Source: Christiangramia lutea (lineage in GTDB: Bacteria > Bacteroidota > Bacteroidia > Flavobacteriales > Flavobacteriaceae). From it: a DNA stretch of 64,000 bases. A program made the position numbers and the translations under genes. The stretch is from assembly GCF_022489035.1 (NCBI RefSeq), contig NZ_JAKVTV010000001.1, positions 558,001 to 622,000 of the forward strand, in the 5' to 3' direction. The notes beneath the pieces were generated by a model that worked only from the letters and a program-made list of their open reading frames with translations, did no database searches and was not told the DNA's origin. Positions 1 through 64,000 of this stretch are shown here, piece after piece (positions within the stretch are counted from its first letter, which is position 1; each line of letters begins with the position of its first letter).

Positions 1-1
1 A

Positions 2-580
2 AATTTTCCTCAATTTACAGGACAGATACAGCAATCATTCGATATTCTAGGAGGTGATTTCAATTTTACCCGCATTGGCTTAAAAGCCGAACATGAGATA
101 AAAAGGCTGGACCGGTCCAGAACAGAATTCATCATGGAAGGGAATTACGGGTTTGGCGACCTTCCTCTGACTCATGCATTTCATGCAAATCCCAATAATC
201 CTGACAGGGATAATCTTTTCAGAAGGTTCTCTGTTGCCGGGAGAAACAGCTTTGAAACTATGTATTACAATGAATTCTTCAGCGATAAGCAGGTGAGCCT
301 TCATGTAAGGCATCAATTGCGACCATTCAGGATTTCAAATTACTTCCAGCCGGAATTGGTCTTCATCTCACGCTATGTTATTGGAGACTTCGAAAACCCG
401 GAAGCTCACCAGGACATCATTTTTGACACCCTCAACCATGGTTATGCTGAATCTGGAATAGAATTAAACAAGATCCTTGCAGGCTTTGGACTTGGAGCAG
501 CATATAGATATGGAGCTTATCACCTTGATGATTTCAAAAAGAACTTTGCCTTTAAGTTCACCTTACAATTGCAGCTTTAA
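2..580 (+). CDS. Outer-membrane beta-barrel protein, C-terminal part (DUF5686-like), cut by window edge
   Basis: The frame is open from base 2 to the stop at 578-580, so only the last ~192 residues are present and the start lies to the left. The visible part has alternating polar and hydrophobic strands rich in Tyr, Phe and Arg and ends in a short amphipathic strand (KFTLQLQL), as expected for the end of an outer-membrane barrel. The spacing of FHANPNN, YYNEFFSDK and HVRHQL resembles the C-terminal barrel of DUF5686/carboxypeptidase-like-regulatory-domain proteins of Bacteroidota; this assignment is by memory of the family. The internal ATG at 134 is not the real start. Confidence 0.72.
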   Translation, partial: NFPQFTGQIQQSFDILGGDFNFTRIGLKAEHEIKRLDRSRTEFIMEGNYGFGDLPLTHAFHANPNNPDRDNLFRRFSVAGRNSFETMYYNEFFSDKQVSLHVRHQLRPFRISNYFQPELVFISRYVIGDFENPEAHQDIIFDTLNHGYAESGIELNKILAGFGLGAAYRYGAYHLDDFKKNFAFKFTLQLQL

Positions 581-627
581 GACAGAAGATTAATCGTTTA
601 ATACGAACTATTTAAAGTAGGTTTTTC

Positions 628-635
628 TAACTTTG
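628..635 (+). promoter_or_regulatory. Putative -7 element (TAACTTTG) for the MMPL exporter gene
   Basis: TAACTTTG fits the Bacteroidota -7 consensus TAnnTTTG and lies 18 bases before the ATG at 654, giving a very short leader. No clear TTTG is seen at the expected -33 distance. Confidence 0.45.
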
Positions 636-653
636 CGCCGCTAAATTACAGCC

Positions 654-3068
654 ATGCATAAGATATTCAGCTTCGGATTCTGGAATTCCATCGCCAGCCT
701 TATTCTTAGAAACAGGATCGCGATTATCATCCTGATAGGCGTTGCTACTTTTTTACTTTCCACGCAATGGAAAAATATGCGCTTCTCTTATACTGAAGCC
801 AACCTGATGCCAGATGATCACCCGGTTAACATCAGTTACAATGATTTCCTGGATAAATTCGGTGAGGAGGGCAACCTTATTTTACTAGGGGTTCAGGATT
901 CAGCGCTTTTTACTCCGGAAAAATTTGCCGCATGGAATGAGCTCACAAACAAGCTTACCACTTATCCGGAAGTAGATCATATCATTTCTCCGGCTAGTCT
1001 GCAGGAACTTAAAAAGTTCGAGGATCCGAAAAGATTTGAAATGGTGCCCGTTTTAAAAGATAGTATTCCGTCCAGCACCGAACTAAAGGAGTTCGAAAAC
1101 AAGCTTTTTACGGAATTACCATTTTACGAGAACCTTGTTTTCAGCTCTCACTCTAATACCATTCAATCTGCATTATACCTGAACAAGGAACTGGTAAACA
1201 CAAAAGCCAGGAAGATATTTGTTCTGGAAGAACTGGATCCATTGATTCAGCAATTTGAAAAAGAGCATGGTATCGACATTAGGGTTTCAGGAATGCCATA
1301 TATCAGAACCCTAAACGCTCAGAATATCGTGGACGAAATTGGTCTTTTTATTCTGGCGGCTTTATTGGTCACATCTCTGATCTTCTTTTTCTTTTTCAGG
1401 TCTATTCGTGCTACGCTTATCTCTATGATCACCGTATGTATCGGGGTAATGTGGGCCTTTGGAGTCATCGGGCTTCTGCATTATGAAATTACGATCCTGA
1501 CGGCACTTATCCCACCACTAATTATTGTTATAGGGATTCCTAACTGTATTTTCCTTATCAATAAATACCAACAGGAGATCAAGAAACATGGTAACCAGGC
1601 GAAATCTCTGCAAAGGGTGATCACCAAGGTTGGGAATGCCACCTTAATGACCAACCTGACCACGGCTTCAGGTTTTGCAACTTTTATCTTAACAGACAGT
1701 CAGCTGCTGAGAGAATTCGGGGTAGTAGCTTCGATTAACATTGTTGCAATTTTCATACTTAGTCTGTTGATCATCCCAATCATCTATAGCTATTTAAGAC
1801 CTCCCAAAGACCGCCATTTAAAACACCTTAATAAAAGATGGATTGGTGGGTTTGTAGACTGGATGGAGAACATGGTTAGAAATCACAGAATTGCGATCTA
1901 TATTTCATCGGTTGTACTTCTTGCAGCCAGTATTATTGGAATTTATACCATCAAGATCTCTGGAAGTATTCTGGAAGATATGCCTAAGAACACTACTTTT
2001 TATAAGGATGTAAAGTTCTTTGAAAGCGAGTTCGATGGAGTAATGCCTATGGAAATACTCATCGACACCAAAAGGCCTAAAGGTGTGATGAAACTTTCTA
2101 CCCTGAAAAGGATGGATGAACTGGAAGAATTTATTGTGGATGTTCCTGAGCTTTCTAAACCACTTTCGGTTAACCGCCTTGTGAAATATTCTAAACAGGC
2201 ATATTACAATGGAAATCCAAAATATTACCAGTTACCGTCCTCGCAAGAGCGTAACTTTATAATGCCTTACGCCAAGAGTCTTTCTTCCAACGAAGGCATC
2301 ATGCAATCTTATGTAGATTCAACAGGTCAGTATGCCCGCATCACCACTTTTATGAAAGATGTTGGTACCGAAAAAATGGAAGAGATCGAAAACGATCTTT
2401 TGCCACAAATAAAAAAGATATTCCCTGAAGAAAGATATGATGTTTCTATTACTGGAAAGGCGCTGTTATTTCAAAAAGGAACCAACTACCTGGTAAGAAA
2501 TCTTATCATTTCACTAGGCCTTGCGATCATATTAATAGCATTATTAATGGCCTGGATGTTCAGAAGTTTTAGAATGATCATTATTTCTTTGGTACCGAAT
2601 TTACTCCCTTTATTGGTTACGGCCGGATTAATGGGCTTCCTGGGAGTTCCAATAAAACCTTCAACAATCCTGGTCTTCAGTATCGCCTTTGGTATTTCTG
2701 TGGACGATACTATTCATTTCCTGGCTAAATACAGGCAGGAATTAAAGGCCAATAACTGGAAGATCAAACGCTCGGTTTATGCAGCTTTAAGAGAAACCGG
2801 GGTAAGTATGTTCTACACCTCTATTGTATTGTTCTTTGGATTCTCTGTATTCATGATAAGTAGCTTTGGCGGAACGGTAGCACTCGGTGGGCTGGTTTCA
2901 GCAACTTTACTATTTGCCATGCTGGCAAACCTGCTATTGCTGCCTTCCCTGTTACTTTCTCTGGAACGTAGTATCGCCAATAAAAAGGTATTAAAAGAAC
3001 CTTCTATGAAGATCATAGAGACCGAAGAGGACGAGAAAAATTTTAAAGCTGAAGAGCGAAAGAATTAA
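654..3068 (+). CDS. MMPL/RND-superfamily exporter
   Basis: An 804-residue inner-membrane transporter of the RND/MMPL (SSD-containing) type. There is one TM helix near residues 20-36, a large periplasmic loop, a cluster of TM helices from about 230 to 390, another TM near 415-437, a second periplasmic loop and a last cluster from about 625 to 780. This is the two-fold repeated 6+6 topology of the family. GISVDDTIHF near residue 680 is the paired-acid TM4 motif used for proton coupling. Such proteins move lipids or hydrophobic compounds; the substrate here is not visible. The C-terminal tail is short and charged. It stands alone, with its own promoter element, upstream of asnS. Confidence 0.88.
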   Translation: MHKIFSFGFWNSIASLILRNRIAIIILIGVATFLLSTQWKNMRFSYTEANLMPDDHPVNISYNDFLDKFGEEGNLILLGVQDSALFTPEKFAAWNELTNKLTTYPEVDHIISPASLQELKKFEDPKRFEMVPVLKDSIPSSTELKEFENKLFTELPFYENLVFSSHSNTIQSALYLNKELVNTKARKIFVLEELDPLIQQFEKEHGIDIRVSGMPYIRTLNAQNIVDEIGLFILAALLVTSLIFFFFFRSIRATLISMITVCIGVMWAFGVIGLLHYEITILTALIPPLIIVIGIPNCIFLINKYQQEIKKHGNQAKSLQRVITKVGNATLMTNLTTASGFATFILTDSQLLREFGVVASINIVAIFILSLLIIPIIYSYLRPPKDRHLKHLNKRWIGGFVDWMENMVRNHRIAIYISSVVLLAASIIGIYTIKISGSILEDMPKNTTFYKDVKFFESEFDGVMPMEILIDTKRPKGVMKLSTLKRMDELEEFIVDVPELSKPLSVNRLVKYSKQAYYNGNPKYYQLPSSQERNFIMPYAKSLSSNEGIMQSYVDSTGQYARITTFMKDVGTEKMEEIENDLLPQIKKIFPEERYDVSITGKALLFQKGTNYLVRNLIISLGLAIILIALLMAWMFRSFRMIIISLVPNLLPLLVTAGLMGFLGVPIKPSTILVFSIAFGISVDDTIHFLAKYRQELKANNWKIKRSVYAALRETGVSMFYTSIVLFFGFSVFMISSFGGTVALGGLVSATLLFAMLANLLLLPSLLLSLERSIANKKVLKEPSMKIIETEEDEKNFKAEERKN

Positions 3069-3089
3069 AAATGTTAATAAAACAGCCTG

Positions 3090-3121
3090 CTTGCTAAGCT
3101 TCAGGCGAAAAACTATCTTTG
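3090..3121 (+). promoter_or_regulatory. Putative asnS promoter
   Basis: CTTG at 3090-3093, a 20-base spacer, then TATCTTTG at 3114-3121. This fits the Bacteroidota pattern (T)TTG-N17-23-TAnnTTTG and would start transcription near 3128, about 15 bases before the ATG. Confidence 0.6.
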
Positions 3122-3142
3122 TTTTTTCTAAATTTCAACTAA

Positions 3143-4585
3143 ATGATACAAGCAAAAGTCGCTGAAATACTGGAAAGCGATCAGTTTTTACAGGAACACC
3201 ATATTAAAGGATGGGTACGCTCTTTCAGGAGCAATAGATTCATCGCCCTTAATGATGGTTCAACCCTAAAAAACCTTCAGTGTGTTATCGATTTTGAAAA
3301 TACCGATGAAGACCTTATTAAAAGGATTAATGTTGGTGCTGCGATCTCTGTGAAAGGAACTTTAATAGAAAGCCAGGGAAGCCAGCAACGTGTGGAGATC
3401 GAGGTTACAGATCTTGAGATCCTTGGAGATGCAAATCCTGAAGAGGTTAAATTAACCATCTTATCTCCTAAGAAACACAGCATGGAGAAACTTCGTGAGC
3501 AGGCTCATTTAAGAGTTCGCACCAATACTTTTGGAGCGGTGATGAGAGTTCGAAGCAGGCTGTCTTTTGCTGTGCATAAATATTTCCAGGACAGGAACTT
3601 TTATTATGTAAATACTCCAATAATCACAGGAAGTGATGCTGAAGGAGCCGGCGAAATGTTCAAGGTTACGAATATGGACCTGAAAAATCCGCCAAAGAAT
3701 GAAGACGGAAGTATCAATTATAAAGAGGATTTCTTTGGTAAGGAAACCAATCTTACCGTATCAGGACAGTTAGAGGCTGAAACTTTTGCTTTAGGATTAG
3801 GACAGGTTTATACTTTTGGACCAACCTTCCGTGCTGAAAATTCCAACACTTCCAGGCATCTTGCTGAATTCTGGATGATAGAACCCGAAGTTGCCTTTTG
3901 TGACCTTGACCAGAATATGGATCTTGCAGAAGATTTTATAAAATATGTCCTGAAATATATTCTGAAGCATTGTAAGGATGATCTCGAGTTTCTTGCCCAG
4001 AGACAGGAGAATGAAGATAAGCTTAAGCCAAAGGCTGAAAGAAGCGATATGAACCTTCTGGATAAATTGAACTTCGTTTTGGAAAATAACTTCAAGCGTG
4101 TAAGTTATACCGAGGCTATCGAAATACTAAAAAATTCCAAGCCTAATAAGAAAAAGAAATTCAATTATATCATTGAAGAATGGGGTGCCGACTTACAGAG
4201 TGAGCACGAAAGATATCTTGTGGAGAAGCATTTTAAATGTCCGGTGATCTTATTCGATTACCCAGCAGATATCAAAGCTTTTTACATGCGTCTGAATGAA
4301 GATGGCAAAACTGTAAGGGCGATGGATATTCTATTCCCGGGAATTGGAGAGATCGTTGGTGGAAGCCAGCGGGAAGAACGCCTGGACGTGCTTAAGGAAA
4401 AAATGGCCGAACTGGACATTCCTGAGGAAGAACTCTGGTGGTACCTGGACACCCGTAAATTCGGAACCTGTGTGCACAGTGGCTTCGGACTTGGTTTTGA
4501 AAGACTGGTTCAGTTCACTACAGGAATGGGAAATATTCGTGATGTAATTCCTTTCCCAAGAACTCCGCAGAACGCAGAATTTTAA
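3143..4585 (+). CDS. asnS: Asparaginyl-tRNA synthetase
   Basis: Charges tRNA-Asn with asparagine in the cytoplasm. At 480 residues it is normal for a bacterial AsnRS. It has an N-terminal OB-fold anticodon-binding domain (about 15-100, including GWVRSFRS) and a class II catalytic core. Motif 2 is FRAENSNTSRHLAEFW near residue 228, and motif 3 is GFGLGFERLVQF near 450. The Asn-type signature EVAFCDLDQN follows motif 2. The ATG at 3143 sits just behind a well-placed promoter. The next gene starts 4 bases after the stop, so the pseudouridine synthase is probably co-transcribed. Confidence 0.97.
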   Translation: MIQAKVAEILESDQFLQEHHIKGWVRSFRSNRFIALNDGSTLKNLQCVIDFENTDEDLIKRINVGAAISVKGTLIESQGSQQRVEIEVTDLEILGDANPEEVKLTILSPKKHSMEKLREQAHLRVRTNTFGAVMRVRSRLSFAVHKYFQDRNFYYVNTPIITGSDAEGAGEMFKVTNMDLKNPPKNEDGSINYKEDFFGKETNLTVSGQLEAETFALGLGQVYTFGPTFRAENSNTSRHLAEFWMIEPEVAFCDLDQNMDLAEDFIKYVLKYILKHCKDDLEFLAQRQENEDKLKPKAERSDMNLLDKLNFVLENNFKRVSYTEAIEILKNSKPNKKKKFNYIIEEWGADLQSEHERYLVEKHFKCPVILFDYPADIKAFYMRLNEDGKTVRAMDILFPGIGEIVGGSQREERLDVLKEKMAELDIPEEELWWYLDTRKFGTCVHSGFGLGFERLVQFTTGMGNIRDVIPFPRTPQNAEF

Positions 4586-4589
4586 TTAC

Positions 4590-5459
4590 TTGAAAATACT
4601 TGAAACCCATATTGTTCCTGCAATCTTTAAGAAAATAAGATTGCAGGAATATGCGGTTTCTGTTTTTACTTCCATACAAACCCGCAGCGGACTTAAAAAA
4701 GCGATCAAAAAGGGTTTGCTCCTCATTGATGGTCGAAAAGCAACTACTGCCGACTGGATTAAAGAAGGCCAAAAAATAGATCTGCTTCAAACCGAAAACA
4801 CCTCCAAAAAGATCTTCCGTTTAAATATGGAAATAGTCTTCGAGGACAACCATATTGCGATAATTAACAAACCTACAGGTTATCCTACAAGTGGTAATTA
4901 TTTCAGGACTATAGAGAATGCCCTTCCCCATAATTTAAGTCCTTCCAAAGATATTGGATCACTTCCTTATCCTCTTCCAGCCCATAGATTAGACAATCCT
5001 ACTTCCGGAATTTTACTCTGCGCGAAAACAAGAAATTCACTGGCGAATCTTCAGAAGAGTTTTGCCTCAAAAAATATCCAAAAGACCTATTTCGCCCTGG
5101 TACATGGAAAAGTCTTTTCAAACAGGGTAATAGATTCAGAAATAGATGGAAAACCTGCAAAAACAGTAATCGGGCCAATTAATTTTTTTAAAATTCAGGA
5201 AGCATTTTATACGTTGTTAGAAGCAAAACCGTTAACAGGTAAAACACATCAAATAAGGATACATCTACATAGAGGTGGCTATCCTATTGTTGGTGATAAA
5301 ATTTACGGTAAAGGTGAAAAAGGTTATTTTAAAAATAAAAATCTTTTCTTGTTCTCGGGGAAAGTAAAATTTTTACATCCGGTGACAACACAGGAAATGA
5401 ACTTCAGCCTTCAACTACCAAAAAAATTTAGGGTCCTTGAAAATTACAGGATCTCTTAA
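4590..5459 (+). CDS. RluA-family pseudouridine synthase
   Basis: Isomerises uridine to pseudouridine in rRNA or tRNA. The 289-residue protein has an S4-like N-terminal part (about 30-70) and a catalytic domain with HRLDNPTSGILL near residue 131, whose Asp is the nucleophile of the RluA/RsuA superfamily. Later come QIRIHLHRGGYPIVGD, a hallmark of the RluA group. The target base cannot be told from sequence. The start is a TTG at 4590, four bases after the asnS stop; no ATG is near. Its end overlaps the long open frame before rpoN but not the rpoN start chosen here. Confidence 0.9.
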   Translation: MKILETHIVPAIFKKIRLQEYAVSVFTSIQTRSGLKKAIKKGLLLIDGRKATTADWIKEGQKIDLLQTENTSKKIFRLNMEIVFEDNHIAIINKPTGYPTSGNYFRTIENALPHNLSPSKDIGSLPYPLPAHRLDNPTSGILLCAKTRNSLANLQKSFASKNIQKTYFALVHGKVFSNRVIDSEIDGKPAKTVIGPINFFKIQEAFYTLLEAKPLTGKTHQIRIHLHRGGYPIVGDKIYGKGEKGYFKNKNLFLFSGKVKFLHPVTTQEMNFSLQLPKKFRVLENYRIS

Positions 5460-5515
5460 CAAAATTTTACCACAAACATGGATAGTGCCAAAGCGAGGTT
5501 GGCCTGTATTTTCCT

Positions 5516-5523
5516 TATTTTTG
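5516..5523 (+). promoter_or_regulatory. Putative -7 element (TATTTTTG) for rpoN
   Basis: TATTTTTG matches TAnnTTTG and lies 18 bases before the preferred rpoN ATG at 5542. It argues against the upstream in-frame ATG at 5437, which lies inside the pseudouridine synthase gene. No convincing -33 element was found. Confidence 0.45.
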
Positions 5524-5541
5524 TTAGAGACGCAAAATTTT

Positions 5542-7002
5542 ATGCTGAAGCAACAATTAAATTTTAAACTATCACAGAAGCTATCTCCACAGCAGATTCA
5601 GCTTATGAAACTCATTCAATTGCCCACCCAGGCATTCGAACAAAGGATTAAGCAGGAACTTGAAGAAAATCCGGCGCTGGAAGATGGAAAGGAAGAGAAA
5701 ATTGATGAGTACGAAGATCTGGGAAATGAAAATTCGGCTGAAGATGATTATGATAGTGAAACCATAGAAACTGAAATAGATGTTGATGAATATTTAAGCG
5801 ACGACGAAATTCCAAGTTATCGACTCAACACCAATAATTACAGTCCAGACGATGATGACAAACAGGTGCCTTATGCCGCAGGAACTTCGTTTACACAACA
5901 TTTAAAAACCCAGCTTAGTACGGTAAGGCTTGATGAAACTGAAGAAGAGATCGCAGAATTTCTGGTTGGTAGTGTGGACGAAAGTGGATACATACGCCGT
6001 AGTGTTCAGGATATAGTTGACGACCTGGCTTTTACCCAGAATATTTATACCGACGAAGAAACTGTGGAAAAAGTGCTTCAGAAGGTACAAAAACTAGATC
6101 CTGCAGGTGTTGGTGCAAGAAGTCTTGAAGAATGCCTTCTTATTCAATTGAATCGTAGAGAACAAACGAAACAGGTTGAACTGGCAAAAGACATTATGGA
6201 ACGCTCTTTTGATCATTTCAGCAAGAAACATTACTCAAAACTTCTATCCAGGCATGACATTACTGAGGATGAGCTGCGCGATGCTATCGAGGTGATAGAA
6301 CATTTAAATCCTAAGCCCGGTGGAGCTTATTCAGGTAACACCAGAATGGTTGAACATGTGATCCCAGATTTCACCATTAAGATCGAAGATGGTGAACTAC
6401 AGCTTTCTCTCAATGGACGAAATGCTCCGGAAATGCACATTTCCCGGGATTATAACAATATGCTTAAAGGTTATAAGGAATCAAAAGAAAAGACTAAAGC
6501 TCAGAAGGATGCGGTGATGTTCATCAAGCAAAAACTGGATGCTGCAAAATGGTTCATAGAAGCTATTAAGCAAAGACAACAAACTCTGATGGTAACCATG
6601 AGTTCTATCATGAACTACCAAAAAGAATACTTCTTAACAGGTGATGAGCGTAATCTAAGGCCAATGATCCTGAAAGATATCGCAGACGAAATAGAGATGG
6701 ATGTATCTACGGTATCGCGGGTGGCAAATTCAAAATATGTTGATACACCCTATGGCACTAAGTTGATCAAGGAATTCTTTTCTGAATCAATGAAAAATGA
6801 CCAGGGTGAAGATGTTTCGACCCGCGAGATCAAAAAGATCCTGGAAATGTCTATTGAAGAAGAGGATAAAAGAAAACCCTTAACGGACGAAAAACTCGCC
6901 AAAGTTTTAAAGGGAAAAGGTTATCCAATAGCAAGAAGAACTGTAGCAAAATACAGGGAACAGCTAGACATTCCAGTAGCCCGTTTACGTAAAGAAATTT
7001 AA
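5542..7002 (+). CDS. rpoN: RNA polymerase sigma-54 factor
   Basis: Sigma-54 directs RNA polymerase to -24/-12 promoters and needs AAA+ activators. The start at 5542 gives 486 residues and begins with the expected activator-interacting region (MLKQQLNFKLSQKLSPQQIQ and the Gln/Leu-rich helix after it). An acidic linker follows (about 50-100), then the core-binding domain. A helix-turn-helix lies near 380-410 (DIADEIEMDVSTVSRVANSK). The RpoN box is ARRTVAKYRE near residue 467. An in-frame ATG at 5437 would add 35 residues lacking family similarity and overlap the previous gene, so it is rejected. Confidence 0.96.
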   Translation: MLKQQLNFKLSQKLSPQQIQLMKLIQLPTQAFEQRIKQELEENPALEDGKEEKIDEYEDLGNENSAEDDYDSETIETEIDVDEYLSDDEIPSYRLNTNNYSPDDDDKQVPYAAGTSFTQHLKTQLSTVRLDETEEEIAEFLVGSVDESGYIRRSVQDIVDDLAFTQNIYTDEETVEKVLQKVQKLDPAGVGARSLEECLLIQLNRREQTKQVELAKDIMERSFDHFSKKHYSKLLSRHDITEDELRDAIEVIEHLNPKPGGAYSGNTRMVEHVIPDFTIKIEDGELQLSLNGRNAPEMHISRDYNNMLKGYKESKEKTKAQKDAVMFIKQKLDAAKWFIEAIKQRQQTLMVTMSSIMNYQKEYFLTGDERNLRPMILKDIADEIEMDVSTVSRVANSKYVDTPYGTKLIKEFFSESMKNDQGEDVSTREIKKILEMSIEEEDKRKPLTDEKLAKVLKGKGYPIARRTVAKYREQLDIPVARLRKEI

Positions 7003-7640
7003 TGAAAGTATTACTTAAGGTTGCCTCCTACTTATTTCATCCACTGTGGATGCCGTTTGCAGGCAGTTTATTCTATTTCCTGTTTACTCCAAGGTTCTTC
7101 CCGGAAGAGATCATAAAAGCCAAGTTAATGGCTATTGCCATTATCACGATTTTTATTCCGGTTGTATTTTATTTCTTATTAAAAAATCTAGGGAGGGCCG
7201 AGAATATTTTCCTGGATAAAGTAGGTGAAAGAAAGTGGCCTCTATTCTTTTTTATTTTACTCAGCTTAATGGTACTGAACCAGGTACTAAACATATACAA
7301 CTATCCGGCACTTTTCTATTACTTCGCAGGAATCCTCATTTCATCGGTCATTGCATATATATTCACCTGGTTTAGAATTAAAATAAGTCTGCATATGGTT
7401 GGGATTGCCGGACTGCTCATGTTCGTAATCGGTTTCTGTATTTATTTTCACCTGTACTTCATTTATACCATTAGCTTTTTAATAATTGCGGCAGGATTAA
7501 GTGCTTCTTCCAGGCTATATTACAAGGCACATACCAGGTTTGAACTTACTCTTGGCTTTTTTACAGGATTAGCACCACAATTGGCAATGTTCAGCCTGTG
7601 GTTTACAGAATATAGAATGTCAGACCTATTTTTAAGGTAG
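7002..7640 (+). CDS. Conserved multi-spanning membrane protein of unknown function
   Basis: A 212-residue, strongly hydrophobic protein with about six predicted TM helices (roughly 10-30, 43-60, 77-95, 103-122, 132-170 in two parts, and 185-203). The ATG shares its first base with the rpoN stop codon (TAATG), so translation is probably coupled to rpoN. A similar small membrane protein often follows rpoN in flavobacteria, from memory; no function is known to me. PAP2-like folding is possible, but the phosphatase motifs are absent. Its last 38 bases overlap the convergent gene on the other strand. Confidence 0.8.
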   Translation: MKVLLKVASYLFHPLWMPFAGSLFYFLFTPRFFPEEIIKAKLMAIAIITIFIPVVFYFLLKNLGRAENIFLDKVGERKWPLFFFILLSLMVLNQVLNIYNYPALFYYFAGILISSVIAYIFTWFRIKISLHMVGIAGLLMFVIGFCIYFHLYFIYTISFLIIAAGLSASSRLYYKAHTRFELTLGFFTGLAPQLAMFSLWFTEYRMSDLFLR

Positions 7641-8322
7641 AAAGGCCTAGCTCCTCATTATCTACCGTTGCATCCTTAAAGAATGGGTTTAGCGCGTAAT
7701 AGAATTGAAAGTTGAACGTATTATAGCCAAAAGTAAAGGTAGCTCCCATTCGAAATCTATCCAATTCTGAAAGATTATTCACAATAATCTCTTGCGTATT
7801 GTCCCTATACCGGCTTTTGAAATGGTATACATAGCCAAGACGAAAGCCTCCATAAATTCTCCAAAACTTATAGGAATCAAATGTGGAAGTTCTCCATCTA
7901 AACTCAATAGGCGCTTCAATTAGCTGGGTGGTAAACCGATTAGTACTGTAATCATCTTCTCCATCAAGGGATTCAAAAATTGTATTCCCCTCGCTATCCT
8001 TTCCTATAAAAAGATTTTGCCCGTAGGTGTTTATAGACCATCCAAGACCAACTCCCAAGGCTATATTCCGCCTTCTATTTAGAGGAAAGTCACGAATAAA
8101 ACCAAGGTTTAGACCACCGGAAAAACTTTCCTGGGAAATATTGGATGGCCTTTCTGTAACCAAATTAAAATGAAAACCTGCATAGAATTGATCTTCCCGG
8201 TAAAGGCTATCAATAGTAAAAGGGACGGTATCTGGTATTTTATACTGTTCCTTTTCCTCCTGCGATTGTGAAAGGAAAGGCACTAAAAAGAAGAAGAAGA
8301 GAAATAAATTCTTACAGTTCAT
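7603..8322 (-). CDS. Outer-membrane beta-barrel protein, PorT-like
   Basis: A 239-residue protein with a Sec signal peptide (N-terminal Phe/Leu-rich stretch ending SQSQ near residue 20). Its body is made of alternating strands with Gly and aromatic residues (GLNLGFIRDFPL, FRLGYVYHF, GATFTFGYNTFNFQFYY) and it ends in a hydrophobic strand (GLTFYIL). This fits the PorT-family/outer-membrane beta-barrel group common in Bacteroidota. A ligand or partner cannot be assigned. It lies just after the terminator of the exbD operon, on the same strand, so it probably has its own transcript. The 3' end overlaps the convergent membrane-protein gene. Confidence 0.75.
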   Translation of the reverse strand: MNCKNLFLFFFFLVPFLSQSQEEKEQYKIPDTVPFTIDSLYREDQFYAGFHFNLVTERPSNISQESFSGGLNLGFIRDFPLNRRRNIALGVGLGWSINTYGQNLFIGKDSEGNTIFESLDGEDDYSTNRFTTQLIEAPIEFRWRTSTFDSYKFWRIYGGFRLGYVYHFKSRYRDNTQEIIVNNLSELDRFRMGATFTFGYNTFNFQFYYALNPFFKDATVDNEELGLSTLKIGLTFYIL

Positions 8323-8349
8323 TACTGGTTGGATCTAAAGTTTAAATAT

Positions 8350-8390
8350 AAAAAAACATCCTGTCTGGATTACCCAAACAGGATGTTTTA
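8350..8390 (-). terminator. Rho-independent terminator after the exbB-exbD operon
   Basis: A 9-bp perfect stem (ACATCCTGT at 8356-8364, ACAGGATGT at 8378-8386) with a 13-base loop is flanked by A- and T-runs. On the minus strand the hairpin is followed by a run of T, so it terminates the operon 20 bases after the second exbD stop. Confidence 0.8.
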
Positions 8391-8409
8391 TATAATTAAA
8401 TAGAAAAGA

Positions 8410-8892
8410 TTATTCAACGTTTTGCCGGGCATCACCTACAACGGTCGTGTAGTTGATTTTAAGCGCCTCAGCTTTTCTTAATTCCTGTTTAATATCAGAA
8501 ACAAGTCCCATGTTCGTCTCTTCATCTACCTTTAAAGCAGTAGTTAGATAGGGAATTAATTCCTCTCTTTTAGACTCTCTTTCAGAATAGATAAACTGCT
8601 GTACTTCTTCAACACTCGCAAATTTATCGTTTAACTGAATTCGGGCTTCTGTTCCATATTGAGCCTGATATCTTTTGCTCGGTTTTCCGGCATAGATATA
8701 CATGATCAAATCTTTCTTATCAAGTTTTTCAACCTGGTCAGCAAATGGTAATTTGTTTTGTACCATCAGGGTATTCTGACGCATTACCGTAGCAACCATA
8801 AAGAAAAATAAGAGCATGAAAACGATATCAGGTAAAGATGCCGTACTAATTGCAGGCAAATCTCCAGATTTCTTCTTTTTAAATTTAGACAT
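8410..8892 (-). CDS. ExbD/TolR-type biopolymer transport protein (second copy)
   Basis: ExbD-type proteins form, with ExbB, the proton channel that energises TonB. This 160-residue copy has a basic cytoplasmic N terminus (KFKKKKSGD), then one TM helix near residues 20-40 (LPDIVFMLLFFFMVATVM) holding the conserved proton-channel Asp. The periplasmic domain ends with the helical-sheet region AEALKINYTTVVGDARQN. It follows the first exbD by 29 bases and is the last gene of the operon before the terminator. Paired exbD genes are usual in Bacteroidota gliding/TonB clusters. Confidence 0.9.
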   Translation of the reverse strand: MSKFKKKKSGDLPAISTASLPDIVFMLLFFFMVATVMRQNTLMVQNKLPFADQVEKLDKKDLIMYIYAGKPSKRYQAQYGTEARIQLNDKFASVEEVQQFIYSERESKREELIPYLTTALKVDEETNMGLVSDIKQELRKAEALKINYTTVVGDARQNVE

Positions 8893-8921
8893 AATTAAAG
8901 TCGTTTTCGTTTGTTAATGCT

Positions 8922-9530
8922 CTAGCTTGTTGGTTCGGCTTCAGATAATTTCTGCGGGATCATATTGGTAACCACATCGATCTTCTCTTTCAGAGCATCT
9001 TTGTCTCCGTTAAATTGCGGATCGTTGTATTTGTCTTCCATTTCTGTAAAAGACATCCCATACATACGCTGTGCTTCCCGATCTCTTAGCTGATTATAAG
9101 CAGCCACAAGTTCATTCTGTACTGCTATATAAGTACCATATTCAGTACCCCTGTTGTTTACTAACGAAATAATGGCCTTTTGAGGATTCACAGAAGAGTT
9201 TGGATCTTTCGCTCCCTGGCAGAAGCTACATGCTTCATCACCAGTTCCAGCTCCATTATCCAGGAATTCTACTGCTGCATCTCTAAGGTCAGAAATTTCC
9301 ATTTCCTCATCTTCAACAAGTAATTGGTTATTACTATTAACCAGCACTGTAAAGATGTTACGCTGTTTAATTACCGGCGGCTCAACGTCTTCGGGTTGCC
9401 ATGGCGGTAATTTCCTACTTATCCCGCTATCTGTCTCAATGGTAGTAGTTACCAGGAAGAAGATAAGAAGTAAGAAGGCGATGTCTGCCATAGACCCGGC
9501 GTTAACTTCCGGTGCTGATCTCTTTGCCAT
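8922..9530 (-). CDS. ExbD/TolR-type biopolymer transport protein (first copy), with a CxxC insert
   Basis: The chosen ATG at 9530 gives 202 residues beginning MAKRSAPEVNAGSMADIAFL. The TM helix (SMADIAFLLLIFFLVTTTI) carries the conserved Asp of the ExbD proton path. A longer frame to 9590 runs into the previous gene and lacks family similarity. The periplasmic domain is longer than in the neighbouring copy and holds a CSFC motif near residue 100, not found in classical ExbD. The C-terminal part is helical and charged. One base separates it from the 145-residue membrane-protein gene upstream. Confidence 0.9.
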   Translation of the reverse strand: MAKRSAPEVNAGSMADIAFLLLIFFLVTTTIETDSGISRKLPPWQPEDVEPPVIKQRNIFTVLVNSNNQLLVEDEEMEISDLRDAAVEFLDNGAGTGDEACSFCQGAKDPNSSVNPQKAIISLVNNRGTEYGTYIAVQNELVAAYNQLRDREAQRMYGMSFTEMEDKYNDPQFNGDKDALKEKIDVVTNMIPQKLSEAEPTS

Positions 9531-9531
9531 A

Positions 9532-9969
9532 TTATTTAGCCAATTTTTTAATTCCAGAGAATACCATCGAAGCGATAGCGATTCCGGCAAGGATGTAGAA
9601 GGTAATTAAACCTGCTCCAACCCAGTGATCTCCAGATGCTGAAAGCATGCTACCGTCCTTAAGTTCCTTTGCTGTACCATCACTTAGTACATAAGCAATG
9701 ATTACGATCACTAGAAATGATCCTATAGCAATTATCGTGTTCTTAATATTACCTCTGAACAAACCTACGATCACAAATATTGCAACTAGTACTACAACTG
9801 CAGCCAGTACCAAATAAGCAATCCACATGTAAGGGTCTAGATGACTCCCCTGAAGGTCTGCCGAGGCTTTAATGGCATCGTCTCCGGTGGCGATGATCCT
9901 TCCCAGAAGGATCATACCTATCACACCAAGAACAAGTGCCAGATATTTTAATATTTTATGTAAGGTCAT
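9532..9969 (-). CDS. Small membrane protein within the exbB-exbD operon
   Basis: A 145-residue protein with four likely TM helices (about 7-25, 49-70, 76-96 and 117-138). It sits between exbB and exbD with gaps of 13 and 1 bases, so it is almost certainly co-translated with the TonB motor proteins. I do not recognise a named domain. An equivalent gene sits in the same place in other flavobacteria, from memory. A role as accessory subunit of the ExbB-ExbD motor is inference from position only. Confidence 0.85.
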   Translation of the reverse strand: MTLHKILKYLALVLGVIGMILLGRIIATGDDAIKASADLQGSHLDPYMWIAYLVLAAVVVLVAIFVIVGLFRGNIKNTIIAIGSFLVIVIIAYVLSDGTAKELKDGSMLSASGDHWVGAGLITFYILAGIAIASMVFSGIKKLAK

Positions 9970-9982
9970 AATTTACTTTGTC

Positions 9983-10780
9983 TTAGATTCGTTTTTTATT
10001 CTTGTAAGCTACTAGCATATCAATAAGAAGGATAGAAGCATCTTCCATATCGTTAACGATACTATCGATCTTAGCAATGATATAGTTGTAGAAAATTTGA
10101 AGAATAATCGCAACGATCAAACCAAATACTGTAGTAAGAAGTGCTACTTTAATACCTCCTGCCACAAGTGATGGCTGCATATCTCCTGCTGCCTCAATAC
10201 GGTCGAAAGCCTGAATCATCCCGATTACAGTACCCATGAACCCAAGCATAGGAGCAAGTGCGATAAATAAAGAAACCCAAGATACGTTCTTTTCAAGTTG
10301 TCCCATTTGAACACCTCCGTAAGCAACAACCGCTTTTTCAGCAGCCTCAATGCTTTCGTCAGCTCTGTCCAGACCTTGATAGTAAATAGAAGCAACAGGT
10401 CCTTTTGTATTTCTACAAACTTCCTTAGCTGCCTCGATACCTCCACTGTTAAGAGCATCCTCAACATTCTGAGCAAGCTTCTTAGTGTTGGTAGTTGATA
10501 GGTTTAAAAAGATAATTCTCTCAATGGCGATAGCCAGACCAAGAATTAAACACAATAGAACGATCCCCATAAAGGCAGGACCGCCTTCGATGAAACGTTT
10601 TTTAAGCTCCTGGTGAAAACCAAGCTCTTCTTCTTCCATATCACCGGCTGCTGCTTCCTCGTCTTGTACAAAGGTCACAATCGTTCCTGGCAAAGTATTC
10701 GCGCTGTTAGCCGCCTTTAGATTGTAGGCCCCAAGAACCGTAATCGCGGCGATTACCAAAATAGAAAATAATCTTTTCAT
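9983..10780 (-). CDS. MotA/TolQ/ExbB proton-channel family protein
   Basis: The 265-residue protein has an N-terminal hydrophobic segment (about 5-22), a periplasmic acidic stretch (QDEEAAAGDMEEEELG), then the ExbB fold. One TM lies near 70-92 (FMGIVLLCLILGLAIAIERI), followed by a cytoplasmic loop. Two conserved TM helices follow near 160-185 (VSWVSLFIALAPMLGFMGTV) and 205-235. The GTVIGMIQAF segment is typical of ExbB/TolQ. It is the first gene of the operon with the small membrane protein and two exbD genes, and probably powers TonB-dependent uptake or gliding-related transport. Confidence 0.92.
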   Translation of the reverse strand: MKRLFSILVIAAITVLGAYNLKAANSANTLPGTIVTFVQDEEAAAGDMEEEELGFHQELKKRFIEGGPAFMGIVLLCLILGLAIAIERIIFLNLSTTNTKKLAQNVEDALNSGGIEAAKEVCRNTKGPVASIYYQGLDRADESIEAAEKAVVAYGGVQMGQLEKNVSWVSLFIALAPMLGFMGTVIGMIQAFDRIEAAGDMQPSLVAGGIKVALLTTVFGLIVAIILQIFYNYIIAKIDSIVNDMEDASILLIDMLVAYKNKKRI

Positions 10781-10847
10781 TACTGTTTGTCTTAATTTAA
10801 TTAGTTAAAGGGTTAAAGATATAAATTATTTTTAATAAAACACTTAG

Positions 10848-10935
10848 CAGAGAGGAAGGGATTCGAACCCTCGATACGCTTGTGACGTATACACACTTTC
10901 CAGGCGTGCGCCTTCGACCACTCGGCCACCTCTCT
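10848..10935 (-). tRNA. tRNA-Ser (anticodon GGA)
   Basis: Read on the minus strand, the acceptor arm AGAGAGG (10935-10929) pairs with CCTCTCT (10855-10849), with discriminator G at 10848 as in serine tRNAs. The anticodon loop contains GGA, reading UCC/UCU. A long variable arm (GTATACGTCACAAGCGTAT) marks it as class II. TTCGAAT forms the T loop. The 3' CCA is not encoded. Confidence 0.95.
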
Positions 10936-10954
10936 GTTTATTGTTTAGGGCCGG

Positions 10955-10984
10955 CAAATAACAAAAAAAAAACTTTCCCGTCAA
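10955..10984 (-). promoter_or_regulatory. Putative promoter for tRNA-Ser
   Basis: On the minus strand TTGAC (10984-10980) is followed after 17 bases by GTTATTTG (10962-10955), close to TAnnTTTG but one base short. It ends about 20 bases before the tRNA. Confidence 0.4.
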
Positions 10985-11000
10985 GTACCAACCGTTAATT

Positions 11001-12029
11001 TTAGGACATTTCACCTCTTAATGAGGTTTCGTAAATGGTCTTAAATACTTTAGGTGATAAATCTTTTCCTAAAAGATACATCAATTTTGAAACTGCAGCT
11101 TCAGTTGTTATGTCTTTTCCAGATACTACACCAATTTTCTTTAATCCCACACTGGTTTCATATTGACCCATGGTCACGCTTCCTCCAATACACTGGGTAA
11201 CATTCACAATTCTAAGCCCTTCCTTGATCTTATTCTTTAAAATATCAAGAAACCACGGTGCATTAGGTGCATTACCGCTTCCATAGGTTTCAAGCACCAC
11301 ACCTTTCAAATTCTCCTTGGAAAGAATATGCTCTACAGTACTTGCTGTAATTCCAGGGAACATTTTTAAAACCAGCACTTCATTATCAAAACCCGTATGC
11401 AATTTCGTCTTTTGCTTACGGTTTGGCTTCCACAATGACTTATAATTCACAGATAAGTAAACCCCAGATTCGGCCAGAGCAGAATGATTCATGGACGCAA
11501 ATGCCTGAAAATGTTCAGCATTCACCTTGGTTGTCCTGTTCGCACGGTATAGCTTGTACTCAAAATACAATCCTACTTCTGAAATCACAGGCTTCCCGTT
11601 TTTCTGTAATCCAGCAATCTGGATGCTGGTAATAAGGTTTTCCTTAGCGTCTGTTCGAAGGTCTCCAATAGGTAACTGTGAACCGGTAAAAATGATAGGT
11701 TTGGTTAAGTTCTCAAACATAAAACTTAAAGCAGATGCGGTGTAAGACATAGTATCACTTCCATGTAAAACCACAAAACCATCATAAAGATGATAATGAT
11801 CATTTATGGTTCTGGCGATCATCTCCCAGTAAGCAGGATTCATGTTCGACGAATCTATAGGATCCTCAAAACTTAAGGTTTCAATTTCGTGCTCAAGGAT
11901 CTTTAATTCGGGAATATTCTGGAGCAATTCATCAAAATTGAAGGCTTTGAGGGCTCCTGTCTCATAATCCTTGATCATACCAATGGTACCACCGGTATAT
12001 ATCAGCAGTATTCTTGACCTATTCTTCAT
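11001..12029 (-). CDS. ansA: Type I (cytoplasmic) L-asparaginase
   Basis: Hydrolyses L-asparagine to aspartate and ammonia. The 342-residue protein starts with the catalytic YTGGTIGM motif at about 10-17, and has HGSDTMSYTASAL near residue 90 (the second active-site Thr region) and DAKENL near 150. There is no signal peptide, so it is the cytoplasmic type. A C-terminal domain with GGSVTMGQYETS follows. It overlaps the upstream acyltransferase gene by 11 bases, implying coupled translation. Confidence 0.93.
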   Translation of the reverse strand: MKNRSRILLIYTGGTIGMIKDYETGALKAFNFDELLQNIPELKILEHEIETLSFEDPIDSSNMNPAYWEMIARTINDHYHLYDGFVVLHGSDTMSYTASALSFMFENLTKPIIFTGSQLPIGDLRTDAKENLITSIQIAGLQKNGKPVISEVGLYFEYKLYRANRTTKVNAEHFQAFASMNHSALAESGVYLSVNYKSLWKPNRKQKTKLHTGFDNEVLVLKMFPGITASTVEHILSKENLKGVVLETYGSGNAPNAPWFLDILKNKIKEGLRIVNVTQCIGGSVTMGQYETSVGLKKIGVVSGKDITTEAAVSKLMYLLGKDLSPKVFKTIYETSLRGEMS

Positions 12030-13155
12030 CCAGAGCCATTTTATTGATCACAGGGTTTGCGTACATCAATAAATAACTATTTAAAGCCAGCGGATTTTTC
12101 ACATCTACCCTTCTGCTTATCCTTCTATCGAACTGCCTTTTTTCCTTTTCGGTATATTCATCTTCGAACTTGTTATCGTTTTTCAACAGATCGAAGGCTA
12201 TATAGTTTGCCGGCCATAATTTATAATTTCGATGAATGGAATTATCGATGAGTGTAGCCACTTCTTTCAACTGATCGTTTACAGACAGTCCTTTTTCTCT
12301 AATTGTATCAAAATCTTCAGCAGTCAGAACCTGCCCGGCATCTATCTGAATACGTCCTTTTTGGCCCATCGCCCCCTGCATGATACTATTAAAATCTTCA
12401 TTAGCCGATTTCTTATACTCTTCCTGCATTCTTTTTGCCATAACTTCTGGCATCTTCAACATATCGGTAGGATCGAATTCGTAAGAGATTGCTACAGGCA
12501 CGATCTTCAATTTGGCGAAATAATCCAGGATATCATCCTTAGCCTTGGCCATTCCCAGCATCTTCAACACTCCTTGCTGGGTAAAGTCATTTCCATCTTT
12601 AGTCCTTCCTTCTCTTTGAGCCATCCACACCGATCTATTATCCTCATCAAGAAGCTTTTTAATATATTCTGAAAGCTTCATGGAACTTTTCAGCATTTCC
12701 CGGGGACTCTGACCTCGAAGTACAAGAAAATTCCTGTTCAATCTGGAAAGGGCCATCAAAAACGGCTTCTGTACCAAATTATCACCAATGGCAGAAGCTG
12801 TCATGATCAAATCATGATTATGAAGGGTATAATTTAAAAGACAGGTATCAAGAATAATATCCCTGTGGTTTGAGATATAAAAATAGGAATCATCCTTATC
12901 GAGATCTGCAAACCCATTATCGCTAAGACCTTCACTTGTTTTTTCCAGAACCTTCTCCACACTTAGGTAGATCACTTTGGTTTGAAAATCTGCTATGGAA
13001 TGACATTCCTGAACGATAGCTTCGATATCTGAAGTTCCAAGCTCAGGAAAAGTAAATTGCAGCAAGGCCTTAACCATAGGATGTTTCACATACTCCTGCA
13101 AGGCAGTATGCACCTCATCATCCTTATAAAATCTTATATCATCAAAATTTTGCAC
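12019..13155 (-). CDS. Glycerolipid acyltransferase-like protein
   Basis: A 378-residue protein of the PlsC/PlsB-like acyltransferase superfamily, which transfers acyl groups in phospholipid or lipid synthesis. The signature region is YISNHRDIILDTCLL near residue 94, followed by FLVLRGQSPREM (about 145) and WMAQREGRTKDGND (about 170), which resembles the later conserved block with EGR. The spacing His-x5-Asp differs from the usual H-x4-D. It starts with GTG at 13155; no ATG is nearby. It overlaps ansA by 11 bases. The acyl acceptor is not clear from sequence. Confidence 0.78.
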   Translation of the reverse strand: MQNFDDIRFYKDDEVHTALQEYVKHPMVKALLQFTFPELGTSDIEAIVQECHSIADFQTKVIYLSVEKVLEKTSEGLSDNGFADLDKDDSYFYISNHRDIILDTCLLNYTLHNHDLIMTASAIGDNLVQKPFLMALSRLNRNFLVLRGQSPREMLKSSMKLSEYIKKLLDEDNRSVWMAQREGRTKDGNDFTQQGVLKMLGMAKAKDDILDYFAKLKIVPVAISYEFDPTDMLKMPEVMAKRMQEEYKKSANEDFNSIMQGAMGQKGRIQIDAGQVLTAEDFDTIREKGLSVNDQLKEVATLIDNSIHRNYKLWPANYIAFDLLKNDNKFEDEYTEKEKRQFDRRISRRVDVKNPLALNSYLLMYANPVINKMALDEE

Positions 13156-13204
13156 CTATATCCAAATTATTTTGACAAATGAACAAAAAATCTGATTAAC
13201 AGCT

Positions 13205-13972
13205 TCAAATTCCGAAAACTTCCTTAGAGTTTTTTGTGGTGATCTCGGCCACTTTCTCAACCGGAATTTCATATAACTCAGCAAGCTTTTCAGCTACCTT
13301 AAGTATGTAAACCGGATCGTTCCTTTTACCCCTAAAAGGCTTCGGTGCGAGATATGGTGAATCTGTCTCCAGAACAATTTCCTCAATTGGAATCTGAGGC
13401 ATAAACTTGTCTATACCTCCATTTTTAAAAGTAACCACCCCGCCAATTCCAAGTTTCATATTATAAGACAAAGCTTGCTTTGCCTGCTCATGGGTTCCGG
13501 TAAAGCAGTGAAAAATACCAAAAAGTTTATCGTCCTTAACAGATTCCAGGACCTCAAAGATCTCATCAAAAGCATCCCTGCAATGTATCACAATTGGTAA
13601 TTCACGATCTTTTGCAAACTGGATCTGCCTTTTAAAAGCTTCCTTTTGTATTTCCAGGGTTGATTTATCCCAGTAAAGATCGATCCCTATCTCACCAACC
13701 GCGTAAAACTTTCTTTTATCCAATTCTTCCTCTACATGCTTAAGCTCCTGCTCAAAATTCTCCTTTACATGCGTGGGATGTAAACCCATCATTAAAAAAA
13801 CATTCTCAGGGAACGCTTTTTCCAGCTCGTACATACTTTTAGTAGTTTCTGAATCTATCGCCGGAATGAAGAACCTTTTTACGTTATTATTAATAGCTTC
13901 CTGAATTGCCTCATTCCGGTCTTCGTCAAATGAATCACTGTATAAATGCGTATGAGTATCGGTAATTATCAT
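13205..13972 (-). CDS. TatD-family metal-dependent hydrolase
   Basis: A 255-residue TIM-barrel amidohydrolase of the TatD DNase family. Metal-binding motifs are in order: DTHTHLY (residues 5-11), GEIGIDLYWD (about 93), VIHCRDAFDE (about 127), IFHCFTGT (about 153) and LETDSPYLAPKPFRGKRNDP (about 202). Members have 3'-5' exonuclease or deoxyribonuclease activity in DNA and RNA quality control. Its ATG overlaps the stop of the upstream flavin monooxygenase (ATGA), so the two are translated together; the functional link is unclear. Confidence 0.93.
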   Translation of the reverse strand: MIITDTHTHLYSDSFDEDRNEAIQEAINNNVKRFFIPAIDSETTKSMYELEKAFPENVFLMMGLHPTHVKENFEQELKHVEEELDKRKFYAVGEIGIDLYWDKSTLEIQKEAFKRQIQFAKDRELPIVIHCRDAFDEIFEVLESVKDDKLFGIFHCFTGTHEQAKQALSYNMKLGIGGVVTFKNGGIDKFMPQIPIEEIVLETDSPYLAPKPFRGKRNDPVYILKVAEKLAELYEIPVEKVAEITTKNSKEVFGI

Positions 13973-15018
13973 TCGTTTCCGTTCTTTTTAATATAGTCAG
14001 ATAAATATTTTGCGTCTTTTTTTATTCCGCCTAAAGTTGCCGAACCACGAGTATGTAACCACGGAAGGCCAATAAAATAAAGTCCTTCAATATTACTCAC
14101 ACCACGATAATGACGGGGGTATCCATCCTTGGTGAGTTCCAGGCCTTCGATCCAGCTGAAATTTGGCCGGTAACCGGTAGCCCAGATAATATTTTTAAGG
14201 TCCTTTATTTTTTTCTTTTCGGTCACTACGAGTTCACCTTCGGCATTTTTTGTTTTGCCCACGGTTTCCACATTCTGTCTTTCCAGAATTTCTTTTACCG
14301 GAGTTCCAATTACAGGTTGCCTGGATTTGGAGATCTTTCTTCCCAGCCAGGTATCTCGGCTAAAACTTAAAAATCCAGATTTCGTAAACCACCACCAGAG
14401 TGTTTTTCCTAATATTTCCTGCGGAAGCACTTTTACATCGGTATCTCCAGAAAAGTAGACCTTCCTGCCGTTCTCACTGGAAACCTCGTCCAGGATCTGG
14501 AATCCGCTATCCCCGGCACCCACAACCATTGCTTCTCCTTCCTTAAGTTGTTCAGGATTTTTATAATAATTACTATGTATCTGGAAAATATCTTCGTCTA
14601 TCTTTTTTGAAAAAGGAGGAGTATATGGAATATGAAATGGACCGGTAGCAATAATTACATTCCTGGCTTTCATTTCTCCTTCAGAGCTTTTCAAAATAAA
14701 ATAATCGTCATGATGAGATATATTTTCAACCAGAGTATTCAACTGTACCGGGATATTGAACTTTTCCGCATAGTCCTTAAAATATGCGGCAACTTCGGTT
14801 TTGGAAGGATAATGTCCTTTTTGAGCAGGAAATTTCATTCCAGGCATGTTGTTGAATTCAGACGGAGTGAAAAGGGTAAGAGAATCCCAACGGTTCAGCC
14901 AGGAGGCACCAATTTCAGACTCCTTATCAACAACCAGGAAATCTTTCCCTTGTTTCCGCAGATAATAAGCCATAGCCAATCCCGCCTGAGCTGCTCCAAC
15001 AACTATAAAATCCAACAT
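13969..15018 (-). CDS. Flavin-containing monooxygenase-like NAD(P)/FAD oxidoreductase
   Basis: A 349-residue flavoprotein with two Rossmann motifs: VVGAAQAGLAMAYYLRKQ at the N terminus (FAD) and VVGAGDSGFQILDEV near 170 (NADPH). Between them lies the FMO-like segment around NVIIATGPFHIPYTP; NIIWATGYRPNFSWI follows near 285. The group oxidises small N-, S- or carbonyl compounds, and the substrate is not visible. The ATG at 15018 is preferred to the in-frame TTG at 15036 because a -7 element (15034-15041) covers that TTG. The 3' end overlaps TatD by 4 bases. Confidence 0.88.
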   Translation of the reverse strand: MLDFIVVGAAQAGLAMAYYLRKQGKDFLVVDKESEIGASWLNRWDSLTLFTPSEFNNMPGMKFPAQKGHYPSKTEVAAYFKDYAEKFNIPVQLNTLVENISHHDDYFILKSSEGEMKARNVIIATGPFHIPYTPPFSKKIDEDIFQIHSNYYKNPEQLKEGEAMVVGAGDSGFQILDEVSSENGRKVYFSGDTDVKVLPQEILGKTLWWWFTKSGFLSFSRDTWLGRKISKSRQPVIGTPVKEILERQNVETVGKTKNAEGELVVTEKKKIKDLKNIIWATGYRPNFSWIEGLELTKDGYPRHYRGVSNIEGLYFIGLPWLHTRGSATLGGIKKDAKYLSDYIKKNGNE

Positions 15019-15033
15019 TCCTTTCTTTTTTTG

Positions 15034-15041
15034 CAAAAGTA
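15034..15041 (-). promoter_or_regulatory. Putative -7 element (TACTTTTG) for the monooxygenase-tatD unit
   Basis: On the minus strand TACTTTTG matches TAnnTTTG, 15 bases before the ATG at 15018. It decides the start: the TTG at 15036 would lie upstream of the transcription start. Confidence 0.45.
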
Positions 15042-15075
15042 AGGTTATTTAAAGGTTTCTGAAAATGAGGCAGGT

Positions 15076-15573
15076 TTATAAAATAAAAGCTTTGTAAGAC
15101 CAGAATTGATAAAGAAATAGAATTAGAAAGGCAAAGGTAACCACGAACTCCATAAAACTTGAAGCCAGCAGCCCAACGAAAGAACCGAATGCAGCCCTCC
15201 CGGCAACTTTAGAATTACTTTTATTCATGATCTCCCCTATAAAAGCTCCAATAAATGGGCAAATTAATATTGCGAAGGGAAAAGGAGCAAAGATTCCAAT
15301 TATCAGACCAATGGTTGCGCCTATCATTCCTTTCCTGCTACCCCCGAATCTTTTGGTTCCCATGGCCGGAATTACCAGGTTCAAAATATAAAAGAGAACT
15401 GCCACTGCCAGGGTTATACCCAGGAAAAGATAGTTCATAGTAACTCCAGGAATCAAATAGAAGATCAGAAGACCTATCCAACTTAGGGGCACTCCGGGCA
15501 ATACAGGCAGAAAACTCCCCAATATTCCCAGGATCATAAAAATGCCCGCTACTACCAATAACAATATTTCCAT
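15076..15573 (-). CDS. DUF456 family membrane protein
   Basis: A 165-residue, Gly- and Phe-rich membrane protein with repeated Gly-spaced helices (LPVLPGVPLSWIGLLIFY, GMIGATIGLIIGIFAPFPF, CPFIGAFIGEIM), the pattern of DUF456 proteins. No activity is known for the family. The ATG at 15573 is preferred to the TTG at 15582. It is divergent from the blaI-like gene, and the two operator palindromes lie between them, so shared control is possible. Confidence 0.85.
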   Translation of the reverse strand: MEILLLVVAGIFMILGILGSFLPVLPGVPLSWIGLLIFYLIPGVTMNYLFLGITLAVAVLFYILNLVIPAMGTKRFGGSRKGMIGATIGLIIGIFAPFPFAILICPFIGAFIGEIMNKSNSKVAGRAAFGSFVGLLASSFMEFVVTFAFLILFLYQFWSYKAFIL

Positions 15574-15625
15574 GCTCTTCAATTCAGTTTAAAGAACGAA
15601 TATAATCAAGAATTTTTCAATTTTT

Positions 15626-15641
15626 AACTAATTTATTAGTT
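15626..15641 (+). promoter_or_regulatory. BlaI-type operator 1 (perfect 16-bp palindrome)
   Basis: AACTAATTTATTAGTT is a perfect inverted repeat with 6-bp arms AACTAA/TTAGTT around four bases. It ends at the -33 TTTG (15640-15643). An identical pair of arms follows 2 bases later. Confidence 0.7.
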
Positions 15642-15667
15642 TGAACTAAAAACTTAGTTTATATTAG
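15640..15667 (+). promoter_or_regulatory. Putative promoter of the BlaI-BlaR1 operon
   Basis: TTTG at 15640-15643, a 16-base spacer wholly occupied by operator 2, and TATATTAG at 15660-15667 (one mismatch to TAnnTTTG). A repressor bound at either palindrome would block it. Confidence 0.5.
15644..15659 (+). promoter_or_regulatory. BlaI-type operator 2 (perfect 16-bp palindrome)
   Basis: AACTAAAAACTTAGTT repeats the arms AACTAA/TTAGTT of operator 1, two bases away, and fills the promoter spacer. A third half site AACTAA is at 15671-15676. BlaI/MecI repressors are known to bind such tandem palindromes as dimers. Confidence 0.7.
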
Positions 15668-15687
15668 CAGAACTAAATTCATTAAGA

Positions 15688-16053
15688 ATGAAACAATTAA
15701 CGAAAGCGGAAGAAGAGATCATGCAGATCTTATGGAAACTAAAAAAGGCAAATGTAGCCAGTATCATAGAGGCGATGCCCGAACCTAAACCTGCCTACAA
15801 TACCGTTTCCACCATTGTGAGAATCCTTGAGTCCAAAGGTTTTGTAGACCACAAACAAAAAGGAAAGGGATATATCTACTTCCCAATTCTTGAGAAGGAA
15901 ACTTACAGCGACCAGAGCATGAAACAATTGATGAATAATTACTTCAACGGCTCCTTCAAAAGCATGGTTTCATTTTTTATGAAAAAGAATGACATGAGCA
16001 CCGATGAGCTTGAGAGCATCCTGAAGGAGATCAATAAAAATAAAGAATCATGA
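15688..16053 (+). CDS. BlaI/MecI/CopY-family transcriptional repressor
   Basis: A 121-residue winged-helix repressor. LTKAEEEIMQILWKL opens the DNA-binding domain, followed by the recognition part YNTVSTIVRILESKGFVDH and the wing KGKGYIYFPIL, all typical of BlaI/MecI. The C-terminal ~45 residues form the dimer and protease-sensitive region. Its stop overlaps the ATG of the M56 peptidase gene (ATGA at 16050-16053), the usual blaI-blaR1 arrangement. It probably represses its own operon through the two palindromes upstream. No beta-lactamase gene is near, so the trigger is more likely envelope stress. Confidence 0.93.
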   Translation: MKQLTKAEEEIMQILWKLKKANVASIIEAMPEPKPAYNTVSTIVRILESKGFVDHKQKGKGYIYFPILEKETYSDQSMKQLMNNYFNGSFKSMVSFFMKKNDMSTDELESILKEINKNKES

Positions 16054-17570
16054 TACATTATATATTACAGGTACTGTTTTTCCAGTTACTTTTTTTAATG
16101 ATTTACGATCTATTCTTAAAAAAAGAAACTTTCTTCAATTACAACAGGCTTTACCTATTAATTACTCCCGTTCTGGCATTTATAATTCCGTATTTAAAAT
16201 TGCAATTTATTGTTAACTCCGTACCGGAAAATGCAAGGTTAATAATTCCTCCTTCTCTAACTACACAACCGGAATTATATGTTCAGAATTTACCGCTTGT
16301 GATAATAAATACCGAAGGAGCCTGGGAGCCAAACTGGTGGGTCCTCTCCTACCTTACAGGTTTTATCATTTCTTTGGGTTTTTTTGGCTGTAAGTATTTC
16401 CATTTAAAGAAACTTAAAAATTCAGGTAGTTCAGCATATGAAAATGGAATTAGGATCATAAATGTTCCCGAATCCAAGATCGCATATACTTTCTTTAACA
16501 CCATTTACCTGGGAAACGATCTAAGTAAAAAAGAAAAGCAGCAGATCTTATCACATGAATTGGTTCATGTAAAACAGAAACACACTTATGACCTGGTATT
16601 TTTTGAATTCCTCAAGGTCGTCATATGGTTCAATCCGCTTGTTTATATATTTCAATCCAGGATCGCGGGAGTTCACGAATATATTGCAGATCATGAGGTT
16701 GTAAAAACCGTATCCCGGAAAACCTATTTTGAACAATTACTTAATTCCGCTTTCAATACAAAAGACATCTCATTTACAAATCAATTTTTCAATCAATCAT
16801 TAATCAAAAAACGAATCGTTATGTTACAAAAGAACAAATCATCGAAACTTTCAAAATTCAAATTTCTACTTGTTGTTCCACTCATGCTGGCCATGCTTAC
16901 TTATGTGGCTTGTTCAGATGATCAAAAAATTGAGAATATTACCGAGCAGTCAAATGCTGAGAATTTCTTAACTGTCGAGATTGAAGATTTCGAAAATCGA
17001 ACGCCTGAAGAGAAAGCAAAAATGAAAGAAGCATTTGATGAGCTTGCAAATTCTGAAGGTTATACGGCTGTAAAAATCATAGATAAAAAAAAGACAATTA
17101 TTTATAATAAAAATGCACCGGACGGAACCCCTTCTATTACTGTAGAAAACAATAATGGAAAAACGAGCAAACTAAATTCGAATAACTCTCAAGAAGGACT
17201 GGAGAAGTACGGAGACGAAATACCCTATGCTGTCATAGAAAAAACTCCGGCTTACAAAGGTTGTCAGGAATATACCGGGGAGGTAAGAAAGAAGTGTACA
17301 TCTACAGAAATTTCATCTTTCGTAAATGAAAATTTCGATACTTCTTTAGGAAAAAAATTAGGACTTACCGGAATAAACCGGGTGATTGTCCAATTTAGGA
17401 TCGATGAAACCGGTGAAATTCAAGACGTAAAAGCCAGAGCTCCACATCCTGAGTTGGAGGCTGAAGCTATAAGAGTAATTGCAAGTATTCCACAAATGGA
17501 ACCTGGAAAACACAATGGCAAGCTGGTAAGTGTAATGTATTCTTTGCCAATTGCATTTAAAGTCAATTAG
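16050..17570 (+). CDS. BlaR1-type M56 membrane peptidase with C-terminal TonB-like domain
   Basis: A 506-residue sensor protease. TM helices lie near 3-20, 32-50, 98-116 and 268-288. The zinc site HELVHVKQKH lies at about residue 168 in the cytoplasmic loop, as in BlaR1/MecR1, with a following WFNPLVYIFQ segment. After the last TM and a charged linker (about 290-395) comes a TonB C-terminal-like domain (about 395-506: NRVIVQFRIDETGEIQDV ... YSLPIAFKVN) instead of the penicillin-binding domain. It would cleave the BlaI-type repressor when its periplasmic part senses a signal, by family analogy. Confidence 0.9.
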   Translation: MIHYILQVLFFQLLFLMIYDLFLKKETFFNYNRLYLLITPVLAFIIPYLKLQFIVNSVPENARLIIPPSLTTQPELYVQNLPLVIINTEGAWEPNWWVLSYLTGFIISLGFFGCKYFHLKKLKNSGSSAYENGIRIINVPESKIAYTFFNTIYLGNDLSKKEKQQILSHELVHVKQKHTYDLVFFEFLKVVIWFNPLVYIFQSRIAGVHEYIADHEVVKTVSRKTYFEQLLNSAFNTKDISFTNQFFNQSLIKKRIVMLQKNKSSKLSKFKFLLVVPLMLAMLTYVACSDDQKIENITEQSNAENFLTVEIEDFENRTPEEKAKMKEAFDELANSEGYTAVKIIDKKKTIIYNKNAPDGTPSITVENNNGKTSKLNSNNSQEGLEKYGDEIPYAVIEKTPAYKGCQEYTGEVRKKCTSTEISSFVNENFDTSLGKKLGLTGINRVIVQFRIDETGEIQDVKARAPHPELEAEAIRVIASIPQMEPGKHNGKLVSVMYSLPIAFKVN

Positions 17571-17601
17571 TAAACTAAAAAATAGGATTTTGAAAATACG
17601 A

Positions 17602-18075
17602 ATGAAACAATATACTTTAAGTTTAATTTTTGCATTAATAGGAATTACCGGTTTTGGCCAGGAAACCGATGCTCTACCGTTTGAAGTAGTAGATCGCGTA
17701 CCGGGATATCCAGGTTGCGAAGAACTTCAAAGTGCATTTGTCAAGGATTGCACGGTACAAAAAATATCGAATTTTGTGAACAAGAACTTCGACACCTCCC
17801 TGGGAAAAGAATTAAAAATCGAGGGGGTCACTCGAATTGTGGTTCAATTTAAAATCGATGAGAATGGGAAGGTGACAAATGTTCGTTCTCGTTCTATGGA
17901 CGAAAAAGCTGAAGTAAGAAAAGCACTTCAAGCCGAAGCAAACCGGGTAGTGAGCAGTTTACCACAAATGCAGCCCGCCCAGAATGACGGCAAAAATGTA
18001 GCGATAATGTATTCATTACCTATTGCACTGGCTGCACCAAATATTGATGAAGAGAAAGAGGAAATTAACAAATAA
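17602..18075 (+). CDS. Secreted TonB C-terminal-like protein
   Basis: The ATG at 17602 gives 157 residues with a clean signal peptide (cut near GFGQ). An earlier start at 17551 would put charged residues in front and is rejected. The body closely repeats the C-terminal domain of the M56 peptidase upstream (YPGCEEL, KISNFVNKNFDTSLGKEL, RIVVQFKIDENGKV, MYSLPIAL), with the same Cys pair. It looks like a free periplasmic copy of the sensor's TonB-like domain. It probably belongs to the BlaI-BlaR1 operon, 31 bases downstream. Confidence 0.85.
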   Translation: MKQYTLSLIFALIGITGFGQETDALPFEVVDRVPGYPGCEELQSAFVKDCTVQKISNFVNKNFDTSLGKELKIEGVTRIVVQFKIDENGKVTNVRSRSMDEKAEVRKALQAEANRVVSSLPQMQPAQNDGKNVAIMYSLPIALAAPNIDEEKEEINK

Positions 18076-18080
18076 CACCT

Positions 18081-19224
18081 ATGAAGTTTTTGTTAGTACT
18101 CTTAGTTCTAGTCTGTTCGCCATCGGTTAATTCCCAGGAGGAAAAAATCAAGATAGCGGACAGTCTTTATTCCTTCGGAAAACAAGCAGAAGCGATAGAA
18201 CTTTTATAGTCTAAGGCCAAAAAACGAGCAGGTTCATTTAAAACTTGCCCATTTTTATAAAAATTCGGGTTATAAGAATTATGCACTTGAGCAATACAGA
18301 ATTTTGCTGAAACGCAATCCGGGAAAGATCCTTGCAACTATCGAATTTGGAGAATTACTTCTGGAAACAAAGAATTTCAAAGAGGCAGATAGCCTTTTCA
18401 GCAAGCTCACCGCAAAATACCCGGATAATGCGAGTTTGACCTACCGACTCGCCTTGGCTCGTGAAGAACAAAAGGACAGTACGGCCATGGATCTATATTT
18501 TAAAACTGTTAGATTGGATTCCACACACCAGGGAGCCCTATATAAAACGGCAAAATTTGAATTGATGCGCAGAAATCGTCATAATGCGATCCTGTTAAGC
18601 CAGACCGGTTTAAGAACCAGACCAGAAAATGCTTCCCTGTTATCGATTCTTGGTCAGGCATACCTGGCCAGTCTTCAGTTCGAAAAAGCAACTGTTCCCT
18701 TTGAAAAATTAATTGAATTAGGCGAGGGTTCAGAATTCGTCCTGGAAAAATTAGCTTCGGTATATCGAAGATCCGGACAGATAGAAAAAGCGATAGCCAC
18801 CTATGAAAAGCTGCTGGAAATGGATAATATGAATGGTGCAGTTCATACGAATTTGGGGGCGCTATATCTTAAAATAGATAATGCCAAAATAGCCCAAGAG
18901 CATTTTATGATGGCGTTATTCATCAAGAACCGGCCGGCCGATTCAGAATATATTAACCTTGGTCTCGCCTATAAAAGGCAGGAAGATTTCAGAAGTGCTT
19001 ATATAAGTTTTCAAAAGGCACTCAAAGAAAATCCAGATAGCGAAAGAGCCCAAATTGAGTTAGCCCTTGCCGCAGATGCACATTTTGAAGATAAGGAGGC
19101 TGTGTTGAAACTTTACCAGAATTTTGTAGAAAAGCACCATAAAACCGGACGTAACGATATGCTTTCCATAGCAGAATACAGAATTAGAGAACTGAAAATT
19201 GAGGTTCACATGTTGGAGAAGTAA
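18081..19224 (+). pseudogene. Secreted TPR-repeat protein, broken by a one-base frameshift
   Basis: An ATG at 18081, 5 bases after the previous stop, opens a frame with a signal peptide (MKFLLVLLVLVCSPSVNSQ) and EEKIKIADSLYSFGKQAEAIELL, then hits TAG at 18207-18209. The next frame is open from 18199 to 19224 and continues sensibly (SLRPKNEQVHLKLAHFYKNS). Removing one T from the TTTT run near 18202-18205 restores a single protein of about 380 residues with roughly eight TPR repeats. Either the gene is inactive or the base is a sequencing error. An internal start at 18304 (TTG) would give a 306-residue protein without an export signal. Confidence 0.75.
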
Positions 19225-19268
19225 ATAAGACCGAACAGAAAATTAGATAAGAAGACGCATTTTCACAA

Positions 19269-19853
19269 TTATTGGTCAAGTAAGGAAATCATTGAATTTA
19301 CCGAATTCATTAGTTCATCTTTATCAGGTTTTATTTTAGCAATTACCTTTAGACCGCTATAGAATGTAAACAGAACTTTAGCAATTGTGCTCAGATCCTT
19401 TTCAATAAGGATTCCCTGCTTTTCGGATGCTTTCAGCAAATATTCGTAAAATATTCCTTCCATAAAACCCTTATTTTCCAAGAGCTTTTTTTGAATTTCG
19501 ATATCACCAGGAATCAATTCAGTAGTAGTATTCACGACAAAACATCCTTTTCTACATTCATCCTTAACAGATTCGTCAATAGCCATCTCAAAAAGTCTTC
19601 GGAAAGCTTTTTTTGGGTCAGGCTGCGTCGCCAGGAATTCTCTGATTCTGTTACTATTTATTTCTCGATAAAACTCAAATGAGCGGTTAAATAATTCATA
19701 TTTACCCCCATAAGTATTATATAGACTTGCACGATTAATACCTAATTTATCTACAAGATCCTGAATGGAAGTTGCATGGTATCCATTTTCCCAAAAAAGT
19801 TCCATGGCTTTATTTAAAACCTCCTTTTCATCAAATGTCTTAGTACGTGCCAT
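19269..19853 (-). CDS. TetR/AcrR-family transcriptional regulator
   Basis: A 194-residue repressor. The N-terminal helix-turn-helix is typical of TetR (ALELFWENGYHATSIQDLV-like segment, then INRASLYNTYGGKYELF at about 35-50). The C-terminal ligand-binding domain has DECRKGCFVVNTTTEL near 98, a signature of the YcdC/TetR_C_16-like group that often controls oxidoreductase genes. It lies downstream of, and on the same strand as, an SDR gene whose promoter carries two matching palindromes. It probably represses that SDR and perhaps itself. Confidence 0.92.
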   Translation of the reverse strand: MARTKTFDEKEVLNKAMELFWENGYHATSIQDLVDKLGINRASLYNTYGGKYELFNRSFEFYREINSNRIREFLATQPDPKKAFRRLFEMAIDESVKDECRKGCFVVNTTTELIPGDIEIQKKLLENKGFMEGIFYEYLLKASEKQGILIEKDLSTIAKVLFTFYSGLKVIAKIKPDKDELMNSVNSMISLLDQ

Positions 19854-19864
19854 ATCAGAATTAT

Positions 19865-19895
19865 AAGGCCACTTTTTAAGGATATAAGTGACCTT
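19865..19895. promoter_or_regulatory. Imperfect inverted repeat before the tetR gene
   Basis: AAGGCCACTT (19865-19874) and AAGTGACCTT (19886-19895) form a 10-bp inverted repeat with one mismatch and an 11-base spacer, starting 12 bases before the TetR ATG. It may be an operator for this gene; its sequence differs from the palindromes before the SDR gene. Confidence 0.35.
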
Positions 19896-19932
19896 ACAAT
19901 ATTACAAATTCTTTATAACCTTAAAAAAGGCA

Positions 19933-20685
19933 TTAACCTACCAAGGGATTAATGTTTATCCCACCATCAATATTATACTCAGCGCCTGTTATAAACGAAG
20001 CTTCATCAGAAACTAAGAACGCTATCAGGTTTGCAATATCTCCAGGTTCTCCGAATCGTTTTAAAGGAACTCTTTCCTGCATGGCTTCGGCAAAACTATT
20101 TAATTGCTCTTCTGGCATTCCGGTTTTACTGAAAATTGGTGTGGATACTGGACCAGGATTTACAGAATTTACCCTTATTTTTCTACCTGCTAATTCTGTA
20201 GCCGCTACCCTGGTGTAAGCATTTAAAGCCGCTTTTGAAGCAGAGTAGATAGATGTATTACTCATCCCGGCGTTAGCATTTACTGAAGAAAGGCTAATAA
20301 TCGATCCACCTTCATTCATTAAGGGTAAGAATTTTTCAATAGTAAAAACGGCGCCCTTAAAGTTAATTCCCATTTGCTTGTCAAACTCCGGTTCCAAAAT
20401 ATTCCCTACTTCTCCTGGAGCAAAAATCCCCGCATTCACGAAAAGGATATCAATTTTTTCAAAAGTTTCCTGGACTTGACTCACCAAAGAATCTATAGCC
20501 TCAACCGAAGATACATCTGCGATCACACCTTTGACTCCCAATTCATTTGCTGCTGAATTGATGCGATCTTCAGATCTCCCGGTAATAATTACTTCAGCGC
20601 CCCTTTCCTTAAGGCGGGCTGCTGTTGCAAACCCAATTCCACTGTTTCCGCCTGTTATCACCGCCTTTTTTCCTTCTAAATTCAT
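19933..20685 (-). CDS. Short-chain dehydrogenase/reductase
   Basis: A classical SDR of 250 residues. The cofactor motif TGGNSGIG lies at residues 11-18, LFVNAGIFAPG near 85, the catalytic Ser in SLSSVNA (about 138) and YSASKAAL (about 151-158), and PGPVSTPIF near 182. It ends in the usual EYNIDGGINI. It reduces or oxidises a small carbonyl or alcohol with NAD(P); the substrate is unknown. It is transcribed toward the tetR gene from a promoter (20729-20736) flanked by two TetR-type palindromes, so it is probably inducible. Confidence 0.93.
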   Translation of the reverse strand: MNLEGKKAVITGGNSGIGFATAARLKERGAEVIITGRSEDRINSAANELGVKGVIADVSSVEAIDSLVSQVQETFEKIDILFVNAGIFAPGEVGNILEPEFDKQMGINFKGAVFTIEKFLPLMNEGGSIISLSSVNANAGMSNTSIYSASKAALNAYTRVAATELAGRKIRVNSVNPGPVSTPIFSKTGMPEEQLNSFAEAMQERVPLKRFGEPGDIANLIAFLVSDEASFITGAEYNIDGGININPLVG

Positions 20686-20709
20686 AATTATACAGTTTTT
20701 AAGTTATCT

Positions 20710-20723
20710 GGAACAATTGTTCC
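20710..20723. promoter_or_regulatory. TetR-type operator, downstream copy (14-bp perfect palindrome)
   Basis: GGAACAATTGTTCC is a perfect 14-bp palindrome just downstream of the -7 element of the SDR gene. A similar site lies 35 bp away, centre to centre. Confidence 0.7.
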
Positions 20724-20728
20724 AAAAA

Positions 20729-20736
20729 CAAAAATA
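20729..20736 (-). promoter_or_regulatory. Putative -7 element (TATTTTTG) of the SDR gene
   Basis: TATTTTTG on the minus strand matches TAnnTTTG and lies between the two operator palindromes, about 45 bases before the SDR ATG. Confidence 0.5.
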
Positions 20737-20744
20737 TAAATATT

Positions 20745-20758
20745 AGAATGATCGTTCC
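20745..20758. promoter_or_regulatory. TetR-type operator, upstream copy
   Basis: AGAATGATCGTTCC shares the form GGAAC-RATY-GTTCC with the site at 20710-20723 and has two mismatched arm positions. It sits where the -33 region of the SDR promoter would be. Confidence 0.6.
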
Positions 20759-20843
20759 ATTAATTAAATGTTAAATAACTTCATAGCAATTTTTCGCAAC
20801 CTGCTATATTTCACTATTTTTGAAGTCCGAAAGCGGATTTCCA

Positions 20844-21317
20844 ATGAGAAAAGTTTTACTTTTTGTATTTACTTTAATACTAACATCCTGCAATTTTGAG
20901 ACGAAAAAGATCTCTTCAGAAGAAGTCCTGGAGCAGGAATCCCGTTCTCTAAACTGGAAGGAAGTAGATGAATATCCCGCTTTTGAAAAATGCCAGGAAG
21001 AAACCGGTCTTGCTGCAGCGAAGAATTGTTTTGAAAGACAGGTGGCCACAACCATTTACACATTTTTGGCAGGTCAGCAACCGGTAGTAACAGAAAGTAT
21101 AAATGATACTCTATTTATTTATTTAGAGATCACCAAGGAAGGAAAGCCACAAATAGACTCTGTTAAAGTAGACTCTACTGTAACAAAACAGTTACCGGAA
21201 ATCGAGCAATGGCTCCGACAAAGTATAGATTCACTTCCAAAGATTTATCCTGCCAGCAAAAGAGGTATTCCAGTTTCCACTGTTTTCAAGATGCCGGTAG
21301 TGGTCAAGGCAGAATAA
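20844..21317 (+). CDS. TonB C-terminal-like lipoprotein
   Basis: The ATG at 20844 gives a 157-residue lipoprotein with lipobox LTSC at about residues 13-16. A TTG at 20820 would spoil the signal peptide. The core YPAFEKCQEETGLAAAKNCFERQ, with a following 'K-x-G-x-P-x-x-D-S-V-K-V-D' strand and the end GIPVSTVFKMPVVVK, parallels the TonB-like domains at 16050 and 17602, including the paired Cys. It is a third, diverged copy of the same domain within 5 kb. Its role is unknown; it lies upstream of the first repeat cluster. Confidence 0.78.
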   Translation: MRKVLLFVFTLILTSCNFETKKISSEEVLEQESRSLNWKEVDEYPAFEKCQEETGLAAAKNCFERQVATTIYTFLAGQQPVVTESINDTLFIYLEITKEGKPQIDSVKVDSTVTKQLPEIEQWLRQSIDSLPKIYPASKRGIPVSTVFKMPVVVKAE

Positions 21318-21350
21318 GCTGCAATTAGAATTTAGAAGGAAGAAACTATA

Positions 21351-21473
21351 GACTGCTTCGTTTCACTCGAAGTGACTTTCTAATTAAATGCTGCCATGCT
21401 GAACTTGTTTAACTTCGTTGAATCTTCGATTTCAACATCTCAAGAATGAGACCCGGAAACAAGTTCAGGGTGA
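21351..21473. repeat. Palindromic repeat cluster 1
   Basis: Three units. A type-C unit (GACTGCTTCG ... GAAGTGAC, 21351-21376). A forward unit with an enlarged loop (CATGCTGAAC ... TTTCAACATCT, 21395-21440). A reverse unit (GAGACCCGGAAAC ... GTTCAGGGTGA, 21448-21473). It fills the gap between the TonB-like lipoprotein and the YciI gene. Confidence 0.8.
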
Positions 21474-21497
21474 AGATATCTTTAAATTTCACTTGAT

Positions 21498-21788
21498 TTA
21501 ATTATCGATCTTACTTCCCACAACTGCGTTCCATTTTCTCACTTCCCATTGCTTAACCAATCCGTTTTTCACATAAGGATCACTTTCAGCAAAGCCTTTT
21601 GCAATTTTATCATTTTCACTTCTGAAAATAAGTACAGCTTCGTCTGCGGGCTCATCCATGGCACCGCCAAGAATAAGTTCTCCTTTTTCAGCGGCTTCCT
21701 TGGCCATTCCAAGATGCTCCGCGCGATATTTTCCACGGTCATTCAAATAACTATCTGCCAGTTTGTAGTTTAGGATGTAATAGTTCAT
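21498..21788 (-). CDS. YciI-like (YCII domain) protein
   Basis: A 96-residue single-domain protein of the YCII fold (dimeric alpha-beta barrel). YYILNYKLADSYLNDRGKYR opens the first strand and helix, HLGMAKEAAEKGELILGGAM carries the conserved His and Gly, and FAESDPYVKNGLVKQWEVR is the typical end. The biochemical role of the family is mostly unknown; some members are dechlorinases or peroxidase-like. It is flanked on both sides by palindromic repeat clusters. Confidence 0.88.
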   Translation of the reverse strand: MNYYILNYKLADSYLNDRGKYRAEHLGMAKEAAEKGELILGGAMDEPADEAVLIFRSENDKIAKGFAESDPYVKNGLVKQWEVRKWNAVVGSKIDN

Positions 21789-21810
21789 ATCTAAAATTTT
21801 AAATTTCGAA

Positions 21811-21868
21811 CGTCATGCTGAACTTGTTTCAGCATCTCAAAATACCCAGAACCACGTTCAGGGTGACG
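21811..21868. repeat. Palindromic repeat cluster 2 (forward plus reverse unit)
   Basis: Forward unit CGTCATGCTGAAC ... CAGCATCTCAA (21811-21840), then reverse unit TACCCAGAAC ... GTTCAGGGTGACG (21843-21868). A degenerate type-C sequence (GAGCACAGGTAAGGAATACC) follows at about 21935-21955. These lie between the YciI and GT2 genes. Confidence 0.8.
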
Positions 21869-21984
21869 TAAAAGTATAAGCCTGCTTCAGTCGCAAGCTC
21901 CTTTGCACTGACCATACTAATAAAAATATCAGTCTGAGCACAGGTAAGGAATACCATTGCCAATTTTCCATTCTTAATTGTTAA

Positions 21985-23127
21985 TTACTTTTTAAACCGT
22001 CTTCCCTTCCATTCATAACCACTGAAAAAGGACAAAATCGCAACGTAAACGCTAAAAAATGGATAAACAATACTGCTCCATAAATACTGGCGCATTAGGC
22101 TTTCTCTATTCATAAATTTTGCAGCTCGATAGATCAGGATAAAATCTGAATTAAATTTTACCAGAAAAACAAGCATCAAATATTGAGAAGGAAAAATGTT
22201 TAAAAAAGCCAATACGGTAAAAATGATCAGGGATAAATTCATCAAAAGAACGATTAACCCGGTAAACTTCGCGAAAAAACTGGTATAGGCAGAAGTCTTA
22301 GCCGCCCAGCGAATACGTTGGTTGACAAGGTTTTTTAAGCTTTTTTGATAGTTGGTCCTCACTGTGGCTAAATCAGATTTGACAAATGAAACCCCAAAGT
22401 CTTTTTTTCTTAATTTCTGAAGCAAGAAAACATCATCCCCACTCGCAATTTCCCAGTTGTCTTCAAAACCAGATTCTTTAATAAACATCTTTTTCTCATA
22501 ACACATGTTCGCCGCATTGCACATAAACGCTTTTTCGAGTCCGAAAGCTCCAACGGTTGAAGCCTGCAAGCTCATAAAATCCATCTCCTCGAAATTCTGA
22601 AAATATGTTTTTTTTACTCCTCTTGTTTGAATAAATCCAACCGGGCCGGCGATGAATTTAGAATTTGATCTTTGAATGCATTCATCAAAAAATAGCAGCC
22701 ATTTTGGAGGCATCACGCAATCTGCATCCGTAGTCACGATGTAATCGAATTGGGAACTTTCAATAGCTGTTTGAATAGCGTCTTTTTTAGGAGAACCGGT
22801 TCTTCGATCATTATCCAGAAGATGAATATTCATTTCGGTAAAATCTGATCTGAATTTTTCAGCCAGCAGGACAGAATCATCTCCAGACTCGTCATTAACC
22901 AGCAAAATTTCATATTTGCTTCGGGAATAATTGAGACTGGTGAGCGATTTAAAAAGTTGCGGCAGGTTTTCAGATTCATTCCGATAGGGAATGATGATCG
23001 AAAATGTGTTCTCTGAAGCCATGCCTTCCAGCTCGAATTCTGGCACTTTTTTCCAACCTACTATAAATGCAATGATAAGCCCCAAATAGGCTGCCGTGAT
23101 CACTCCTAAAATAACTGGCAAAAGCAA
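21985..23127 (-). CDS. Family 2 glycosyltransferase, membrane-bound
   Basis: A 380-residue enzyme with an N-terminal TM (about 2-22), a GT-A catalytic domain (SIIIPYRNESENLPQLFKSL near 47; LLVNDESGDDS near 76; the metal-binding TTDADCVMP near 130; GDDVFLLQKL near 229; the QRIRWAAKT segment near 272) and C-terminal TM helices (about 285-370). It transfers a sugar from a nucleotide donor to lipid or polysaccharide. The frame starts with TTG at 23127; GTG at residue 9 is another option, and no ATG lies before the catalytic domain. It is divergent from ruvC. Confidence 0.9.
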   Translation of the reverse strand: MLLPVILGVITAAYLGLIIAFIVGWKKVPEFELEGMASENTFSIIIPYRNESENLPQLFKSLTSLNYSRSKYEILLVNDESGDDSVLLAEKFRSDFTEMNIHLLDNDRRTGSPKKDAIQTAIESSQFDYIVTTDADCVMPPKWLLFFDECIQRSNSKFIAGPVGFIQTRGVKKTYFQNFEEMDFMSLQASTVGAFGLEKAFMCNAANMCYEKKMFIKESGFEDNWEIASGDDVFLLQKLRKKDFGVSFVKSDLATVRTNYQKSLKNLVNQRIRWAAKTSAYTSFFAKFTGLIVLLMNLSLIIFTVLAFLNIFPSQYLMLVFLVKFNSDFILIYRAAKFMNRESLMRQYLWSSIVYPFFSVYVAILSFFSGYEWKGRRFKK

Positions 23128-23163
23128 GGTTGATTAGTTTAATGCTGCCAAAGCAGAATTGAT

Positions 23164-23171
23164 TAGCTTTG
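23164..23171 (+). promoter_or_regulatory. Putative -7 element (TAGCTTTG) of ruvC
   Basis: TAGCTTTG matches TAnnTTTG, 26 bases before the GTG start of ruvC. A -33 element is not clear. Confidence 0.4.
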
Positions 23172-23197
23172 TGAAAGTCCCAAATTAGGTAATTTTT

Positions 23198-23776
23198 GTG
23201 AGCAAATCTTCGGAAAAAACGGTTTTGAAAAGTGAAAGGATCATCCTCGGCATCGACCCAGGAACTACAATCATGGGGTTTGGTCTCATTAAAGTGGAGA
23301 ATAAAAAGATGAGTTTCATTCAAATGAATGAACTTCAGCTAACCAAATATAAAGACCATTATAAAAAGTTGAAACTGATCTTCGAGAGAACCATTGAGTT
23401 AATTGACAATTACCATCCCGATGAGATCGCGATCGAAGCACCCTTCTTCGGAAAGAATGTTCAGTCGATGCTGAAATTGGGCCGTGCCCAGGGAGTCGCT
23501 ATGGCTGCGGGACTTTCAAGAGAAATCCCGGTTACAGAATATCTTCCGAAAAAGATCAAAATGGCCATTACCGGGAATGGAAGTGCCAGTAAGGAACAGG
23601 TTGCAAAAATGTTGCAGAGCCAGTTAAATATTGGCAAACTTCCTAAAAACCTGGATGCAACCGACGGACTTGCCGCAGCGGTCTGTCATTTCTATAATTC
23701 CGGAAAAACAGAAATAGGCAAAAGCTACACAGGCTGGGATGCGTTTGTGAAGCAGAATCCGAAAAGAGTCAAATAA
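23198..23776 (+). CDS. ruvC: Holliday junction resolvase RuvC
   Basis: Cuts Holliday junctions with RuvAB during recombination. The 192-residue protein has the RNase H-like fold. Catalytic acids are visible in ILGIDPGTTIMGFG (Asp near 20), IAIEAPFFGKNVQS (Glu near 81) and NLDATDGLAAAVCH (two Asp near 150-153). The start is GTG at 23198, as no upstream ATG exists and the next Met lies inside the first motif. The following four-helix-bundle gene begins 23 bases later. Confidence 0.96.
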   Translation: MSKSSEKTVLKSERIILGIDPGTTIMGFGLIKVENKKMSFIQMNELQLTKYKDHYKKLKLIFERTIELIDNYHPDEIAIEAPFFGKNVQSMLKLGRAQGVAMAAGLSREIPVTEYLPKKIKMAITGNGSASKEQVAKMLQSQLNIGKLPKNLDATDGLAAAVCHFYNSGKTEIGKSYTGWDAFVKQNPKRVK

Positions 23777-23799
23777 CAATTACCAATAAACAATTATCA
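23774..23799. repeat. Left AT-rich inverted repeat at the four-helix-bundle gene
   Basis: TAACAAT (23774-23780) and CAATTATCA (23791-23799) recur inverted on the right side of the small gene (24162-24180). The match is imperfect and the motif AATTATCA also occurs in other gaps (25540-25560, 34118-34135). Confidence 0.4.
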
Positions 23800-24171
23800 A
23801 TGGCTGATTTTGAGAAAAAGAATGTTCTGGCTGACAAATCTTATCAGTTTGCATTGAAAATTGTTTTTCTCTGCAAAAAATTAGATAATCAAAAAGAATA
23901 CATTTTATCCCGACAACTATTAAAATGTGGCACTTCTATAGGTGCAAATGTCGCTGAAGCAAATGGAGCTATTTCAAATGCCGATTTCTCTTCAAAAATA
24001 TCGATAGCGTACAAGGAAAGTCTCGAAACTAAATATTGGCTTAAACTGCTAAAAGATTCTGACTCCATCGAGGAAAATGAGTTCAGTAAACTTTTCAGTC
24101 TTGCAGATGAATTATCGAAAATCCTGTTCTCTATCTTAAAATCAACTAGATTGAAAAAATCTGATAATTGA
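23800..24171 (+). CDS. Four-helix bundle protein (S23/IVP-like)
   Basis: A 123-residue, all-helical protein of the S23 ribosomal-protein/intervening-sequence family (YQFALKIVFLCKKLDNQKEYILS; LLKCGTSIGANVAEANGAIS near 48; KISIAYKESLETKYWLKLLKDS near 68). The GTSIGANVAEA segment is the family hallmark. Such ORFs are found within 23S rRNA intervening sequences or scattered as single genes; their function is not established. Here it is wedged between ruvC and hemW and bounded by short AT-rich inverted repeats, which suggests insertion. The ATG overlaps the left repeat edge. Confidence 0.92.
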   Translation: MADFEKKNVLADKSYQFALKIVFLCKKLDNQKEYILSRQLLKCGTSIGANVAEANGAISNADFSSKISIAYKESLETKYWLKLLKDSDSIEENEFSKLFSLADELSKILFSILKSTRLKKSDN

Positions 24172-24180
24172 TTATTGTTA
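24162..24180. repeat. Right AT-rich inverted repeat at the four-helix-bundle gene
   Basis: TGATAATTG (24162-24170) and ATTGTTA (24174-24180) are the reverse complements of CAATTATCA and TAACAAT left of the gene. The right repeat overlaps the stop codon at 24169-24171. Confidence 0.4.
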
Positions 24181-24193
24181 ACTGATCATTTTT

Positions 24194-25318
24194 ATGAGCG
24201 GAATTTATATCCATATTCCATTTTGCAAACAAGCCTGCCATTACTGCGATTTCCATTTTTCGACCTCAACCAAAAAGAAATCTCAGTTAGTGGAGATGCT
24301 TTGCAAGGAAATGGTTTTGAGAAAAGGTGAATTAGGGGAAACAATTAAAACCATTTATTTTGGCGGGGGAACACCTTCTCTGTTGAATGCTGAAGAATTA
24401 GATTCCATTTTCAAAACTATATTTGAAAATTTTGAAGTTTCAGAGGATGCCGAGATCACTCTGGAAGCCAATCCGGATGATCTTTCCGAAGAAGTCATCA
24501 AAATGCTGGATGCTTCTCCGGTGAATCGTTTAAGCATTGGCGTACAGTCATTTTTTGAAGATGACCTGAAATTGATGAACCGGGCACATAATTCTGAAGA
24601 AGCTTTAAAATCGCTACAATTTGCTAAGCAATATTTTGACAATATCAGCATCGATCTTATTTACGGCATTCCGGGGCAGGCAAACGAACAATGGAAAGAG
24701 AACCTGGAGATCGCGTTAAAACTCGATATTCCGCATATTTCCAGCTATGCGCTCACCGTGGAACCAAAAACCGCCCTGGAAAAATTCATTGAAAAGGGTA
24801 AAGTTAAACCCGTGGAAGACGAAACCTACCGGGAACAATTCGACATACTCGTGGAAAAGCTTACCTCAAACGGATTTGAGCATTATGAATTTTCCAACTA
24901 TGGAAAATCCGGTTACCATTCTCAGAATAATATGGCTTACTGGTTAGGCAAAACATATCTCGGTATTGGGCCTTCTGCGCATTCTTACGATGGAACTTCT
25001 AGAAAATGGAACATTAGCAATAACAATCTCTATATCAATGCTATCGAATCCGGGATACTGCCCCGGCAAACCGAGGAACTTTCAACTACCGATTCTTACA
25101 ACGAATATGTAATGACCCGACTACGTACTAAATTCGGCGTTTCGGTTGAAGATATTCAGCAGAAATTTGGCGAAAAATACCGCTCTCATTTTTTAAAGGA
25201 ATCTCACAATTTCCTGGAAGATGGCCTAATGCAAAAAATCGAAAATACTTTTCATATCACCTCCAAAGGCAAATTCCTGAGCGACGGGATCGCAGCAGAT
25301 CTTTTTTATATAGAATAA
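24194..25318 (+). CDS. hemW: HemW-like radical SAM protein (heme chaperone)
   Basis: A 374-residue radical SAM protein. The iron-sulfur cluster motif CKQACHYC gives Cys 11, 15 and 18, directly after the start, as in HemW/oxygen-independent coproporphyrinogen oxidase-like proteins. TIYFGGGTPSLL follows near 53 and RLSIGVQSF near 110. The C-terminal HemN domain is present (NEYVMTRLRTKFGVS near 298). HemW delivers heme to membrane enzymes. True HemN would have further N-terminal residues, which are absent here. It ends 5 bases before repeat cluster 3. Confidence 0.93.
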   Translation: MSGIYIHIPFCKQACHYCDFHFSTSTKKKSQLVEMLCKEMVLRKGELGETIKTIYFGGGTPSLLNAEELDSIFKTIFENFEVSEDAEITLEANPDDLSEEVIKMLDASPVNRLSIGVQSFFEDDLKLMNRAHNSEEALKSLQFAKQYFDNISIDLIYGIPGQANEQWKENLEIALKLDIPHISSYALTVEPKTALEKFIEKGKVKPVEDETYREQFDILVEKLTSNGFEHYEFSNYGKSGYHSQNNMAYWLGKTYLGIGPSAHSYDGTSRKWNISNNNLYINAIESGILPRQTEELSTTDSYNEYVMTRLRTKFGVSVEDIQQKFGEKYRSHFLKESHNFLEDGLMQKIENTFHITSKGKFLSDGIAADLFYIE

Positions 25319-25323
25319 AACTC

Positions 25324-25512
25324 CGTCATGCTGAACTCGTTTCAGCATCTCAAGAAATGACCTTGAAATCGAAGATGCAACAAAATTAAACAAGTTCAGG
25401 GTGCCAAAATTTAGATTTCTCCCTCTGGTCGAAATGATTAAGAATGGGTCATTCCGAGCACAGCGAAGGAATCCCAATAATCTAAAGACTGCTTCGTTTC
25501 ACTCGCAGTGAC
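25324..25512. repeat. Palindromic repeat cluster 3
   Basis: Forward unit CGTCATGCTGAAC ... CAGCATCTC (25324-25351). Reverse unit with an enlarged loop (25359-25403). Type-C pieces at 25413-25437 (AGATTTCTCCC ... GGTCGAAATGA), 25446-25475 (CATTCCGAGCACAGCGAAGG) and 25486-25512 (AGACTGCTTCG ... GCAGTGAC). This fills most of the hemW-cyclase gap. Confidence 0.8.
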
Positions 25513-25562
25513 TATATTCATCTTAATTGAGCTAAGAATTACCAATTATCAACTAACAATAC

Positions 25563-25570
25563 TACATTTG
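25563..25570 (+). promoter_or_regulatory. Putative -7 element (TACATTTG) of the cyclase-DUF4260-DUF4230 unit
   Basis: TACATTTG matches TAnnTTTG, 19 bases before the ATG at 25590. No good -33 element is seen. Confidence 0.4.
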
Positions 25571-25589
25571 TTAGCACCAATCAAATAAA

Positions 25590-26339
25590 ATGCTAGCGAA
25601 CATCAGCCATAAGGGCAATTCCTATAAAATAGATTTTTCAAATCCGCTGGATATTTCTATCAGCCTTCGTGGAGATAATAAGAATCCGATGGCCTGGTAT
25701 TTAAAGCACCCGGAAATAGAACCGGTGGTTGATGGCGATTTCATAGGGAAGGTAAGCAAGGGATCTTCAGTGAATTTCAATAATATCTGGTTCAATCCGC
25801 ATGCTCATGCCACGCATACCGAGTGTGTTGGTCATATTAGCAATGAAGCGCATACTATTCAGAAACATTTAAAAACCTTCTTTTTTAAGGCCAAACTTAT
25901 TTCGATTGAACCTCAGAAAAAAGGAGAAGATCTGGTGTTCACAAAAGAACAGGTCCGGAATAAATTAAAAGATTTTGAGGGAGAAGCGCTGGTACTTAGA
26001 ACCCTGCCGAATTACATTGGTAAAATTTCCAAAAATCATTCGCATTCGAATTGGCCTTATATCGAGGAAGATGCCATGGTTCTGATAAGAGAAGCTGGAA
26101 TTAAACATTTTCTTACAGACCAGCCTTCAGTGGATAAGGAGAAGGATGAAGGGAAATTACTCGCGCATAAAGCTTTTTGGGATTATCCTAAAAATACTCG
26201 TTTCGACGCAACGATCACAGAATTGATCTATGTTCCGAATAAAATTGAAGATGGAGAGTATTTCTTAAGTCTTCAGCCTGCTTCTTTTGAGAACGACGCG
26301 GCACCATGCAAACCGGTTCTATATAAAATAATAGACTGA
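25590..26339 (+). CDS. Cyclase-family (kynurenine formamidase-like) hydrolase
   Basis: A 249-residue protein of the cyclase/kynurenine formamidase superfamily. The metal-binding signature is HAHATHTECVGHI at about residues 71-83, the counterpart of H-x-G-T-H-x-D. Later residues SWPYIEEDAMVLIREAGIKHFLTDQPSVD contain the conserved helix and Asp. The substrate is not clear; formamidase activity is only a family possibility. It starts a tight cluster, with a 1-base overlap (TGATG) to the next gene. Confidence 0.85.
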   Translation: MLANISHKGNSYKIDFSNPLDISISLRGDNKNPMAWYLKHPEIEPVVDGDFIGKVSKGSSVNFNNIWFNPHAHATHTECVGHISNEAHTIQKHLKTFFFKAKLISIEPQKKGEDLVFTKEQVRNKLKDFEGEALVLRTLPNYIGKISKNHSHSNWPYIEEDAMVLIREAGIKHFLTDQPSVDKEKDEGKLLAHKAFWDYPKNTRFDATITELIYVPNKIEDGEYFLSLQPASFENDAAPCKPVLYKIID

Positions 26340-26689
26340 TGAAAAAGATCATTAAAACTGAAGAACTGGCCATGTTGCTTTTGGCGGTTTGGGCCTTTAG
26401 TCAGTATCAAATAAGCTGGTGGTGGTTTACAGGTTTTTTCTTTGTTCCCGATATTGGGATGCTGGGCTATCTCATAAACAATAGATGGGGCGCTTTTTTA
26501 TACAATATCTTCCATCACAAAGCGATCGCCGTAGGTATTGGCTTACTTGGATTTTATCTTAAATTGCAGGTACTGGGAATAGCCGGAATCATTTTATTCG
26601 CGCATTCTAGTTTCGACCGTATGTTCGGTTACGGATTAAAGTATGAAAAAGGCTTTAAATTTACTCATCTGGGTGAAATAGGAAATTAA
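26339..26689 (+). CDS. DUF4260 small membrane protein
   Basis: A 116-residue protein with about three hydrophobic segments (10-30, 35-50, 60-90). FVPDIGMLGYLINNRWGAFLYN and AHSSFDRMFGYGLKYEKGFKFTHLG are the conserved parts of DUF4260. No function is known. The ATG shares a base with the stop of the cyclase-family gene, and the next gene starts 1 base after its stop, so the three are probably co-translated. Confidence 0.88.
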   Translation: MKKIIKTEELAMLLLAVWAFSQYQISWWWFTGFFFVPDIGMLGYLINNRWGAFLYNIFHHKAIAVGIGLLGFYLKLQVLGIAGIILFAHSSFDRMFGYGLKYEKGFKFTHLGEIGN

Positions 26690-26690
26690 T

Positions 26691-27308
26691 ATGGAATTAC
26701 TTTTTATAGGACTGGCCGTGGGGGCCGTTATCGCTTACTTTATTTTCGCTGGCTTTCACAAAGGCCGCAATCAAATGAAGACCAACGAACAATCGGTAGT
26801 CCTGATGGATAAGATAAAAAGTGTTTGCAAGTTTATTACCGTGGAAGGTGATTTTTCGGAGATCTATCATTACGAGAATTTAAAGGAAAAATACCTGAGT
26901 CTTATCCTTGGAAAGAAAAAAGCAATTGTTCTGGTTACTGCCAAGGCCCATGTTGGATTCGACCTTAGCAAGATTCAGATGCAAAGCGATAATGAGGAAA
27001 AAAAGATCATCCTCACCAATTTTCCGCAGCCGGAATTGTTAACTATTGAAACAGATTTTAAATATTACGACAAACGCGAAGGATGGGCGAACCCTTTTAC
27101 CACTTCAGATCTTACCGATATTAACCGTGATGCGAAGAAAGCTATCGTAGATAAAATTCCGCAAAGCGGATTGCTGGACAAAGCAAGATCTGAAGCCCTG
27201 GAAACTATTTTATTAATGGAAAAGATCGTGGAAACCATCGGCTGGAAACTGGATTATACGGCATTGACGATTGAAGATACCGAAAATAAGAAGATCGAAA
27301 ATCAATAG
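26691..27308 (+). CDS. DUF4230 protein with N-terminal membrane anchor
   Basis: A 205-residue protein: an N-terminal TM (about 2-20, FIGLAVGAVIAYFIFAGF), then a soluble domain with alternating strands (VCKFITVEGDFSEIYHYEN; KKAIVLVTAKAHVGFDLSKI near 78) and a C-terminal helical part (KARSEALETILLMEKIVETIGW). This matches DUF4230, often membrane-anchored in Bacteroidota. Function is unknown. It is the last gene of the cyclase-DUF4260 cluster. Its stop codon ends at the first base of a repeat unit. Confidence 0.85.
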   Translation: MELLFIGLAVGAVIAYFIFAGFHKGRNQMKTNEQSVVLMDKIKSVCKFITVEGDFSEIYHYENLKEKYLSLILGKKKAIVLVTAKAHVGFDLSKIQMQSDNEEKKIILTNFPQPELLTIETDFKYYDKREGWANPFTTSDLTDINRDAKKAIVDKIPQSGLLDKARSEALETILLMEKIVETIGWKLDYTALTIEDTENKKIENQ

Positions 27309-27333
27309 ATGCTGAAACGAGTTCAGCATGACG
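27308..27333. repeat. Palindromic repeat unit 4 (reverse type)
   Basis: GATGCTGAAAC and GTTCAGCATGACG form a 10-bp stem around a short loop, beginning at the last base of the DUF4230 stop codon. It is an isolated reverse unit. Confidence 0.75.
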
Positions 27334-27453
27334 GTGTTCAATAGTTCTATCATGAACCCAACGTTGCCCTGAACATTTTTATGCTAATATCAAGGCTCTA
27401 AAAAAAATAGGGCTCACATAAAGTAATTTAAAAAAGTTAATCGTTAATAATTA

Positions 27454-27480
27454 CGTCACCCTGAACTTGTTTCAGGGTCT
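27454..27480 (+). repeat. Palindromic repeat unit 5 (forward), upstream of GIY-YIG gene 1
   Basis: GTCACCCTGAAC ... TTCAGGGTCT, a perfect stem CCCTGAA/TTCAGGG with a short loop. It ends 13 bases before the ATG of the GIY-YIG gene. Confidence 0.8.
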
Positions 27481-27493
27481 TTAGTTTATTAAA

Positions 27494-27777
27494 ATGAAGG
27501 AAGGTTACACCTATATTTTGGCTAATAAGAACAGAACAGTCTTTTATATTGGTGTAACTTCTGATTTGAAGACCAGACTAATTCAGCACAAAAGAGGTGA
27601 AGGATCAATTTTCACCAGAAAATACAATATTAACGATCTGCTATATTTTGAAGAATTTACCAATATAAGTCAAGCGATTTCAAGAGAAAAGCAATTAAAA
27701 ATTGGCATAAAGACTGGAAGTTGAACTTGATTAGAACTAAAAATACAGAATTGAAAGATTTGTTTTCCGAACTTTGA
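27494..27777 (+). pseudogene. GIY-YIG endonuclease, frameshifted copy
   Basis: The ATG at 27494 opens a GIY-YIG domain (YTYILANKNRTVFYIGVTSD at 5-24; RLIQHKRGEG; LLYFEEF; REKQLK). About residue 70 the reading frame fails. The intact frame would need one more A in the A-run near 27696-27700 to give KNWHKDWKLNLI and end at TGA 27775-27777. Without this the frame stops at 27724 after 76 residues, losing the family's conserved C-terminal segment. About two thirds of residues match the intact copy at 30128. It lies between a forward and a reverse palindrome. Confidence 0.85.
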
Positions 27778-27803
27778 GATGCTGAAACAAGTTCATCATG
27801 ACG
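27778..27803 (-). repeat. Palindromic repeat unit 6 (reverse), downstream of GIY-YIG gene 1
   Basis: GATGCTGAAAC ... GTTCATCATGACG, starting at the base after the restored GIY-YIG stop codon. One arm base is changed (CATC for CAGC), breaking a pair. Confidence 0.75.
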
Positions 27804-27833
27804 GTATTTGATGATTTTTGTAATATAAGGTTG

Positions 27834-27882
27834 CATCACCCTGAACTTGTTTAACTTCGTTGAATCTACAATTTTAGGGTCT
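27834..27882 (+). repeat. Palindromic repeat unit 7 (forward, enlarged loop)
   Basis: CATCACCCTGAAC and TTTTAGGGTCT enclose the longer loop sequence TTGTTTAACTTCGTTGAATC. The same extra loop occurs in clusters 1 and 3. It ends 11 bases before the YjbR gene. Confidence 0.75.
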
Positions 27883-27893
27883 AAAAATAAATA

Positions 27894-28253
27894 ATGAACA
27901 TCGACACATTCAGAGATTATTGCCTTGCGAAAAAAGGTGTAAGCGAAGGCCTTCCATTTGGTCCGGATAATCTTGTGCTTAAGGTGATGGGAAAGATTTT
28001 TTCGATTATTTCCCTGGATGAAGTGCCGCTTAGAGCCAATTTGAAATGTGATCCTGAAAGAGCTATTGAGTTACGTGAAGAATTTGAGGACAATATTCTG
28101 CCAGGCTATCACATGAACAAACAGCACTGGAACACTTTGATTCTAGACGGAAGGTTAGATCCAAAACTCGTTTTTGAACTGATCGATCATTCTTACGATC
28201 TGGTGGTAGACGGACTTACCAAAAAATTGAAAAAGGAACTTGAAGATTTATAA
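27894..28253 (+). CDS. MmcQ/YjbR-family DNA-binding protein
   Basis: A 119-residue protein of the MmcQ/YjbR family (double-wing DNA-binding-like fold). The N-terminal DTFRDYCLAKKGVSEGLPFG, the central KVMGKIFSIISLDEVP and the NLKCDPERAIELREEF and PGYHMNKQHWNTLIL segments are the family blocks. The role is poorly known; DNA binding is assumed from the fold. Its stop shares a base with the ATG of the MutS-like gene (TAATG), so the two are probably translated together. Confidence 0.92.
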   Translation: MNIDTFRDYCLAKKGVSEGLPFGPDNLVLKVMGKIFSIISLDEVPLRANLKCDPERAIELREEFEDNILPGYHMNKQHWNTLILDGRLDPKLVFELIDHSYDLVVDGLTKKLKKELEDL

Positions 28254-30031
28254 TGACAGAAGCTGAAGATTTTTACTCCTCGCGAAAGGCGAAATATTCT
28301 CAACAAAAAAAACAGATCACCAAAAAGCTCGCTTTCTCAAGTACGCTTAGACTTATCGTCTTTTTAGGAATATGCGCGGCTGTATATTTTTTCTTCGGAA
28401 ATATCAACATCCTGCTTCCTCTGGGCATTGGGCTCATCGCCCTGTTTATCTTTCTTATTTCCCGGCATACTGATCTCAAGAAGGAAAAAGAAAAACTGAA
28501 AGCTCTAATCAAGATCAATGAATTGGAATTACACATTCTCAAAACCAGAGATTTTTCTGATCTACCAGATGGAAAGAAATTCGATCCCGAAGATCATGAA
28601 TACTCCAGGGATATTGATCTTTTTGGCAAAAAATCCTTTTTTCAGTTCCTCAACCGAACGGCTTTAAAAGAAGGGAAAGCACGGCTTGCAAAGATACTTC
28701 TGGCAAATAAAACGGTCGATATTCTTAAAAAACAAGAAGCAGTTAAAGAACTTTCTTCAAAAGCCGACTGGAGACAGAATTATTCAGCCACCGCCACCCT
28801 AGTAAAAACCGAAACCGATTCCAGGTTCATCCTTAACTGGATCAGAAACTATAAGAGTTTCATTCCAAAATATATTAAATGGCTTCCTGCGGTTTTTTCT
28901 ATTTTATCAATAGGCGTTCTTGTCATTTTTTACCTCGGTATCATTGGTAGCTTCCAAGTATTATTATGGTTTTTGATCGGGGTCATGATCACTGGGGTTT
29001 TCCTGAAAAAGACCAATGATCTGTCAGCTACGGTGAGTAAGGTACAGGACACATTTCAACAATATCATCAACTGCTTGATTTCTTGGAAACTGAAAATTT
29101 TGACTCGGAATTGATGAGGGAAGTGAAAGAATCTATCACCTCCGAATCTAAAAAAGCCTCTGTTATTCTAAAAGAATTTTCCCGGGCTATAGATGCCCTG
29201 GACCAACGAAATAATTTTCTGTTTGGAGTAATCGCTAATGGTTTTTTCCTTTGGGATCTTAGACAATGTTACCGATTGGAAAAATGGATTCAACATCATC
29301 ATACCGCTGTAGAACACTGGTTTGAAGCGGTGGAAAGAACCGACGCTTATAACAGCCTGGGGAATTTTGCATTTAATCACCAGCATTATACCTATCCGGA
29401 GATCCTTCCTGAAGGACATGGCATAATTGCAAAGAACCTGGGGCATCCACTCCTAGAACCCTCCAAAAGAGTAAATAATGATTTTAAAATCGATGGAGAA
29501 CAGTTCTTTATAATCACCGGCGCCAACATGGCTGGAAAAAGCACATTTTTAAGAACGGTTGCGCTTCAAATCGTAATGTCCAATATTGGTCTTCCGGTTT
29601 GTGCGGAGCGTTGTGAATATTCTCCGATTAAACTCATCACCAGTATGCGTACCAGTGATTCCCTGGGAGACGATGAATCATATTTCTTTTCAGAATTAAA
29701 AAGGCTGAAATTCATCGTAGATAAGATCCAGACCGAGAATTATTTCATCATCCTGGATGAGATCCTGAAAGGAACCAACAGCACAGATAAGGCCAGGGGT
29801 TCCCGAAAGTTCGTACAGCGACTTGTAGGCACCAATTCTACCGGAATCATTGCCACGCACGATCTTAGTTTATGCAAAATAAGCGAGGAACTTAAACAGG
29901 TAAAGAATTATTATTTTGATGCTGAAATAGTAAATGATGAACTTCATTTCGATTATCATTTAAAAGATGGTATTTGCCAGAATATGAATGCTTCATTTTT
30001 ACTTAGAAAGATGAAGATTGTGGAAGAATAA
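28253..30031 (+). CDS. Membrane-anchored MutS-like ATPase
   Basis: A 592-residue protein with the MutS ATPase domain at its C terminus. Walker A is GANMAGKST near 423, the ABC signature region TSDSLGDDESYFFSELKRL near 463, Walker B YFIILDEILKGTNS near 497, and the switch His is in IIATHDL near 537. It lacks the mismatch-recognition domain. Two TM pairs are visible (about 30-70 and 208-250), so the protein sits in the membrane, unlike classical MutS. The helical lever part lies between the second TM pair and the ATPase. Function is not known. It follows the YjbR gene with an overlapping stop and start. Confidence 0.88.
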   Translation: MTEAEDFYSSRKAKYSQQKKQITKKLAFSSTLRLIVFLGICAAVYFFFGNINILLPLGIGLIALFIFLISRHTDLKKEKEKLKALIKINELELHILKTRDFSDLPDGKKFDPEDHEYSRDIDLFGKKSFFQFLNRTALKEGKARLAKILLANKTVDILKKQEAVKELSSKADWRQNYSATATLVKTETDSRFILNWIRNYKSFIPKYIKWLPAVFSILSIGVLVIFYLGIIGSFQVLLWFLIGVMITGVFLKKTNDLSATVSKVQDTFQQYHQLLDFLETENFDSELMREVKESITSESKKASVILKEFSRAIDALDQRNNFLFGVIANGFFLWDLRQCYRLEKWIQHHHTAVEHWFEAVERTDAYNSLGNFAFNHQHYTYPEILPEGHGIIAKNLGHPLLEPSKRVNNDFKIDGEQFFIITGANMAGKSTFLRTVALQIVMSNIGLPVCAERCEYSPIKLITSMRTSDSLGDDESYFFSELKRLKFIVDKIQTENYFIILDEILKGTNSTDKARGSRKFVQRLVGTNSTGIIATHDLSLCKISEELKQVKNYYFDAEIVNDELHFDYHLKDGICQNMNASFLLRKMKIVEE

Positions 30032-30055
30032 GATGCTGAACTCGTTTCAGCATGA
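30032..30055. repeat. Palindromic repeat unit 8
   Basis: GATGCTGAAC ... GTTTCAGCATGA, a stem of ATGCTGAA/TTCAGCAT with the loop in forward order but reverse-type flanks. It starts directly after the MutS-like gene's stop codon. Confidence 0.7.
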
Positions 30056-30094
30056 AGGAAGGCCCAAAAATCCATAACCCAATTACCAAAAAAT

Positions 30095-30121
30095 CGTCAC
30101 CCTGAACTTGATTCGGGGTCC
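30095..30121 (+). repeat. Palindromic repeat unit 9 (forward), upstream of GIY-YIG gene 2
   Basis: GTCACCCTGAAC ... ATTCGGGGTCC; one arm base differs (CGGGG for CAGGG). It ends 6 bases before the GIY-YIG ATG, so the start region lies against the hairpin. Confidence 0.78.
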
Positions 30122-30127
30122 TTACTT

Positions 30128-30409
30128 ATGAAAAAAAGTTATATCTATATCCTATCAAATAAGAATAGAACAGTTTTATACATAGGTATGACTAATGATT
30201 TAATTAAAAGAATTACTGAACACAAAAATGGAATAAGTTCTGATTTCACTAGAAAATATGACCTTGAAGACTTGCTTTACTTTGAAGAATTTTCTGATAT
30301 CAATCAGGCTATCTACAGGGAAAAACAATTGAAAAACTGGCGTAAAGACTGGAAATGGAACTTAATCAAAGATTTAAATCCAGAACTAAAAGATCTGTTT
30401 CTAGAATGA
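30128..30409 (+). CDS. GIY-YIG family endonuclease, intact copy
   Basis: A 93-residue stand-alone GIY-YIG nuclease domain (UvrC N-terminal-like). The first strand is YIYILSNKNRTVLYIGMTND (residues 5-24), giving the Y-x-Y-I-L and Y-I-G parts of the motif. Later come the basic helix IKRITEHK (Arg near 28), LLYFEEF near 51, and REKQLKNWRKDWKWNLI near 63-79, whose Glu is the likely metal ligand. The protein ends ELKDLFLE. Such small proteins (UPF0213/YhbQ-like) are common in Bacteroidota; cellular substrates are not established. It is closely bracketed by palindromes. Confidence 0.92.
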   Translation: MKKSYIYILSNKNRTVLYIGMTNDLIKRITEHKNGISSDFTRKYDLEDLLYFEEFSDINQAIYREKQLKNWRKDWKWNLIKDLNPELKDLFLE

Positions 30410-30412
30410 TGA

Positions 30413-30438
30413 GATGCTGAAACGAGTTCAACATGACG
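30413..30438 (-). repeat. Palindromic repeat unit 10 (reverse), downstream of GIY-YIG gene 2
   Basis: GATGCTGAAAC ... GTTCAACATGACG, 3 bases after the GIY-YIG stop. One arm base (AACAT for AGCAT) breaks a pair, as in unit 6. Confidence 0.75.
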
Positions 30439-30462
30439 TGGTTTCGATTAATTATTTTTTTT

Positions 30463-30571
30463 TCATCCTGAATATGTTTCAGGGTCTATTCAGGAGGTAA
30501 AACTCTAGAATTCTCTGGACAGCATAAAGCTGTTTCAAATTGACGCCACCCTGAAATTAATTCAGGGTCTC
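30463..30571. repeat. Palindromic repeat units 11 and 12 (forward)
   Basis: Unit 11 at 30463-30487 (TCATCCTGAA ... TTTCAGGGTCT) and unit 12 at 30542-30571 (GCCACCCTGAA ... TTCAGGGTCTC) lie before the YdjM-like gene, with 54 bases of plain sequence between them. Confidence 0.75.
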
Positions 30572-30595
30572 AAGTAAAACCTATATTTGCCAATT

Positions 30596-31600
30596 ATGGA
30601 TTCATTAACCCAGATAGTATTAGGAGCAGCCGTTGGCGAAGCCGTACTTGGTAAGAAAGTAGGTAATAAGGCAATGCTTTATGGAGCAATTGCCGGTACC
30701 ATTCCAGATCTTGACACATTTGTCGGCAATTTTTTCGATACCATTACGGCTATCGAGATTCATCGCGGCTTTTCACATTCCATCGTATTTGCAGTACTTT
30801 TCGCTCCTGTTTTTGGCTGGATCATTTCAAAGATCGAATCAAATTCCTCGGCTACCTGGAAAAACTGGTCCTGGCTTATGTTCTGGGGATTGTTCACCCA
30901 TCCCTTGCTCGACGCCCACACTACCTGGGGAACTCAATTATTCTGGCCTTTAGACCTACGATTGGCCTATAAGAATATTTTTGTGATAGATCCGCTCTAC
31001 ACTTTGCCATTTTTGGTTTTTCTTATCATGTCGATGCGATTGAAAAGGTCTAATCCAAAACGAAGAAAATATAACCGTTTAGGACTTATCATTAGCAGTG
31101 TCTATTTACTAATGGTCACTCCGGCTCTAAAATTCTATACTTTTCAGAAATTTGAAAATGCTCTGGAAAATCAGAATATTTCCTACGAACGAATGGACAC
31201 GAGGCCGACTCCGCTGAATTCCATCCTTTGGACGGCCAATATTGAAACTGAAGATGCCTTCCTAATTGGTAACTATTCAATTTTCGACTCACAGCCAATT
31301 GAATATTACTCTGTGCCGAAGAATTATTCTCTGGCCAAGCCAATAGAAAATGATCCTAATCTTGAAAGGTTGAAGAAAATCAGTGAAGGCTGGTACACAT
31401 TCTCAGAAAATAATGGAGACTTGTATTTTAACGATCTTAGATTCGGGACTATGGATATTGAAGATCCTGATTCCGAATTTATATTCAGCTACAAATTAAC
31501 CAAGGAGCACGGTGAATTGACCGCTACCGAAACTGAAAAGGAAATGACCGATGCCAAAAACCTTCTACCGAGACTTTGGGCGCGCATCCTGGGTAATTAA
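30596..31600 (+). CDS. YdjM-like inner-membrane metal-dependent hydrolase
   Basis: The ATG at 30596 gives 334 residues (MDSLTQIVLGAAVGEAVLGK). A TTG three codons upstream is less likely. The N-terminal half has the YdjM/LexA-binding membrane hydrolase pattern: GAIAGTIPDLDTFVG near 31, EIHRGFSHSIVFA near 57 and a following THPLLDAHTTWGTQL near 100, supplying His and Asp ligands between about five TM helices. The C-terminal half (about 200-334) is a soluble domain. Some family members are SOS-regulated, but no LexA box is visible here. Function is unknown. Confidence 0.85.
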   Translation: MDSLTQIVLGAAVGEAVLGKKVGNKAMLYGAIAGTIPDLDTFVGNFFDTITAIEIHRGFSHSIVFAVLFAPVFGWIISKIESNSSATWKNWSWLMFWGLFTHPLLDAHTTWGTQLFWPLDLRLAYKNIFVIDPLYTLPFLVFLIMSMRLKRSNPKRRKYNRLGLIISSVYLLMVTPALKFYTFQKFENALENQNISYERMDTRPTPLNSILWTANIETEDAFLIGNYSIFDSQPIEYYSVPKNYSLAKPIENDPNLERLKKISEGWYTFSENNGDLYFNDLRFGTMDIEDPDSEFIFSYKLTKEHGELTATETEKEMTDAKNLLPRLWARILGN

Positions 31601-31610
31601 TTATTAAAAA

Positions 31611-31673
31611 CGTCATTCTGAACTTGTTTCAGAATCTCCAATTTTGAGACCCTGAACTGAATTCAGGGTGACG
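31611..31673. repeat. Palindromic repeat cluster 13 (forward plus reverse unit)
   Basis: Forward CGTCATTCTGAAC ... TTCAGAATCTCC (31611-31639) and reverse GAGACCCTGAAC ... TTCAGGGTGACG (31646-31673). The forward stem carries TT/AA in place of TG/CA, a paired change. Confidence 0.8.
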
Positions 31674-31735
31674 AATTTGAGATTATTCTGAACCTAAAGT
31701 TTTTACAATTATTATATTTAGGGAAAATTCAGTTT

Positions 31736-33457
31736 ATGCGAGCCCTACCGGCGTTTCTTGCCATTTTCATACTTTGTTCAAGTTCAGTATTTGCACAAAA
31801 AGATTCAATAGCTCTTGAAAAGATCATTAACAAATTCCAGAATCATAAAGCTTATGACCGCGAAGAGTATCCATTGGGACTTTACACGGAAGCATTTTAT
31901 GAAAGTGAAGCCGATTTTGCTGAAGAGCTCCTTCAGGAATTAAATGAACTTGAATATTCTGAACTCTCTGAAACTCAAATGATCTCGGCAGATCTTCTGA
32001 AATATGACCTGAAGAACACAGTGAAAACTTATGAATTCAAGGCCTATCTGAATCCGCTTCTATCTGATTCCGGATTTCACCTCAGCCTTAATTATCAAAT
32101 CCGTGACCTGAACAATTATGAACAGGTAAAAGCTTATTTAAATAAACTAAATGCGATACCTACTTATGTTGATCAGCATTTTAAACTTTTACGTGAAGGT
32201 TTAAAAAAGGGAATCACGCAACCGGTGGTGATCTTCGAAGGTTATGAGAGTACATATGACAGTCAGATCGTTGATAATTATAAGGAAAGTTATTTCTATC
32301 AGCCTTTCGAGAATCTACCTTCCAGCCTCTCTGAAAAACAAAAGGACTCAGTTTTAACAGCGGCTGAAAAAGCGATCACTAAAAATGTGATCCCTGAATT
32401 CATGCGTATAAAAAAATTCTTTGAGACTGAATATCTCCCGAAAACCAGAAAATCTTTAGGAGTTTCAGAAACTTCAAATGGCGAGGAATATTACGATTAT
32501 TTGCTGGAGTATTACACAACCTTGGATATGAGTGCCGATGAGGTTCATAAAATTGGGCTATCTGAAGTGGAGCGCATCAATAAGGAAATGCGAAAAATAA
32601 TGGCTGAAACTGATTTTGAAGGCACATTTTCAGAATTTTTTGATTTTCTAAGAACTGACGAACAGTTCTATGCTCAAACGCCTGAAGAATTACTTATGTT
32701 CGCCAGGGATATTGCCAAAAGAATAGATGCTAAATTACCGGCTTATTTTACCAAACTTCCGAGAAAACCTTATGGAGTGGCCGAAGTTCCAGCCGCTATT
32801 GCTCCAAAATATACTACGGGAAGATATATTGGAGCTTCAGATGAAACCCAACCTGGCTATTACTGGGTGAATACTTATGATCTACCCAGCAGACCAAAAT
32901 ATGTATTACCATCACTTACAGCACATGAAGCCGTTCCCGGACATCATTTACAGATCTCTCTGAACAATGAGCTTAGCGAGGAAATTCCTGAATTCAGGAG
33001 GAATTTTTATATCTCTGCTTTCGGAGAAGGCTGGGGATTATATTCAGAATTCCTGGCAGAAGAAATGGGTATTTATCGTAATCCCTATGAGATCTTTGGA
33101 AAACTAACTTATGAGCAATGGCGTGCCTGCAGATTAGTTGTTGATACGAGCATCCATGCTTTGGGCTGGACACGTGAACAGGCGGTTGATTTTATGAAAA
33201 AGAATACTGCCCTATCCATTCATGAAATAAACACCGAAGTAGACCGCTATATTTCCTGGCCCGGCCAGGCGGTTTCTTACAAGATCGGGGAATTAAAGAT
33301 TAGAGAACTCAGAAAAAAAGCCGAAGAAGCCTTAGGCGGAAATTTCGATATTAGGAAGTTCCATGAGGTGATCCTGGAAGAAGGTGTGGTCACTTTACCA
33401 ATACTGGAAGAAAGGGTGATGGATTATATCAATTCCAAGTCCGATCTGGAAAAGTAA
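31736..33457 (+). CDS. DUF885 family secreted metallopeptidase-like protein
   Basis: A 573-residue protein with a signal peptide (cut near VFAQ, residue ~20). The DUF885 domain has the zinc motif HEAVPGHHLQ near residue 395, an HExxGHH-type site, and a downstream AFGEGWGLYSEFLAEEMG near 430 supplying the third ligand Glu. YYWVNTYDLPSRPKY precedes the motif. The family is related to carboxypeptidase Taq (M32-like) and is thought to be exported peptidases; no substrate is known. It is a single gene between repeat cluster 13 and the PhnA gene. Confidence 0.9.
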   Translation: MRALPAFLAIFILCSSSVFAQKDSIALEKIINKFQNHKAYDREEYPLGLYTEAFYESEADFAEELLQELNELEYSELSETQMISADLLKYDLKNTVKTYEFKAYLNPLLSDSGFHLSLNYQIRDLNNYEQVKAYLNKLNAIPTYVDQHFKLLREGLKKGITQPVVIFEGYESTYDSQIVDNYKESYFYQPFENLPSSLSEKQKDSVLTAAEKAITKNVIPEFMRIKKFFETEYLPKTRKSLGVSETSNGEEYYDYLLEYYTTLDMSADEVHKIGLSEVERINKEMRKIMAETDFEGTFSEFFDFLRTDEQFYAQTPEELLMFARDIAKRIDAKLPAYFTKLPRKPYGVAEVPAAIAPKYTTGRYIGASDETQPGYYWVNTYDLPSRPKYVLPSLTAHEAVPGHHLQISLNNELSEEIPEFRRNFYISAFGEGWGLYSEFLAEEMGIYRNPYEIFGKLTYEQWRACRLVVDTSIHALGWTREQAVDFMKKNTALSIHEINTEVDRYISWPGQAVSYKIGELKIRELRKKAEEALGGNFDIRKFHEVILEEGVVTLPILEERVMDYINSKSDLEK

Positions 33458-33517
33458 TTTCTGATTATTAACAGCCCAGGCTGACTTTAGATTATCTTAG
33501 CAGCCAAATTACCAAGT

Positions 33518-34096
33518 ATGACCTTAGAACAAAGCTTAAGACAGCGTAGCGATTCCACCTGTGAATTATGCGGAAATAACGACAATCTGAATGTCTATGA
33601 GATACCAGATTCTCCTGAGGAAGTTCTTCTAAACAGTATTCTTATCTGTGATATCTGCAACGACCAGATCGAAGATCCTGAAAAGATAGAAGCTAATCAC
33701 TGGCGCTGTTTAAATGATTCTATGTGGAGTACCGTACCTGCAGTTCAGGTGATGGCCTGGAGAATGTTATCCAGATTAAAAGCTGAAGGCTGGCCGCAGG
33801 ATCTCCTGGACATGATGTATATGGCAGATGAAGTTAAGGATTGGGCAAAAGCTGGAATTCAGGAAGAGAAAGCTGAAAATGCTATAATTCACAAAGACAG
33901 CAACGGGGCGGTGATCGAAGCTGGTGATACCGTTGTACTTATCAAAGATCTTAATGTAAAAGGATCCAGTCTTACTGCAAAACGTGGAACAGCAGTAAGA
34001 AGAGTTTCGCTTGTTCACGATAATGCTGAACAGATCGAAGGTAAAGTAGAAGGTCAGCAGATCGTGATCCTCACTAAATTCGTTAAAAAAGTGTAG
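33518..34096 (+). CDS. PhnA-like zinc-ribbon protein
   Basis: A 192-residue protein. The N-terminal zinc ribbon has CELCGNNDNL and CDICNDQIEDPE (Cys pairs near 15/18 and 44/47). The C-terminal PhnA domain is seen in KDSNGAVIEAGDTVVLIKDLNVKGSS and KRGTAVRRVSLV near 170. The E. coli homologue was named for phosphonate use, but the gene is not needed for it and the role is unclear. It stands alone, followed by repeat cluster 14. Confidence 0.9.
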   Translation: MTLEQSLRQRSDSTCELCGNNDNLNVYEIPDSPEEVLLNSILICDICNDQIEDPEKIEANHWRCLNDSMWSTVPAVQVMAWRMLSRLKAEGWPQDLLDMMYMADEVKDWAKAGIQEEKAENAIIHKDSNGAVIEAGDTVVLIKDLNVKGSSLTAKRGTAVRRVSLVHDNAEQIEGKVEGQQIVILTKFVKKV

Positions 34097-34140
34097 ACTC
34101 AATTGAAAATTGAGAAGGGATAATTGATAATTATTCACAG

Positions 34141-34345
34141 AGATCCTGAAACAAGTTCAGGATGACGTGACAAAATTATATTATGCGTCAAGGTGAACTT
34201 GTTTCAGCTTCTCATTTTAAGACCCGAAATATGAATTCTGGGTGACGCTAAGCATTTTAAAGTCATTTCGAAGAAGCAACGCGACTGAGAAATCTAATAT
34301 CAAAACAAATTTCTCCCAAAACCTGTACTGAGCGAAGTCGAAGTA
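34141..34345. repeat. Palindromic repeat cluster 14
   Basis: Reverse unit AGATCCTGAAAC ... GTTCAGGATGACG (34141-34167). Forward unit GCGTCAAGGTGAAC ... TTTCAGCTTCTC (34185-34213). Reverse unit AAGACCCGAAA ... TTCTGGGTGACGC (34219-34248). Type-C unit from 34262 (GTCATTTCGAAGAAGC) to 34317, plus CTGTACTGAGCGAAGTCGAA at about 34323-34342. The first unit has a TC/GA stem variant. Confidence 0.8.
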
Positions 34346-34384
34346 GTCGAAAAAACTATGATAAAATTTAGCTAAAAAGCAACT

Positions 34385-34603
34385 ATGGAATCACAACCCA
34401 ATAATCTTTTACACGGAGTAAATCTGGCCACGATCGTTGAAAAACTTCATGATCATTATGGCTGGGAAGGACTGGCCGACAGGATCAACATCAATTGCTT
34501 TAAAAGCAATCCCTCGGTAAAATCCAGTCTGAAATTTCTTCGAAGAACTCCCTGGGCCCGGGAAAAGGTTGAAAGGCTTTATTTGAAGACGGATTTCAGA
34601 TAG
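34385..34603 (+). CDS. VF530-family small DNA-binding protein
   Basis: A 72-residue protein of the VF530 family (DUF2132), with [29 protein letters not shown]... split as NLATIVEKL near 14, [11 protein letters not shown] near 25 and [22 protein letters not shown] near 43. The fold is a small helical DNA-binding domain. The role is not established. It sits between repeat clusters 14 and 15. Confidence 0.9.
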
Positions 34604-34607
34604 AAGA

Positions 34608-34872
34608 GATCCTGAATCAAGTTCAGGATGACCTGCTAAAATGATCTAGCGCGTCAAGCTGAACTTGTTTCAGCTTCTCATCTTTAGACCCTGAAATAAA
34701 TTCAGGGTGACGTTTATGGCCATAAATTCATTTCGAAGAAGTGAAACGACTGAGAAATCTCTCGATCAATAGATTTCTCCCTACGGTCGAAATGACAAAA
34801 GATTCTGAATCAAGTTCAGGATTTATAAAAATTAACTTTCAAGTCGTCAAGCTGAACTTTTTTCAGCTTTTC
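34608..34872. repeat. Palindromic repeat cluster 15
   Basis: The gap between VF530 and the M49 gene (34604-34935) is almost all repeats. Reverse GATCCTGAAT ... TTCAGGATGACC (34608-34633). Forward CGTCAAGCTGAAC ... CAGCTTCTC (34651-34679). Reverse AGACCCTGAAA ... TTCAGGGTGACG (34686-34712). A type-C inverted pair TCATTTCGAAG ... GAGAAATCT (34728-34760) with AGATTTCTCCC ... TCGAAATGA (34771-34795). Reverse (34801-34824) and forward (34846-34872). A terminator follows. Confidence 0.82.
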
Positions 34873-34886
34873 AAAAGATAAAAAAC

Positions 34887-34918
34887 AAAAAAAGCCCGGC
34901 GATTGCCGGGCTTTTTTT
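34887..34918 (-). terminator. Rho-independent terminator of the M49 peptidase gene
   Basis: GCCCGGC at 34894-34900 and GCCGGGC at 34905-34911 form a perfect 7-bp stem extended by A/T runs, with loop GATT. It lies 18 bases after the M49 stop on the minus strand and is the strongest hairpin seen here. Confidence 0.9.
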
Positions 34919-34935
34919 GTTTCAGAAAAGAAGTC

Positions 34936-37008
34936 TTACATCTCTGCTTCAACAGCTTCTTCTTTAGTTTCTTTCTTTTCAGTTAAAAAACTAAAGTTCT
35001 TAGCATAATCCATCATCTGCTTTTCGAAAGATTCAGGTTGAGTCACTTTTATCGCAGTGATCTCTCCATTCTCATCCATTTCAGGAACAAGAACAGGATT
35101 AATGAATCCGCTGTATGGAGCCGACTTGAATTTCGCATTTCTTTCAAGAACTTCCTTATGTAGTTTCTGGTCTACTTTTACTCCGTAGTTTTCTACAAGA
35201 TTCCTAGCAGCTTCGTAATCACCTTCAGATTTGATTCTCTGAGTCTCTTTTAGAAGCTCTCCAAAAAGTTCTCTTAATTTCTGGTAATCCTTGATATCGT
35301 AATACGTTTTACCATCCTTTTCAACTTTTTCAATAACTCCTTCTTCCTTTCCTTTTTCAAAAACCCATGCACTCACCCACTGGCGGTTTCTCATATGAGC
35401 CTCTTCAACATCATCACCAAGCTCCAATCTTACTAATTGAGTTACGAGTCCGTTTCGGATATAATCATTATACGCAGCTTTTCCAAGCTCATCAGCATTA
35501 TCAGTTAGTCCAAGTTCTTCAAGTTTTGGATCCATCAGGTAATAAAGCCCAACGAGATCTGCACGTCCTTCTTCCAGGGTAGAAGCGTAACTTTTCAAAG
35601 TTTCCTTTGTGGTACCAACACCCTGGTTTAATTGACCAGATGCATGACCAACCACTTCGTGAAGTGCTGTATGAAGTTTATCTGCCTGATTTCCATATTT
35701 TTCTGAAAGAGCAATTTCTTCTTCGTCATGAGCGAATTCCTTCAACTTATCGGTACCTCCGGCGTTCTCATAAGCGTTTATGATATTACCAAGAGATACA
35801 GATTTACTTCCATGAGCTTTTCTGATCCAACTTGAATTAGGAAGATTCACCCCGATTGGTGTACTTGGAGAAGCATCTCCAGCCTCACCCGCAACGATCA
35901 CGGTTTTGTACGTAACACCTACTACTGAATCCTTCTTATGCTCATCCATAATTGGAGAATTATCTTCGAACCACTGAACGTTCTTTTCTACTACGCTCAT
36001 TTTCTCAGACATATCAAAATCCTTGATCTGGATAATGCTTTCGTAAGAACCAGTGTATCCTTTAGGATCATTATATACTTCGATGAAAGAGTTGATATAA
36101 TCGATGTTTCCTTCAGTAGCTTCTACCCAGGCAACGTTATAATCATCCCATGTTTGAAGATCTCCGGTTTTGTAATATTCGATCAAAAGACCTAAAGCGT
36201 TCGCCTGCTTTTCATTTTCAGCAACTCCTTTTGCTTTTTCCAGCCAGCCAACGATCTCATCGATAGCCTCACCGTAAAGCCCACCACTCTTATAAACTTT
36301 TTCTACTAGCTTTCCATTTTCCTTCACCAGTTTGGTATTAATTCCGAAAGCGAGTGGTTTTTCAGGATTCGGAGATTTCTTGTTCGCATAGAATGCATCC
36401 ACCTCCGCGGCGGTTACCTCTTCGCCATACATATTTACCGCAGAACCTTTGATAAGTCCATCAGCTTCATTAAGATTTACTTTTTTAGCATCTTTCTCAT
36501 TAAAGATTACTTCGTATGCTTCACCAGTTAAATCGGTATTGGTTTCCTTCAATAAAGTGTCGAAATACTCCTTGCTGAATTCCGGCTTCAACTTAGCGTT
36601 TGAATAATGATGGTGAATACCATTGCTAAACCATACTCTTTTCAGGTAAGTTTCGAAAGCATCCCAATCTTCTCCCGATTTCTCTCCTTCATAATTCGCA
36701 TAGATATTCTCCAATGCCTCACGAATTTTAAGGTTATGCCGATAGTTCTGATCCCAGATAATATCACGTCCTGACAGTCCGGCCTGAGTTAGATAGTAAA
36801 CCAGTTTTTGCTCTTTAAGGCTTAAGTTTTCCCATCCCGGGATCTGATAACGCAGAATCTTAAGATCTGCAAATTCATCAGCTTTAAAATTGAAATCTTC
36901 CTGTGAAGTTTTTTCTGTCTTAGCCATATCTGCCTCTTTTTTATCCTCGTTACAGGACACAAAAGAAAGCGCTGTAGCTAACAAACAGGTGCTTAATATT
37001 TTGTTCAT
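34936..37008 (-). CDS. Dipeptidyl peptidase III-like (M49) lipoprotein
   Basis: A 690-residue M49 metallopeptidase. The zinc motif is HEVVGH near residue 446 (the HExxxH form special to DPP III), with the second motif EEGRADLVGLY near 480. It begins with a lipoprotein signal (lipobox FVSC near residue 19), so it is exported and anchored, unlike the cytosolic eukaryotic enzyme. It probably removes dipeptides from peptides taken up or in the periplasm. The gene is single, ends in a strong terminator, and is bracketed by repeat clusters 15 and 16. Confidence 0.9.
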   Translation of the reverse strand: MNKILSTCLLATALSFVSCNEDKKEADMAKTEKTSQEDFNFKADEFADLKILRYQIPGWENLSLKEQKLVYYLTQAGLSGRDIIWDQNYRHNLKIREALENIYANYEGEKSGEDWDAFETYLKRVWFSNGIHHHYSNAKLKPEFSKEYFDTLLKETNTDLTGEAYEVIFNEKDAKKVNLNEADGLIKGSAVNMYGEEVTAAEVDAFYANKKSPNPEKPLAFGINTKLVKENGKLVEKVYKSGGLYGEAIDEIVGWLEKAKGVAENEKQANALGLLIEYYKTGDLQTWDDYNVAWVEATEGNIDYINSFIEVYNDPKGYTGSYESIIQIKDFDMSEKMSVVEKNVQWFEDNSPIMDEHKKDSVVGVTYKTVIVAGEAGDASPSTPIGVNLPNSSWIRKAHGSKSVSLGNIINAYENAGGTDKLKEFAHDEEEIALSEKYGNQADKLHTALHEVVGHASGQLNQGVGTTKETLKSYASTLEEGRADLVGLYYLMDPKLEELGLTDNADELGKAAYNDYIRNGLVTQLVRLELGDDVEEAHMRNRQWVSAWVFEKGKEEGVIEKVEKDGKTYYDIKDYQKLRELFGELLKETQRIKSEGDYEAARNLVENYGVKVDQKLHKEVLERNAKFKSAPYSGFINPVLVPEMDENGEITAIKVTQPESFEKQMMDYAKNFSFLTEKKETKEEAVEAEM

Positions 37009-37095
37009 ATTGTTAAAAAATTTGAGGCGCTAAGATATAAAATCGGGGAATCAATTCTTAAAAAAACTGATTCCCCGGTTTTTATAAATTTCGGA

Positions 37096-37254
37096 TGTCA
37101 TTTCGAAGGCGCGAAGCAACTTAGAAATCTAATTCTTCCAAGAGATTTCTCCCTGCAGTCGAAATGACTTTTTACTCTAATATTATTTTTTTCGTCAAGC
37201 TGAACTTGGTTCATCTTCTCCACTTAAAGACCCTGAAATGAAATCAGGGTGACG
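37096..37254. repeat. Palindromic repeat cluster 16
   Basis: Type-C inverted pair: TGTCATTTCGAAG ... TTAGAAATCT (37096-37130) and AGATTTCTCCC ... GTCGAAATGAC (37143-37168). Forward CGTCAAGCTGAAC ... CATCTTCTC (37193-37220). Reverse AAGACCCTGAAA ... ATCAGGGTGACG (37227-37254). This is the last cluster found in the window. Confidence 0.8.
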
Positions 37255-37264
37255 TTTTATAGGA

Positions 37265-38656
37265 CTATTTTTTACTCATCTCGGTAAAATGCTTATAGAA
37301 CCACGGAATGGTTTCAATTCCTTTCAGGTAATTCCAAATCCCGAAATGTTCATTTGGGGAGTGTATCGCATCGGTATCCAGACCGAAGCCCATTAAGATG
37401 ATCTTGCTTTCCAGCTCTTTTTCGAATAAGGAAACGATAGGAATACTTCCACCACTTCTCTGCGGAATAGGTATCTTACCAAAAGTCTCTTCATAAGCAG
37501 CACTAGCTGCCTGGTACCCAATAGTATCTATTGGGGTTACGTATGGATAACCACCATGATGAGGTTTCACCTCTACTATTACAGAATCTGGTGCAAGGCT
37601 TTCAAAGTGTTTCTTAAATAATTCAGTGATCTCTTTCCAGTCCTGGTTTGGAACCAAACGCATGGAGATCTTGGCATATGCTTTGGAAGGAAGAACCGTC
37701 TTTGCCCCTTCTCCAATATATCCTCCCCACATTCCATTCACATCTAAAGTAGGTCTTATAGACCCTCTTTCAAGCGTAGAATAGCCTTTTTCACCATGCA
37801 CATCCTTTATGTCCAGTTTCTCTTTGTACTCCTTCAAGCTGAAAGGTGCTTCAGCCATTTTCGCTCGCTCTTCATCGCTAAGGTTCTTTACATTATCATA
37901 AAAACCTGGAATGGTGATATGGTTGTTTTCATCGGTTAATTGAGCGATCATCTGGCTTAGAATATTCAACGGATTCGCTACCGCACCGCCATATAATCCT
38001 GAATGCAGATCACGGTTTGCCCCGGTAACTTCAACTTCCACATATGAAAGTCCGCGAAGTCCGGTAGTGATAGAAGGAGTATCTTTAGAGATCATTCCAG
38101 TATCTGAAATAAGAATAACATCGTTCTGTAGTTTCTCTTTATTCTCCTTGATAAACCAGTCCAGATGTTCGCTCCCAACTTCCTCTTCACCTTCGATCAT
38201 GAATTTCACATTACAAGGTAGCTCATCGTTTTTGGTCATATATTCCAATGCCTTAACATGCATATACATCTGGCCCTTATCGTCACAGGAACCTCTGGCA
38301 TAGATTGCTCCTTCCGGGTGAATTTTGGTTTCCTTGATCACCGGTTCAAAAGGTGGCGAATTCCAAAGATCTAACGGATCTGGCGGCTGCACATCATAAT
38401 GTCCATAAACCAGTACCGTGGGAAGATTTTTATCTATAATTTTTTCAGCGTATACAACGGGATGACCAGGCGTAGGAGAAACTTCTGCCATATCGCATCC
38501 AGCTTCCAGAAGCCTGGCTTTTACCGCATCAGCAGCTTTCAGCATATCTCCTTTATATGCAGGATCGGCTGAAATGGATGGGATCTTTAAAAGATCTACC
38601 AGTTCATCCAGAAACCTGTCCTTATTTTTTTCTAAATATTCTTTGATTGAATCCAT
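37265..38656 (-). CDS. M20-family dipeptidase
   Basis: A 463-residue zinc dipeptidase of the M20/ArgE/CNDP-like group. Metal-binding blocks are VYGHYDVQPPDP near 83, ARGSCDDKGQMYMH near 120 and MIEGEEEVGSEH near 152. It then has the dimerisation domain with RDLHSGLYGG near 213, and the final His region (GFGLDTDAIHSPNEHF near 433). There is no signal peptide, so it is cytoplasmic. It hydrolyses di- and tripeptides imported by the cell. It starts close to the tRNA-Leu region on the opposite strand. Confidence 0.92.
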   Translation of the reverse strand: MDSIKEYLEKNKDRFLDELVDLLKIPSISADPAYKGDMLKAADAVKARLLEAGCDMAEVSPTPGHPVVYAEKIIDKNLPTVLVYGHYDVQPPDPLDLWNSPPFEPVIKETKIHPEGAIYARGSCDDKGQMYMHVKALEYMTKNDELPCNVKFMIEGEEEVGSEHLDWFIKENKEKLQNDVILISDTGMISKDTPSITTGLRGLSYVEVEVTGANRDLHSGLYGGAVANPLNILSQMIAQLTDENNHITIPGFYDNVKNLSDEERAKMAEAPFSLKEYKEKLDIKDVHGEKGYSTLERGSIRPTLDVNGMWGGYIGEGAKTVLPSKAYAKISMRLVPNQDWKEITELFKKHFESLAPDSVIVEVKPHHGGYPYVTPIDTIGYQAASAAYEETFGKIPIPQRSGGSIPIVSLFEKELESKIILMGFGLDTDAIHSPNEHFGIWNYLKGIETIPWFYKHFTEMSKK

Positions 38657-38868
38657 GAATTTAATTTCAAGTTTGCGTAAAGTTACTAAGTTCTCTTTGG
38701 AAAACTATAATCGAATTCCTGTCTCTTTCTTAAGCAGAAGCCAAAATTTTTCGGGTTTTCTAAAAAAATTATAATTGCAGGAAAAACTGAAAATCAACAT
38801 GTTGAAAATATCGGTTTTTACAGCCCGTTTTTTTCGGTAATTTTTTTGAATATTTTCTTCGATCACTG
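38657..38868. other. Non-coding stretch without recognised features
   Basis: About 210 bases between the dipeptidase start and the tRNA-Leu promoter. A short frame on the plus strand is only the antisense of the dipeptidase start. There are no palindromic repeats and no likely small gene. Confidence 0.5.
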
Positions 38869-38898
38869 TTTGAAATTTAAAAACTATAATTATATTTG
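38869..38898 (+). promoter_or_regulatory. Promoter of tRNA-Leu
   Basis: TTTG at 38869-38872, an 18-base spacer and TATATTTG at 38891-38898. Both elements match the Bacteroidota consensus exactly and the distance is ideal. Transcription would start near 38905, leaving a 55-base leader. Confidence 0.75.
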
Positions 38899-38959
38899 CA
38901 CCCGCTTAGGTAATTAAGCAGGTATCACAACGAGTCCTAAGTGTTGTGAAACTTAAAAT

Positions 38960-39041
38960 GCGGGCGTGGTGGAATTGGTAGACACGCTAGACTTAGGATC
39001 TAGTGCCGCGAGGTGTGAAGGTTCGAGTCCTTTCGCCCGCA
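38960..39041 (+). tRNA. tRNA-Leu (anticodon UAG)
   Basis: Acceptor GCGGGCG (38960-38966) pairs with CGCCCGC (39034-39040), discriminator A at 39041. The anticodon stem CTAGA/TCTAG holds the loop with TAG, reading CUA. The variable arm (TGCCGCGAGGTGTGA region) is long, as in class II tRNAs. The T loop is TTCGAGT. CCA is not encoded. Confidence 0.95.
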
Positions 39042-39043
39042 CG

Positions 39044-39075
39044 AAAAAAGCCGACTTTTTTAAGTCGGCTTTTTT
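39044..39075 (+). terminator. Rho-independent terminator after tRNA-Leu
   Basis: AAGCCGACTT (39048-39057) and AAGTCGGCTT (39062-39071) form a perfect stem around TTTT, within A-run and T-run flanks, 3 bases after the tRNA. Confidence 0.88.
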
Positions 39076-39246
39076 ATTTTACGGAATTATGAACTAAGAA
39101 AGTCTATTCCGAAAAATCAGGGTTTTCACCCAAATCATTTCCTACAACAAAAATCTAAATTTAAGGTCTCTACTTAAGCTCCTGATTAAAATTTACCCCC
39201 GGTTTACCTGAAAAAAGAACAACCAATCTTTTTTTTAAACCAATAA

Positions 39247-40185
39247 ATGATGAAAAATTTCCAATTGAGGCTATTATGCTTCCTATTTTCTGCGCTGCTA
39301 ATATCAGCCTGCAGCGGGGAAGACAATAATGCAATTGAAACTAACCAAACCGAAGAATTAGTCAATCTTTCCTTAAATATTAGCCTGATGGACCTAAACC
39401 GGGGCCAGGTAACGAAACAGGAAAATGGAGAATTCCCAGAATGTATCGTAGCAACGCCATATTATGTAGAAATATGCATAATGCAGGACGATGTTGAAGT
39501 TGTAGGTAAAATGGACGACCCTTTCAGAATAGACCTGGCTCCAAACCAGATGTTTACTCAGAATGTTCCTGAGATGGAGCTGCCAGCGGGATCCTATACT
39601 TTAGAATATTGTTCAGTATATGCCGAGGACGGAACTATTCTTTGCCTTGCTCCTAGAATAGACAGTCCAATGGCATTATTATCTGATGCTCCCATGCCAA
39701 TGGCCATCAACCTAATTGCCGGAACCAAACCGTTCCCCGACGTACCTGTTTTTTGTATTGAAGACAGGGAAGTAAATGAATTCGGATATTTACTTTTCGA
39801 TATTGAACCCACCATAGTTCGAAACTTCTGCTTTTTCGCCAATTATTGCAGTGACAGTGGCCGTCATTACCCGGCAAGATATTCAGTAGAAATATCTGTG
39901 GAAGGAGAAATCATTTATAATGATATTGTAAGTAATACTGGTGAGTATGAAGAAGGAAAATACTTTGCAGATCCGGTTTGCCTGGAGCTACCTGTTAAAT
40001 TGGATTATGAAGAAGCTGAAGCATACATAAATTACAAACTTACCTTATTACCCTGGGACGATGTCTATGAAATTGACGAAGAAATTGAGATTTCTGGCAG
40101 CCTAAGCCGTGCAGATATTGAGGAGCATTTGGGTGAAGATGGAAATATTGAATATGAGCATATCTTTTTTAATTGTCAGGACTGA
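39247..40185 (+). CDS. Hypothetical lipoprotein
   Basis: A 312-residue lipoprotein with signal peptide and lipobox ISAC near residues 19-22, then an acidic mature part. It contains eight or more Cys residues in short motifs (FPECIVATPYYVEICIM, LEYCSVYAEDGTILC, NFCFFANYCSD), suggesting disulfides after export. I do not recognise a domain. Two ATG codons are adjacent (39247 and 39250). It stands alone between the tRNA-Leu terminator and the sulfatase gene. Confidence 0.75.
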   Translation: MMKNFQLRLLCFLFSALLISACSGEDNNAIETNQTEELVNLSLNISLMDLNRGQVTKQENGEFPECIVATPYYVEICIMQDDVEVVGKMDDPFRIDLAPNQMFTQNVPEMELPAGSYTLEYCSVYAEDGTILCLAPRIDSPMALLSDAPMPMAINLIAGTKPFPDVPVFCIEDREVNEFGYLLFDIEPTIVRNFCFFANYCSDSGRHYPARYSVEISVEGEIIYNDIVSNTGEYEEGKYFADPVCLELPVKLDYEEAEAYINYKLTLLPWDDVYEIDEEIEISGSLSRADIEEHLGEDGNIEYEHIFFNCQD

Positions 40186-40347
40186 ATATTGAAAGTCCCT
40201 TAATATTTTTGTACGGGATTCGGGTAAAGCTGCCCGGATTCTTCTGCTCATTTATTGTTCTGAACATGCTAATAATTGCCTTCCAGAAATTAACAATCCG
40301 GCTCTTTCCTTGTAATTTTTGTACTTTCAGCTTCAAATCCCGGTAAC

Positions 40348-41994
40348 ATGAAAATTCTTCCAGCAGGCGTTCTCAAGCCTGGTTATTTTATTGCAGCCTT
40401 GTTTTTTCTTAATTGTCTTTTGATTTATCCACAGTCTGAAAAAGAAGACCTGCCAAATGTAGTATTTATACTTGCCGATGATGTAGGTTATGCCGACCTG
40501 GGAATTGATGGAGGTACCGTTCCCACTCCCAATATTGATAGCCTGGCGAGAATGGGGATGCGATTTACCGATGCACATTCACCTGCCGCCCTTTGCGCAC
40601 CTTCAAGGTTTAGCCTGCTTACCGGAAGTTATCCATATAGGAATGGCAGACCCGGCGGTTCATGGGATATAAATAATAGCTCTGGATTTAGTGCTAATGG
40701 AGATCGAACAAATGCCGGCAGGCACGTAACTGTTGCCGAGATCATGCAAAATGCAGGTTATAAAACTGCCTTTTTCGGAAAGATGCACCTGGGAGGGATT
40801 GTATACGATACACTCGGAAACGTGATCACCCAAAAGAATAAGATAAACTCCATGGAATATAGTCGCGGTGTTGATGATGGCCTAAACGAACATGGCTTCG
40901 ATTACTGGCTAGGTTTGCTAAGCGGAATTCAGCATGAACCATATGCTTATTTCGAGAATGGAAATTACAAACCTATTGATCCTGAAAATCCGGCTACGAA
41001 TGAAAGCACAAGACTACTAAAAGATGGATTTTATAAGGTTAGCGGAAATGGACTTTCTGAAATTGTTGAAGCTGCAAGGGTTCCCGCTCGCGGGGATGAA
41101 GATTATGATTCCAGCCAGGCCGGTATCATTCTGTCAAACGGAGCGGTTGATTTTATAGATAGACATATTCAGGAAAATGAAGAAAACGGCTCTGAAAAAC
41201 CTTTTCTACTCTACTATTCTTCCCAGGCTATTCACGTTCCCCACTCACCTCCTTTCGATTTTGATGGTGATCCTGAAACCATTGATGAACAGGTTTACGG
41301 TAAAACGGGAGCCATGACCTCAGATGTTCTTTATGAACTCGATCTGCAAGTCGGCAAAATAATGGATAAGCTGAAAGATGAAGGCATCCTTGAAAACACT
41401 CTCATTATTTTTACAAGTGATAACGGAGCCCTCTGGCCCAGGATTACTCATTATGGCAACGCTTCCCACGACAACAACGGTCCTTTAAGGGATTACAAGG
41501 CATCGATTTACGAAGGTGGTCACCGAGTACCCTTCATTGCAAAATGGGGAGATGGCACGGAAAAAGGATCGGTTATCAAACCCGGCAGCATTTCAGATCA
41601 AACGATAGTTGGGCACGACTGGGTGGCAACCATGTATGAATTAACCGCTCAGAACATGGAAGAAGACCAGGCAAAAGACAGTTCCTCACTTTTACCGATA
41701 CTTACCGGAAAACAATCTGAAAATGACTCGCTTCATGAATTCATCCTATATCAGGCAGGTTTTGCCAGGGACGGTGCGATTAGAGAAGGCGATCTGGTAT
41801 TAATGGTTGACAGAGAGAATGAAGCTACAGAACTTTATGATCTTTCCAACGACCTGGGACAGGACAATAACCTGATAGAAAAACCGGAATTCCAGGAAAC
41901 CATAAAGCGACTAAAGGCTAAATTCCTGAAGTATAACGATCACGATAATGATACAGTTGAACCAAGAACTACTAAAGCCTTCAGTATAAAATAG
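40348..41994 (+). CDS. S1-family sulfatase (arylsulfatase-like)
   Basis: A 548-residue exported sulfatase. The signal segment ends near residue 30. Metal-binding Asp residues are in VVFILADDVGYADLGIDGG (near 39-55). The active-site motif CAPSR near residue 83, followed by FSLLTG, is the C-x-P-x-R signature whose Cys becomes formylglycine. HVPHSPP near 292 and TSDNGALWP near 350 provide other conserved ligands. It removes sulfate esters from a sugar or aromatic substrate; no SusC/SusD pair is nearby to reveal which. It converges with the Gfo/Idh gene, 1 base between the stops. Confidence 0.92.
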   Translation: MKILPAGVLKPGYFIAALFFLNCLLIYPQSEKEDLPNVVFILADDVGYADLGIDGGTVPTPNIDSLARMGMRFTDAHSPAALCAPSRFSLLTGSYPYRNGRPGGSWDINNSSGFSANGDRTNAGRHVTVAEIMQNAGYKTAFFGKMHLGGIVYDTLGNVITQKNKINSMEYSRGVDDGLNEHGFDYWLGLLSGIQHEPYAYFENGNYKPIDPENPATNESTRLLKDGFYKVSGNGLSEIVEAARVPARGDEDYDSSQAGIILSNGAVDFIDRHIQENEENGSEKPFLLYYSSQAIHVPHSPPFDFDGDPETIDEQVYGKTGAMTSDVLYELDLQVGKIMDKLKDEGILENTLIIFTSDNGALWPRITHYGNASHDNNGPLRDYKASIYEGGHRVPFIAKWGDGTEKGSVIKPGSISDQTIVGHDWVATMYELTAQNMEEDQAKDSSSLLPILTGKQSENDSLHEFILYQAGFARDGAIREGDLVLMVDRENEATELYDLSNDLGQDNNLIEKPEFQETIKRLKAKFLKYNDHDNDTVEPRTTKAFSIK

Positions 41995-41995
41995 C

Positions 41996-43111
41996 CTAAT
42001 CCAGATATACGGTTTTACCGGTCCTGGAGCTTTCCAAAGCTGCTCCAAGGATACGCATCACGATCATGTTGTTTTCCAGAGAACTTAAATCGTATTTTTC
42101 CAAGTTAACTTCATTCCTGATCACTGCTCTAAATAAAGAAAATGGATCGTTGAAGGGATATTCCCTTTCCTTTAGCTGAAAATTCTTTTCATTAAACCCA
42201 TCATATCCTTCTGCAATTCTAAGTCTGAGATCATTGCGATTATCGGCATAGACTACACCATCAAGACCATAGATCTCCATGTCCTTTCTGCCAATTGGCC
42301 AATTCCATGATGCCTGTATCAGGGCATTGGAATCACCATAATCAAGGATAATAATAGCCTCGTCGTCTACCTTTGGATTATTCTCCTTTTGCAACTGCTG
42401 GGTGAAGGCCGTTACTGCTTTCGGAGTTTGCCCATGCTTTAACCAGGTCATCAAATTAGCGCCGTAACATCCAAAATCCATCAGGGCTCCAGCTCCATTC
42501 TCCTTTGGGTCTAGCAACCAATCCAGAAACTCCTTATTGATCCCAAGTTTTTTAGGTCCGCGATGACCGTCCCTAACAATTACTTTTTTCAATTCACCAA
42601 TCTTTCCCTTTTTTATGATTTCCCTGGCTTTGTGATTGGTAGGATACCAGGTAGTTTCATAATTAGTTAAGAGGTGAATGTTGTGTTCTTCGGCAAGCTT
42701 CTGCATTTTTTCAGCGTGATCCAGGTTAACCGCCAGTGGCTTTTCCACCATCACGTGGACGCCTTCCGGAGCAAAGGTTTCCACTATCTCTAGATGATCG
42801 TATATTGTTCCAAATGCAGCAACGGCCTCAGGTTTAGTTTCGGCAAGGAATTCTTCCATAGAATTAAAAACCAGATCCATGGAATATCCATACTTTTTAG
42901 AATATCGTTTAGCCAGTTCCTGGTCTGGCTCAACGATGCCAACGATCTCAACATCGCCAATATCTTCTCTACCCAGGATCCAGTGTACATGAGTATGAGT
43001 TAAACCAATTACTCCTAATTTCAGTGGATCTTCTTTAGTTTGAGAATTAATATTGGAAATCATGGTTAGGCTTGCAAAAAGAAATAGGACTATTTTACAT
43101 CTCATGTGCAT
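41996..43111 (-). CDS. Exported Gfo/Idh/MocA-family oxidoreductase
   Basis: A 371-residue protein with an N-terminal Rossmann domain (LKLGVIGLTHTHVHWI near 33; VEIVGIVEPD; VHVMVEKPLAVNLDHA near 130, whose EKP is the family's catalytic-site signature) and a C-terminal alpha/beta domain. The first 23 residues form a Sec-type signal peptide (ending INSQ); no twin Arg is visible, although exported members of this family usually travel by Tat. The ATG overlaps the stop of the next upstream gene (TAATG). It is convergent with the sulfatase, suggesting sugar processing; this is inference. Confidence 0.85.
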   Translation of the reverse strand: MHMRCKIVLFLFASLTMISNINSQTKEDPLKLGVIGLTHTHVHWILGREDIGDVEIVGIVEPDQELAKRYSKKYGYSMDLVFNSMEEFLAETKPEAVAAFGTIYDHLEIVETFAPEGVHVMVEKPLAVNLDHAEKMQKLAEEHNIHLLTNYETTWYPTNHKAREIIKKGKIGELKKVIVRDGHRGPKKLGINKEFLDWLLDPKENGAGALMDFGCYGANLMTWLKHGQTPKAVTAFTQQLQKENNPKVDDEAIIILDYGDSNALIQASWNWPIGRKDMEIYGLDGVVYADNRNDLRLRIAEGYDGFNEKNFQLKEREYPFNDPFSLFRAVIRNEVNLEKYDLSSLENNMIVMRILGAALESSRTGKTVYLD

Positions 43112-43512
43112 TACTCTAAGTGAATAGATTTTTCTTTACTGAAAAGTGTTTTTCTAAATTCAGCAGGTTTTTTATCATTCAGTAATTCAAGATCACCCTT
43201 TATTTTCATCACTTCTGAAAAATGCTTTTCTCTCAGTTCGAACTCCGGATGGTTGGTATAGGTCGTTATCAATATAAAACTGATAGGATAATCTTCAGTT
43301 GCTTCTGTTTTTAGCATTTGAAAGGAATAAATATACCCTTTATCTAGCGCAATCTCCCTTAGTTTTTTCCAATTATTTTCATAGTAAAAAGCTGCTTCGG
43401 CATGGTTCCCATTCAATATTTCAACAAAATCCAGGGTTGAAATCTTTTCTTCTTTTTGGGCTAAACAGTTAAATCCACAAATTAGAGTGAACAATAGTAT
43501 AATCCTCTTCAT
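43111..43512 (-). CDS. Small secreted protein of unknown function
   Basis: The ATG at 43512 gives 133 residues starting with a signal peptide (MKRIILLFTLICGFNCLAQ). An in-frame start at 43566 adds a segment without export character. The mature part is charged (NNWKKLREIALDKGYIYSF; ITTYTNHPEFELREKHFSEVMK), perhaps a dimeric alpha-beta-barrel-like domain, but I do not recognise it. Its stop overlaps the Gfo/Idh start, so both are probably translated together. Confidence 0.75.
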   Translation of the reverse strand: MKRIILLFTLICGFNCLAQKEEKISTLDFVEILNGNHAEAAFYYENNWKKLREIALDKGYIYSFQMLKTEATEDYPISFILITTYTNHPEFELREKHFSEVMKIKGDLELLNDKKPAEFRKTLFSKEKSIHLE

Positions 43513-43582
43513 TTGAAATTTGATTTTGTAAGGAATCAGGAATATATTAAATACCGGAACATCCAATTTATAAAAACATCAA

Positions 43583-44212
43583 CTATTTTAGGGCAGTTAT
43601 AATCAGATCTCTAACACCAGCCTTATTTGAAGGATTTTTTACGAAATTCACTGCTTTTAACTTCATTTGATTTTCTTTTAGTGCCTCCACCAGGTATCCT
43701 GCTTCATGATAGTTTATATATAATTCTTCATCTGCCGATTCTGAACCTTCATAACCCGATTTTTCATTAGGTGCTTCCATCGTACTTATGAAAAGAACGC
43801 CATCCTTTTTTAAAATATTACTACACTTTTCAATAAAAGAGAGAGACTCATTTTTACTAAGGTAGGGCAGAAAAAAAGCGGCCACGACCCCATCATATTT
43901 TTCTCTAAGCCGAAATAACTCACGTCCATCTAAAACCTTAAATTGAGCAAATGGATTATTTTTCCGGGCCAGGTTCACCATATTCCTTGAAATATCGATG
44001 CCCTGAATTTCAAGGTCTTCTCGCTTTTCTAAAAGATAGCTACTAACATTTCCAGGACCGCAGCCAACATCCAGAATTTTCCTCTTTCCCGGTTCTATTT
44101 GTTGAAGAAATACGTCTAAATATTCAGCATACAATGAAACATCCATATATTTCTTCTCATACTTTATGGCATATTTATTAAAAATCTGTTCTGTTTTCTG
44201 AATTGATTCCAT
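43583..44212 (-). CDS. Class I SAM-dependent methyltransferase
   Basis: A 209-residue methyltransferase. Motif I is ILDVGCGPGNVSSYLLE near residue 40, then IQGIDISRNMVNLARKN (motif II, Asp binding the ribose) near 64, and YDGVVAAFFLPYLS near 105. The C-terminal part is variable, and the substrate cannot be read from sequence. It lies 70 bases before the small secreted-protein gene on the same strand and is probably transcribed with it or separately. Confidence 0.9.
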   Translation of the reverse strand: MESIQKTEQIFNKYAIKYEKKYMDVSLYAEYLDVFLQQIEPGKRKILDVGCGPGNVSSYLLEKREDLEIQGIDISRNMVNLARKNNPFAQFKVLDGRELFRLREKYDGVVAAFFLPYLSKNESLSFIEKCSNILKKDGVLFISTMEAPNEKSGYEGSESADEELYINYHEAGYLVEALKENQMKLKAVNFVKNPSNKAGVRDLIITALK

Positions 44213-44429
44213 TTAGAAAAAGAGTTTAATCAAATTTAGCATATAGACTAACACTCATATATCACTCATTTACAATTATTTGATTTAATTTCATATATTT
44301 AGTTGCTTTTTGGACTGAATAATCAAACTAACAGAACAAAAGCAAGACTTCCCCCTCTTCATACCGCTGATTGTCATGATCAGTTTATTATTCCTGCTTT
44401 TTTAAAGAACTAACTAAATTCAACCAATT

Positions 44430-44894
44430 ATGAGAATCAAGACTTTTTTTCTATTAAGCCTGAGTTTTTTTCTTTTTTCTTCCGTCACGTATGCACAGCA
44501 AATTATTGAATTAACGATCTTGGTGGAAACCAATACCATTACCCAGGATAATATCCCTGAAACATGTCGCTTTGAAAATCAACCTGAAGATACAAGTATC
44601 CTCGATTATACCACATATGTTAGTATAGGTGATAAGGTAAAGTGGAGAATAAAACGTGCTGATGATAACAAAGGTTCTGTAAAGCTCGTGAAATATAAAC
44701 ACGGAACAGGCCCGAGTTTTTTTAACCAGGATTCAATTCCTGAAAAAAATGGAAAAATAGAGGGAACGATCGTTTTAGGATCTGAAAATGAGGTGGATAA
44801 ATATGCCATTGAAATCATGGTGAAGAAAAAAGGAGAGAACGAGTGGGTAAATTACATCATAGACCCCAAACTTCAAATCAAAGCGAGGGAATAA
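44430..44894 (+). CDS. Small secreted protein upstream of the TPR-adenylate cyclase
   Basis: A 154-residue protein with a signal peptide (cut near TYAQ, residue 23). The mature part alternates strands (IIELTILVETNTI; DYTTYVSIGDKVKWRIKRAD; KYAIEIMVKKKGENEWVNYIIDPKLQI), looking like a beta-sandwich. I do not recognise a family. The next gene, the membrane adenylate cyclase, starts 6 bases after the stop (or 33, by the inner ATG), so a shared transcript is likely. A role as ligand or modulator of the cyclase is a guess from position. Confidence 0.8.
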   Translation: MRIKTFFLLSLSFFLFSSVTYAQQIIELTILVETNTITQDNIPETCRFENQPEDTSILDYTTYVSIGDKVKWRIKRADDNKGSVKLVKYKHGTGPSFFNQDSIPEKNGKIEGTIVLGSENEVDKYAIEIMVKKKGENEWVNYIIDPKLQIKARE

Positions 44895-44927
44895 GGCTAT
44901 ATGCATAAAATTGAAGGGCATAGAAAA

Positions 44928-46748
44928 ATGGAAGTAAGAATTTTAGCAATTCTGCTTTTCTCCTGTTTTTTTTTCACTGAATCAGTTTTTTCACAAACTC
45001 TATCTGAAGCAGACAGCCTTGAAAGTATTTATGAGAATGGCAGCAAAGAGCAAAAGAAAGATTTGAAGCTGCTTAGGAATCTTGCAGGCAAAACGAATGA
45101 ACCCAATAAGAAACTCAAATATTCCCGTGAGCTTATTGAGGAAAGTAAAAATAGAGGAATAGATACTACTTTATATTTTGGTTTTCTTCAAATTGGGAAC
45201 GCCTATGTTTCTAAAGCCGATTACAGTAAAGCTCTGGACAATTATTTTAAAGCCTCCAATTATGCCAGAACCGATTCTGATGCTGGTATCATAAAATTAA
45301 CCATTGCAGATGTATATTCTCTAACCAATAATTATGAAAGATCTGTGGGTTATTACGAGGAAGCAATCGAATATTTTAAAAAGGCCAATGATTCCCTTGC
45401 TTTAGGATCTGCATTATTTAATGCCGGAGATGGTTATTTAAAAGCTAATCAACTGGAAAAAGCAGAGAATTATATCATTGAAGCGGAAGATATATTCAAC
45501 GCTATTAACTATTCTACTGGTATAGCATATTGCACTGGTACACTTGGGTTAATTTATGCAGAACAGGGGAAAAATGATGAAGCTGAAGAGAATATTCAAA
45601 AAGCCATACAATTGCTGGAAAAAGAAGAAGATTATTCTCCAATTAGTGAATTTCTAACAGGAATGGCCGAGATCTATACTGAAAAAGACCAGGATTCCAT
45701 TGCCCTGGAATTTGCCTTCATAAGCCGGGATCTAGCAAAAAGCTACGGATTTAAAAACGAAATCATTCAGGCAAATCAAAAACTTGCACAAATTTATGAG
45801 AAAACTGGAAATATACCAGAGGCTTATAAATATTACAAGGAGTATATTTTTTACAGGGATAGTGTATTAAATGTGGAAACTGCCCAGAACATCGCCGGTT
45901 TAAGGGCAGATTATGAAGTGTCTCAGAAACAGGCAGAAATAGACCTGCTTTCAGAACAAAGAAGGAACCAGCAGATCCTGGTTATTTCTATTGCTGTAGT
46001 TACTGCCCTTATAGGTTTATTAGCCTTCGGCTTATTCCGCAGAAATCGTTACATAAACAGAACGAGCAGTATTATTGAGAAAGAAAGAAATAGAGCAGAA
46101 CTTCTTCTTCTAAACATTCTACCGGAACAAACTGCCGAAGAATTGAAAAAAAACGGAAGGGTAAAAGCCAAAAAATTCGCCTCAGTTACCGTTTTATTTG
46201 CAGATTTTAAAAGGTTTACCCTGGTTGCTGAAAAGTTACCACCTGAAAGACTCATTAAAACGATCGATTATTATTTCTCCCAGTTTGACAAAATCACAGA
46301 CAAATATGGAATTGAGAAGATCAAAACCATTGGCGACAGTTATATGGCAGTAGGCGGTTTACCATATCCATCTCACGATCACGCCACTAGAATGCTGCTA
46401 GCCGCATTTGAAATGACCGAATTCGTAAAGGAAACTAAAGAGAAATCATTGTTTGATGATGCCGATTTTGAGGTGCGAATTGGATTGAATTCCGGACCCG
46501 TGGTTGCCGGCGTGGTTGGTACTAAAAAATTCGCATACGACATCTGGGGTGACACCGTAAATATTGCGGCAAGAATGGAATCTCATTCAGAAATAGGAAG
46601 GATCAATATTTCTGAAAATACCTATGACCTGATTAAAGATGAGTTTGAATGTGAGTACCGCGGAAAAGTAGAGGTGAAAAATCAAAGGATACTAAAGATG
46701 TATTACGTAAATGCCGTAAAGGAAGGCGTTAGAAAAAAGGCTGTTTAG
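44928..46748 (+). CDS. TPR-sensor class III adenylate cyclase
   Basis: The ATG at 44928 (MEVRILAILLFS) gives 606 residues with a signal peptide; 44901 is an alternative ATG. The N-terminal ~330 residues hold TPR repeats (for example YVSKADYSKALDNYFKASNY, GLIYAEQGKNDEAEENIQKA). One TM follows near 347-368, a short coiled linker, then the class III cyclase domain (about 420-590). Metal Asp are in VLFADFKRF and KTIGDSYMAVGG. The Lys before KTIGD and the Asp in YDIWGDTVNIAARM indicate ATP rather than GTP. Periplasmic TPR, cytoplasmic cyclase is the expected layout. Confidence 0.9.
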   Translation: MEVRILAILLFSCFFFTESVFSQTLSEADSLESIYENGSKEQKKDLKLLRNLAGKTNEPNKKLKYSRELIEESKNRGIDTTLYFGFLQIGNAYVSKADYSKALDNYFKASNYARTDSDAGIIKLTIADVYSLTNNYERSVGYYEEAIEYFKKANDSLALGSALFNAGDGYLKANQLEKAENYIIEAEDIFNAINYSTGIAYCTGTLGLIYAEQGKNDEAEENIQKAIQLLEKEEDYSPISEFLTGMAEIYTEKDQDSIALEFAFISRDLAKSYGFKNEIIQANQKLAQIYEKTGNIPEAYKYYKEYIFYRDSVLNVETAQNIAGLRADYEVSQKQAEIDLLSEQRRNQQILVISIAVVTALIGLLAFGLFRRNRYINRTSSIIEKERNRAELLLLNILPEQTAEELKKNGRVKAKKFASVTVLFADFKRFTLVAEKLPPERLIKTIDYYFSQFDKITDKYGIEKIKTIGDSYMAVGGLPYPSHDHATRMLLAAFEMTEFVKETKEKSLFDDADFEVRIGLNSGPVVAGVVGTKKFAYDIWGDTVNIAARMESHSEIGRINISENTYDLIKDEFECEYRGKVEVKNQRILKMYYVNAVKEGVRKKAV

Positions 46749-46784
46749 ATCATTTAAGGAAATAATTGGCCTTCTCAGCATATT

Positions 46785-46970
46785 TTATTCCGACCTTACC
46801 CTGGATTTCCTGGTTTTTCCATCAACCATAAATCTACCAGTGATCGTCCAGCCTATGCCAAGACCAATAAGCATTCCAGACAGTAAATGAACACCAGTTC
46901 TTTCAAAAAAATAACCAAGAAGAATTCCCGTGATAATACTTCCTACTCCCAGGATTCGCACTTTATTCAT
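46785..46970 (-). CDS. Small two-helix membrane protein
   Basis: A 61-residue protein with two hydrophobic Gly-rich stretches (ILGVGSIITGILLGYFF and LLSGMLIGLGIGWTI) and a basic tail (GKTRKSRVRSE). The pattern is that of a small inner-membrane protein. It is shorter than usual annotation limits but has no overlapping better gene. It faces the cyclase gene, 36 bases apart. I cannot name it. Confidence 0.6.
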   Translation of the reverse strand: MNKVRILGVGSIITGILLGYFFERTGVHLLSGMLIGLGIGWTITGRFMVDGKTRKSRVRSE

Positions 46971-47164
46971 GATTTCTCATTTAAAGGTCCTCTACTAAAA
47001 AATGCGGAGTAGGGATAGCATTGTTAGATTAAGACCAGATTTGGATGTTAAACATAAAAATTAATTCTTGAATTCATCAGGATTAAAGCAACTTTTCGAC
47101 AAAACACGCTGTTTTAACAAATGTTGACTATTTGCTTCTGAATTCCGGTTTCATATAATGATTA

Positions 47165-48481
47165 TTATTCGGTCTTAAACTCATCCATTTTTGAAAGCCT
47201 GTACATAAGGATAGCCGCTCTTTTTGCCTGGACGGCAACTTTATCGATATTTCCTGTTTCATTTACCGTATGATTATTTGCACCGCTCAATCCAAGGCCA
47301 TCGACGGCCATCTTTACGTGGCCCGAAGTGAAGGAAATATCAGCTGCCCCGGCATTTCTTGGGTTAACCGCATACACTTCACCAAAACCAAGATCCTGGC
47401 TTATTTTGTCATAAAACTCCAATATCTTTAAAGATCCATCTGTTTTAGCCAGCGGAGGGTAACCAGCATCGTCAAAGCTTAGTTCTGCTTTAGTTTGAGG
47501 ATAGTTATCTGAAACTATATTTTGCATTATTTTCTTAGCCTTATCTAATTGTTGTAAAGACACTGCCCGGATATCTCCCCTAACGATCGTTCTTTCTGCA
47601 ACTACATTGGTTTTTCCCAATGCAGAGCCCCCGGTTTCATCCTTTTTCAGGTCTACCGAGGTTCCGCCAAGAATAAACCCCGGATTAAAGGTGAGATTTT
47701 CTTCTTTAGCTAATTCCTGATAAAATCCAGTCAAAATCCTGGAGGCTTCATAAATTGCACCTGTTCCTACTCTATCTGTAAAAACCTGTGAAGAGTGAGC
47801 TGGATTCCCGGTGACTTCCAACTTCCAACTAGTAGATCCCCTTCTGGCCACCACTATAGTTTCATGTTTTCCATCGCCATTTTCAAACCCTAAAGCGACA
47901 TCTGCACGTTTTGCTGCATCAACAAGGTCTTTTTTGGAAAGCTGTAAAGGATCTCCACTCTTTTCTTCATCTCCCGTCATCACGATTTCAATAGACATCT
48001 CATCAAGTAGACCGGCATCTTTTAAAGCTCGCATGGCAAGGATGATTATAACGTCGCCACCTTTCATGTCTCCTACACCGGGACCTTTCATAACCGTATC
48101 ATTTTCCATAGAAGAATCCTGAAAAGGACTATCCAGTTCAAAGACAGTATCCAGGTGACCAATTAACAAGAGTTTCAAACCAGGTTCTCCTATATGCGTC
48201 GCTATCAAATGACCTGCTCTGCCATAGGCTTCACCTGAAGTTATTTCTGTTTTAAACCCAAGTTTATCCAGTTCTGCTTTAAAAAGATTTCCAACTTTCC
48301 GAACCCCCTCAAAATTCATGGTACCGCTGTTAATATTTACCGATTTTTCAAGTAATTCGAGAGCAGCCTTTTCATTTTCATCAATAGATTGAACGATCTT
48401 CTCTTCATTTTTATCCAGCTGAGCAGTTAAAAAGAATGGTGAGACAAATAACAAAAAGGCAAAGAATCCCTTTATTTTCAT
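47165..48481 (-). CDS. M20-family carboxypeptidase G2-like exported peptidase
   Basis: A 438-residue M20 zinc peptidase with signal peptide (cut near LTAQ, residue 21). Zinc-site blocks are LLIGHLDTVFE near 105, PGVGDMKGGDVIIILA near 133, VMTGDEEKSGDP near 162, and the C-terminal GLGLSGANNHTVNETG near 405. This is the glutamate carboxypeptidase/CPG2 group, which removes C-terminal glutamate from folates and peptides; the actual substrate is unknown. It is periplasmic by signal. It is separated from the upstream membrane-protein gene by 44 bases on the same strand. Confidence 0.9.
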   Translation of the reverse strand: MKIKGFFAFLLFVSPFFLTAQLDKNEEKIVQSIDENEKAALELLEKSVNINSGTMNFEGVRKVGNLFKAELDKLGFKTEITSGEAYGRAGHLIATHIGEPGLKLLLIGHLDTVFELDSPFQDSSMENDTVMKGPGVGDMKGGDVIIILAMRALKDAGLLDEMSIEIVMTGDEEKSGDPLQLSKKDLVDAAKRADVALGFENGDGKHETIVVARRGSTSWKLEVTGNPAHSSQVFTDRVGTGAIYEASRILTGFYQELAKEENLTFNPGFILGGTSVDLKKDETGGSALGKTNVVAERTIVRGDIRAVSLQQLDKAKKIMQNIVSDNYPQTKAELSFDDAGYPPLAKTDGSLKILEFYDKISQDLGFGEVYAVNPRNAGAADISFTSGHVKMAVDGLGLSGANNHTVNETGNIDKVAVQAKRAAILMYRLSKMDEFKTE

Positions 48482-48525
48482 AAACCAGTTTTTTAATTTC
48501 TGCTCTAATTTACAAAAAACACCTT

Positions 48526-49539
48526 CTAATTTTTATGGGCGTCAATTTGTTCTTTGAATTTCAATTTATCATCAATATGCAAGGCTATAATTTTAAAATT
48601 CTTCCTTTTACCATAAAGGCTGGTCAAAGTTTCCTCTTTCTTTAAGTGAAGGATGATATTATGACTTTCCAGGTTACCAAGTAAGGATAATTTTGCAGTA
48701 TCAGAGTCTAATTCAATATCCCTGCTGGAAATTTCTACGGTAACTATATTTTTCAGATCTATCACTGTTTCTTTCATAATCCCATAATTCAAAAATAATT
48801 TCTTATCAACTATATAAACAGGCCTTTTCGAAAGGGAACGGGTAAAACCAAACAACTGCATGATCGAATACAGCCCTAAAACAGTTAAAATTAATGCCAA
48901 AGTCTCATTCCACATTGCCAGTAAAATATGTAACACAACTGTTTCAACGAGAATAAGGAATATAATAGCCGAAAAAAGAGCGATGGAACCGCTTTCTTTA
49001 TGATAATGAAATTCATGATCTTTCAGGTCTCTTTTTCTCCAGTTAAAAAATCCGTAATAGAATACAGCCATCTCTGTTACCATTGGAATTACAAGTGGTG
49101 CCGGAAAAATTTCTTTACAGGATTTCTTCAAAACGTTGTAAAAATCAGCATTCTCCTGGTTATTACTTCTGTAAATCTTTAAAGCCAAATACACTTTATG
49201 AACTACGAAGCCTAAAACAAAAACTTCAGCAACAGGAATCCCCCAGGTTTTAAAGAGGTCAAGAAAATATTGATTTTCAGCAGGTATAATGAATTTACAG
49301 ATAATTAATCCCAGGATCATTATAGGAAGAATCGTTGTTTTAGGGATCTTCGTTTTTCTTATCAAAAGGAAATATAAAAACGGAATCAATATTAACAGGT
49401 CAAAAGTGAGGCCTATAGAAAGAAGGTCTGCGTTTTCCCTGAATCCTGCTACGGCGGTTAAGAAAACCAAACAGGTGATCAAAAATAGGGGGAGGAAAAA
49501 AATTAAAAATGTATGTTTTGAAGATGTAGCTCTCAGCAT
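48526..49539 (-). CDS. Multi-spanning membrane protein of unknown function
   Basis: A 337-residue protein with about nine hydrophobic segments (roughly 12-30, 37-60, 69-85, 97-118, 145-170, 190-235 in two) and a C-terminal soluble part (about 245-337) resembling a PH-like domain with strands (PVYIVDKKLFLNYGIMKETV; IVTVEISSRDIELDSDTAKLSL). This combination occurs in uncharacterised flavobacterial proteins. I do not recognise a named family. It is upstream of the carboxypeptidase on the same strand. Confidence 0.78.
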   Translation of the reverse strand: MLRATSSKHTFLIFFLPLFLITCLVFLTAVAGFRENADLLSIGLTFDLLILIPFLYFLLIRKTKIPKTTILPIMILGLIICKFIIPAENQYFLDLFKTWGIPVAEVFVLGFVVHKVYLALKIYRSNNQENADFYNVLKKSCKEIFPAPLVIPMVTEMAVFYYGFFNWRKRDLKDHEFHYHKESGSIALFSAIIFLILVETVVLHILLAMWNETLALILTVLGLYSIMQLFGFTRSLSKRPVYIVDKKLFLNYGIMKETVIDLKNIVTVEISSRDIELDSDTAKLSLLGNLESHNIILHLKKEETLTSLYGKRKNFKIIALHIDDKLKFKEQIDAHKN

Positions 49540-49606
49540 ACCTATAGAGTATTTAATCTTTAGCTATAAGACGTCTTACTTCTTAAATGTTACACGTTGA
49601 TTCCCA

Positions 49607-50500
49607 TTAATTTACCCTTAGCTCATCTTTCATAAAATGATTTATATACCCGGCGATCTCCTCACCTTTTTCCTCCTGTAAAAAGTGACCGGCATTCCTG
49701 ATAATGATCTTTTCTTGTTCTGAACTTGAAGGAATCAATTTATAGAAGAATTTTTCCATTCCACTGAAAACCCTGTCCTTATCTGAAAACATTACCAAAG
49801 CAGGCTTATTCCATTTTGAAAGGGTCTCCCTGGCTTTCAGCAATCTGTCAACTCCTTCTGCATCTGGCCTGGAAGGTACAAGTTGGGGAAAAGCCCTTGC
49901 TGAATCTTTATATTTTTTATTTGGAAAAGGCGCATTATAAGCTCCAACAACCTCTTTAGGTAATTTTACTACGGTCCCAAACTGGACAATATCACCAATG
50001 GGAATAGACGGATGATATTTTGAAAACCACTGCCATAATTTAAAAAACCAGGGAAGATTCTTTCCTTTCGGTAGAAACGTGTTCATGACTACTACCCTTT
50101 TAAACCTTTCCGGGTATTCCCCTAACAGGCTCAATCCTAACAAACCTCCCCAATCCTGAACAACAAGAGTGATATCATTCAGTTCAAGTTTATCTATAAA
50201 GTTTTTCAGGGACCTAAAATGCAGATCGAAAGTATAATTCTTCCTGCCGACGATCTTATCAGATCTTCCAAACCCGATCATATCTGGAGCAATAAATCGA
50301 TAATCGTTCAGGACCGGGATAAATTTTCGATATAGATAAGACCAGGTTGGTTCACCATGAAGGGCGAGGATAATTTCCCCGGAACCTTCATCTACATAAT
50401 GCATTTGAAGGGAACCAAAATTCACATAATTTTCCTGGTATGGGAAATCAGTGATCGATTTAAATCTTTCCGGATCGGTTTGTAAAATTTCCATCTTCAT
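49607..50500 (-). CDS. DhlA-type haloalkane dehalogenase (alpha/beta hydrolase)
   Basis: A 297-residue alpha/beta hydrolase. HGEPTWSYLYRK near residue 48 is the oxyanion-loop motif of haloalkane dehalogenase subfamily I, and VVQDWGGLLGLSL near 117 holds the nucleophile Asp followed by the halide-binding Trp. The acid Asp is in VMFSDKDRVF near 238 and the base His in NAGHFLQEEKG near 273, completing an Asp-Asp-His triad. It would hydrolyse carbon-halogen bonds. Esterases and epoxide hydrolases share the fold, but the HGEPTWSYLYRK and QDWGG pair favours the dehalogenase. It is a single gene. Confidence 0.85.
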   Translation of the reverse strand: MKMEILQTDPERFKSITDFPYQENYVNFGSLQMHYVDEGSGEIILALHGEPTWSYLYRKFIPVLNDYRFIAPDMIGFGRSDKIVGRKNYTFDLHFRSLKNFIDKLELNDITLVVQDWGGLLGLSLLGEYPERFKRVVVMNTFLPKGKNLPWFFKLWQWFSKYHPSIPIGDIVQFGTVVKLPKEVVGAYNAPFPNKKYKDSARAFPQLVPSRPDAEGVDRLLKARETLSKWNKPALVMFSDKDRVFSGMEKFFYKLIPSSSEQEKIIIRNAGHFLQEEKGEEIAGYINHFMKDELRVN

Positions 50501-50599
50501 TCGGTTTTTAGCAACAAGGCAACAATGGTAAGACGGTAAATTGAGGATCTAACTTATAGGCTTCAAGTTAAATAAATAATATGGAATTGAAATAACTAC

Positions 50600-51229
50600 C
50601 TATTCATTACAATTTAGCAATTCCTGGAACTTACTATAGAACAGCCCAAGATGATAACCATCCATCAAGGCATGGTGTACATGAACCGATACAGGCATAA
50701 TCCTCCGATTATTTTCTGATGTCAGTTTCCCAAATGAAACCTTAGGGCAGCTGTCCTGAGAAGAATAGCTACGGGCATGGGAAAGGGAAGTAAATTTTAA
50801 CCATGGAATGGCAGAATAATGAACTTCGTTCAAACGAACCTTCTCCAGCATTAATCCCCTTCCAGACCTGATTCGTTGAATCTCCTTTTCTGCATTCATT
50901 AAAAACCTGGAAATATCTTCATCATATATGATATGTGAAAAACCGAAGGTATTGTCTTCCCGACTTATCGTAGCCGAAGCATTGATTTTATCATAAATAT
51001 AGACTTTCCCGTCGTCTATCCTGTACCTAAAAGCCTCAATTGAATTTACAGCTTTGGAAGCCAGATGTAAATAGTAGAGAAAAAATGAAATCTTCTCCTT
51101 TTTGCATCTTTCATATGCTTTAGTGCAATCTACATTCACTACCGATCCAAAGAATGGTTCTTCAAATTTGGAAAAAAATTCAAAATGCTCCTTTCGGTTC
51201 CAGGTAGAAATATCTAATTCGGTTCTCAT
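50600..51229 (-). CDS. CatA-like chloramphenicol acetyltransferase family protein
   Basis: A 209-residue acetyl-CoA-dependent acyltransferase. HHALMDGYHLGLFYSKFQ near 187 is the catalytic motif HHxxxDG of type A chloramphenicol acetyltransferases, whose second His is the base. The start WNRKEHFEFFSKFEEPFFG and the segments FRYRIDDGKVYIYD and ATISREDNTFGF resemble CatA. Many chromosomal relatives do not use chloramphenicol, so resistance is not shown. No mobile element lies near it, and codon use looks like its neighbours. Confidence 0.88.
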   Translation of the reverse strand: MRTELDISTWNRKEHFEFFSKFEEPFFGSVVNVDCTKAYERCKKEKISFFLYYLHLASKAVNSIEAFRYRIDDGKVYIYDKINASATISREDNTFGFSHIIYDEDISRFLMNAEKEIQRIRSGRGLMLEKVRLNEVHYSAIPWLKFTSLSHARSYSSQDSCPKVSFGKLTSENNRRIMPVSVHVHHALMDGYHLGLFYSKFQELLNCNE

Positions 51230-51444
51230 TTCGGGCTTAAGATCTTCATTATTGAATGCACAAATCTACAGCATAATAATACTTCTGGAAATTTATAGAC
51301 AAAATCCTTATAGAATAAAGGGGTTAGAATTATTGAAATTGAAATTTTGAAATTTCCGGTTTGCCTTAAGAAAAAAATCTATCAGCACGGAAACGCTAAG
51401 ATTTTAAACTTAAATAGTTATTTTGCATATCAATTTTGGAAGCT

Positions 51445-52917
51445 ATGAGAGCTATATTTGTTATACTTTTAGTGGTTTGTACTACCTTCTTGAGTGCCCA
51501 GAATGGCAAACCTCAGGACTATCTATCTTCTGAATTTCATAATAGCCGCCGGGAAGCACTTAGAGACAAAATGCCTGATAATTCCGTAGCAGTTTTTTTC
51601 GCGAATCCGGTAAGGAACAGGGCTAATGATGTAGATTATGTTTACCATCAGGATCCCGATTTTTATTACCTCACCGGTTATAAAGAACCCCATGCCGTCC
51701 TGGTCATCTTTTCTGAAAATCAAACCGACTCAAACGGTAAAACTTATGATGAGATATTATATGTTCAGGAAAAGAATGCCCGGGCTGAAATGTGGACCGG
51801 TTACAGGTTGGGAACAGAGGGAGCTAAGAATGAATTGGGTTTCGAAACCGTATTTAATGGTAAAGAATTTTTGAATAACAACATAGATTTTTCCAAGTTC
51901 GATAAGGTAATGCATAAACCATTTACGAATGACTATAGAGACACAAGAGATAAAGCCGACCTGGCAGGTTTGATCGAAAGTTTTAAAAATCAGGTTTACC
52001 TGGATAAAACTCCCGCGATTAGAAATGGCTCGATAAACGTGGAATTGAACCAGGAAGTAAGCACCAGTCCCGAGGTAAGGACAGACACCAAAAGCCTTAG
52101 AAATTTTATGGGAGAATTGAGACAAATCAAATCTCCTGAAGAGTTGAAATTGCTTAAGAAAGCAGTCCGTATTTCGGCCATGGGCCAGGTAGAAGTTATG
52201 AAAGCAATGCACCCTGGCATGTCTGAAACCGAGGTGCAAGGGTTGCACGAATATGTCTATAAAAAATATGGCAGTGAATATGAAGGTTATCCATCTATCG
52301 TTGGAGCAGGAAACAATGGATGTGTTTTGCATTATGTAGAGAATTCCAAAACAAAACTGGAAAATGACCTGGTCTTAATGGACCTTGGAGCTGAATATCA
52401 TGGGTATACTGCCGATGTTACCAGAACCATTCCGGCCAATGGTAAATTCAGTGAAGAACAACGGGCTATATACGACCTTGTATATGAAGCTCAGGAAGCA
52501 GGTATCGCAGCAGCGAAGGTTGGAAACAATGCTTCAGATACTCATAAAGCCGGCCAGCAGATCATAAATCAGGGTTTATATGAACTGGGAATCATCAATT
52601 CTCCTGATGCCCAACATATGTATTTTCCTCATGGCACCTCGCATCATATTGGTTTGGATGTACACGACCTAAATACCGGTGGCAGCTTTGAACCTAATAT
52701 GGTAATCACGGTTGAACCAGGAATATATATTCCCGAAGGCAGTGATTGTGATGAAAAATGGTGGGGAATAGCTGTTCGAATTGAAGACGATATCCTTATT
52801 ACCGAGAACGGGCCTGTGAATTTATCTGCAGAAGCTCCACGGAAAGCTGATGAAATAGAGAAATTGATGGAACAGCCTTCGGTTTTTAACAATCTTGAAT
52901 TACCTGAATTGAATTAA
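51445..52917 (+). CDS. Aminopeptidase P (M24 family), exported
   Basis: The ATG at 51445 gives 490 residues with a signal peptide (ending LSAQ); the TTG at 51436 is less likely. The N-terminal creatinase-like domain (about 30-185) is followed by the M24 pita-bread domain. Metal ligands: LVLMDLGAEYHGYTADVTRT (two Asp near 312-323), HGTSHHIGLDVHD (near 396), TVEPGIYIP (near 420) and IAVRIEDDILI (near 441). It cleaves N-terminal residues before proline. It is periplasmic by signal. Its stop is only 10 bases from the convergent porin. Confidence 0.92.
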   Translation: MRAIFVILLVVCTTFLSAQNGKPQDYLSSEFHNSRREALRDKMPDNSVAVFFANPVRNRANDVDYVYHQDPDFYYLTGYKEPHAVLVIFSENQTDSNGKTYDEILYVQEKNARAEMWTGYRLGTEGAKNELGFETVFNGKEFLNNNIDFSKFDKVMHKPFTNDYRDTRDKADLAGLIESFKNQVYLDKTPAIRNGSINVELNQEVSTSPEVRTDTKSLRNFMGELRQIKSPEELKLLKKAVRISAMGQVEVMKAMHPGMSETEVQGLHEYVYKKYGSEYEGYPSIVGAGNNGCVLHYVENSKTKLENDLVLMDLGAEYHGYTADVTRTIPANGKFSEEQRAIYDLVYEAQEAGIAAAKVGNNASDTHKAGQQIINQGLYELGIINSPDAQHMYFPHGTSHHIGLDVHDLNTGGSFEPNMVITVEPGIYIPEGSDCDEKWWGIAVRIEDDILITENGPVNLSAEAPRKADEIEKLMEQPSVFNNLELPELN

Positions 52918-52927
52918 TCTTTATCTG

Positions 52928-54127
52928 TTAATTCAGGCTGATGGTCTTATTGAAAATTTTATCGGCCTGGATCTTTATTCCAAGTGTAAACACGTCCTCA
53001 TCAGCCACACCTATAGCATCTTCACTATTCGCAAAACGGAATTCACTGTAAATAAAAGTAAACCTGGATGGCCTGAATTCAAATCCTAATAAAACGTCCC
53101 GCGTTTTAAAATTTGCATTAAGTGGAAGGTCTTCCGCAATTCTTTCAATCTCTTCCAGATCTGGTTCATAATAATTATAGCCGGCAAGGATTCCAAATTT
53201 ATTCCAATTATACCTGGCAAAGAATTCGAAACCGTAAGCATCAAATACAATGGTTGGACCCAAGCCGTCTTCCAGAGAAGCATCCCTAAAACCCCTTGTG
53301 AGATCACCATTTTCATGCTGGGTATAGATCGCGCTTAAACTCAATCCATCATTATCATAGGATAATCCTGCTCCAAAATACACGTGATCATCATTGTAAC
53401 CCAGAATATTCAATTCCTCTACAAGCTCATCATTTACATAACTTCTGCTGAATGACACTCCGGCCTTGAGCATATCGATAATCTGCCACTGTAAACTAGC
53501 GCCAAATCCGTCTATAAAATTATTATTGATTGTATTTTTAGCTTGCAACTGCAATCCAAAACGCAAAGCACCAATGTCATTTCTGTAGATCAAGGCCTGG
53601 TCTGCCCTACCGGTACCACTAGCACCACCATCTGTTCCAGCAATAAAAGTTGAGGAACCACGGGCTCCAAAAACATTAAATTTATCTGTGTAGGAAGTGA
53701 TATCATAAAAAACACTCCATTGTTTCCCTACCGAAATAGTACCGTATTTCCCCATTTTCAAGCCCATGTAGCCTAAGCGGGTATTAAAAACCTGGTTAGC
53801 CTGGTCATTCTGAATTATAAAGAATCCACTGGCATTATTACCATCGAAATTGAATTGAGAACTACTCTTAAATAAGTTGATACCCAGTTCTGCACCAAAA
53901 AAGAATTCATATTCCTTTTTTACAATACCTAATTGAAGGCCTATCCTGGAAGCGTTTTCCTGGAATTCAACCTCCTTATTGAAAATTGCAAAATGTCCTC
54001 TGAAACTTCCATAAGGATTAACCTTTATCTTTAAACTGTCTAATATTTCATTGTCTTGAGAAAAAACCTTCTGCGGATTCAAGAATGAAATCAAAAAACT
54101 AAAAAGAATAAATTTCAGCGTTCTCAT
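52928..54127 (-). CDS. Outer-membrane porin-like protein
   Basis: A 399-residue protein with a signal peptide (cut near VFSQ, residue 23). The rest is porin-like beta strands with short turns (SFRGHFAIFNKEVEFQENAS; GYMGLKMGKYGTISVGKQWSVFYD; GAGLSYDNDGLSLSAIYT) and it ends FNKTISLN. The KWSVFYDITSY-like segment and the Gly-rich constriction loop resemble general porins of Gram-negative bacteria (Porin_4-like). Substrate is unknown. The gene stands alone; its start faces the FAD oxidoreductase gene. Confidence 0.8.
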   Translation of the reverse strand: MRTLKFILFSFLISFLNPQKVFSQDNEILDSLKIKVNPYGSFRGHFAIFNKEVEFQENASRIGLQLGIVKKEYEFFFGAELGINLFKSSSQFNFDGNNASGFFIIQNDQANQVFNTRLGYMGLKMGKYGTISVGKQWSVFYDITSYTDKFNVFGARGSSTFIAGTDGGASGTGRADQALIYRNDIGALRFGLQLQAKNTINNNFIDGFGASLQWQIIDMLKAGVSFSRSYVNDELVEELNILGYNDDHVYFGAGLSYDNDGLSLSAIYTQHENGDLTRGFRDASLEDGLGPTIVFDAYGFEFFARYNWNKFGILAGYNYYEPDLEEIERIAEDLPLNANFKTRDVLLGFEFRPSRFTFIYSEFRFANSEDAIGVADEDVFTLGIKIQADKIFNKTISLN

Positions 54128-54378
54128 AAAATGTTTTTAGACAAACCCATACAACTTAGCGGTTAAAATTCAGGGGTGGAGGCGATACTTCAGAGAGGTA
54201 TAATTAAGAACATCAACACTTAACTGATTGAAATTTAATCATTTATATTGTTTTTTATTGATTTCGACCATAATTTTAAAAATTAGCAGAAGTCTTTTTA
54301 TAAGAATTGTAATACTCTTAACTATTGTGAAGTCAAAATAATTACCGGAAATTATAATTTTGGTTAAGTCCTAATCTC

Positions 54379-55656
54379 ATGGAAAAAAAAGACTATAAAA
54401 TTCATATCATAGGCGCCGGACTAAGCGGATTGATCGCAGCCAGGGTGCTTGAGAATCATGGCTATTATCCGGAGATCTATGAAGCTGCCGGTGAACCCGG
54501 TGGGAGAATTAGAACTGATATTATAGATGGATATAAACTGGATCGTGGTTTCCAGGTTCTATTAAGTAAATATCCCAAAGCGAAACAATACCTAGATTAT
54601 GAAGGTCTCGACCTAAAAAGCCTGAAACCGGGAGCGGTTATTTTCAACAATGGCAAGAAAACGAAAATTGGGGATCCAACCAGGGACACATCCATGCTGT
54701 TTTCCAGTATACTTTCAGGAATTGGGAACTTATCTGATAAATGGAAAATTCTAAGATTAAACCTGGAATTACGAAAATTAGATCCTGAAGATATCTTCAG
54801 CGAGAAAGAAACGACAACCTTAGAGTACCTGGAAAAGCAGGGTTTTTCCAAAGATATTATTCACAATCTCTTCCAACCCTTCTTTAGCGGAATATTCCTG
54901 GAACCAGACCTAAGAACCTCTTCAAGGATGTTCAGGTTCGTTTTCAAAATGTTCGGTGAAGGTGAAGCAGTAATACCTGCACAGGGAATTGGTGAGATTA
55001 CAAAACAACTCGAAGATCAACTGGAACACACAAAGATTCATTTCAATTGTCCCGTGGAACAGGTAACAGATTCTAAACTAATTTTGAAAAACGGCAGGGA
55101 AATAAATAGCCATTTCAGCATTATAGCTACCGAAGCTTCTTCCCTGGTGTCCAATCTAAGAAATCAGGGGATTGACTGGAAGAGCTGCCATTGCTTTTAC
55201 TTTACTGCAAAAAAAGCTGAAATTAAAGATAGAATTATTGGCCTTATCGCTGATGAAGCGGCTCTTATCAATAACATATTCTATCATTCATCATTAGTTG
55301 ATTCAGATGAAAAAGAGCATCTGCTCTCGGTAACCATCGTAAAGAATTCTGATCTAAATCCTGAACAAATGGAATTCAGGATCAGGAAAGAACTTAAAAA
55401 ATATTGCAGCATCGAAGTTGATAAACTGATAAAACATTATGAGATAAAGAAGGCGCTTCCAGATATCAAACCCCTGCATTACGGGATAATGCCGACTGAA
55501 ACCAGGCTAAGCAACAGGATCTTCCTGGCTGGAGATCAGCTTTTAAACGGATCACAGAATGCCGCCATGCTATCTGGTGAACGAGCTGCGCTAGGTTTGA
55601 TAGAAACCCTGGAAGGCGGCGCCATTACCGCTGAAATTACCAGCGAATACCGCTAA
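54379..55656 (+). CDS. FAD-dependent amine-oxidase-like oxidoreductase
   Basis: A 425-residue flavoprotein of the amine oxidase/protoporphyrinogen oxidase/phytoene desaturase superfamily. The dinucleotide motif IIGAGLSGLIAARVLENHGY lies at residues 10-29, then EIYEAAGEPGGRIRTD, the second part of the FAD site. GFQVLLSKYPKAKQYLDY follows. Near the end, IFLAGDQLLNGSQNAAMLSGERAALGL is the C-terminal FAD-binding block. The substrate is unknown. A possible -7 element (TAATTTTG at 54355-54362) precedes the ATG. It converges with the DUF6090 gene. Confidence 0.88.
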   Translation: MEKKDYKIHIIGAGLSGLIAARVLENHGYYPEIYEAAGEPGGRIRTDIIDGYKLDRGFQVLLSKYPKAKQYLDYEGLDLKSLKPGAVIFNNGKKTKIGDPTRDTSMLFSSILSGIGNLSDKWKILRLNLELRKLDPEDIFSEKETTTLEYLEKQGFSKDIIHNLFQPFFSGIFLEPDLRTSSRMFRFVFKMFGEGEAVIPAQGIGEITKQLEDQLEHTKIHFNCPVEQVTDSKLILKNGREINSHFSIIATEASSLVSNLRNQGIDWKSCHCFYFTAKKAEIKDRIIGLIADEAALINNIFYHSSLVDSDEKEHLLSVTIVKNSDLNPEQMEFRIRKELKKYCSIEVDKLIKHYEIKKALPDIKPLHYGIMPTETRLSNRIFLAGDQLLNGSQNAAMLSGERAALGLIETLEGGAITAEITSEYR

Positions 55657-55669
55657 GAATTTCAGAAGA

Positions 55670-55687
55670 GAATTAAATTTTTAATTC
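55670..55687. other. AT-rich perfect palindrome between convergent genes
   Basis: GAATTAAA and TTTAATTC (8-bp arms, two bases between) span the stop codon of the DUF6090 gene. There is no T-run and no GC stem, so a terminator role is doubtful. Confidence 0.35.
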
Positions 55688-56434
55688 CTGATCGATTAAG
55701 GAAATTACATAATCTATCTCTTGCATTAAGGGAAGGTAATGCGCCTTTTCTGTAGAATGACAGTAAAGAATGAACAATAAAACCTCATTCTCGAATTTTA
55801 TGGAATCCATCAATTCGAGATTACTAAGATTCTCATCGCTTCGAGGTAATCCAACCTCTTCACTTACCCCGGTTTGATCAAGAATGGTTCTGAGACTGTA
55901 GGCATCAGATCTAAAAATATCGATCACACTTTCTCTTTGATGTTCTAGCTCCCGCTCCTGCCTGGAAATAACTTCCAATCTCGAAAACCAATTGGTAAGC
56001 CTGCCCCTTAGTTCGTTATCTTCGATATCCTTCAAGCTTCCGGAACTAATCATTTCCGTAAGAAGAGAGTTATTCGGATTGAAGGAAATGTTAGAAGAAA
56101 AGCTTTGGTAAATTATTTCAGAAAGCTCAACATTATCCTTTTCTCCTTCCTTTGCTTTTAGTTCAATTAAACGTTTTGCTCCGCGATAGTTATTTCGGTT
56201 TACCTCGATCAATTCAGCAAGTTTAATTTTACTGGTCTGAAATTCCTCTTTTAGCCCCTTTAGATAAGCCTGTTCTTTATTTCTTAAAGAACGTTCCTGA
56301 TTATAATTATTAATAGCCAGAGCAATAAGGATACCTATTACTACCAGTACGATTTCTCCAATTGCATACAGTAAATATTTGGAGAATTTATTATCCACGA
56401 ATAATTTCTTTCTAATCTTTCTAAAGAACCTCAT
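55673..56434 (-). CDS. DUF6090 membrane-anchored protein
   Basis: A 253-residue protein. It starts with the basic segment MRFFRKIRKKLF, then NKFSKYLLYAIGEIVLVVIGILIALAINNYNQ (TM near 22-42, with the conserved IGEIVLVVIGI), then a long helical periplasmic part. This is the common flavobacterial family DUF6090. Function is unknown. It is on the minus strand, the first of several small secreted or membrane protein genes in this part of the window. Confidence 0.88.
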   Translation of the reverse strand: MRFFRKIRKKLFVDNKFSKYLLYAIGEIVLVVIGILIALAINNYNQERSLRNKEQAYLKGLKEEFQTSKIKLAELIEVNRNNYRGAKRLIELKAKEGEKDNVELSEIIYQSFSSNISFNPNNSLLTEMISSGSLKDIEDNELRGRLTNWFSRLEVISRQERELEHQRESVIDIFRSDAYSLRTILDQTGVSEEVGLPRSDENLSNLELMDSIKFENEVLLFILYCHSTEKAHYLPLMQEIDYVISLIDQELKI

Positions 56435-56524
56435 CAGAATTGAGAATTGATGTCTTAGGTAAATTAAAAAGATTATTTGATAAAAATTATTACCGCAGAA
56501 TAATCTAAAAATAAGAATGCAAAC

Positions 56525-57301
56525 TCAATTATAGATAAACTCTAGCTTCTGACCCTCTCCAAATTCCGGACTCATTTGTACTACTGAAGTAGGGTAAGAA
56601 TTACTGTTGTAGGTATATTCGAGGTTTATATGGTCAGTGACCCTCCCATTGGAAAAAGTATAGCTAATGGCATTATTCATTCCGCCACGATTCAGGGGTC
56701 CATTTAATAGTCCTAATAGATTTAAAACATCCCTGGCTTCAGCATTCTTAAAAATCCCATTTTTATCATCATACTCATAGACTATCTGGTAGTCTGAAGT
56801 AACTACTTTTGTGATGTTATTATTTGAATCACGCGTATAGGTGATCAAACCAACAAATTCATCTTGTTCTTCCAAATCACCATTATAATTTGAAATTTCA
56901 ATTGTGTTTTCTGAATTGTAATCCAGGATCTTTTTGCTAGCCCAATTCTCAGCATTTCTACTAACCGTGTATTCTTCAAGTCTTTTATCAGAGTTGTATT
57001 CCAGATCAAAAACCTGGAAAAGAACTCCATCACCATCAAACTGATTGATCCTGGTAAGTAGGCCGTCTGTATACATAAGGTCTACACTTCCGGCACTTAA
57101 TTCCTGGGCATTGCTAAAAGAAATGTTTTTTACCTGGTTTCCGTCATAATACATGGTTTTCGATCCAAAAAAATTACCATTTTTTGTGGAAGTAACAATT
57201 TTAGAGGGTAAAGTATCAACTTCCTGTATTTCTGGATTTTCATCGGTTTCACTACAAGCTATGAAAAAGAACAGGCTTAAGATTAAATAGATGTTTTTCA
57301 T
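56525..57301 (-). CDS. DUF4595-like lipoprotein
   Basis: The ATG at 57301 gives 258 residues; a TTG two codons upstream is unlikely. The lipobox FIACS lies near residue 15. The mature part is made of repeated beta-hairpins of the 'YD-like' kind (GNQVKNISFSNAQELS; DGLLTRINQFDGDGVLFQVF; NGRVTDHINLEYTYNSN) resembling DUF4595/RHS-like secreted Bacteroidota proteins. Exact function unknown. It is followed by the DUF6090 gene after 90 bases. Confidence 0.75.
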   Translation of the reverse strand: MKNIYLILSLFFFIACSETDENPEIQEVDTLPSKIVTSTKNGNFFGSKTMYYDGNQVKNISFSNAQELSAGSVDLMYTDGLLTRINQFDGDGVLFQVFDLEYNSDKRLEEYTVSRNAENWASKKILDYNSENTIEISNYNGDLEEQDEFVGLITYTRDSNNNITKVVTSDYQIVYEYDDKNGIFKNAEARDVLNLLGLLNGPLNRGGMNNAISYTFSNGRVTDHINLEYTYNSNSYPTSVVQMSPEFGEGQKLEFIYN

Positions 57302-57345
57302 AATCAAGATTTATGATATTTAAAAATTGGGTGGAGAACTTTCTA

Positions 57346-57846
57346 CTACCTGTAACCTGATCGCTTTTTAGCCTTTAAATATATTATTGGACCAAAAAAT
57401 GGGAAGAAGATTGAGATCATTGCATATAGGATTTTATGCATCCCATCTTCTCCAGACCTGATGATCTTTCGTAGAGCAACCCACAATAGTACTACATGAG
57501 CTAACAATAGAGCCGGAAAAAGAAAATATAAAAATTGCCATATAGCTAAAGCTGCTCCAATTCCTTCCGAACTAACATCATATATGATCGAAAAACTATT
57601 GTCTTGTGATTCTATTTCTTTGATAAATTCATTAGCCTGTTTAGCCGAATTTACTTCGACCCTGTATTGTGCATTTTCATCGGTCTTGATGAGGACAGAA
57701 TTTTCATCTTTTACAGTAACATTTTGAACATCTGCTTCCGGCAGTATAATTTTGATAAATTCAGATCTGGAAACATTCTTGTGGTCCTTGCTGCAAGACA
57801 TCAGCATCATTAAAACTGAAGCAATAAATAGTAATCTTCCAGGCAT
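57346..57846 (-). CDS. Lipoprotein with C-terminal membrane segments, unknown function
   Basis: A 166-residue protein. The signal peptide ends in the lipobox LMSC near residue 19. A small extracytoplasmic domain follows (about 20-95), then two TM helices near 104-128 (ALAIWQFLYFLFPALLLAHVVL) and 140-158. The tail is basic (KAKKRSGYR). A lipoprotein with later TM helices is unusual. No known domain was recognised. Confidence 0.72.
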   Translation of the reverse strand: MPGRLLFIASVLMMLMSCSKDHKNVSRSEFIKIILPEADVQNVTVKDENSVLIKTDENAQYRVEVNSAKQANEFIKEIESQDNSFSIIYDVSSEGIGAALAIWQFLYFLFPALLLAHVVLLWVALRKIIRSGEDGMHKILYAMISIFFPFFGPIIYLKAKKRSGYR

Positions 57847-57963
57847 TTAGTAGTTGGCTTAGGTTAGTTGGTAAAACTGCTGTGGTAGAGTTGGATATAC
57901 GGTTTAATCCTTGGTTATAAAATAAAAAAATTAAAGCTCGATGAAGGATTCTACCCGATAGTA

Positions 57964-58119
57964 TCAATTGATCTGCTCAGATTTTACCTTAGTTTCTGTT
58001 GGTTCTCCCAACAAACCTTTTTTAAAGTCACTCCAGTCATAAATGATAACAAAAAGGAGCATGGCAGTCACTCCAAGGATAAAAAATTTGAGGTCTCTGC
58101 CGGTAATTTCAAGTTTCAT
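57964..58119 (-). CDS. 51-residue single-pass membrane protein
   Basis: A short frame of 51 residues starts with ATG at 58119 and stops with TGA at 57964. The sequence has a charged start (MKLEITGRDLK), one TM helix (FFILGVTAMLLFVIIY), an acidic-aromatic motif DWSDFKKGLLG and a polar tail. The balance of charges and the TM make a real gene plausible, and similar small proteins with this WSDFKKG-type motif seem to occur in flavobacteria, from memory. It fills the gap between two minus-strand genes. Confidence 0.65.
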   Translation of the reverse strand: MKLEITGRDLKFFILGVTAMLLFVIIYDWSDFKKGLLGEPTETKVKSEQIN

Positions 58120-58185
58120 ATGATTCAGGTATATACTTCATTATTTAGAAAGTATAAATCTAACGGTTTGAATTAATAAAAAAAA

Positions 58186-58857
58186 TTATGGAGCAATTTT
58201 GTTAGTTTTTTTCGACATTTCACCATACATCATTTGCTCAGTTTTTTCCCATACAAATTGTTTTGCGTATTCACCTATATAGTAGTAATATTCACCTTCG
58301 GGATTTATAATCACAAAATATCCGTAGGTGAATTCAAACGGAAAAAATAATTCCGGTATTACACCCTTTTTATCTGTGAGCCAGTCTATGCGATCGCTAT
58401 AAAAGTATTTCAGATTTTGTTTTTCCAGGGATGAGATCCAAAAATGGGAAACATCATCCATCCTTTTAAGTTTTCCGGTATAATTTCTATCAAAAATATT
58501 CCAGCTGGTTCTGGTTTTATGTCTTTTCTGTTCTTCTTCCGGAACCGTGGTAAGATAGTTGATAACTAAATAATCAGAAGAATCGATTTCAACTTCCTTT
58601 AATTCGCCAAGGTATTTCTTTAAATATCTATAGCTTGAATCATTTAATTTCCCGTAAGTTTCATAATGATATAAGATCCCGAATCTGGCGGTATCATTTT
58701 CCAGGTACAAAGGAAAATTATCTCTATTATATCGCATTTTATAAAATTCCTTTCTGCTTATGGGCCTGCCTTCCTCGTTGTAAAAATGGTAAGCCTTGCT
58801 TTGCGTATATCCCAGGAAGGATATAAAGAAAAGGATAAAAAGAATTGGTAATCTCAT
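58186..58857 (-). CDS. Secreted protein of unknown function
   Basis: A 223-residue protein with a signal peptide (cut near GYTQ, residue 19). The mature part contains an N-terminal YHFYNEEGRPISRKEFYK segment and a C-terminal domain ending YFVIINPEGEYYYYIGEYA. It has many Tyr and acidic residues. I do not recognise a family. It follows the 139-residue membrane-protein gene by 43 bases, on the same strand. Confidence 0.72.
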   Translation of the reverse strand: MRLPILFILFFISFLGYTQSKAYHFYNEEGRPISRKEFYKMRYNRDNFPLYLENDTARFGILYHYETYGKLNDSSYRYLKKYLGELKEVEIDSSDYLVINYLTTVPEEEQKRHKTRTSWNIFDRNYTGKLKRMDDVSHFWISSLEKQNLKYFYSDRIDWLTDKKGVIPELFFPFEFTYGYFVIINPEGEYYYYIGEYAKQFVWEKTEQMMYGEMSKKTNKIAP

Positions 58858-58900
58858 TAAAATGATTTGGTTGTTTTTTAATAACTCGGTAGAGTTTCCG

Positions 58901-59320
58901 CTAATTTAAATCTTTTTCCTTGGGCAAATTATATAATTCAAAATAGAAAGTGACGATATAAAAAAGCAAACCCGTGATCATTACTTCATAACCGCTTTCC
59001 ATTTCCATTTCGCCACTTCGGAATATTATTTCAGAAATAGAATCGTAGATCAAAATAACGGCCCCAAAGATCATCGCTTGTTTTAACTTTTCAAACCTGA
59101 TTGTATCCAGGTTCTGAATTTGGCTTTTCTCTTTAGCAAAGGCGATAAACAAAAGAGAGATCACAATCATATCTTTGGTGATAAAGCCAACAACTTCCCG
59201 GTCATAGCTCAAATCAAGCATTTCATGATCTATCCCGAACACGAAATAACACAGCGAGGATATAAGGCCCGTAATGATCCCGATCTTTTTAAAGTAATTT
59301 GGCAGTAAGACTACTTTCAT
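58901..59320 (-). CDS. Four-helix membrane protein, unknown function
   Basis: A 139-residue protein with four hydrophobic segments (about 12-29, 43-60, 85-102 and 113-131). A charged loop (EKSQIQNLDTIRFEKLKQ) lies between TM2 and TM3. There is no signal peptide or known motif. It is the first of two same-strand genes with the secreted protein downstream. Confidence 0.68.
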   Translation of the reverse strand: MKVVLLPNYFKKIGIITGLISSLCYFVFGIDHEMLDLSYDREVVGFITKDMIVISLLFIAFAKEKSQIQNLDTIRFEKLKQAMIFGAVILIYDSISEIIFRSGEMEMESGYEVMITGLLFYIVTFYFELYNLPKEKDLN

Positions 59321-59574
59321 TTTCGTTATAAAACTGATTTAGACAGATCTATTCTTCTCTTTCAATGAAAACATGCAAGATAGAATTTTGAACTAAAGTA
59401 TAAAATGTCATTTCCATCATACCAATAAATACTGAAAAGTAATGTATTCAGGACCTTTACTTAAGTTTGAACAGGAATTTGATAGATGAATTTTTTCAAA
59501 GATCTTATATCGGCTGGTATATTTGTATTTAAACTGACGAATAAATAATATTATCAAACTCCTATAGCTCTTTG

Positions 59575-60252
59575 ATGAAGGATAAAAAGGAACCAATAAA
59601 AAGATCCAAGAAACCCTGGCCTACAAAAGATGCCATGGAGCAGGTGTACGACCAGAACTTATGGGGTGAAAATGATACTTTATTTTATTCAGGTATTGGA
59701 TCTCATCATCCGGATATTATTGAGCCTTATATCACAAGAATCTCTTCCTTTTTAAGTTCATTTGAGGAACCTCCCAGGGTATGCGACCTGGGTTGTGGTG
59801 ATTTTAATGTTGGGAAAGATTTAGTGAAATATACCAGTACATATATAGCTGCAGATATTGTTGAATCACTAATCGTATATAATTCTCAAAAATTCGACCT
59901 GGAAAACGTTGAATTCCGTTGCCTGGACATTGCAACCGATCCACTTCCCTCCGGAGATATTGTTATTTTAAGACAGGTTTTTCAACATCTTTCCAATGCT
60001 GAAATAAAGTCGATTTTGAAAAAATTGAATGACTTCAAATATTTAATTCTAACCGAACATATTCCACAGGAAAATTTTGAATCCAACCTGGATATCATTT
60101 CAGGACAGGGAACCAGGCTAAAGAAGAAAAGCGGTATAGATCTAACTACTGCTCCATTCAATTTTCAGTTTATAGAGAAACAAACAGTCCTTTCTTTACC
60201 AGCAAAAGATCATATGGGCATCATTGAAACCAGCATTTTTAGATTAAAATAA
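59575..60252 (+). CDS. SAM-dependent methyltransferase-like protein
   Basis: The ATG at 59575 gives 225 residues. Motif I is VCDLGCGDFNVGKDL near 73, followed by YIAADIVESLIVYN near 95 (motif II acid) and DIVILRQVFQHLSNAEI near 131, all typical of class I methyltransferases. The basic start (IKRSKKPWPTK) is unusual. The substrate is not known. Its stop faces the TauE/SafE gene, 34 bases apart. The 250-base gap before it holds no recognised feature. Confidence 0.85.
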   Translation: MKDKKEPIKRSKKPWPTKDAMEQVYDQNLWGENDTLFYSGIGSHHPDIIEPYITRISSFLSSFEEPPRVCDLGCGDFNVGKDLVKYTSTYIAADIVESLIVYNSQKFDLENVEFRCLDIATDPLPSGDIVILRQVFQHLSNAEIKSILKKLNDFKYLILTEHIPQENFESNLDIISGQGTRLKKKSGIDLTTAPFNFQFIEKQTVLSLPAKDHMGIIETSIFRLK

Positions 60253-60286
60253 AACCTATTGGTACCACAAATTATTAACCTATTTT

Positions 60287-61060
60287 TTAAATAATTCCTG
60301 CTCCTAAGGCTAGCGATACAACGATCAATAAAATAGCCACGATGACCTGCAAAAATCTTAAGGTCACTTTTTTCAGAAGAATATTTCCAAAATAGGATCC
60401 GGCAATACCTGAAATGGTAGCGAAAAAAACAAGACTTAAATTATCGATAAGGCCAGATTTTAAAAATCCTGAGGCATACATGCTTAACCTGGTAAAATCA
60501 ACAAAGGTTGAAACAAATACAGCCGTTCCAATAAAGGCCTCTTTAGAAAGTCCGGCTTTGATAAGAAAGGCACTCCGCAGTGCTCCCTGATTACCAGACA
60601 GTCCACCAAAAAAACCGCTTAAGGCCCCTCCTAAGGGTAATTTACTTTTACCAAATTGAAGTTTATTGAAATACGGGATAAGATCCATGCTTGCAAAAAT
60701 GATCAGCAGGATAGATATTAAGAATTTAACCGGGTAAACTTCGAATTGGGAACCGAAGGCATGATAGGTAAACAAGGGCTGAGTACCGGTAATGTTTATT
60801 AATATCCAGGAACCAATAAAAGCTGCGATCACAGCGGGAATCCCAAACCTGATCAGGACCTCTTTGTCCGTTTTGCCCCCTACCAAACCCAGCTTATAAA
60901 CGTTGTTAAAGAAATGAACTACTCCGGTTAGGGCAATGGCCAGTTCCACCGGAAAGAAAAGCATAAAAACAGGTGTAAGTATAGTACCTAATCCAAACCC
61001 GGAAAAGAAGGTTAGTATGGCCGCCAGGAAGGCCGTTATTGAAATAATTACTATTTCCAT
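60287..61060 (-). CDS. TauE/SafE-family sulfite/anion exporter
   Basis: A 257-residue inner-membrane protein with about eight TM helices and a repeated internal motif (FFSGFGLGTILTPVFMLFF near 17 and GALSGFFGGLSGNQGALRSAF near 145), the two-fold repeat of TauE/SafE transporters. The FGGLSGNQGALRSAFL segment is the conserved second repeat. Members export sulfite, sulfoacetate or other organic anions; the substrate here is open. It has no neighbour with sulfur metabolism. Confidence 0.9.
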   Translation of the reverse strand: MEIVIISITAFLAAILTFFSGFGLGTILTPVFMLFFPVELAIALTGVVHFFNNVYKLGLVGGKTDKEVLIRFGIPAVIAAFIGSWILINITGTQPLFTYHAFGSQFEVYPVKFLISILLIIFASMDLIPYFNKLQFGKSKLPLGGALSGFFGGLSGNQGALRSAFLIKAGLSKEAFIGTAVFVSTFVDFTRLSMYASGFLKSGLIDNLSLVFFATISGIAGSYFGNILLKKVTLRFLQVIVAILLIVVSLALGAGII

Positions 61061-61316
61061 TTATACTCTTTCACAAAATTTTCCTTTGTTAACTATGTAT
61101 ACACTGATATCTATTGACCGTTTTTGCAGCCAGATCCTTTTCTGAAAATTAAGCTTTTACATTTTTATGGATCCTGGCATATCCTGAAACTTTCTTTTTA
61201 ATCAGGGAAATTTATTATAACTTGTTCTCAGATTTGTTTTATCACACCATAAAAACAGCTCTATTCCAGCAAATAAAAGGTCCCTACCGTGCACTCTGTT
61301 ATTTAAAAATTATGAT

Positions 61317-61790
61317 ATGAAGATTTTCAGATCAACACTTTTACTATGCTCTTTTTTTATAAGTTTTAGCTTTTTCGGCCAGGCCAATGATTCTATACCA
61401 AACCTGAAGAGCAAAACATTTAGTTTATACAATACCAGTTCCAGATCCATGGATCAGCCGGTAACTTTGAAAAAGCTGGATATTGAGCCGGAAACACCTA
61501 CGCTCGTACTTTATAACAACTCCACAAATCTATATGATATTTATTTCAACGTAAATGATGCATATAGCTATGGTGGTTCAAATACGATATTCGAAACCAA
61601 TTCTAATTTCTTTACCACCCTGTTCCTGGGAAATGATTCTTTCACAGAAAGCAATACACTTTTACCCAACACATCTTTATTATTAGACCAGGACGTTAGG
61701 TATATAGCTCGGGATTCCTTTAACCCGAATGGCGCTTCCAATTTTTATGAAGCTGTACTAGGTGGAGTTTTAGGGCTATTATTTGATTAA
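61317..61790 (+). CDS. Secreted protein of unknown function
   Basis: A 157-residue protein with a signal peptide (MKIFRSTLLLCSFF..., cut near FGQ, residue 22). The mature part is rich in Asn, Ser and Tyr (LVLYNNSTNLYDIYFNVNDAY) and ends in a Gly-Leu stretch (AVLGGVLGLLFD). I do not recognise a domain. The last 4 bases overlap the convergent TPR gene. The 250 bases upstream contain no recognised gene. Confidence 0.68.
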   Translation: MKIFRSTLLLCSFFISFSFFGQANDSIPNLKSKTFSLYNTSSRSMDQPVTLKKLDIEPETPTLVLYNNSTNLYDIYFNVNDAYSYGGSNTIFETNSNFFTTLFLGNDSFTESNTLLPNTSLLLDQDVRYIARDSFNPNGASNFYEAVLGGVLGLLFD

Positions 61791-62629
61791 TTTTTATCAA
61801 CTCTCAAGGTAAGCTGTTCAATTTCTCTATCTATATCTTCCAGGTATATCTTATCCATTGGATGGTTGTAGGGATCAAACATTTTTCTTCCTTTCAAATA
61901 TAGCTTTCTGGCATTTTCTAAACTTATTCTACTTTCTGCCGTTTTACCCAATTTCTGTTGAGACAAAGCTAAATAATACTGATTTTCGGCTAAATCGTTA
62001 TAGCCGGATTGCTTCTCAAATACTTCTATTGCTTTTTCAATTTCTCCTGTTTCTAAATAGAGAACTCCAAGATGCACATAATCATAAGCGCCAATGAAAT
62101 CTTCTTCTTCATTAAGCTTTATCTGTTTTTCTATAATATCTATAGCCTTGTCTCTTTCACCAATTGCCTTGTAACATAAACCTTTAGCAATGTTTAAATG
62201 ATACATGCCATTTTGAGATTGCCCAATATCATAATCAACTAACCGATCTAACTCTTCAATATCTTCTATCGCACCTTTATAATCCCTGAAAAACTGATAG
62301 CGACACCATCCTCTGTAACCTAATCTATCTTCCGGATTATACTTAACGGCTTTATCTATAAGTTTTTTCCAGGTTATAAAATCTCCACTTTTCAAATAGG
62401 CGATAGATTTTGCCCAGTAAGGATAATCGTAGGTAGGGTCGATCTCTATAGCTTCATCTAATTTTACCTGATATTCCTTACTAAACTGGTAATGACCTTT
62501 TGTCTCCATCGCCTTTTTACAAGATTCGTATTTCAACATTTCACCACGCATTTTAAAGGCCTCGCAATTTGGTTGCGCATTTATTCCGAAAAAGGAAAGT
62601 AAAAGAAAAAGGAGGATAAACTTTTTCAT
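61787..62629 (-). CDS. Secreted TPR-repeat protein
   Basis: The ATG at 62629 gives 280 residues. A signal peptide (cut near INAQ, residue 18) precedes a helical TPR array of about five repeats (for example DPTYDYPYWAKSIAYLKSGD, YDYVHLGVLYLETGEIEKAI, NQYYLALSQQKLGKTAES). Such proteins usually scaffold protein complexes in the periplasm. Its start codon shares a base with the stop of the upstream lipoprotein (TGATG), so the two are probably translated together. Confidence 0.82.
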   Translation of the reverse strand: MKKFILLFLLLSFFGINAQPNCEAFKMRGEMLKYESCKKAMETKGHYQFSKEYQVKLDEAIEIDPTYDYPYWAKSIAYLKSGDFITWKKLIDKAVKYNPEDRLGYRGWCRYQFFRDYKGAIEDIEELDRLVDYDIGQSQNGMYHLNIAKGLCYKAIGERDKAIDIIEKQIKLNEEEDFIGAYDYVHLGVLYLETGEIEKAIEVFEKQSGYNDLAENQYYLALSQQKLGKTAESRISLENARKLYLKGRKMFDPYNHPMDKIYLEDIDREIEQLTLRVDKN

Positions 62630-63144
62630 CAAGGTAAAATTTCTATGATTTTTCCATCTTTAATTTTGAAGATGAGATACATGTAGTAGTTAATGGGAAA
62701 CTCATCTCTTTTTAAAACCTTCCACTTTTCAATTTCACTGGTGATTTTCAAAAGTTGGGAGACTATTTTTTTATCAAATTCCTTCTTAAGGTAGTTTTCG
62801 TCTGACTGTAAGACTCTATATCTTCCTGCTTCTCCCTCGCAGTTTACCACAAATCGAATCCTGATTAATCCGTTTTCATTTTTTCCGGTAACCGGTTGAT
62901 ATTTTGATTCAAAAAGATCTATAATTTTCGATTTTTCTCCGCTGTACACCGGTCCTTCTCCAAAATTAAAATATTGCAGAATTTTTTCGTCTCCGTTACA
63001 AATTTTGAAGTCAGGTTCATCAATTTCATCATTCTGTTCTATATCGCCTACCCAGCGTAAATATTCCTCTTCACGGCCGGTTCCTTCTTTACAACTCCAA
63101 ATTATAAGACATAGTAATATGATGATTGAAAAGGATCTTCTCAT
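62629..63144 (-). CDS. TonB C-terminal-like lipoprotein
   Basis: A 171-residue lipoprotein with lipobox IWSC near residue 16. The later part GLIRIRFVVNCEGEAGRYRVLQSD near 95 and MYLIFKIKDGKIIEI resemble a TonB C-terminal-like domain, as in the three proteins at 16-21 kb. The central region has a Cys (FKICNGDE). Its stop overlaps the start of the TPR gene. The role is unknown; coupling with a TPR partner echoes the 17-19 kb region. Confidence 0.7.
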   Translation of the reverse strand: MRRSFSIIILLCLIIWSCKEGTGREEEYLRWVGDIEQNDEIDEPDFKICNGDEKILQYFNFGEGPVYSGEKSKIIDLFESKYQPVTGKNENGLIRIRFVVNCEGEAGRYRVLQSDENYLKKEFDKKIVSQLLKITSEIEKWKVLKRDEFPINYYMYLIFKIKDGKIIEILP

Positions 63145-63161
63145 TGGATTTTTATAGATTC

Positions 63162-63644
63162 TTAATTGAGAAACCCAAATCGTAAATTGGCTATAAAGCT
63201 TCCCTGGTCATCGGTAAATTCCCTTTCAACATAGAAGCTATCATTGTCTTTAATAGAGTTACTGGTTAACGCAATAACAATATTTCCATTTTCATCCAGG
63301 TAATTTAGAATGATCAGGTTTGAATCCCGGTTATATTCCCAATTACCAGTTTTTACACTAATTCCGCAATCCAATCCAGTATCATCATCTTCCCTTTCCA
63401 TGATAATTTCTCTAAAACTGCCATCTGGATTCAATGCTAATTCGATAGTGAAACAAGAAGAATCCTCTGTTATATCGGTTGAAGTATTCCCGTCAAGATC
63501 GTAATCTATTTCTCTATCGGTTTCTGCTGAAACCACGATCCAGTCTCCGTAAAAACCTGCTTCCTGCAAGTCAACTGAATCATCTGTAGCACAGCCAAAA
63601 AGGAGGAAACAAAAACCTACATAAAAAATGTTCTTTATCATCAT
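63162..63644 (-). CDS. Lipocalin-like lipoprotein
   Basis: A 160-residue lipoprotein: signal peptide with lipobox LFGC near residue 18, then a beta-rich domain (FYGDWIVVSAETDREIDYDLDG; CFTIELALNPDGSFREIIME; GNWEYNRDSNLIILNYLDENG). The GxW start and the repeated strand-turn pattern resemble lipocalin-like domains common in Bacteroidota. Two ATG codons are adjacent. It lies 17 bases upstream of the TonB-like lipoprotein gene, so the three genes may form a small operon. Confidence 0.72.
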   Translation of the reverse strand: MMIKNIFYVGFCFLLFGCATDDSVDLQEAGFYGDWIVVSAETDREIDYDLDGNTSTDITEDSSCFTIELALNPDGSFREIIMEREDDDTGLDCGISVKTGNWEYNRDSNLIILNYLDENGNIVIALTSNSIKDNDSFYVEREFTDDQGSFIANLRFGFLN

Positions 63645-63788
63645 AGTTTATTATTAGTCTTAAATGCGAATGAAGCTCCGGTTATTTGATCAAGTTAATT
63701 ATTTTATTACTAACGCTTCCGGCTATTAGCGTTGAAACGTTGTTCGGTATATTTTATTTTCCAATGGTTTAATTTACTATACATTATT

Positions 63789-64000
63789 TTAGAATAAGTT
63801 ATAACCAACTATAACTGAAAAAGAAGAATAATCCGATTCCCAGAAAACATAATCTCCCATGATATCCTTTCCGAAATGATATCGCACCTCAGCACTAAAT
63901 TTATCCAGAAGATTATATCCTAAGCCAATATCTATATTCCTGGTTGAGCTTATCTTTAAAGATTTTAAATCAGAACCATCGGCCCGGGTAAATTCAATTT
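63789..64000 (-). CDS. Outer-membrane beta-barrel protein, C-terminal part, cut by window edge
   Basis: The minus-strand frame is open from the right edge to the stop at 63789-63791, giving the last ~70 residues. They alternate aromatic and polar residues in long strands (NIDIGLGYNLLDKFSAEVRYHF and SDYSSFSVIVGYNLF) and end in Phe, the usual C-terminal residue of outer-membrane barrels. The family cannot be told from this fragment. The start lies beyond the window. Confidence 0.7.
   Translation of the reverse strand, partial: IEFTRADGSDLKSLKISSTRNIDIGLGYNLLDKFSAEVRYHFGKDIMGDYVFWESDYSSFSVIVGYNLF

Follow-up and report, generated by a model that had tools for sequence, protein, structure and literature searches.

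Small GIY-YIG proteins acting on repeats have reportedly been described in Nature Communications in 2025 as the Ssn family, i.e., site-specific single-strand nucleases that occur with the NTS repeats of Neisseria, and the Ssn/NTS system is said to have a role in Neisseria transformation. The family is characterized by a small GIY-YIG protein, cognate repeats around the genome, and site-specific cleavage of single-stranded DNA only.

A repeat class of relevance here is the CGTC-tagged REP superfamily, which was said in 2013 (PMC3733652) to seemingly lack a dedicated transposase; the class is reported there in Bacteroidetes, with G. forsetii named as CGTC-positive, and the CGTC hairpins in Neisseria are equated with dRS3. 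These REPs are described as having an unpaired tag, either CGTC or TGTC, on one of their ends, along with an 8–9 bp stem, a 4–5 nt loop and a 3-base tail that is mostly CCA, and HH dimers predominate while TT dimers are rare (PMC3733652).

The units described below resemble RAYT/REPIN systems in that a nuclease gene is flanked by its REPs and gene-free dimers occur elsewhere, but RAYT is a tyrosine (HUH) transposase with the tag GTAG, whereas the present protein is a GIY-YIG nuclease and the tag is CGTC. The GIY-YIG unit works like RAYT but is no RAYT member. Among the titles and abstract openings listed in literature searches, there was no paper pairing GIY-YIG proteins with REP-type palindromes. 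The claim of the sequence-only reading, made without database searches, that no such pairing has been described may nevertheless not hold in view of the Ssn/NTS system that is reportedly known from Neisseria.

Two GIY-YIG genes between outward-pointing hairpins

In the window, i.e., the whole 64-kb stretch of DNA analysed, two GIY-YIG genes are each flanked by a pair of GTCA-tagged hairpins with outward tags, a C-type end on the 5′ side and a G-type end on the 3′ side, which is the layout that the sequence-only reading had proposed. Copy B (30128–30409, + strand) is intact and codes for a small nuclease of 93 aa; its hairpins, identified by pattern match and folding, are located at 30096–30120 (+ strand), 7 bases from the ATG, and at 30413–30437 (− strand), starting 3 bases past the stop. 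Copy A (27494–27724, + strand) is preceded at a distance of 14 bases from its ATG by a hairpin for which single-strand folding gives an 8-bp stem and a 5-nt loop (27455–27479, + strand), and is followed by one with a single stem mismatch (27778–27802, − strand). Its own ORF ends at 27724 after 76 codons because the frame shifts within a stretch of A near 27703, a shift that is either real or a sequencing error, and the homology runs on in another frame to ~27777. Hence, one of the two small genes claimed earlier is intact and the other frameshifted, and the hairpin-to-ATG distances are 14 and 7 bases rather than 6–13; on the 3′ side, the spacing of 3 bases stands for copy B, but that of 0 bases for copy A applies only with a stop at 27775–27777 in the different frame. 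The two proteins are 65% identical over 71 residues, close to the two thirds estimated by eye.

Additional hairpins adjoin both units according to pattern matching. To the left of unit A, a hairpin at 27308–27332 (− strand) has its tag facing that of 27455–27479, and a degenerate copy with two substitutions lies to the right (27835–27858, + strand); unit B has copies with one substitution each on the left (30032–30056, − strand) and on the right (30462–30486 and 30545–30569, both + strand).

The predicted fold of both proteins is clear from the Pfam GIY-YIG profile (PF01541; 2.1e-17 and 63.6 bits for B, 8.5e-15 and 55.3 bits for A, cut-off 22.6 bits); the Pfam scan of the proteins gave, besides GIY-YIG, only a weak T5orf172 match, and no tyrosine (HUH/Y1) transposase domain. 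Residues Y7, Y18, G20, R28, H32 and E65 (B numbering), among which we take the catalytic residues to be, are conserved at 0.99–1.00 across 113 homologues. The dN/dS ratio is 0.04–0.15 in 13 of 14 computable homologue pairs, values that are rough because dS exceeds 1 in these 13 pairs, and 0.25 in the closest pair, dS not being computable for 14 of the 28 pairs. Solved structures at E ≤ 1 comprise six sequences, the best being UPF0213 and UvrC chains (E 0.007–0.047) and the others probably chance matches, and libraries of defence systems and phages gave weak partial matches only.

The repeats fit the CGTC-tagged REP superfamily

Within the window, 26 repeat matches were found at ≤2 substitutions, compared with 0–7 in 20 order-1 Markov random sequences; 25 of them lie between 21.4 and 37.3 kb. 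Genome-wide, the pattern matches 58 + 55 times (~113 copies) and the reversed pattern 0 + 0 times. Three of the four hairpins that flank the genes fold as single strands with an 8-bp stem and a 5-nt loop, the exception being the mismatched one after A, and the z-scores of the four are −4.4, −2.3, −1.8 and −1.8.

Among 177 repeats chosen by the GTCA pattern (≤1 substitution), sequence conservation reaches background one base beyond the tag, and the base preceding GTC is C in 0.69 and T in 0.25; owing to this pre-selection, the independent evidence is limited to that preceding base and to where conservation ends on the outside. The tail of the same repeats is T (0.85), C (0.65) and A (0.61), and CCA is common in Rhizobium-related repeats. 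Across 280 repeats, two variable stem pairs are Watson–Crick at frequencies of 0.91 and 0.90 (expected 0.44 and 0.35), counted irrespective of kinship among the sequences; the hairpin stem is maintained through paired changes.

With a CGTC/TGTC tag, an 8-bp stem with an A–T first pair, a 5-nt loop, a 3-base tail and dimers of opposite orientation, the hairpins fit the CGTC-tagged REP superfamily as delineated in PMC3733652. They differ from that description in the tail, which is mostly TCA here and mostly CCA there, and in having a small GIY-YIG gene as partner where the class was described as being without a dedicated transposase. As to dimer orientation, HH dimers predominate in that account; 41 tags-out and 35 tags-in dimers are present in our gene-centred sample, H being assumed to be the tag end. 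The dimers that could be typed mostly combine a C-type and a G-type end (26 mixed vs 2 alike tags-out, 26 vs 1 tags-in; 13 of 41 and 8 of 35 with an untyped member were left out, and kinship among sequences is ignored). Four tags-out dimers without a gene lie in the window, none assigned to a strand: 31612–31672, with 11 bp between the hairpins and a predicted fold of separate hairpins closed by paired tags, 21812–21867 (6 bp), 34653–34711 (9 bp) and 37194–37253 (10 bp). Gene-free heterodimers share both of their end types with the gene units. On this point, and in the fit of the hairpins to a REP class, the lineage-matched GIY-YIG partner and the wide recurrence of the layout described below, the sequence-only reading is supported.

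The layout recurs at homologous genes

The flanks of homologues were compared at 115 loci, i.e., 30 + 80 taken from the homologues listed and 5 from the own genome, with A and B entering once each; the 80 were taken mostly in list order, some loci near contig ends, some extra copies and the list tail being left out. Of these loci, 114 had 150-base flanks. Inverted similarity of the flanks was rejected as the sole test because direct similarity was as common (53 and 56 of 115 loci, respectively, at score ≥30), and an oriented-tag test was used instead. Outward tagged hairpins on both sides (stem ≥6) were present at 25 of 114 GIY-YIG genes and inward ones at 2; the outward arrangement was seen at none of 252 neighbouring genes and in none of 570 random flanks. 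At stem ≥5 the orientation bias is weaker (40 outward and 17 inward of 114; neighbours 1/252 and 0/252), and with one mismatch allowed a tagged hairpin occurs on at least one side at only 53 of 115 loci and on both sides at 34. When all 64 trinucleotides were tried as tag at stem ≥7, with no tag assumed beforehand, TCA (26) and GTC (25) stood out, the next reaching 3.

A second sample, the best 80 of 489 relatives and mostly from Rhizobium and kin, gave outward hairpins at 25 and inward ones at 4 of the 78 loci with full flanks (stem ≥7; neighbours 1/374 and 0/374), including 4 loci whose ORFs span only 5 to 75 codons. A plasmid collection held 33 records with a match, and among the 17 examined alike, the outward two-sided layout was present in 9 and absent in 8. 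The outward-tag layout thus exceeds neighbouring genes and recurs in several phyla, and the excess of palindromes around homologues that the sequence-only reading had called for is found in both samples.

The hairpin follows the protein lineage

Protein and flank similarity among 113 loci show a rank correlation of 0.315, compared with a mean of 0.120 and a maximum of 0.206 in 1000 within-genome permutations; the hairpin follows the protein lineage even when flanks are exchanged only among paralogues of one genome. Of 149 genomes in the family, 86 have a match to B (E ≤ 1e-8) and average 8.2 repeats; the remaining 63 average 0.43 (range 0 to 8). Gene and repeats co-occur in genomes. Within the 86 gene-positive genomes, clade T and its T repeats occur together (21/23 vs 31/63, p 4e-4), as do clade C and the C repeats (9/9 vs 31/77, p 6e-4), while the cross pairings give p 1.0 and 0.31, the clade thresholds (T, E ≤ 1e-28; C, E ≤ 1e-46) having been fixed after the lists were inspected. 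When all 149 genomes are counted, the cross pairings reach significance too (≥5 repeats, p 0.002 both ways), because clades T and C share genomes.

Abundant palindromes in gene-free genomes had been put forward earlier as a sign against the pairing. The low average of the 63 genomes speaks for the pairing, but in G014, a member of the genus, there are 44 repeats while a small GIY-YIG gene is missing (best E 0.133); repeats without a close subfamily homologue also occur in G006 (153), G004 (116), G017 (91) and G011 (50). Among the repeat places listed (60 of contig C1, 100 of 110 of G022), the densest 16-kb stretch is the gene's own locus both on contig C1 of G000 and in G022.

Both gene positions are shared within the genus

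Orthologues occupy both gene positions in several species, the position of copy A having matches in G001 and G016 and fragments in G012 and G002; both positions are old and common within the genus. Together with the conservation of the protein, this argues against simple gene hopping. One clean filled/empty pair containing the gene was found in a global alignment of G022 and G017, whose identity is only 0.696 over 18,466 columns. The 364 bp concerned lie between the copies of a direct repeat, of which an entire hairpin forms part, and loss by recombination therefore explains the pair equally well. No target-site duplication was seen, nor any clean insertion of a tags-out dimer among 19 syntenic stretches within the genus, where we think that divergence is too high for precise empty sites of gene-free dimers to be visible.

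Proposed role of the GIY-YIG protein

Our best reading is that the locus encodes a predicted Ssn-type site-specific single-strand nuclease with cognate REPs: each unit probably consists of a gene for a small GIY-YIG nuclease and, at both ends, the REP hairpins of the CGTC superfamily that are cognate to it, hairpin recognition and single-strand cleavage being the inferred parts. As in the Ssn/NTS system, a small GIY-YIG protein is accompanied by cognate repeats that are spread over the genome; the differences lie in hairpin sequence and in the emphasis on mixed-end gene units and mixed gene-free dimers. Recognition of the cognate hairpin by the protein appears highly probable and its cleavage as a single strand likely, whereas mobilization of the repeats is put forward tentatively. 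The protein would recognize the single-stranded hairpin by its CGTC tag and cut it site-specifically, as is said of Neisseria Ssn, and short hairpin heterodimers might consequently spread slowly in trans and accumulate most densely around the gene, which for its part would mostly stay put. Cutting hairpins in incoming single-stranded DNA, and thereby modulating DNA uptake, is the other plausible use of this activity.

Uptake, or genome maintenance, is also at the centre of a possible though less likely alternative, in which the nuclease cuts at the repeats without moving them and the repeats spread via recombination or another enzyme. It shares the cognate-cutting step with our preferred reading, and the reported role of Ssn/NTS in transformation, the stable gene positions, the conserved protein, and the direct repeats, which surround many gene copies and also mark the filled/empty junction, are all consistent with it. 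On its own, however, it leaves unexplained why gene-free dimers and gene units have the same mixed ends, and why repeat density peaks at the gene and is low in gene-free genomes.

The long direct repeats that surround many gene copies, and the direct repeat bounding the G022/G017 pair, would also suit hairpins that are recombination or insertion hot spots carrying nuclease genes by chance, with a protein devoid of repeat recognition. This is very improbable given the near absence of the outward layout at neighbouring genes in both samples, the lineage matching that survives permutation within genomes, and the non-significant cross pairings among gene-positive genomes. Although these hairpins account for 4 of the 5 terminator-like sites in 27300–30600 (mean of 2.2 sites and sd 1.4 in shuffles), it is very improbable that they are terminators or attenuators insulating a small gene, since the genome has ~113 hairpin copies for six small GIY-YIG genes, only two of which bear this hairpin, and since terminators are not marked by lineage-matched sequences, by an invariable CGTC tag or by mixed dimers.

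Returning to the nuclease with cognate REPs, this GIY-YIG family may be the partner that a widespread repeat class has so far lacked, and a lineage-matched nuclease beside CGTC REPs makes the transposase question directly testable with one 93-residue protein. As a more speculative extension, small GIY-YIG nucleases could be the missing mobilizers of CGTC REPs in several phyla, i.e., a second REP class without a tyrosine transposase, in which a nuclease specific for single-strand hairpins copies short heterodimers of one C-type and one G-type end, with a separate hairpin for every lineage of the enzyme. The pairing would suggest a role for homologues annotated merely as 'GIY-YIG nuclease family protein' or 'excinuclease ABC subunit C', and might provide many sequence-specific single-strand nucleases with a target readable from the gene flanks. 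The homologue in the Neisseria record that was examined is 36% identical to B and is located among CGTC hairpins, the nearest of which on each side points inward.

Two outward-tagged gene units

There are two GIY-YIG reading frames in the window. Copy B (30128-30409) encodes an intact protein of 93 amino acids, and copy A (27494-27724) comprises 76 codons and is frameshifted, or carries a sequencing error, in an A run near 27703; its homology runs on in a different frame to about 27777. Hairpins of 25 bases stand forward upstream and reverse downstream of each copy (27455-27479 and 27778-27802 for A; 30096-30120 and 30413-30437 for B), so that their GTCA tags are directed outward from the gene. 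Folded as single-stranded DNA, three of these four hairpins form an 8-bp stem with a 5-nt loop, and the fourth contains a mismatch. At no more than two substitutions the window contains 26 hairpins, 25 of them within 21.4-37.3 kb, compared with 0-7 in 20 random sequences; genome-wide there are 58 + 55 matches, with 0 + 0 for the reversed-pattern control.

Base composition was derived from 177 distinct repeat occurrences, chosen by a pattern that already contains GTCA. The base preceding GTC is C (0.69) or T (0.25), composition returns to background one base further outward, and a TCA tail follows the hairpin on the inner side. At the two variable stem pairs, 0.91 and 0.90 of 280 occurrences are Watson-Crick, where base frequencies predict 0.44 and 0.35, so the hairpin as such is maintained.

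Repeats are paired as heterodimers

The repeats are arranged in closely spaced pairs whose members have opposite orientations. The examined parts of the own genome hold 17 pairs with tags pointing away from each other (tags-out; 14 with 5-11 bases between), seven with tags facing (tags-in), and no head-to-tail pairs within 60 bases. Pairs whose members could be typed combine one C-type with one G-type hairpin, making heterodimers: 26 tags-out pairs are mixed and two alike (13 untyped), and 26 tags-in pairs are mixed and one alike (8 untyped), where about half would be expected to be mixed, kinship being ignored. Gene units are likewise mixed-ended, by our own count in nine cases against two among the 11 with typed 25-base T repeats (GTCA-tagged as in the window) on both sides. 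A mixed pair is incapable of forming one perfect long palindrome, and the fold predicted for one such pair has separate hairpins closed by tag-tag pairing. This may matter for recognition. Among the listed places of one other genome (G004), tags-in dimers separated by about 22 bases recur on several contigs; in the own genome, by contrast, tags-out dimers with 5-11 bases predominate.

The outward layout recurs in the family

A homologue at E ≤ 1e-8 is present in 86 of 149 genomes of the family. Among 115 GIY-YIG loci drawn from the matches listed, 114 had full flanks and were tested for a GTC-tagged perfect stem on both sides. When the stem must reach 6 bp, 25 of the 114 loci are outward on both sides and two inward, and the outward layout is found at 0/252 neighbouring genes and 0/570 random flanks; with at least 5 bp the loci give 40 outward and 17 inward, and the 252 neighbours 1 and 0. 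When all 64 trinucleotides were scanned as the tag (stem at least 7), TCA (26) and GTC (25), offset by one base, stood far above the next best (3). If one mismatch is permitted, a hairpin lies on at least one side in 53/115 loci and on both in 34/115. By eye, many remaining loci are surrounded by shorter-stem hairpins, which the strict test overlooked. The hairpins differ between lineages (e.g., TTCCTGCG..GCAGGAAT, TTCCGCACTTGATGCGGAAT and TGCGCACTTGTTGCGCA).

Elsewhere in the own genome, inspection by eye finds the GIY-YIG copies L001 and L002 flanked by other GTCA hairpins, and L004 inside an array of them with no clear outward orientation. L006 (G000:C23:6997-10197, about 1474-1812 and 1838-2235) holds another small GIY-YIG gene, which adjoins the tmRNA gene (ARAGORN) and is flanked by 92-base direct repeats, 98% identical, containing a different palindrome. 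A dense array in another genome (G125:C1:1187338-1193549) has four GIY-YIG matches in about 6 kb.

Hairpins match the protein lineage

Flank similarity and protein similarity across genomes have a rank correlation of 0.315. This lies above every one of 1000 permutations of flanks among same-genome paralogues only (mean 0.120, s.d. 0.024, maximum 0.206), so the match exceeds mere shared genome ancestry. Compared with the average over the other paralogues in its genome, the nearest foreign homologue has more similar flanks in 70 cases, less similar ones in 10 and equally similar ones in two. T repeats are present in 52/86 gene-positive versus 9/63 gene-negative genomes (mean 8.2 versus 0.43 per genome; maximum 8 without the gene).

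Two protein lineages, clade T (E ≤ 1e-28) and clade C (E ≤ 1e-46), were delimited post hoc; they overlap in genomes, and kinship is ignored in all tests that follow. Within gene-positive genomes, the cognate pairings are significant (p = 4e-4 for clade T and T repeats, p = 6e-4 for clade C and C repeats). When presence of at least one repeat is counted, neither cross pairing reaches significance (p = 1.0 and 0.31), and at five or more both are weaker than the cognate ones (p = 0.10 and 0.07). Across all 149 genomes at five or more repeats, cross pairings are significant (p = 0.002 each) but weaker than cognate ones (9e-11 and 7e-7). These data argue strongly that protein and hairpin are a cognate pair.

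History of the units

Copy B has counterparts next to a MutS-like gene in five genomes (G003, G005, G013, G016, G022); in G013 this site (L048) holds tandem gene units, the second with an internal stop, a whole-unit duplication including the hairpins. Copy A has counterparts in G001 and G016 and fragments in G012 and G002. The protein is strongly conserved relative to silent change, with dS mostly saturated. Given this conservation and the shared sites, the two positions are old, and the gene has for the most part been passed down in place. Between G022 and G017 there is a clean 364-bp difference carrying the gene; because a direct repeat that includes a hairpin bounds it, gain and loss look the same.

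Close homologues of A or B (E < 1e-35) occur in 8/24 genomes, and these eight hold 47 to 124 repeats (the reversed pattern matches at most once in each genome). Repeats also occur without them in G006 (153), G004 (116), G017 (91) and G011 (50), and in G014, which has 44 and no small GIY-YIG gene in its genome; loss of the gene, leaving relics, would explain these. Within 8 kb of the gene lie 15/60 listed repeats on contig C1 of the own genome (0.69 expected) and 15/100 in G022 (0.51 expected). The gene locus is the densest repeat region among listed places, and gene-free clusters also exist.

Proposed activity

The motif residues of the GIY-YIG superfamily, a nuclease superfamily, are conserved, and Ssn family GIY-YIG nucleases of Neisseria reportedly cut single-stranded DNA at repeat-borne sites; on these grounds we propose that the protein cleaves its cognate hairpin as a single strand. 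Heterodimers may then spread slowly in trans. A role in DNA uptake, with which such spread is compatible, seems somewhat less likely. The system works in the manner of REP/RAYT, but RAYTs have a tyrosine transposase domain that the present protein lacks, and it is thus not a RAYT. If Ssn acts as reported, the system belongs to the Ssn kind as a branch in Bacteroidota, and the evidence added here concerns the ends of the units, the heterodimers and the matching of lineages. In tag, stem and loop the repeats fit the CGTC REP superfamily, apparently without a dedicated transposase in its authors' description of it (PMC3733652).

Homologues in other phyla

Seventeen of 33 plasmid-collection records were examined. 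Nine have CGTC/TGTC repeats outward on both sides (Rhizobium, Neorhizobium, Shinella, Sphingobium, Azospirillum and Novosphingobium, some records sharing a locus), and the two-sided layout is absent in eight, including Sinorhizobium, Planktothrix, Photobacterium and Spirosoma. At 78 loci of named genomes, from the best 80 of 489 relatives, 25 are outward and four inward (1 and 0 for 374 neighbours), and only GTC, TCA and CAT stand out as tags. Metagenome bins labelled Bacteroidetes and UBP14 likewise contain homologues with flanking hairpins; in a Parcubacteria-labelled bin the homologue has them on one side. A Neisseria gonorrhoeae homologue is surrounded by CGTCATTCCCGCG..GCGGGAATC hairpins, of which the closest on either side points inward; CGTC-1 repeats of Neisseria are equated with dRS3 in the superfamily description (PMC3733652).

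On Planktothrix agardhii plasmid p1 (L174), a small GIY-YIG gene has a type IIL restriction enzyme gene (MmeI) on one side and the DISARM gene drmA on the other. Two plasmid-labelled records, NZ_AP026896.1 (4.9 Mb) and NZ_CP119140.1 (2.2 Mb), are chromosome-sized and therefore probably mislabelled chromosomes.
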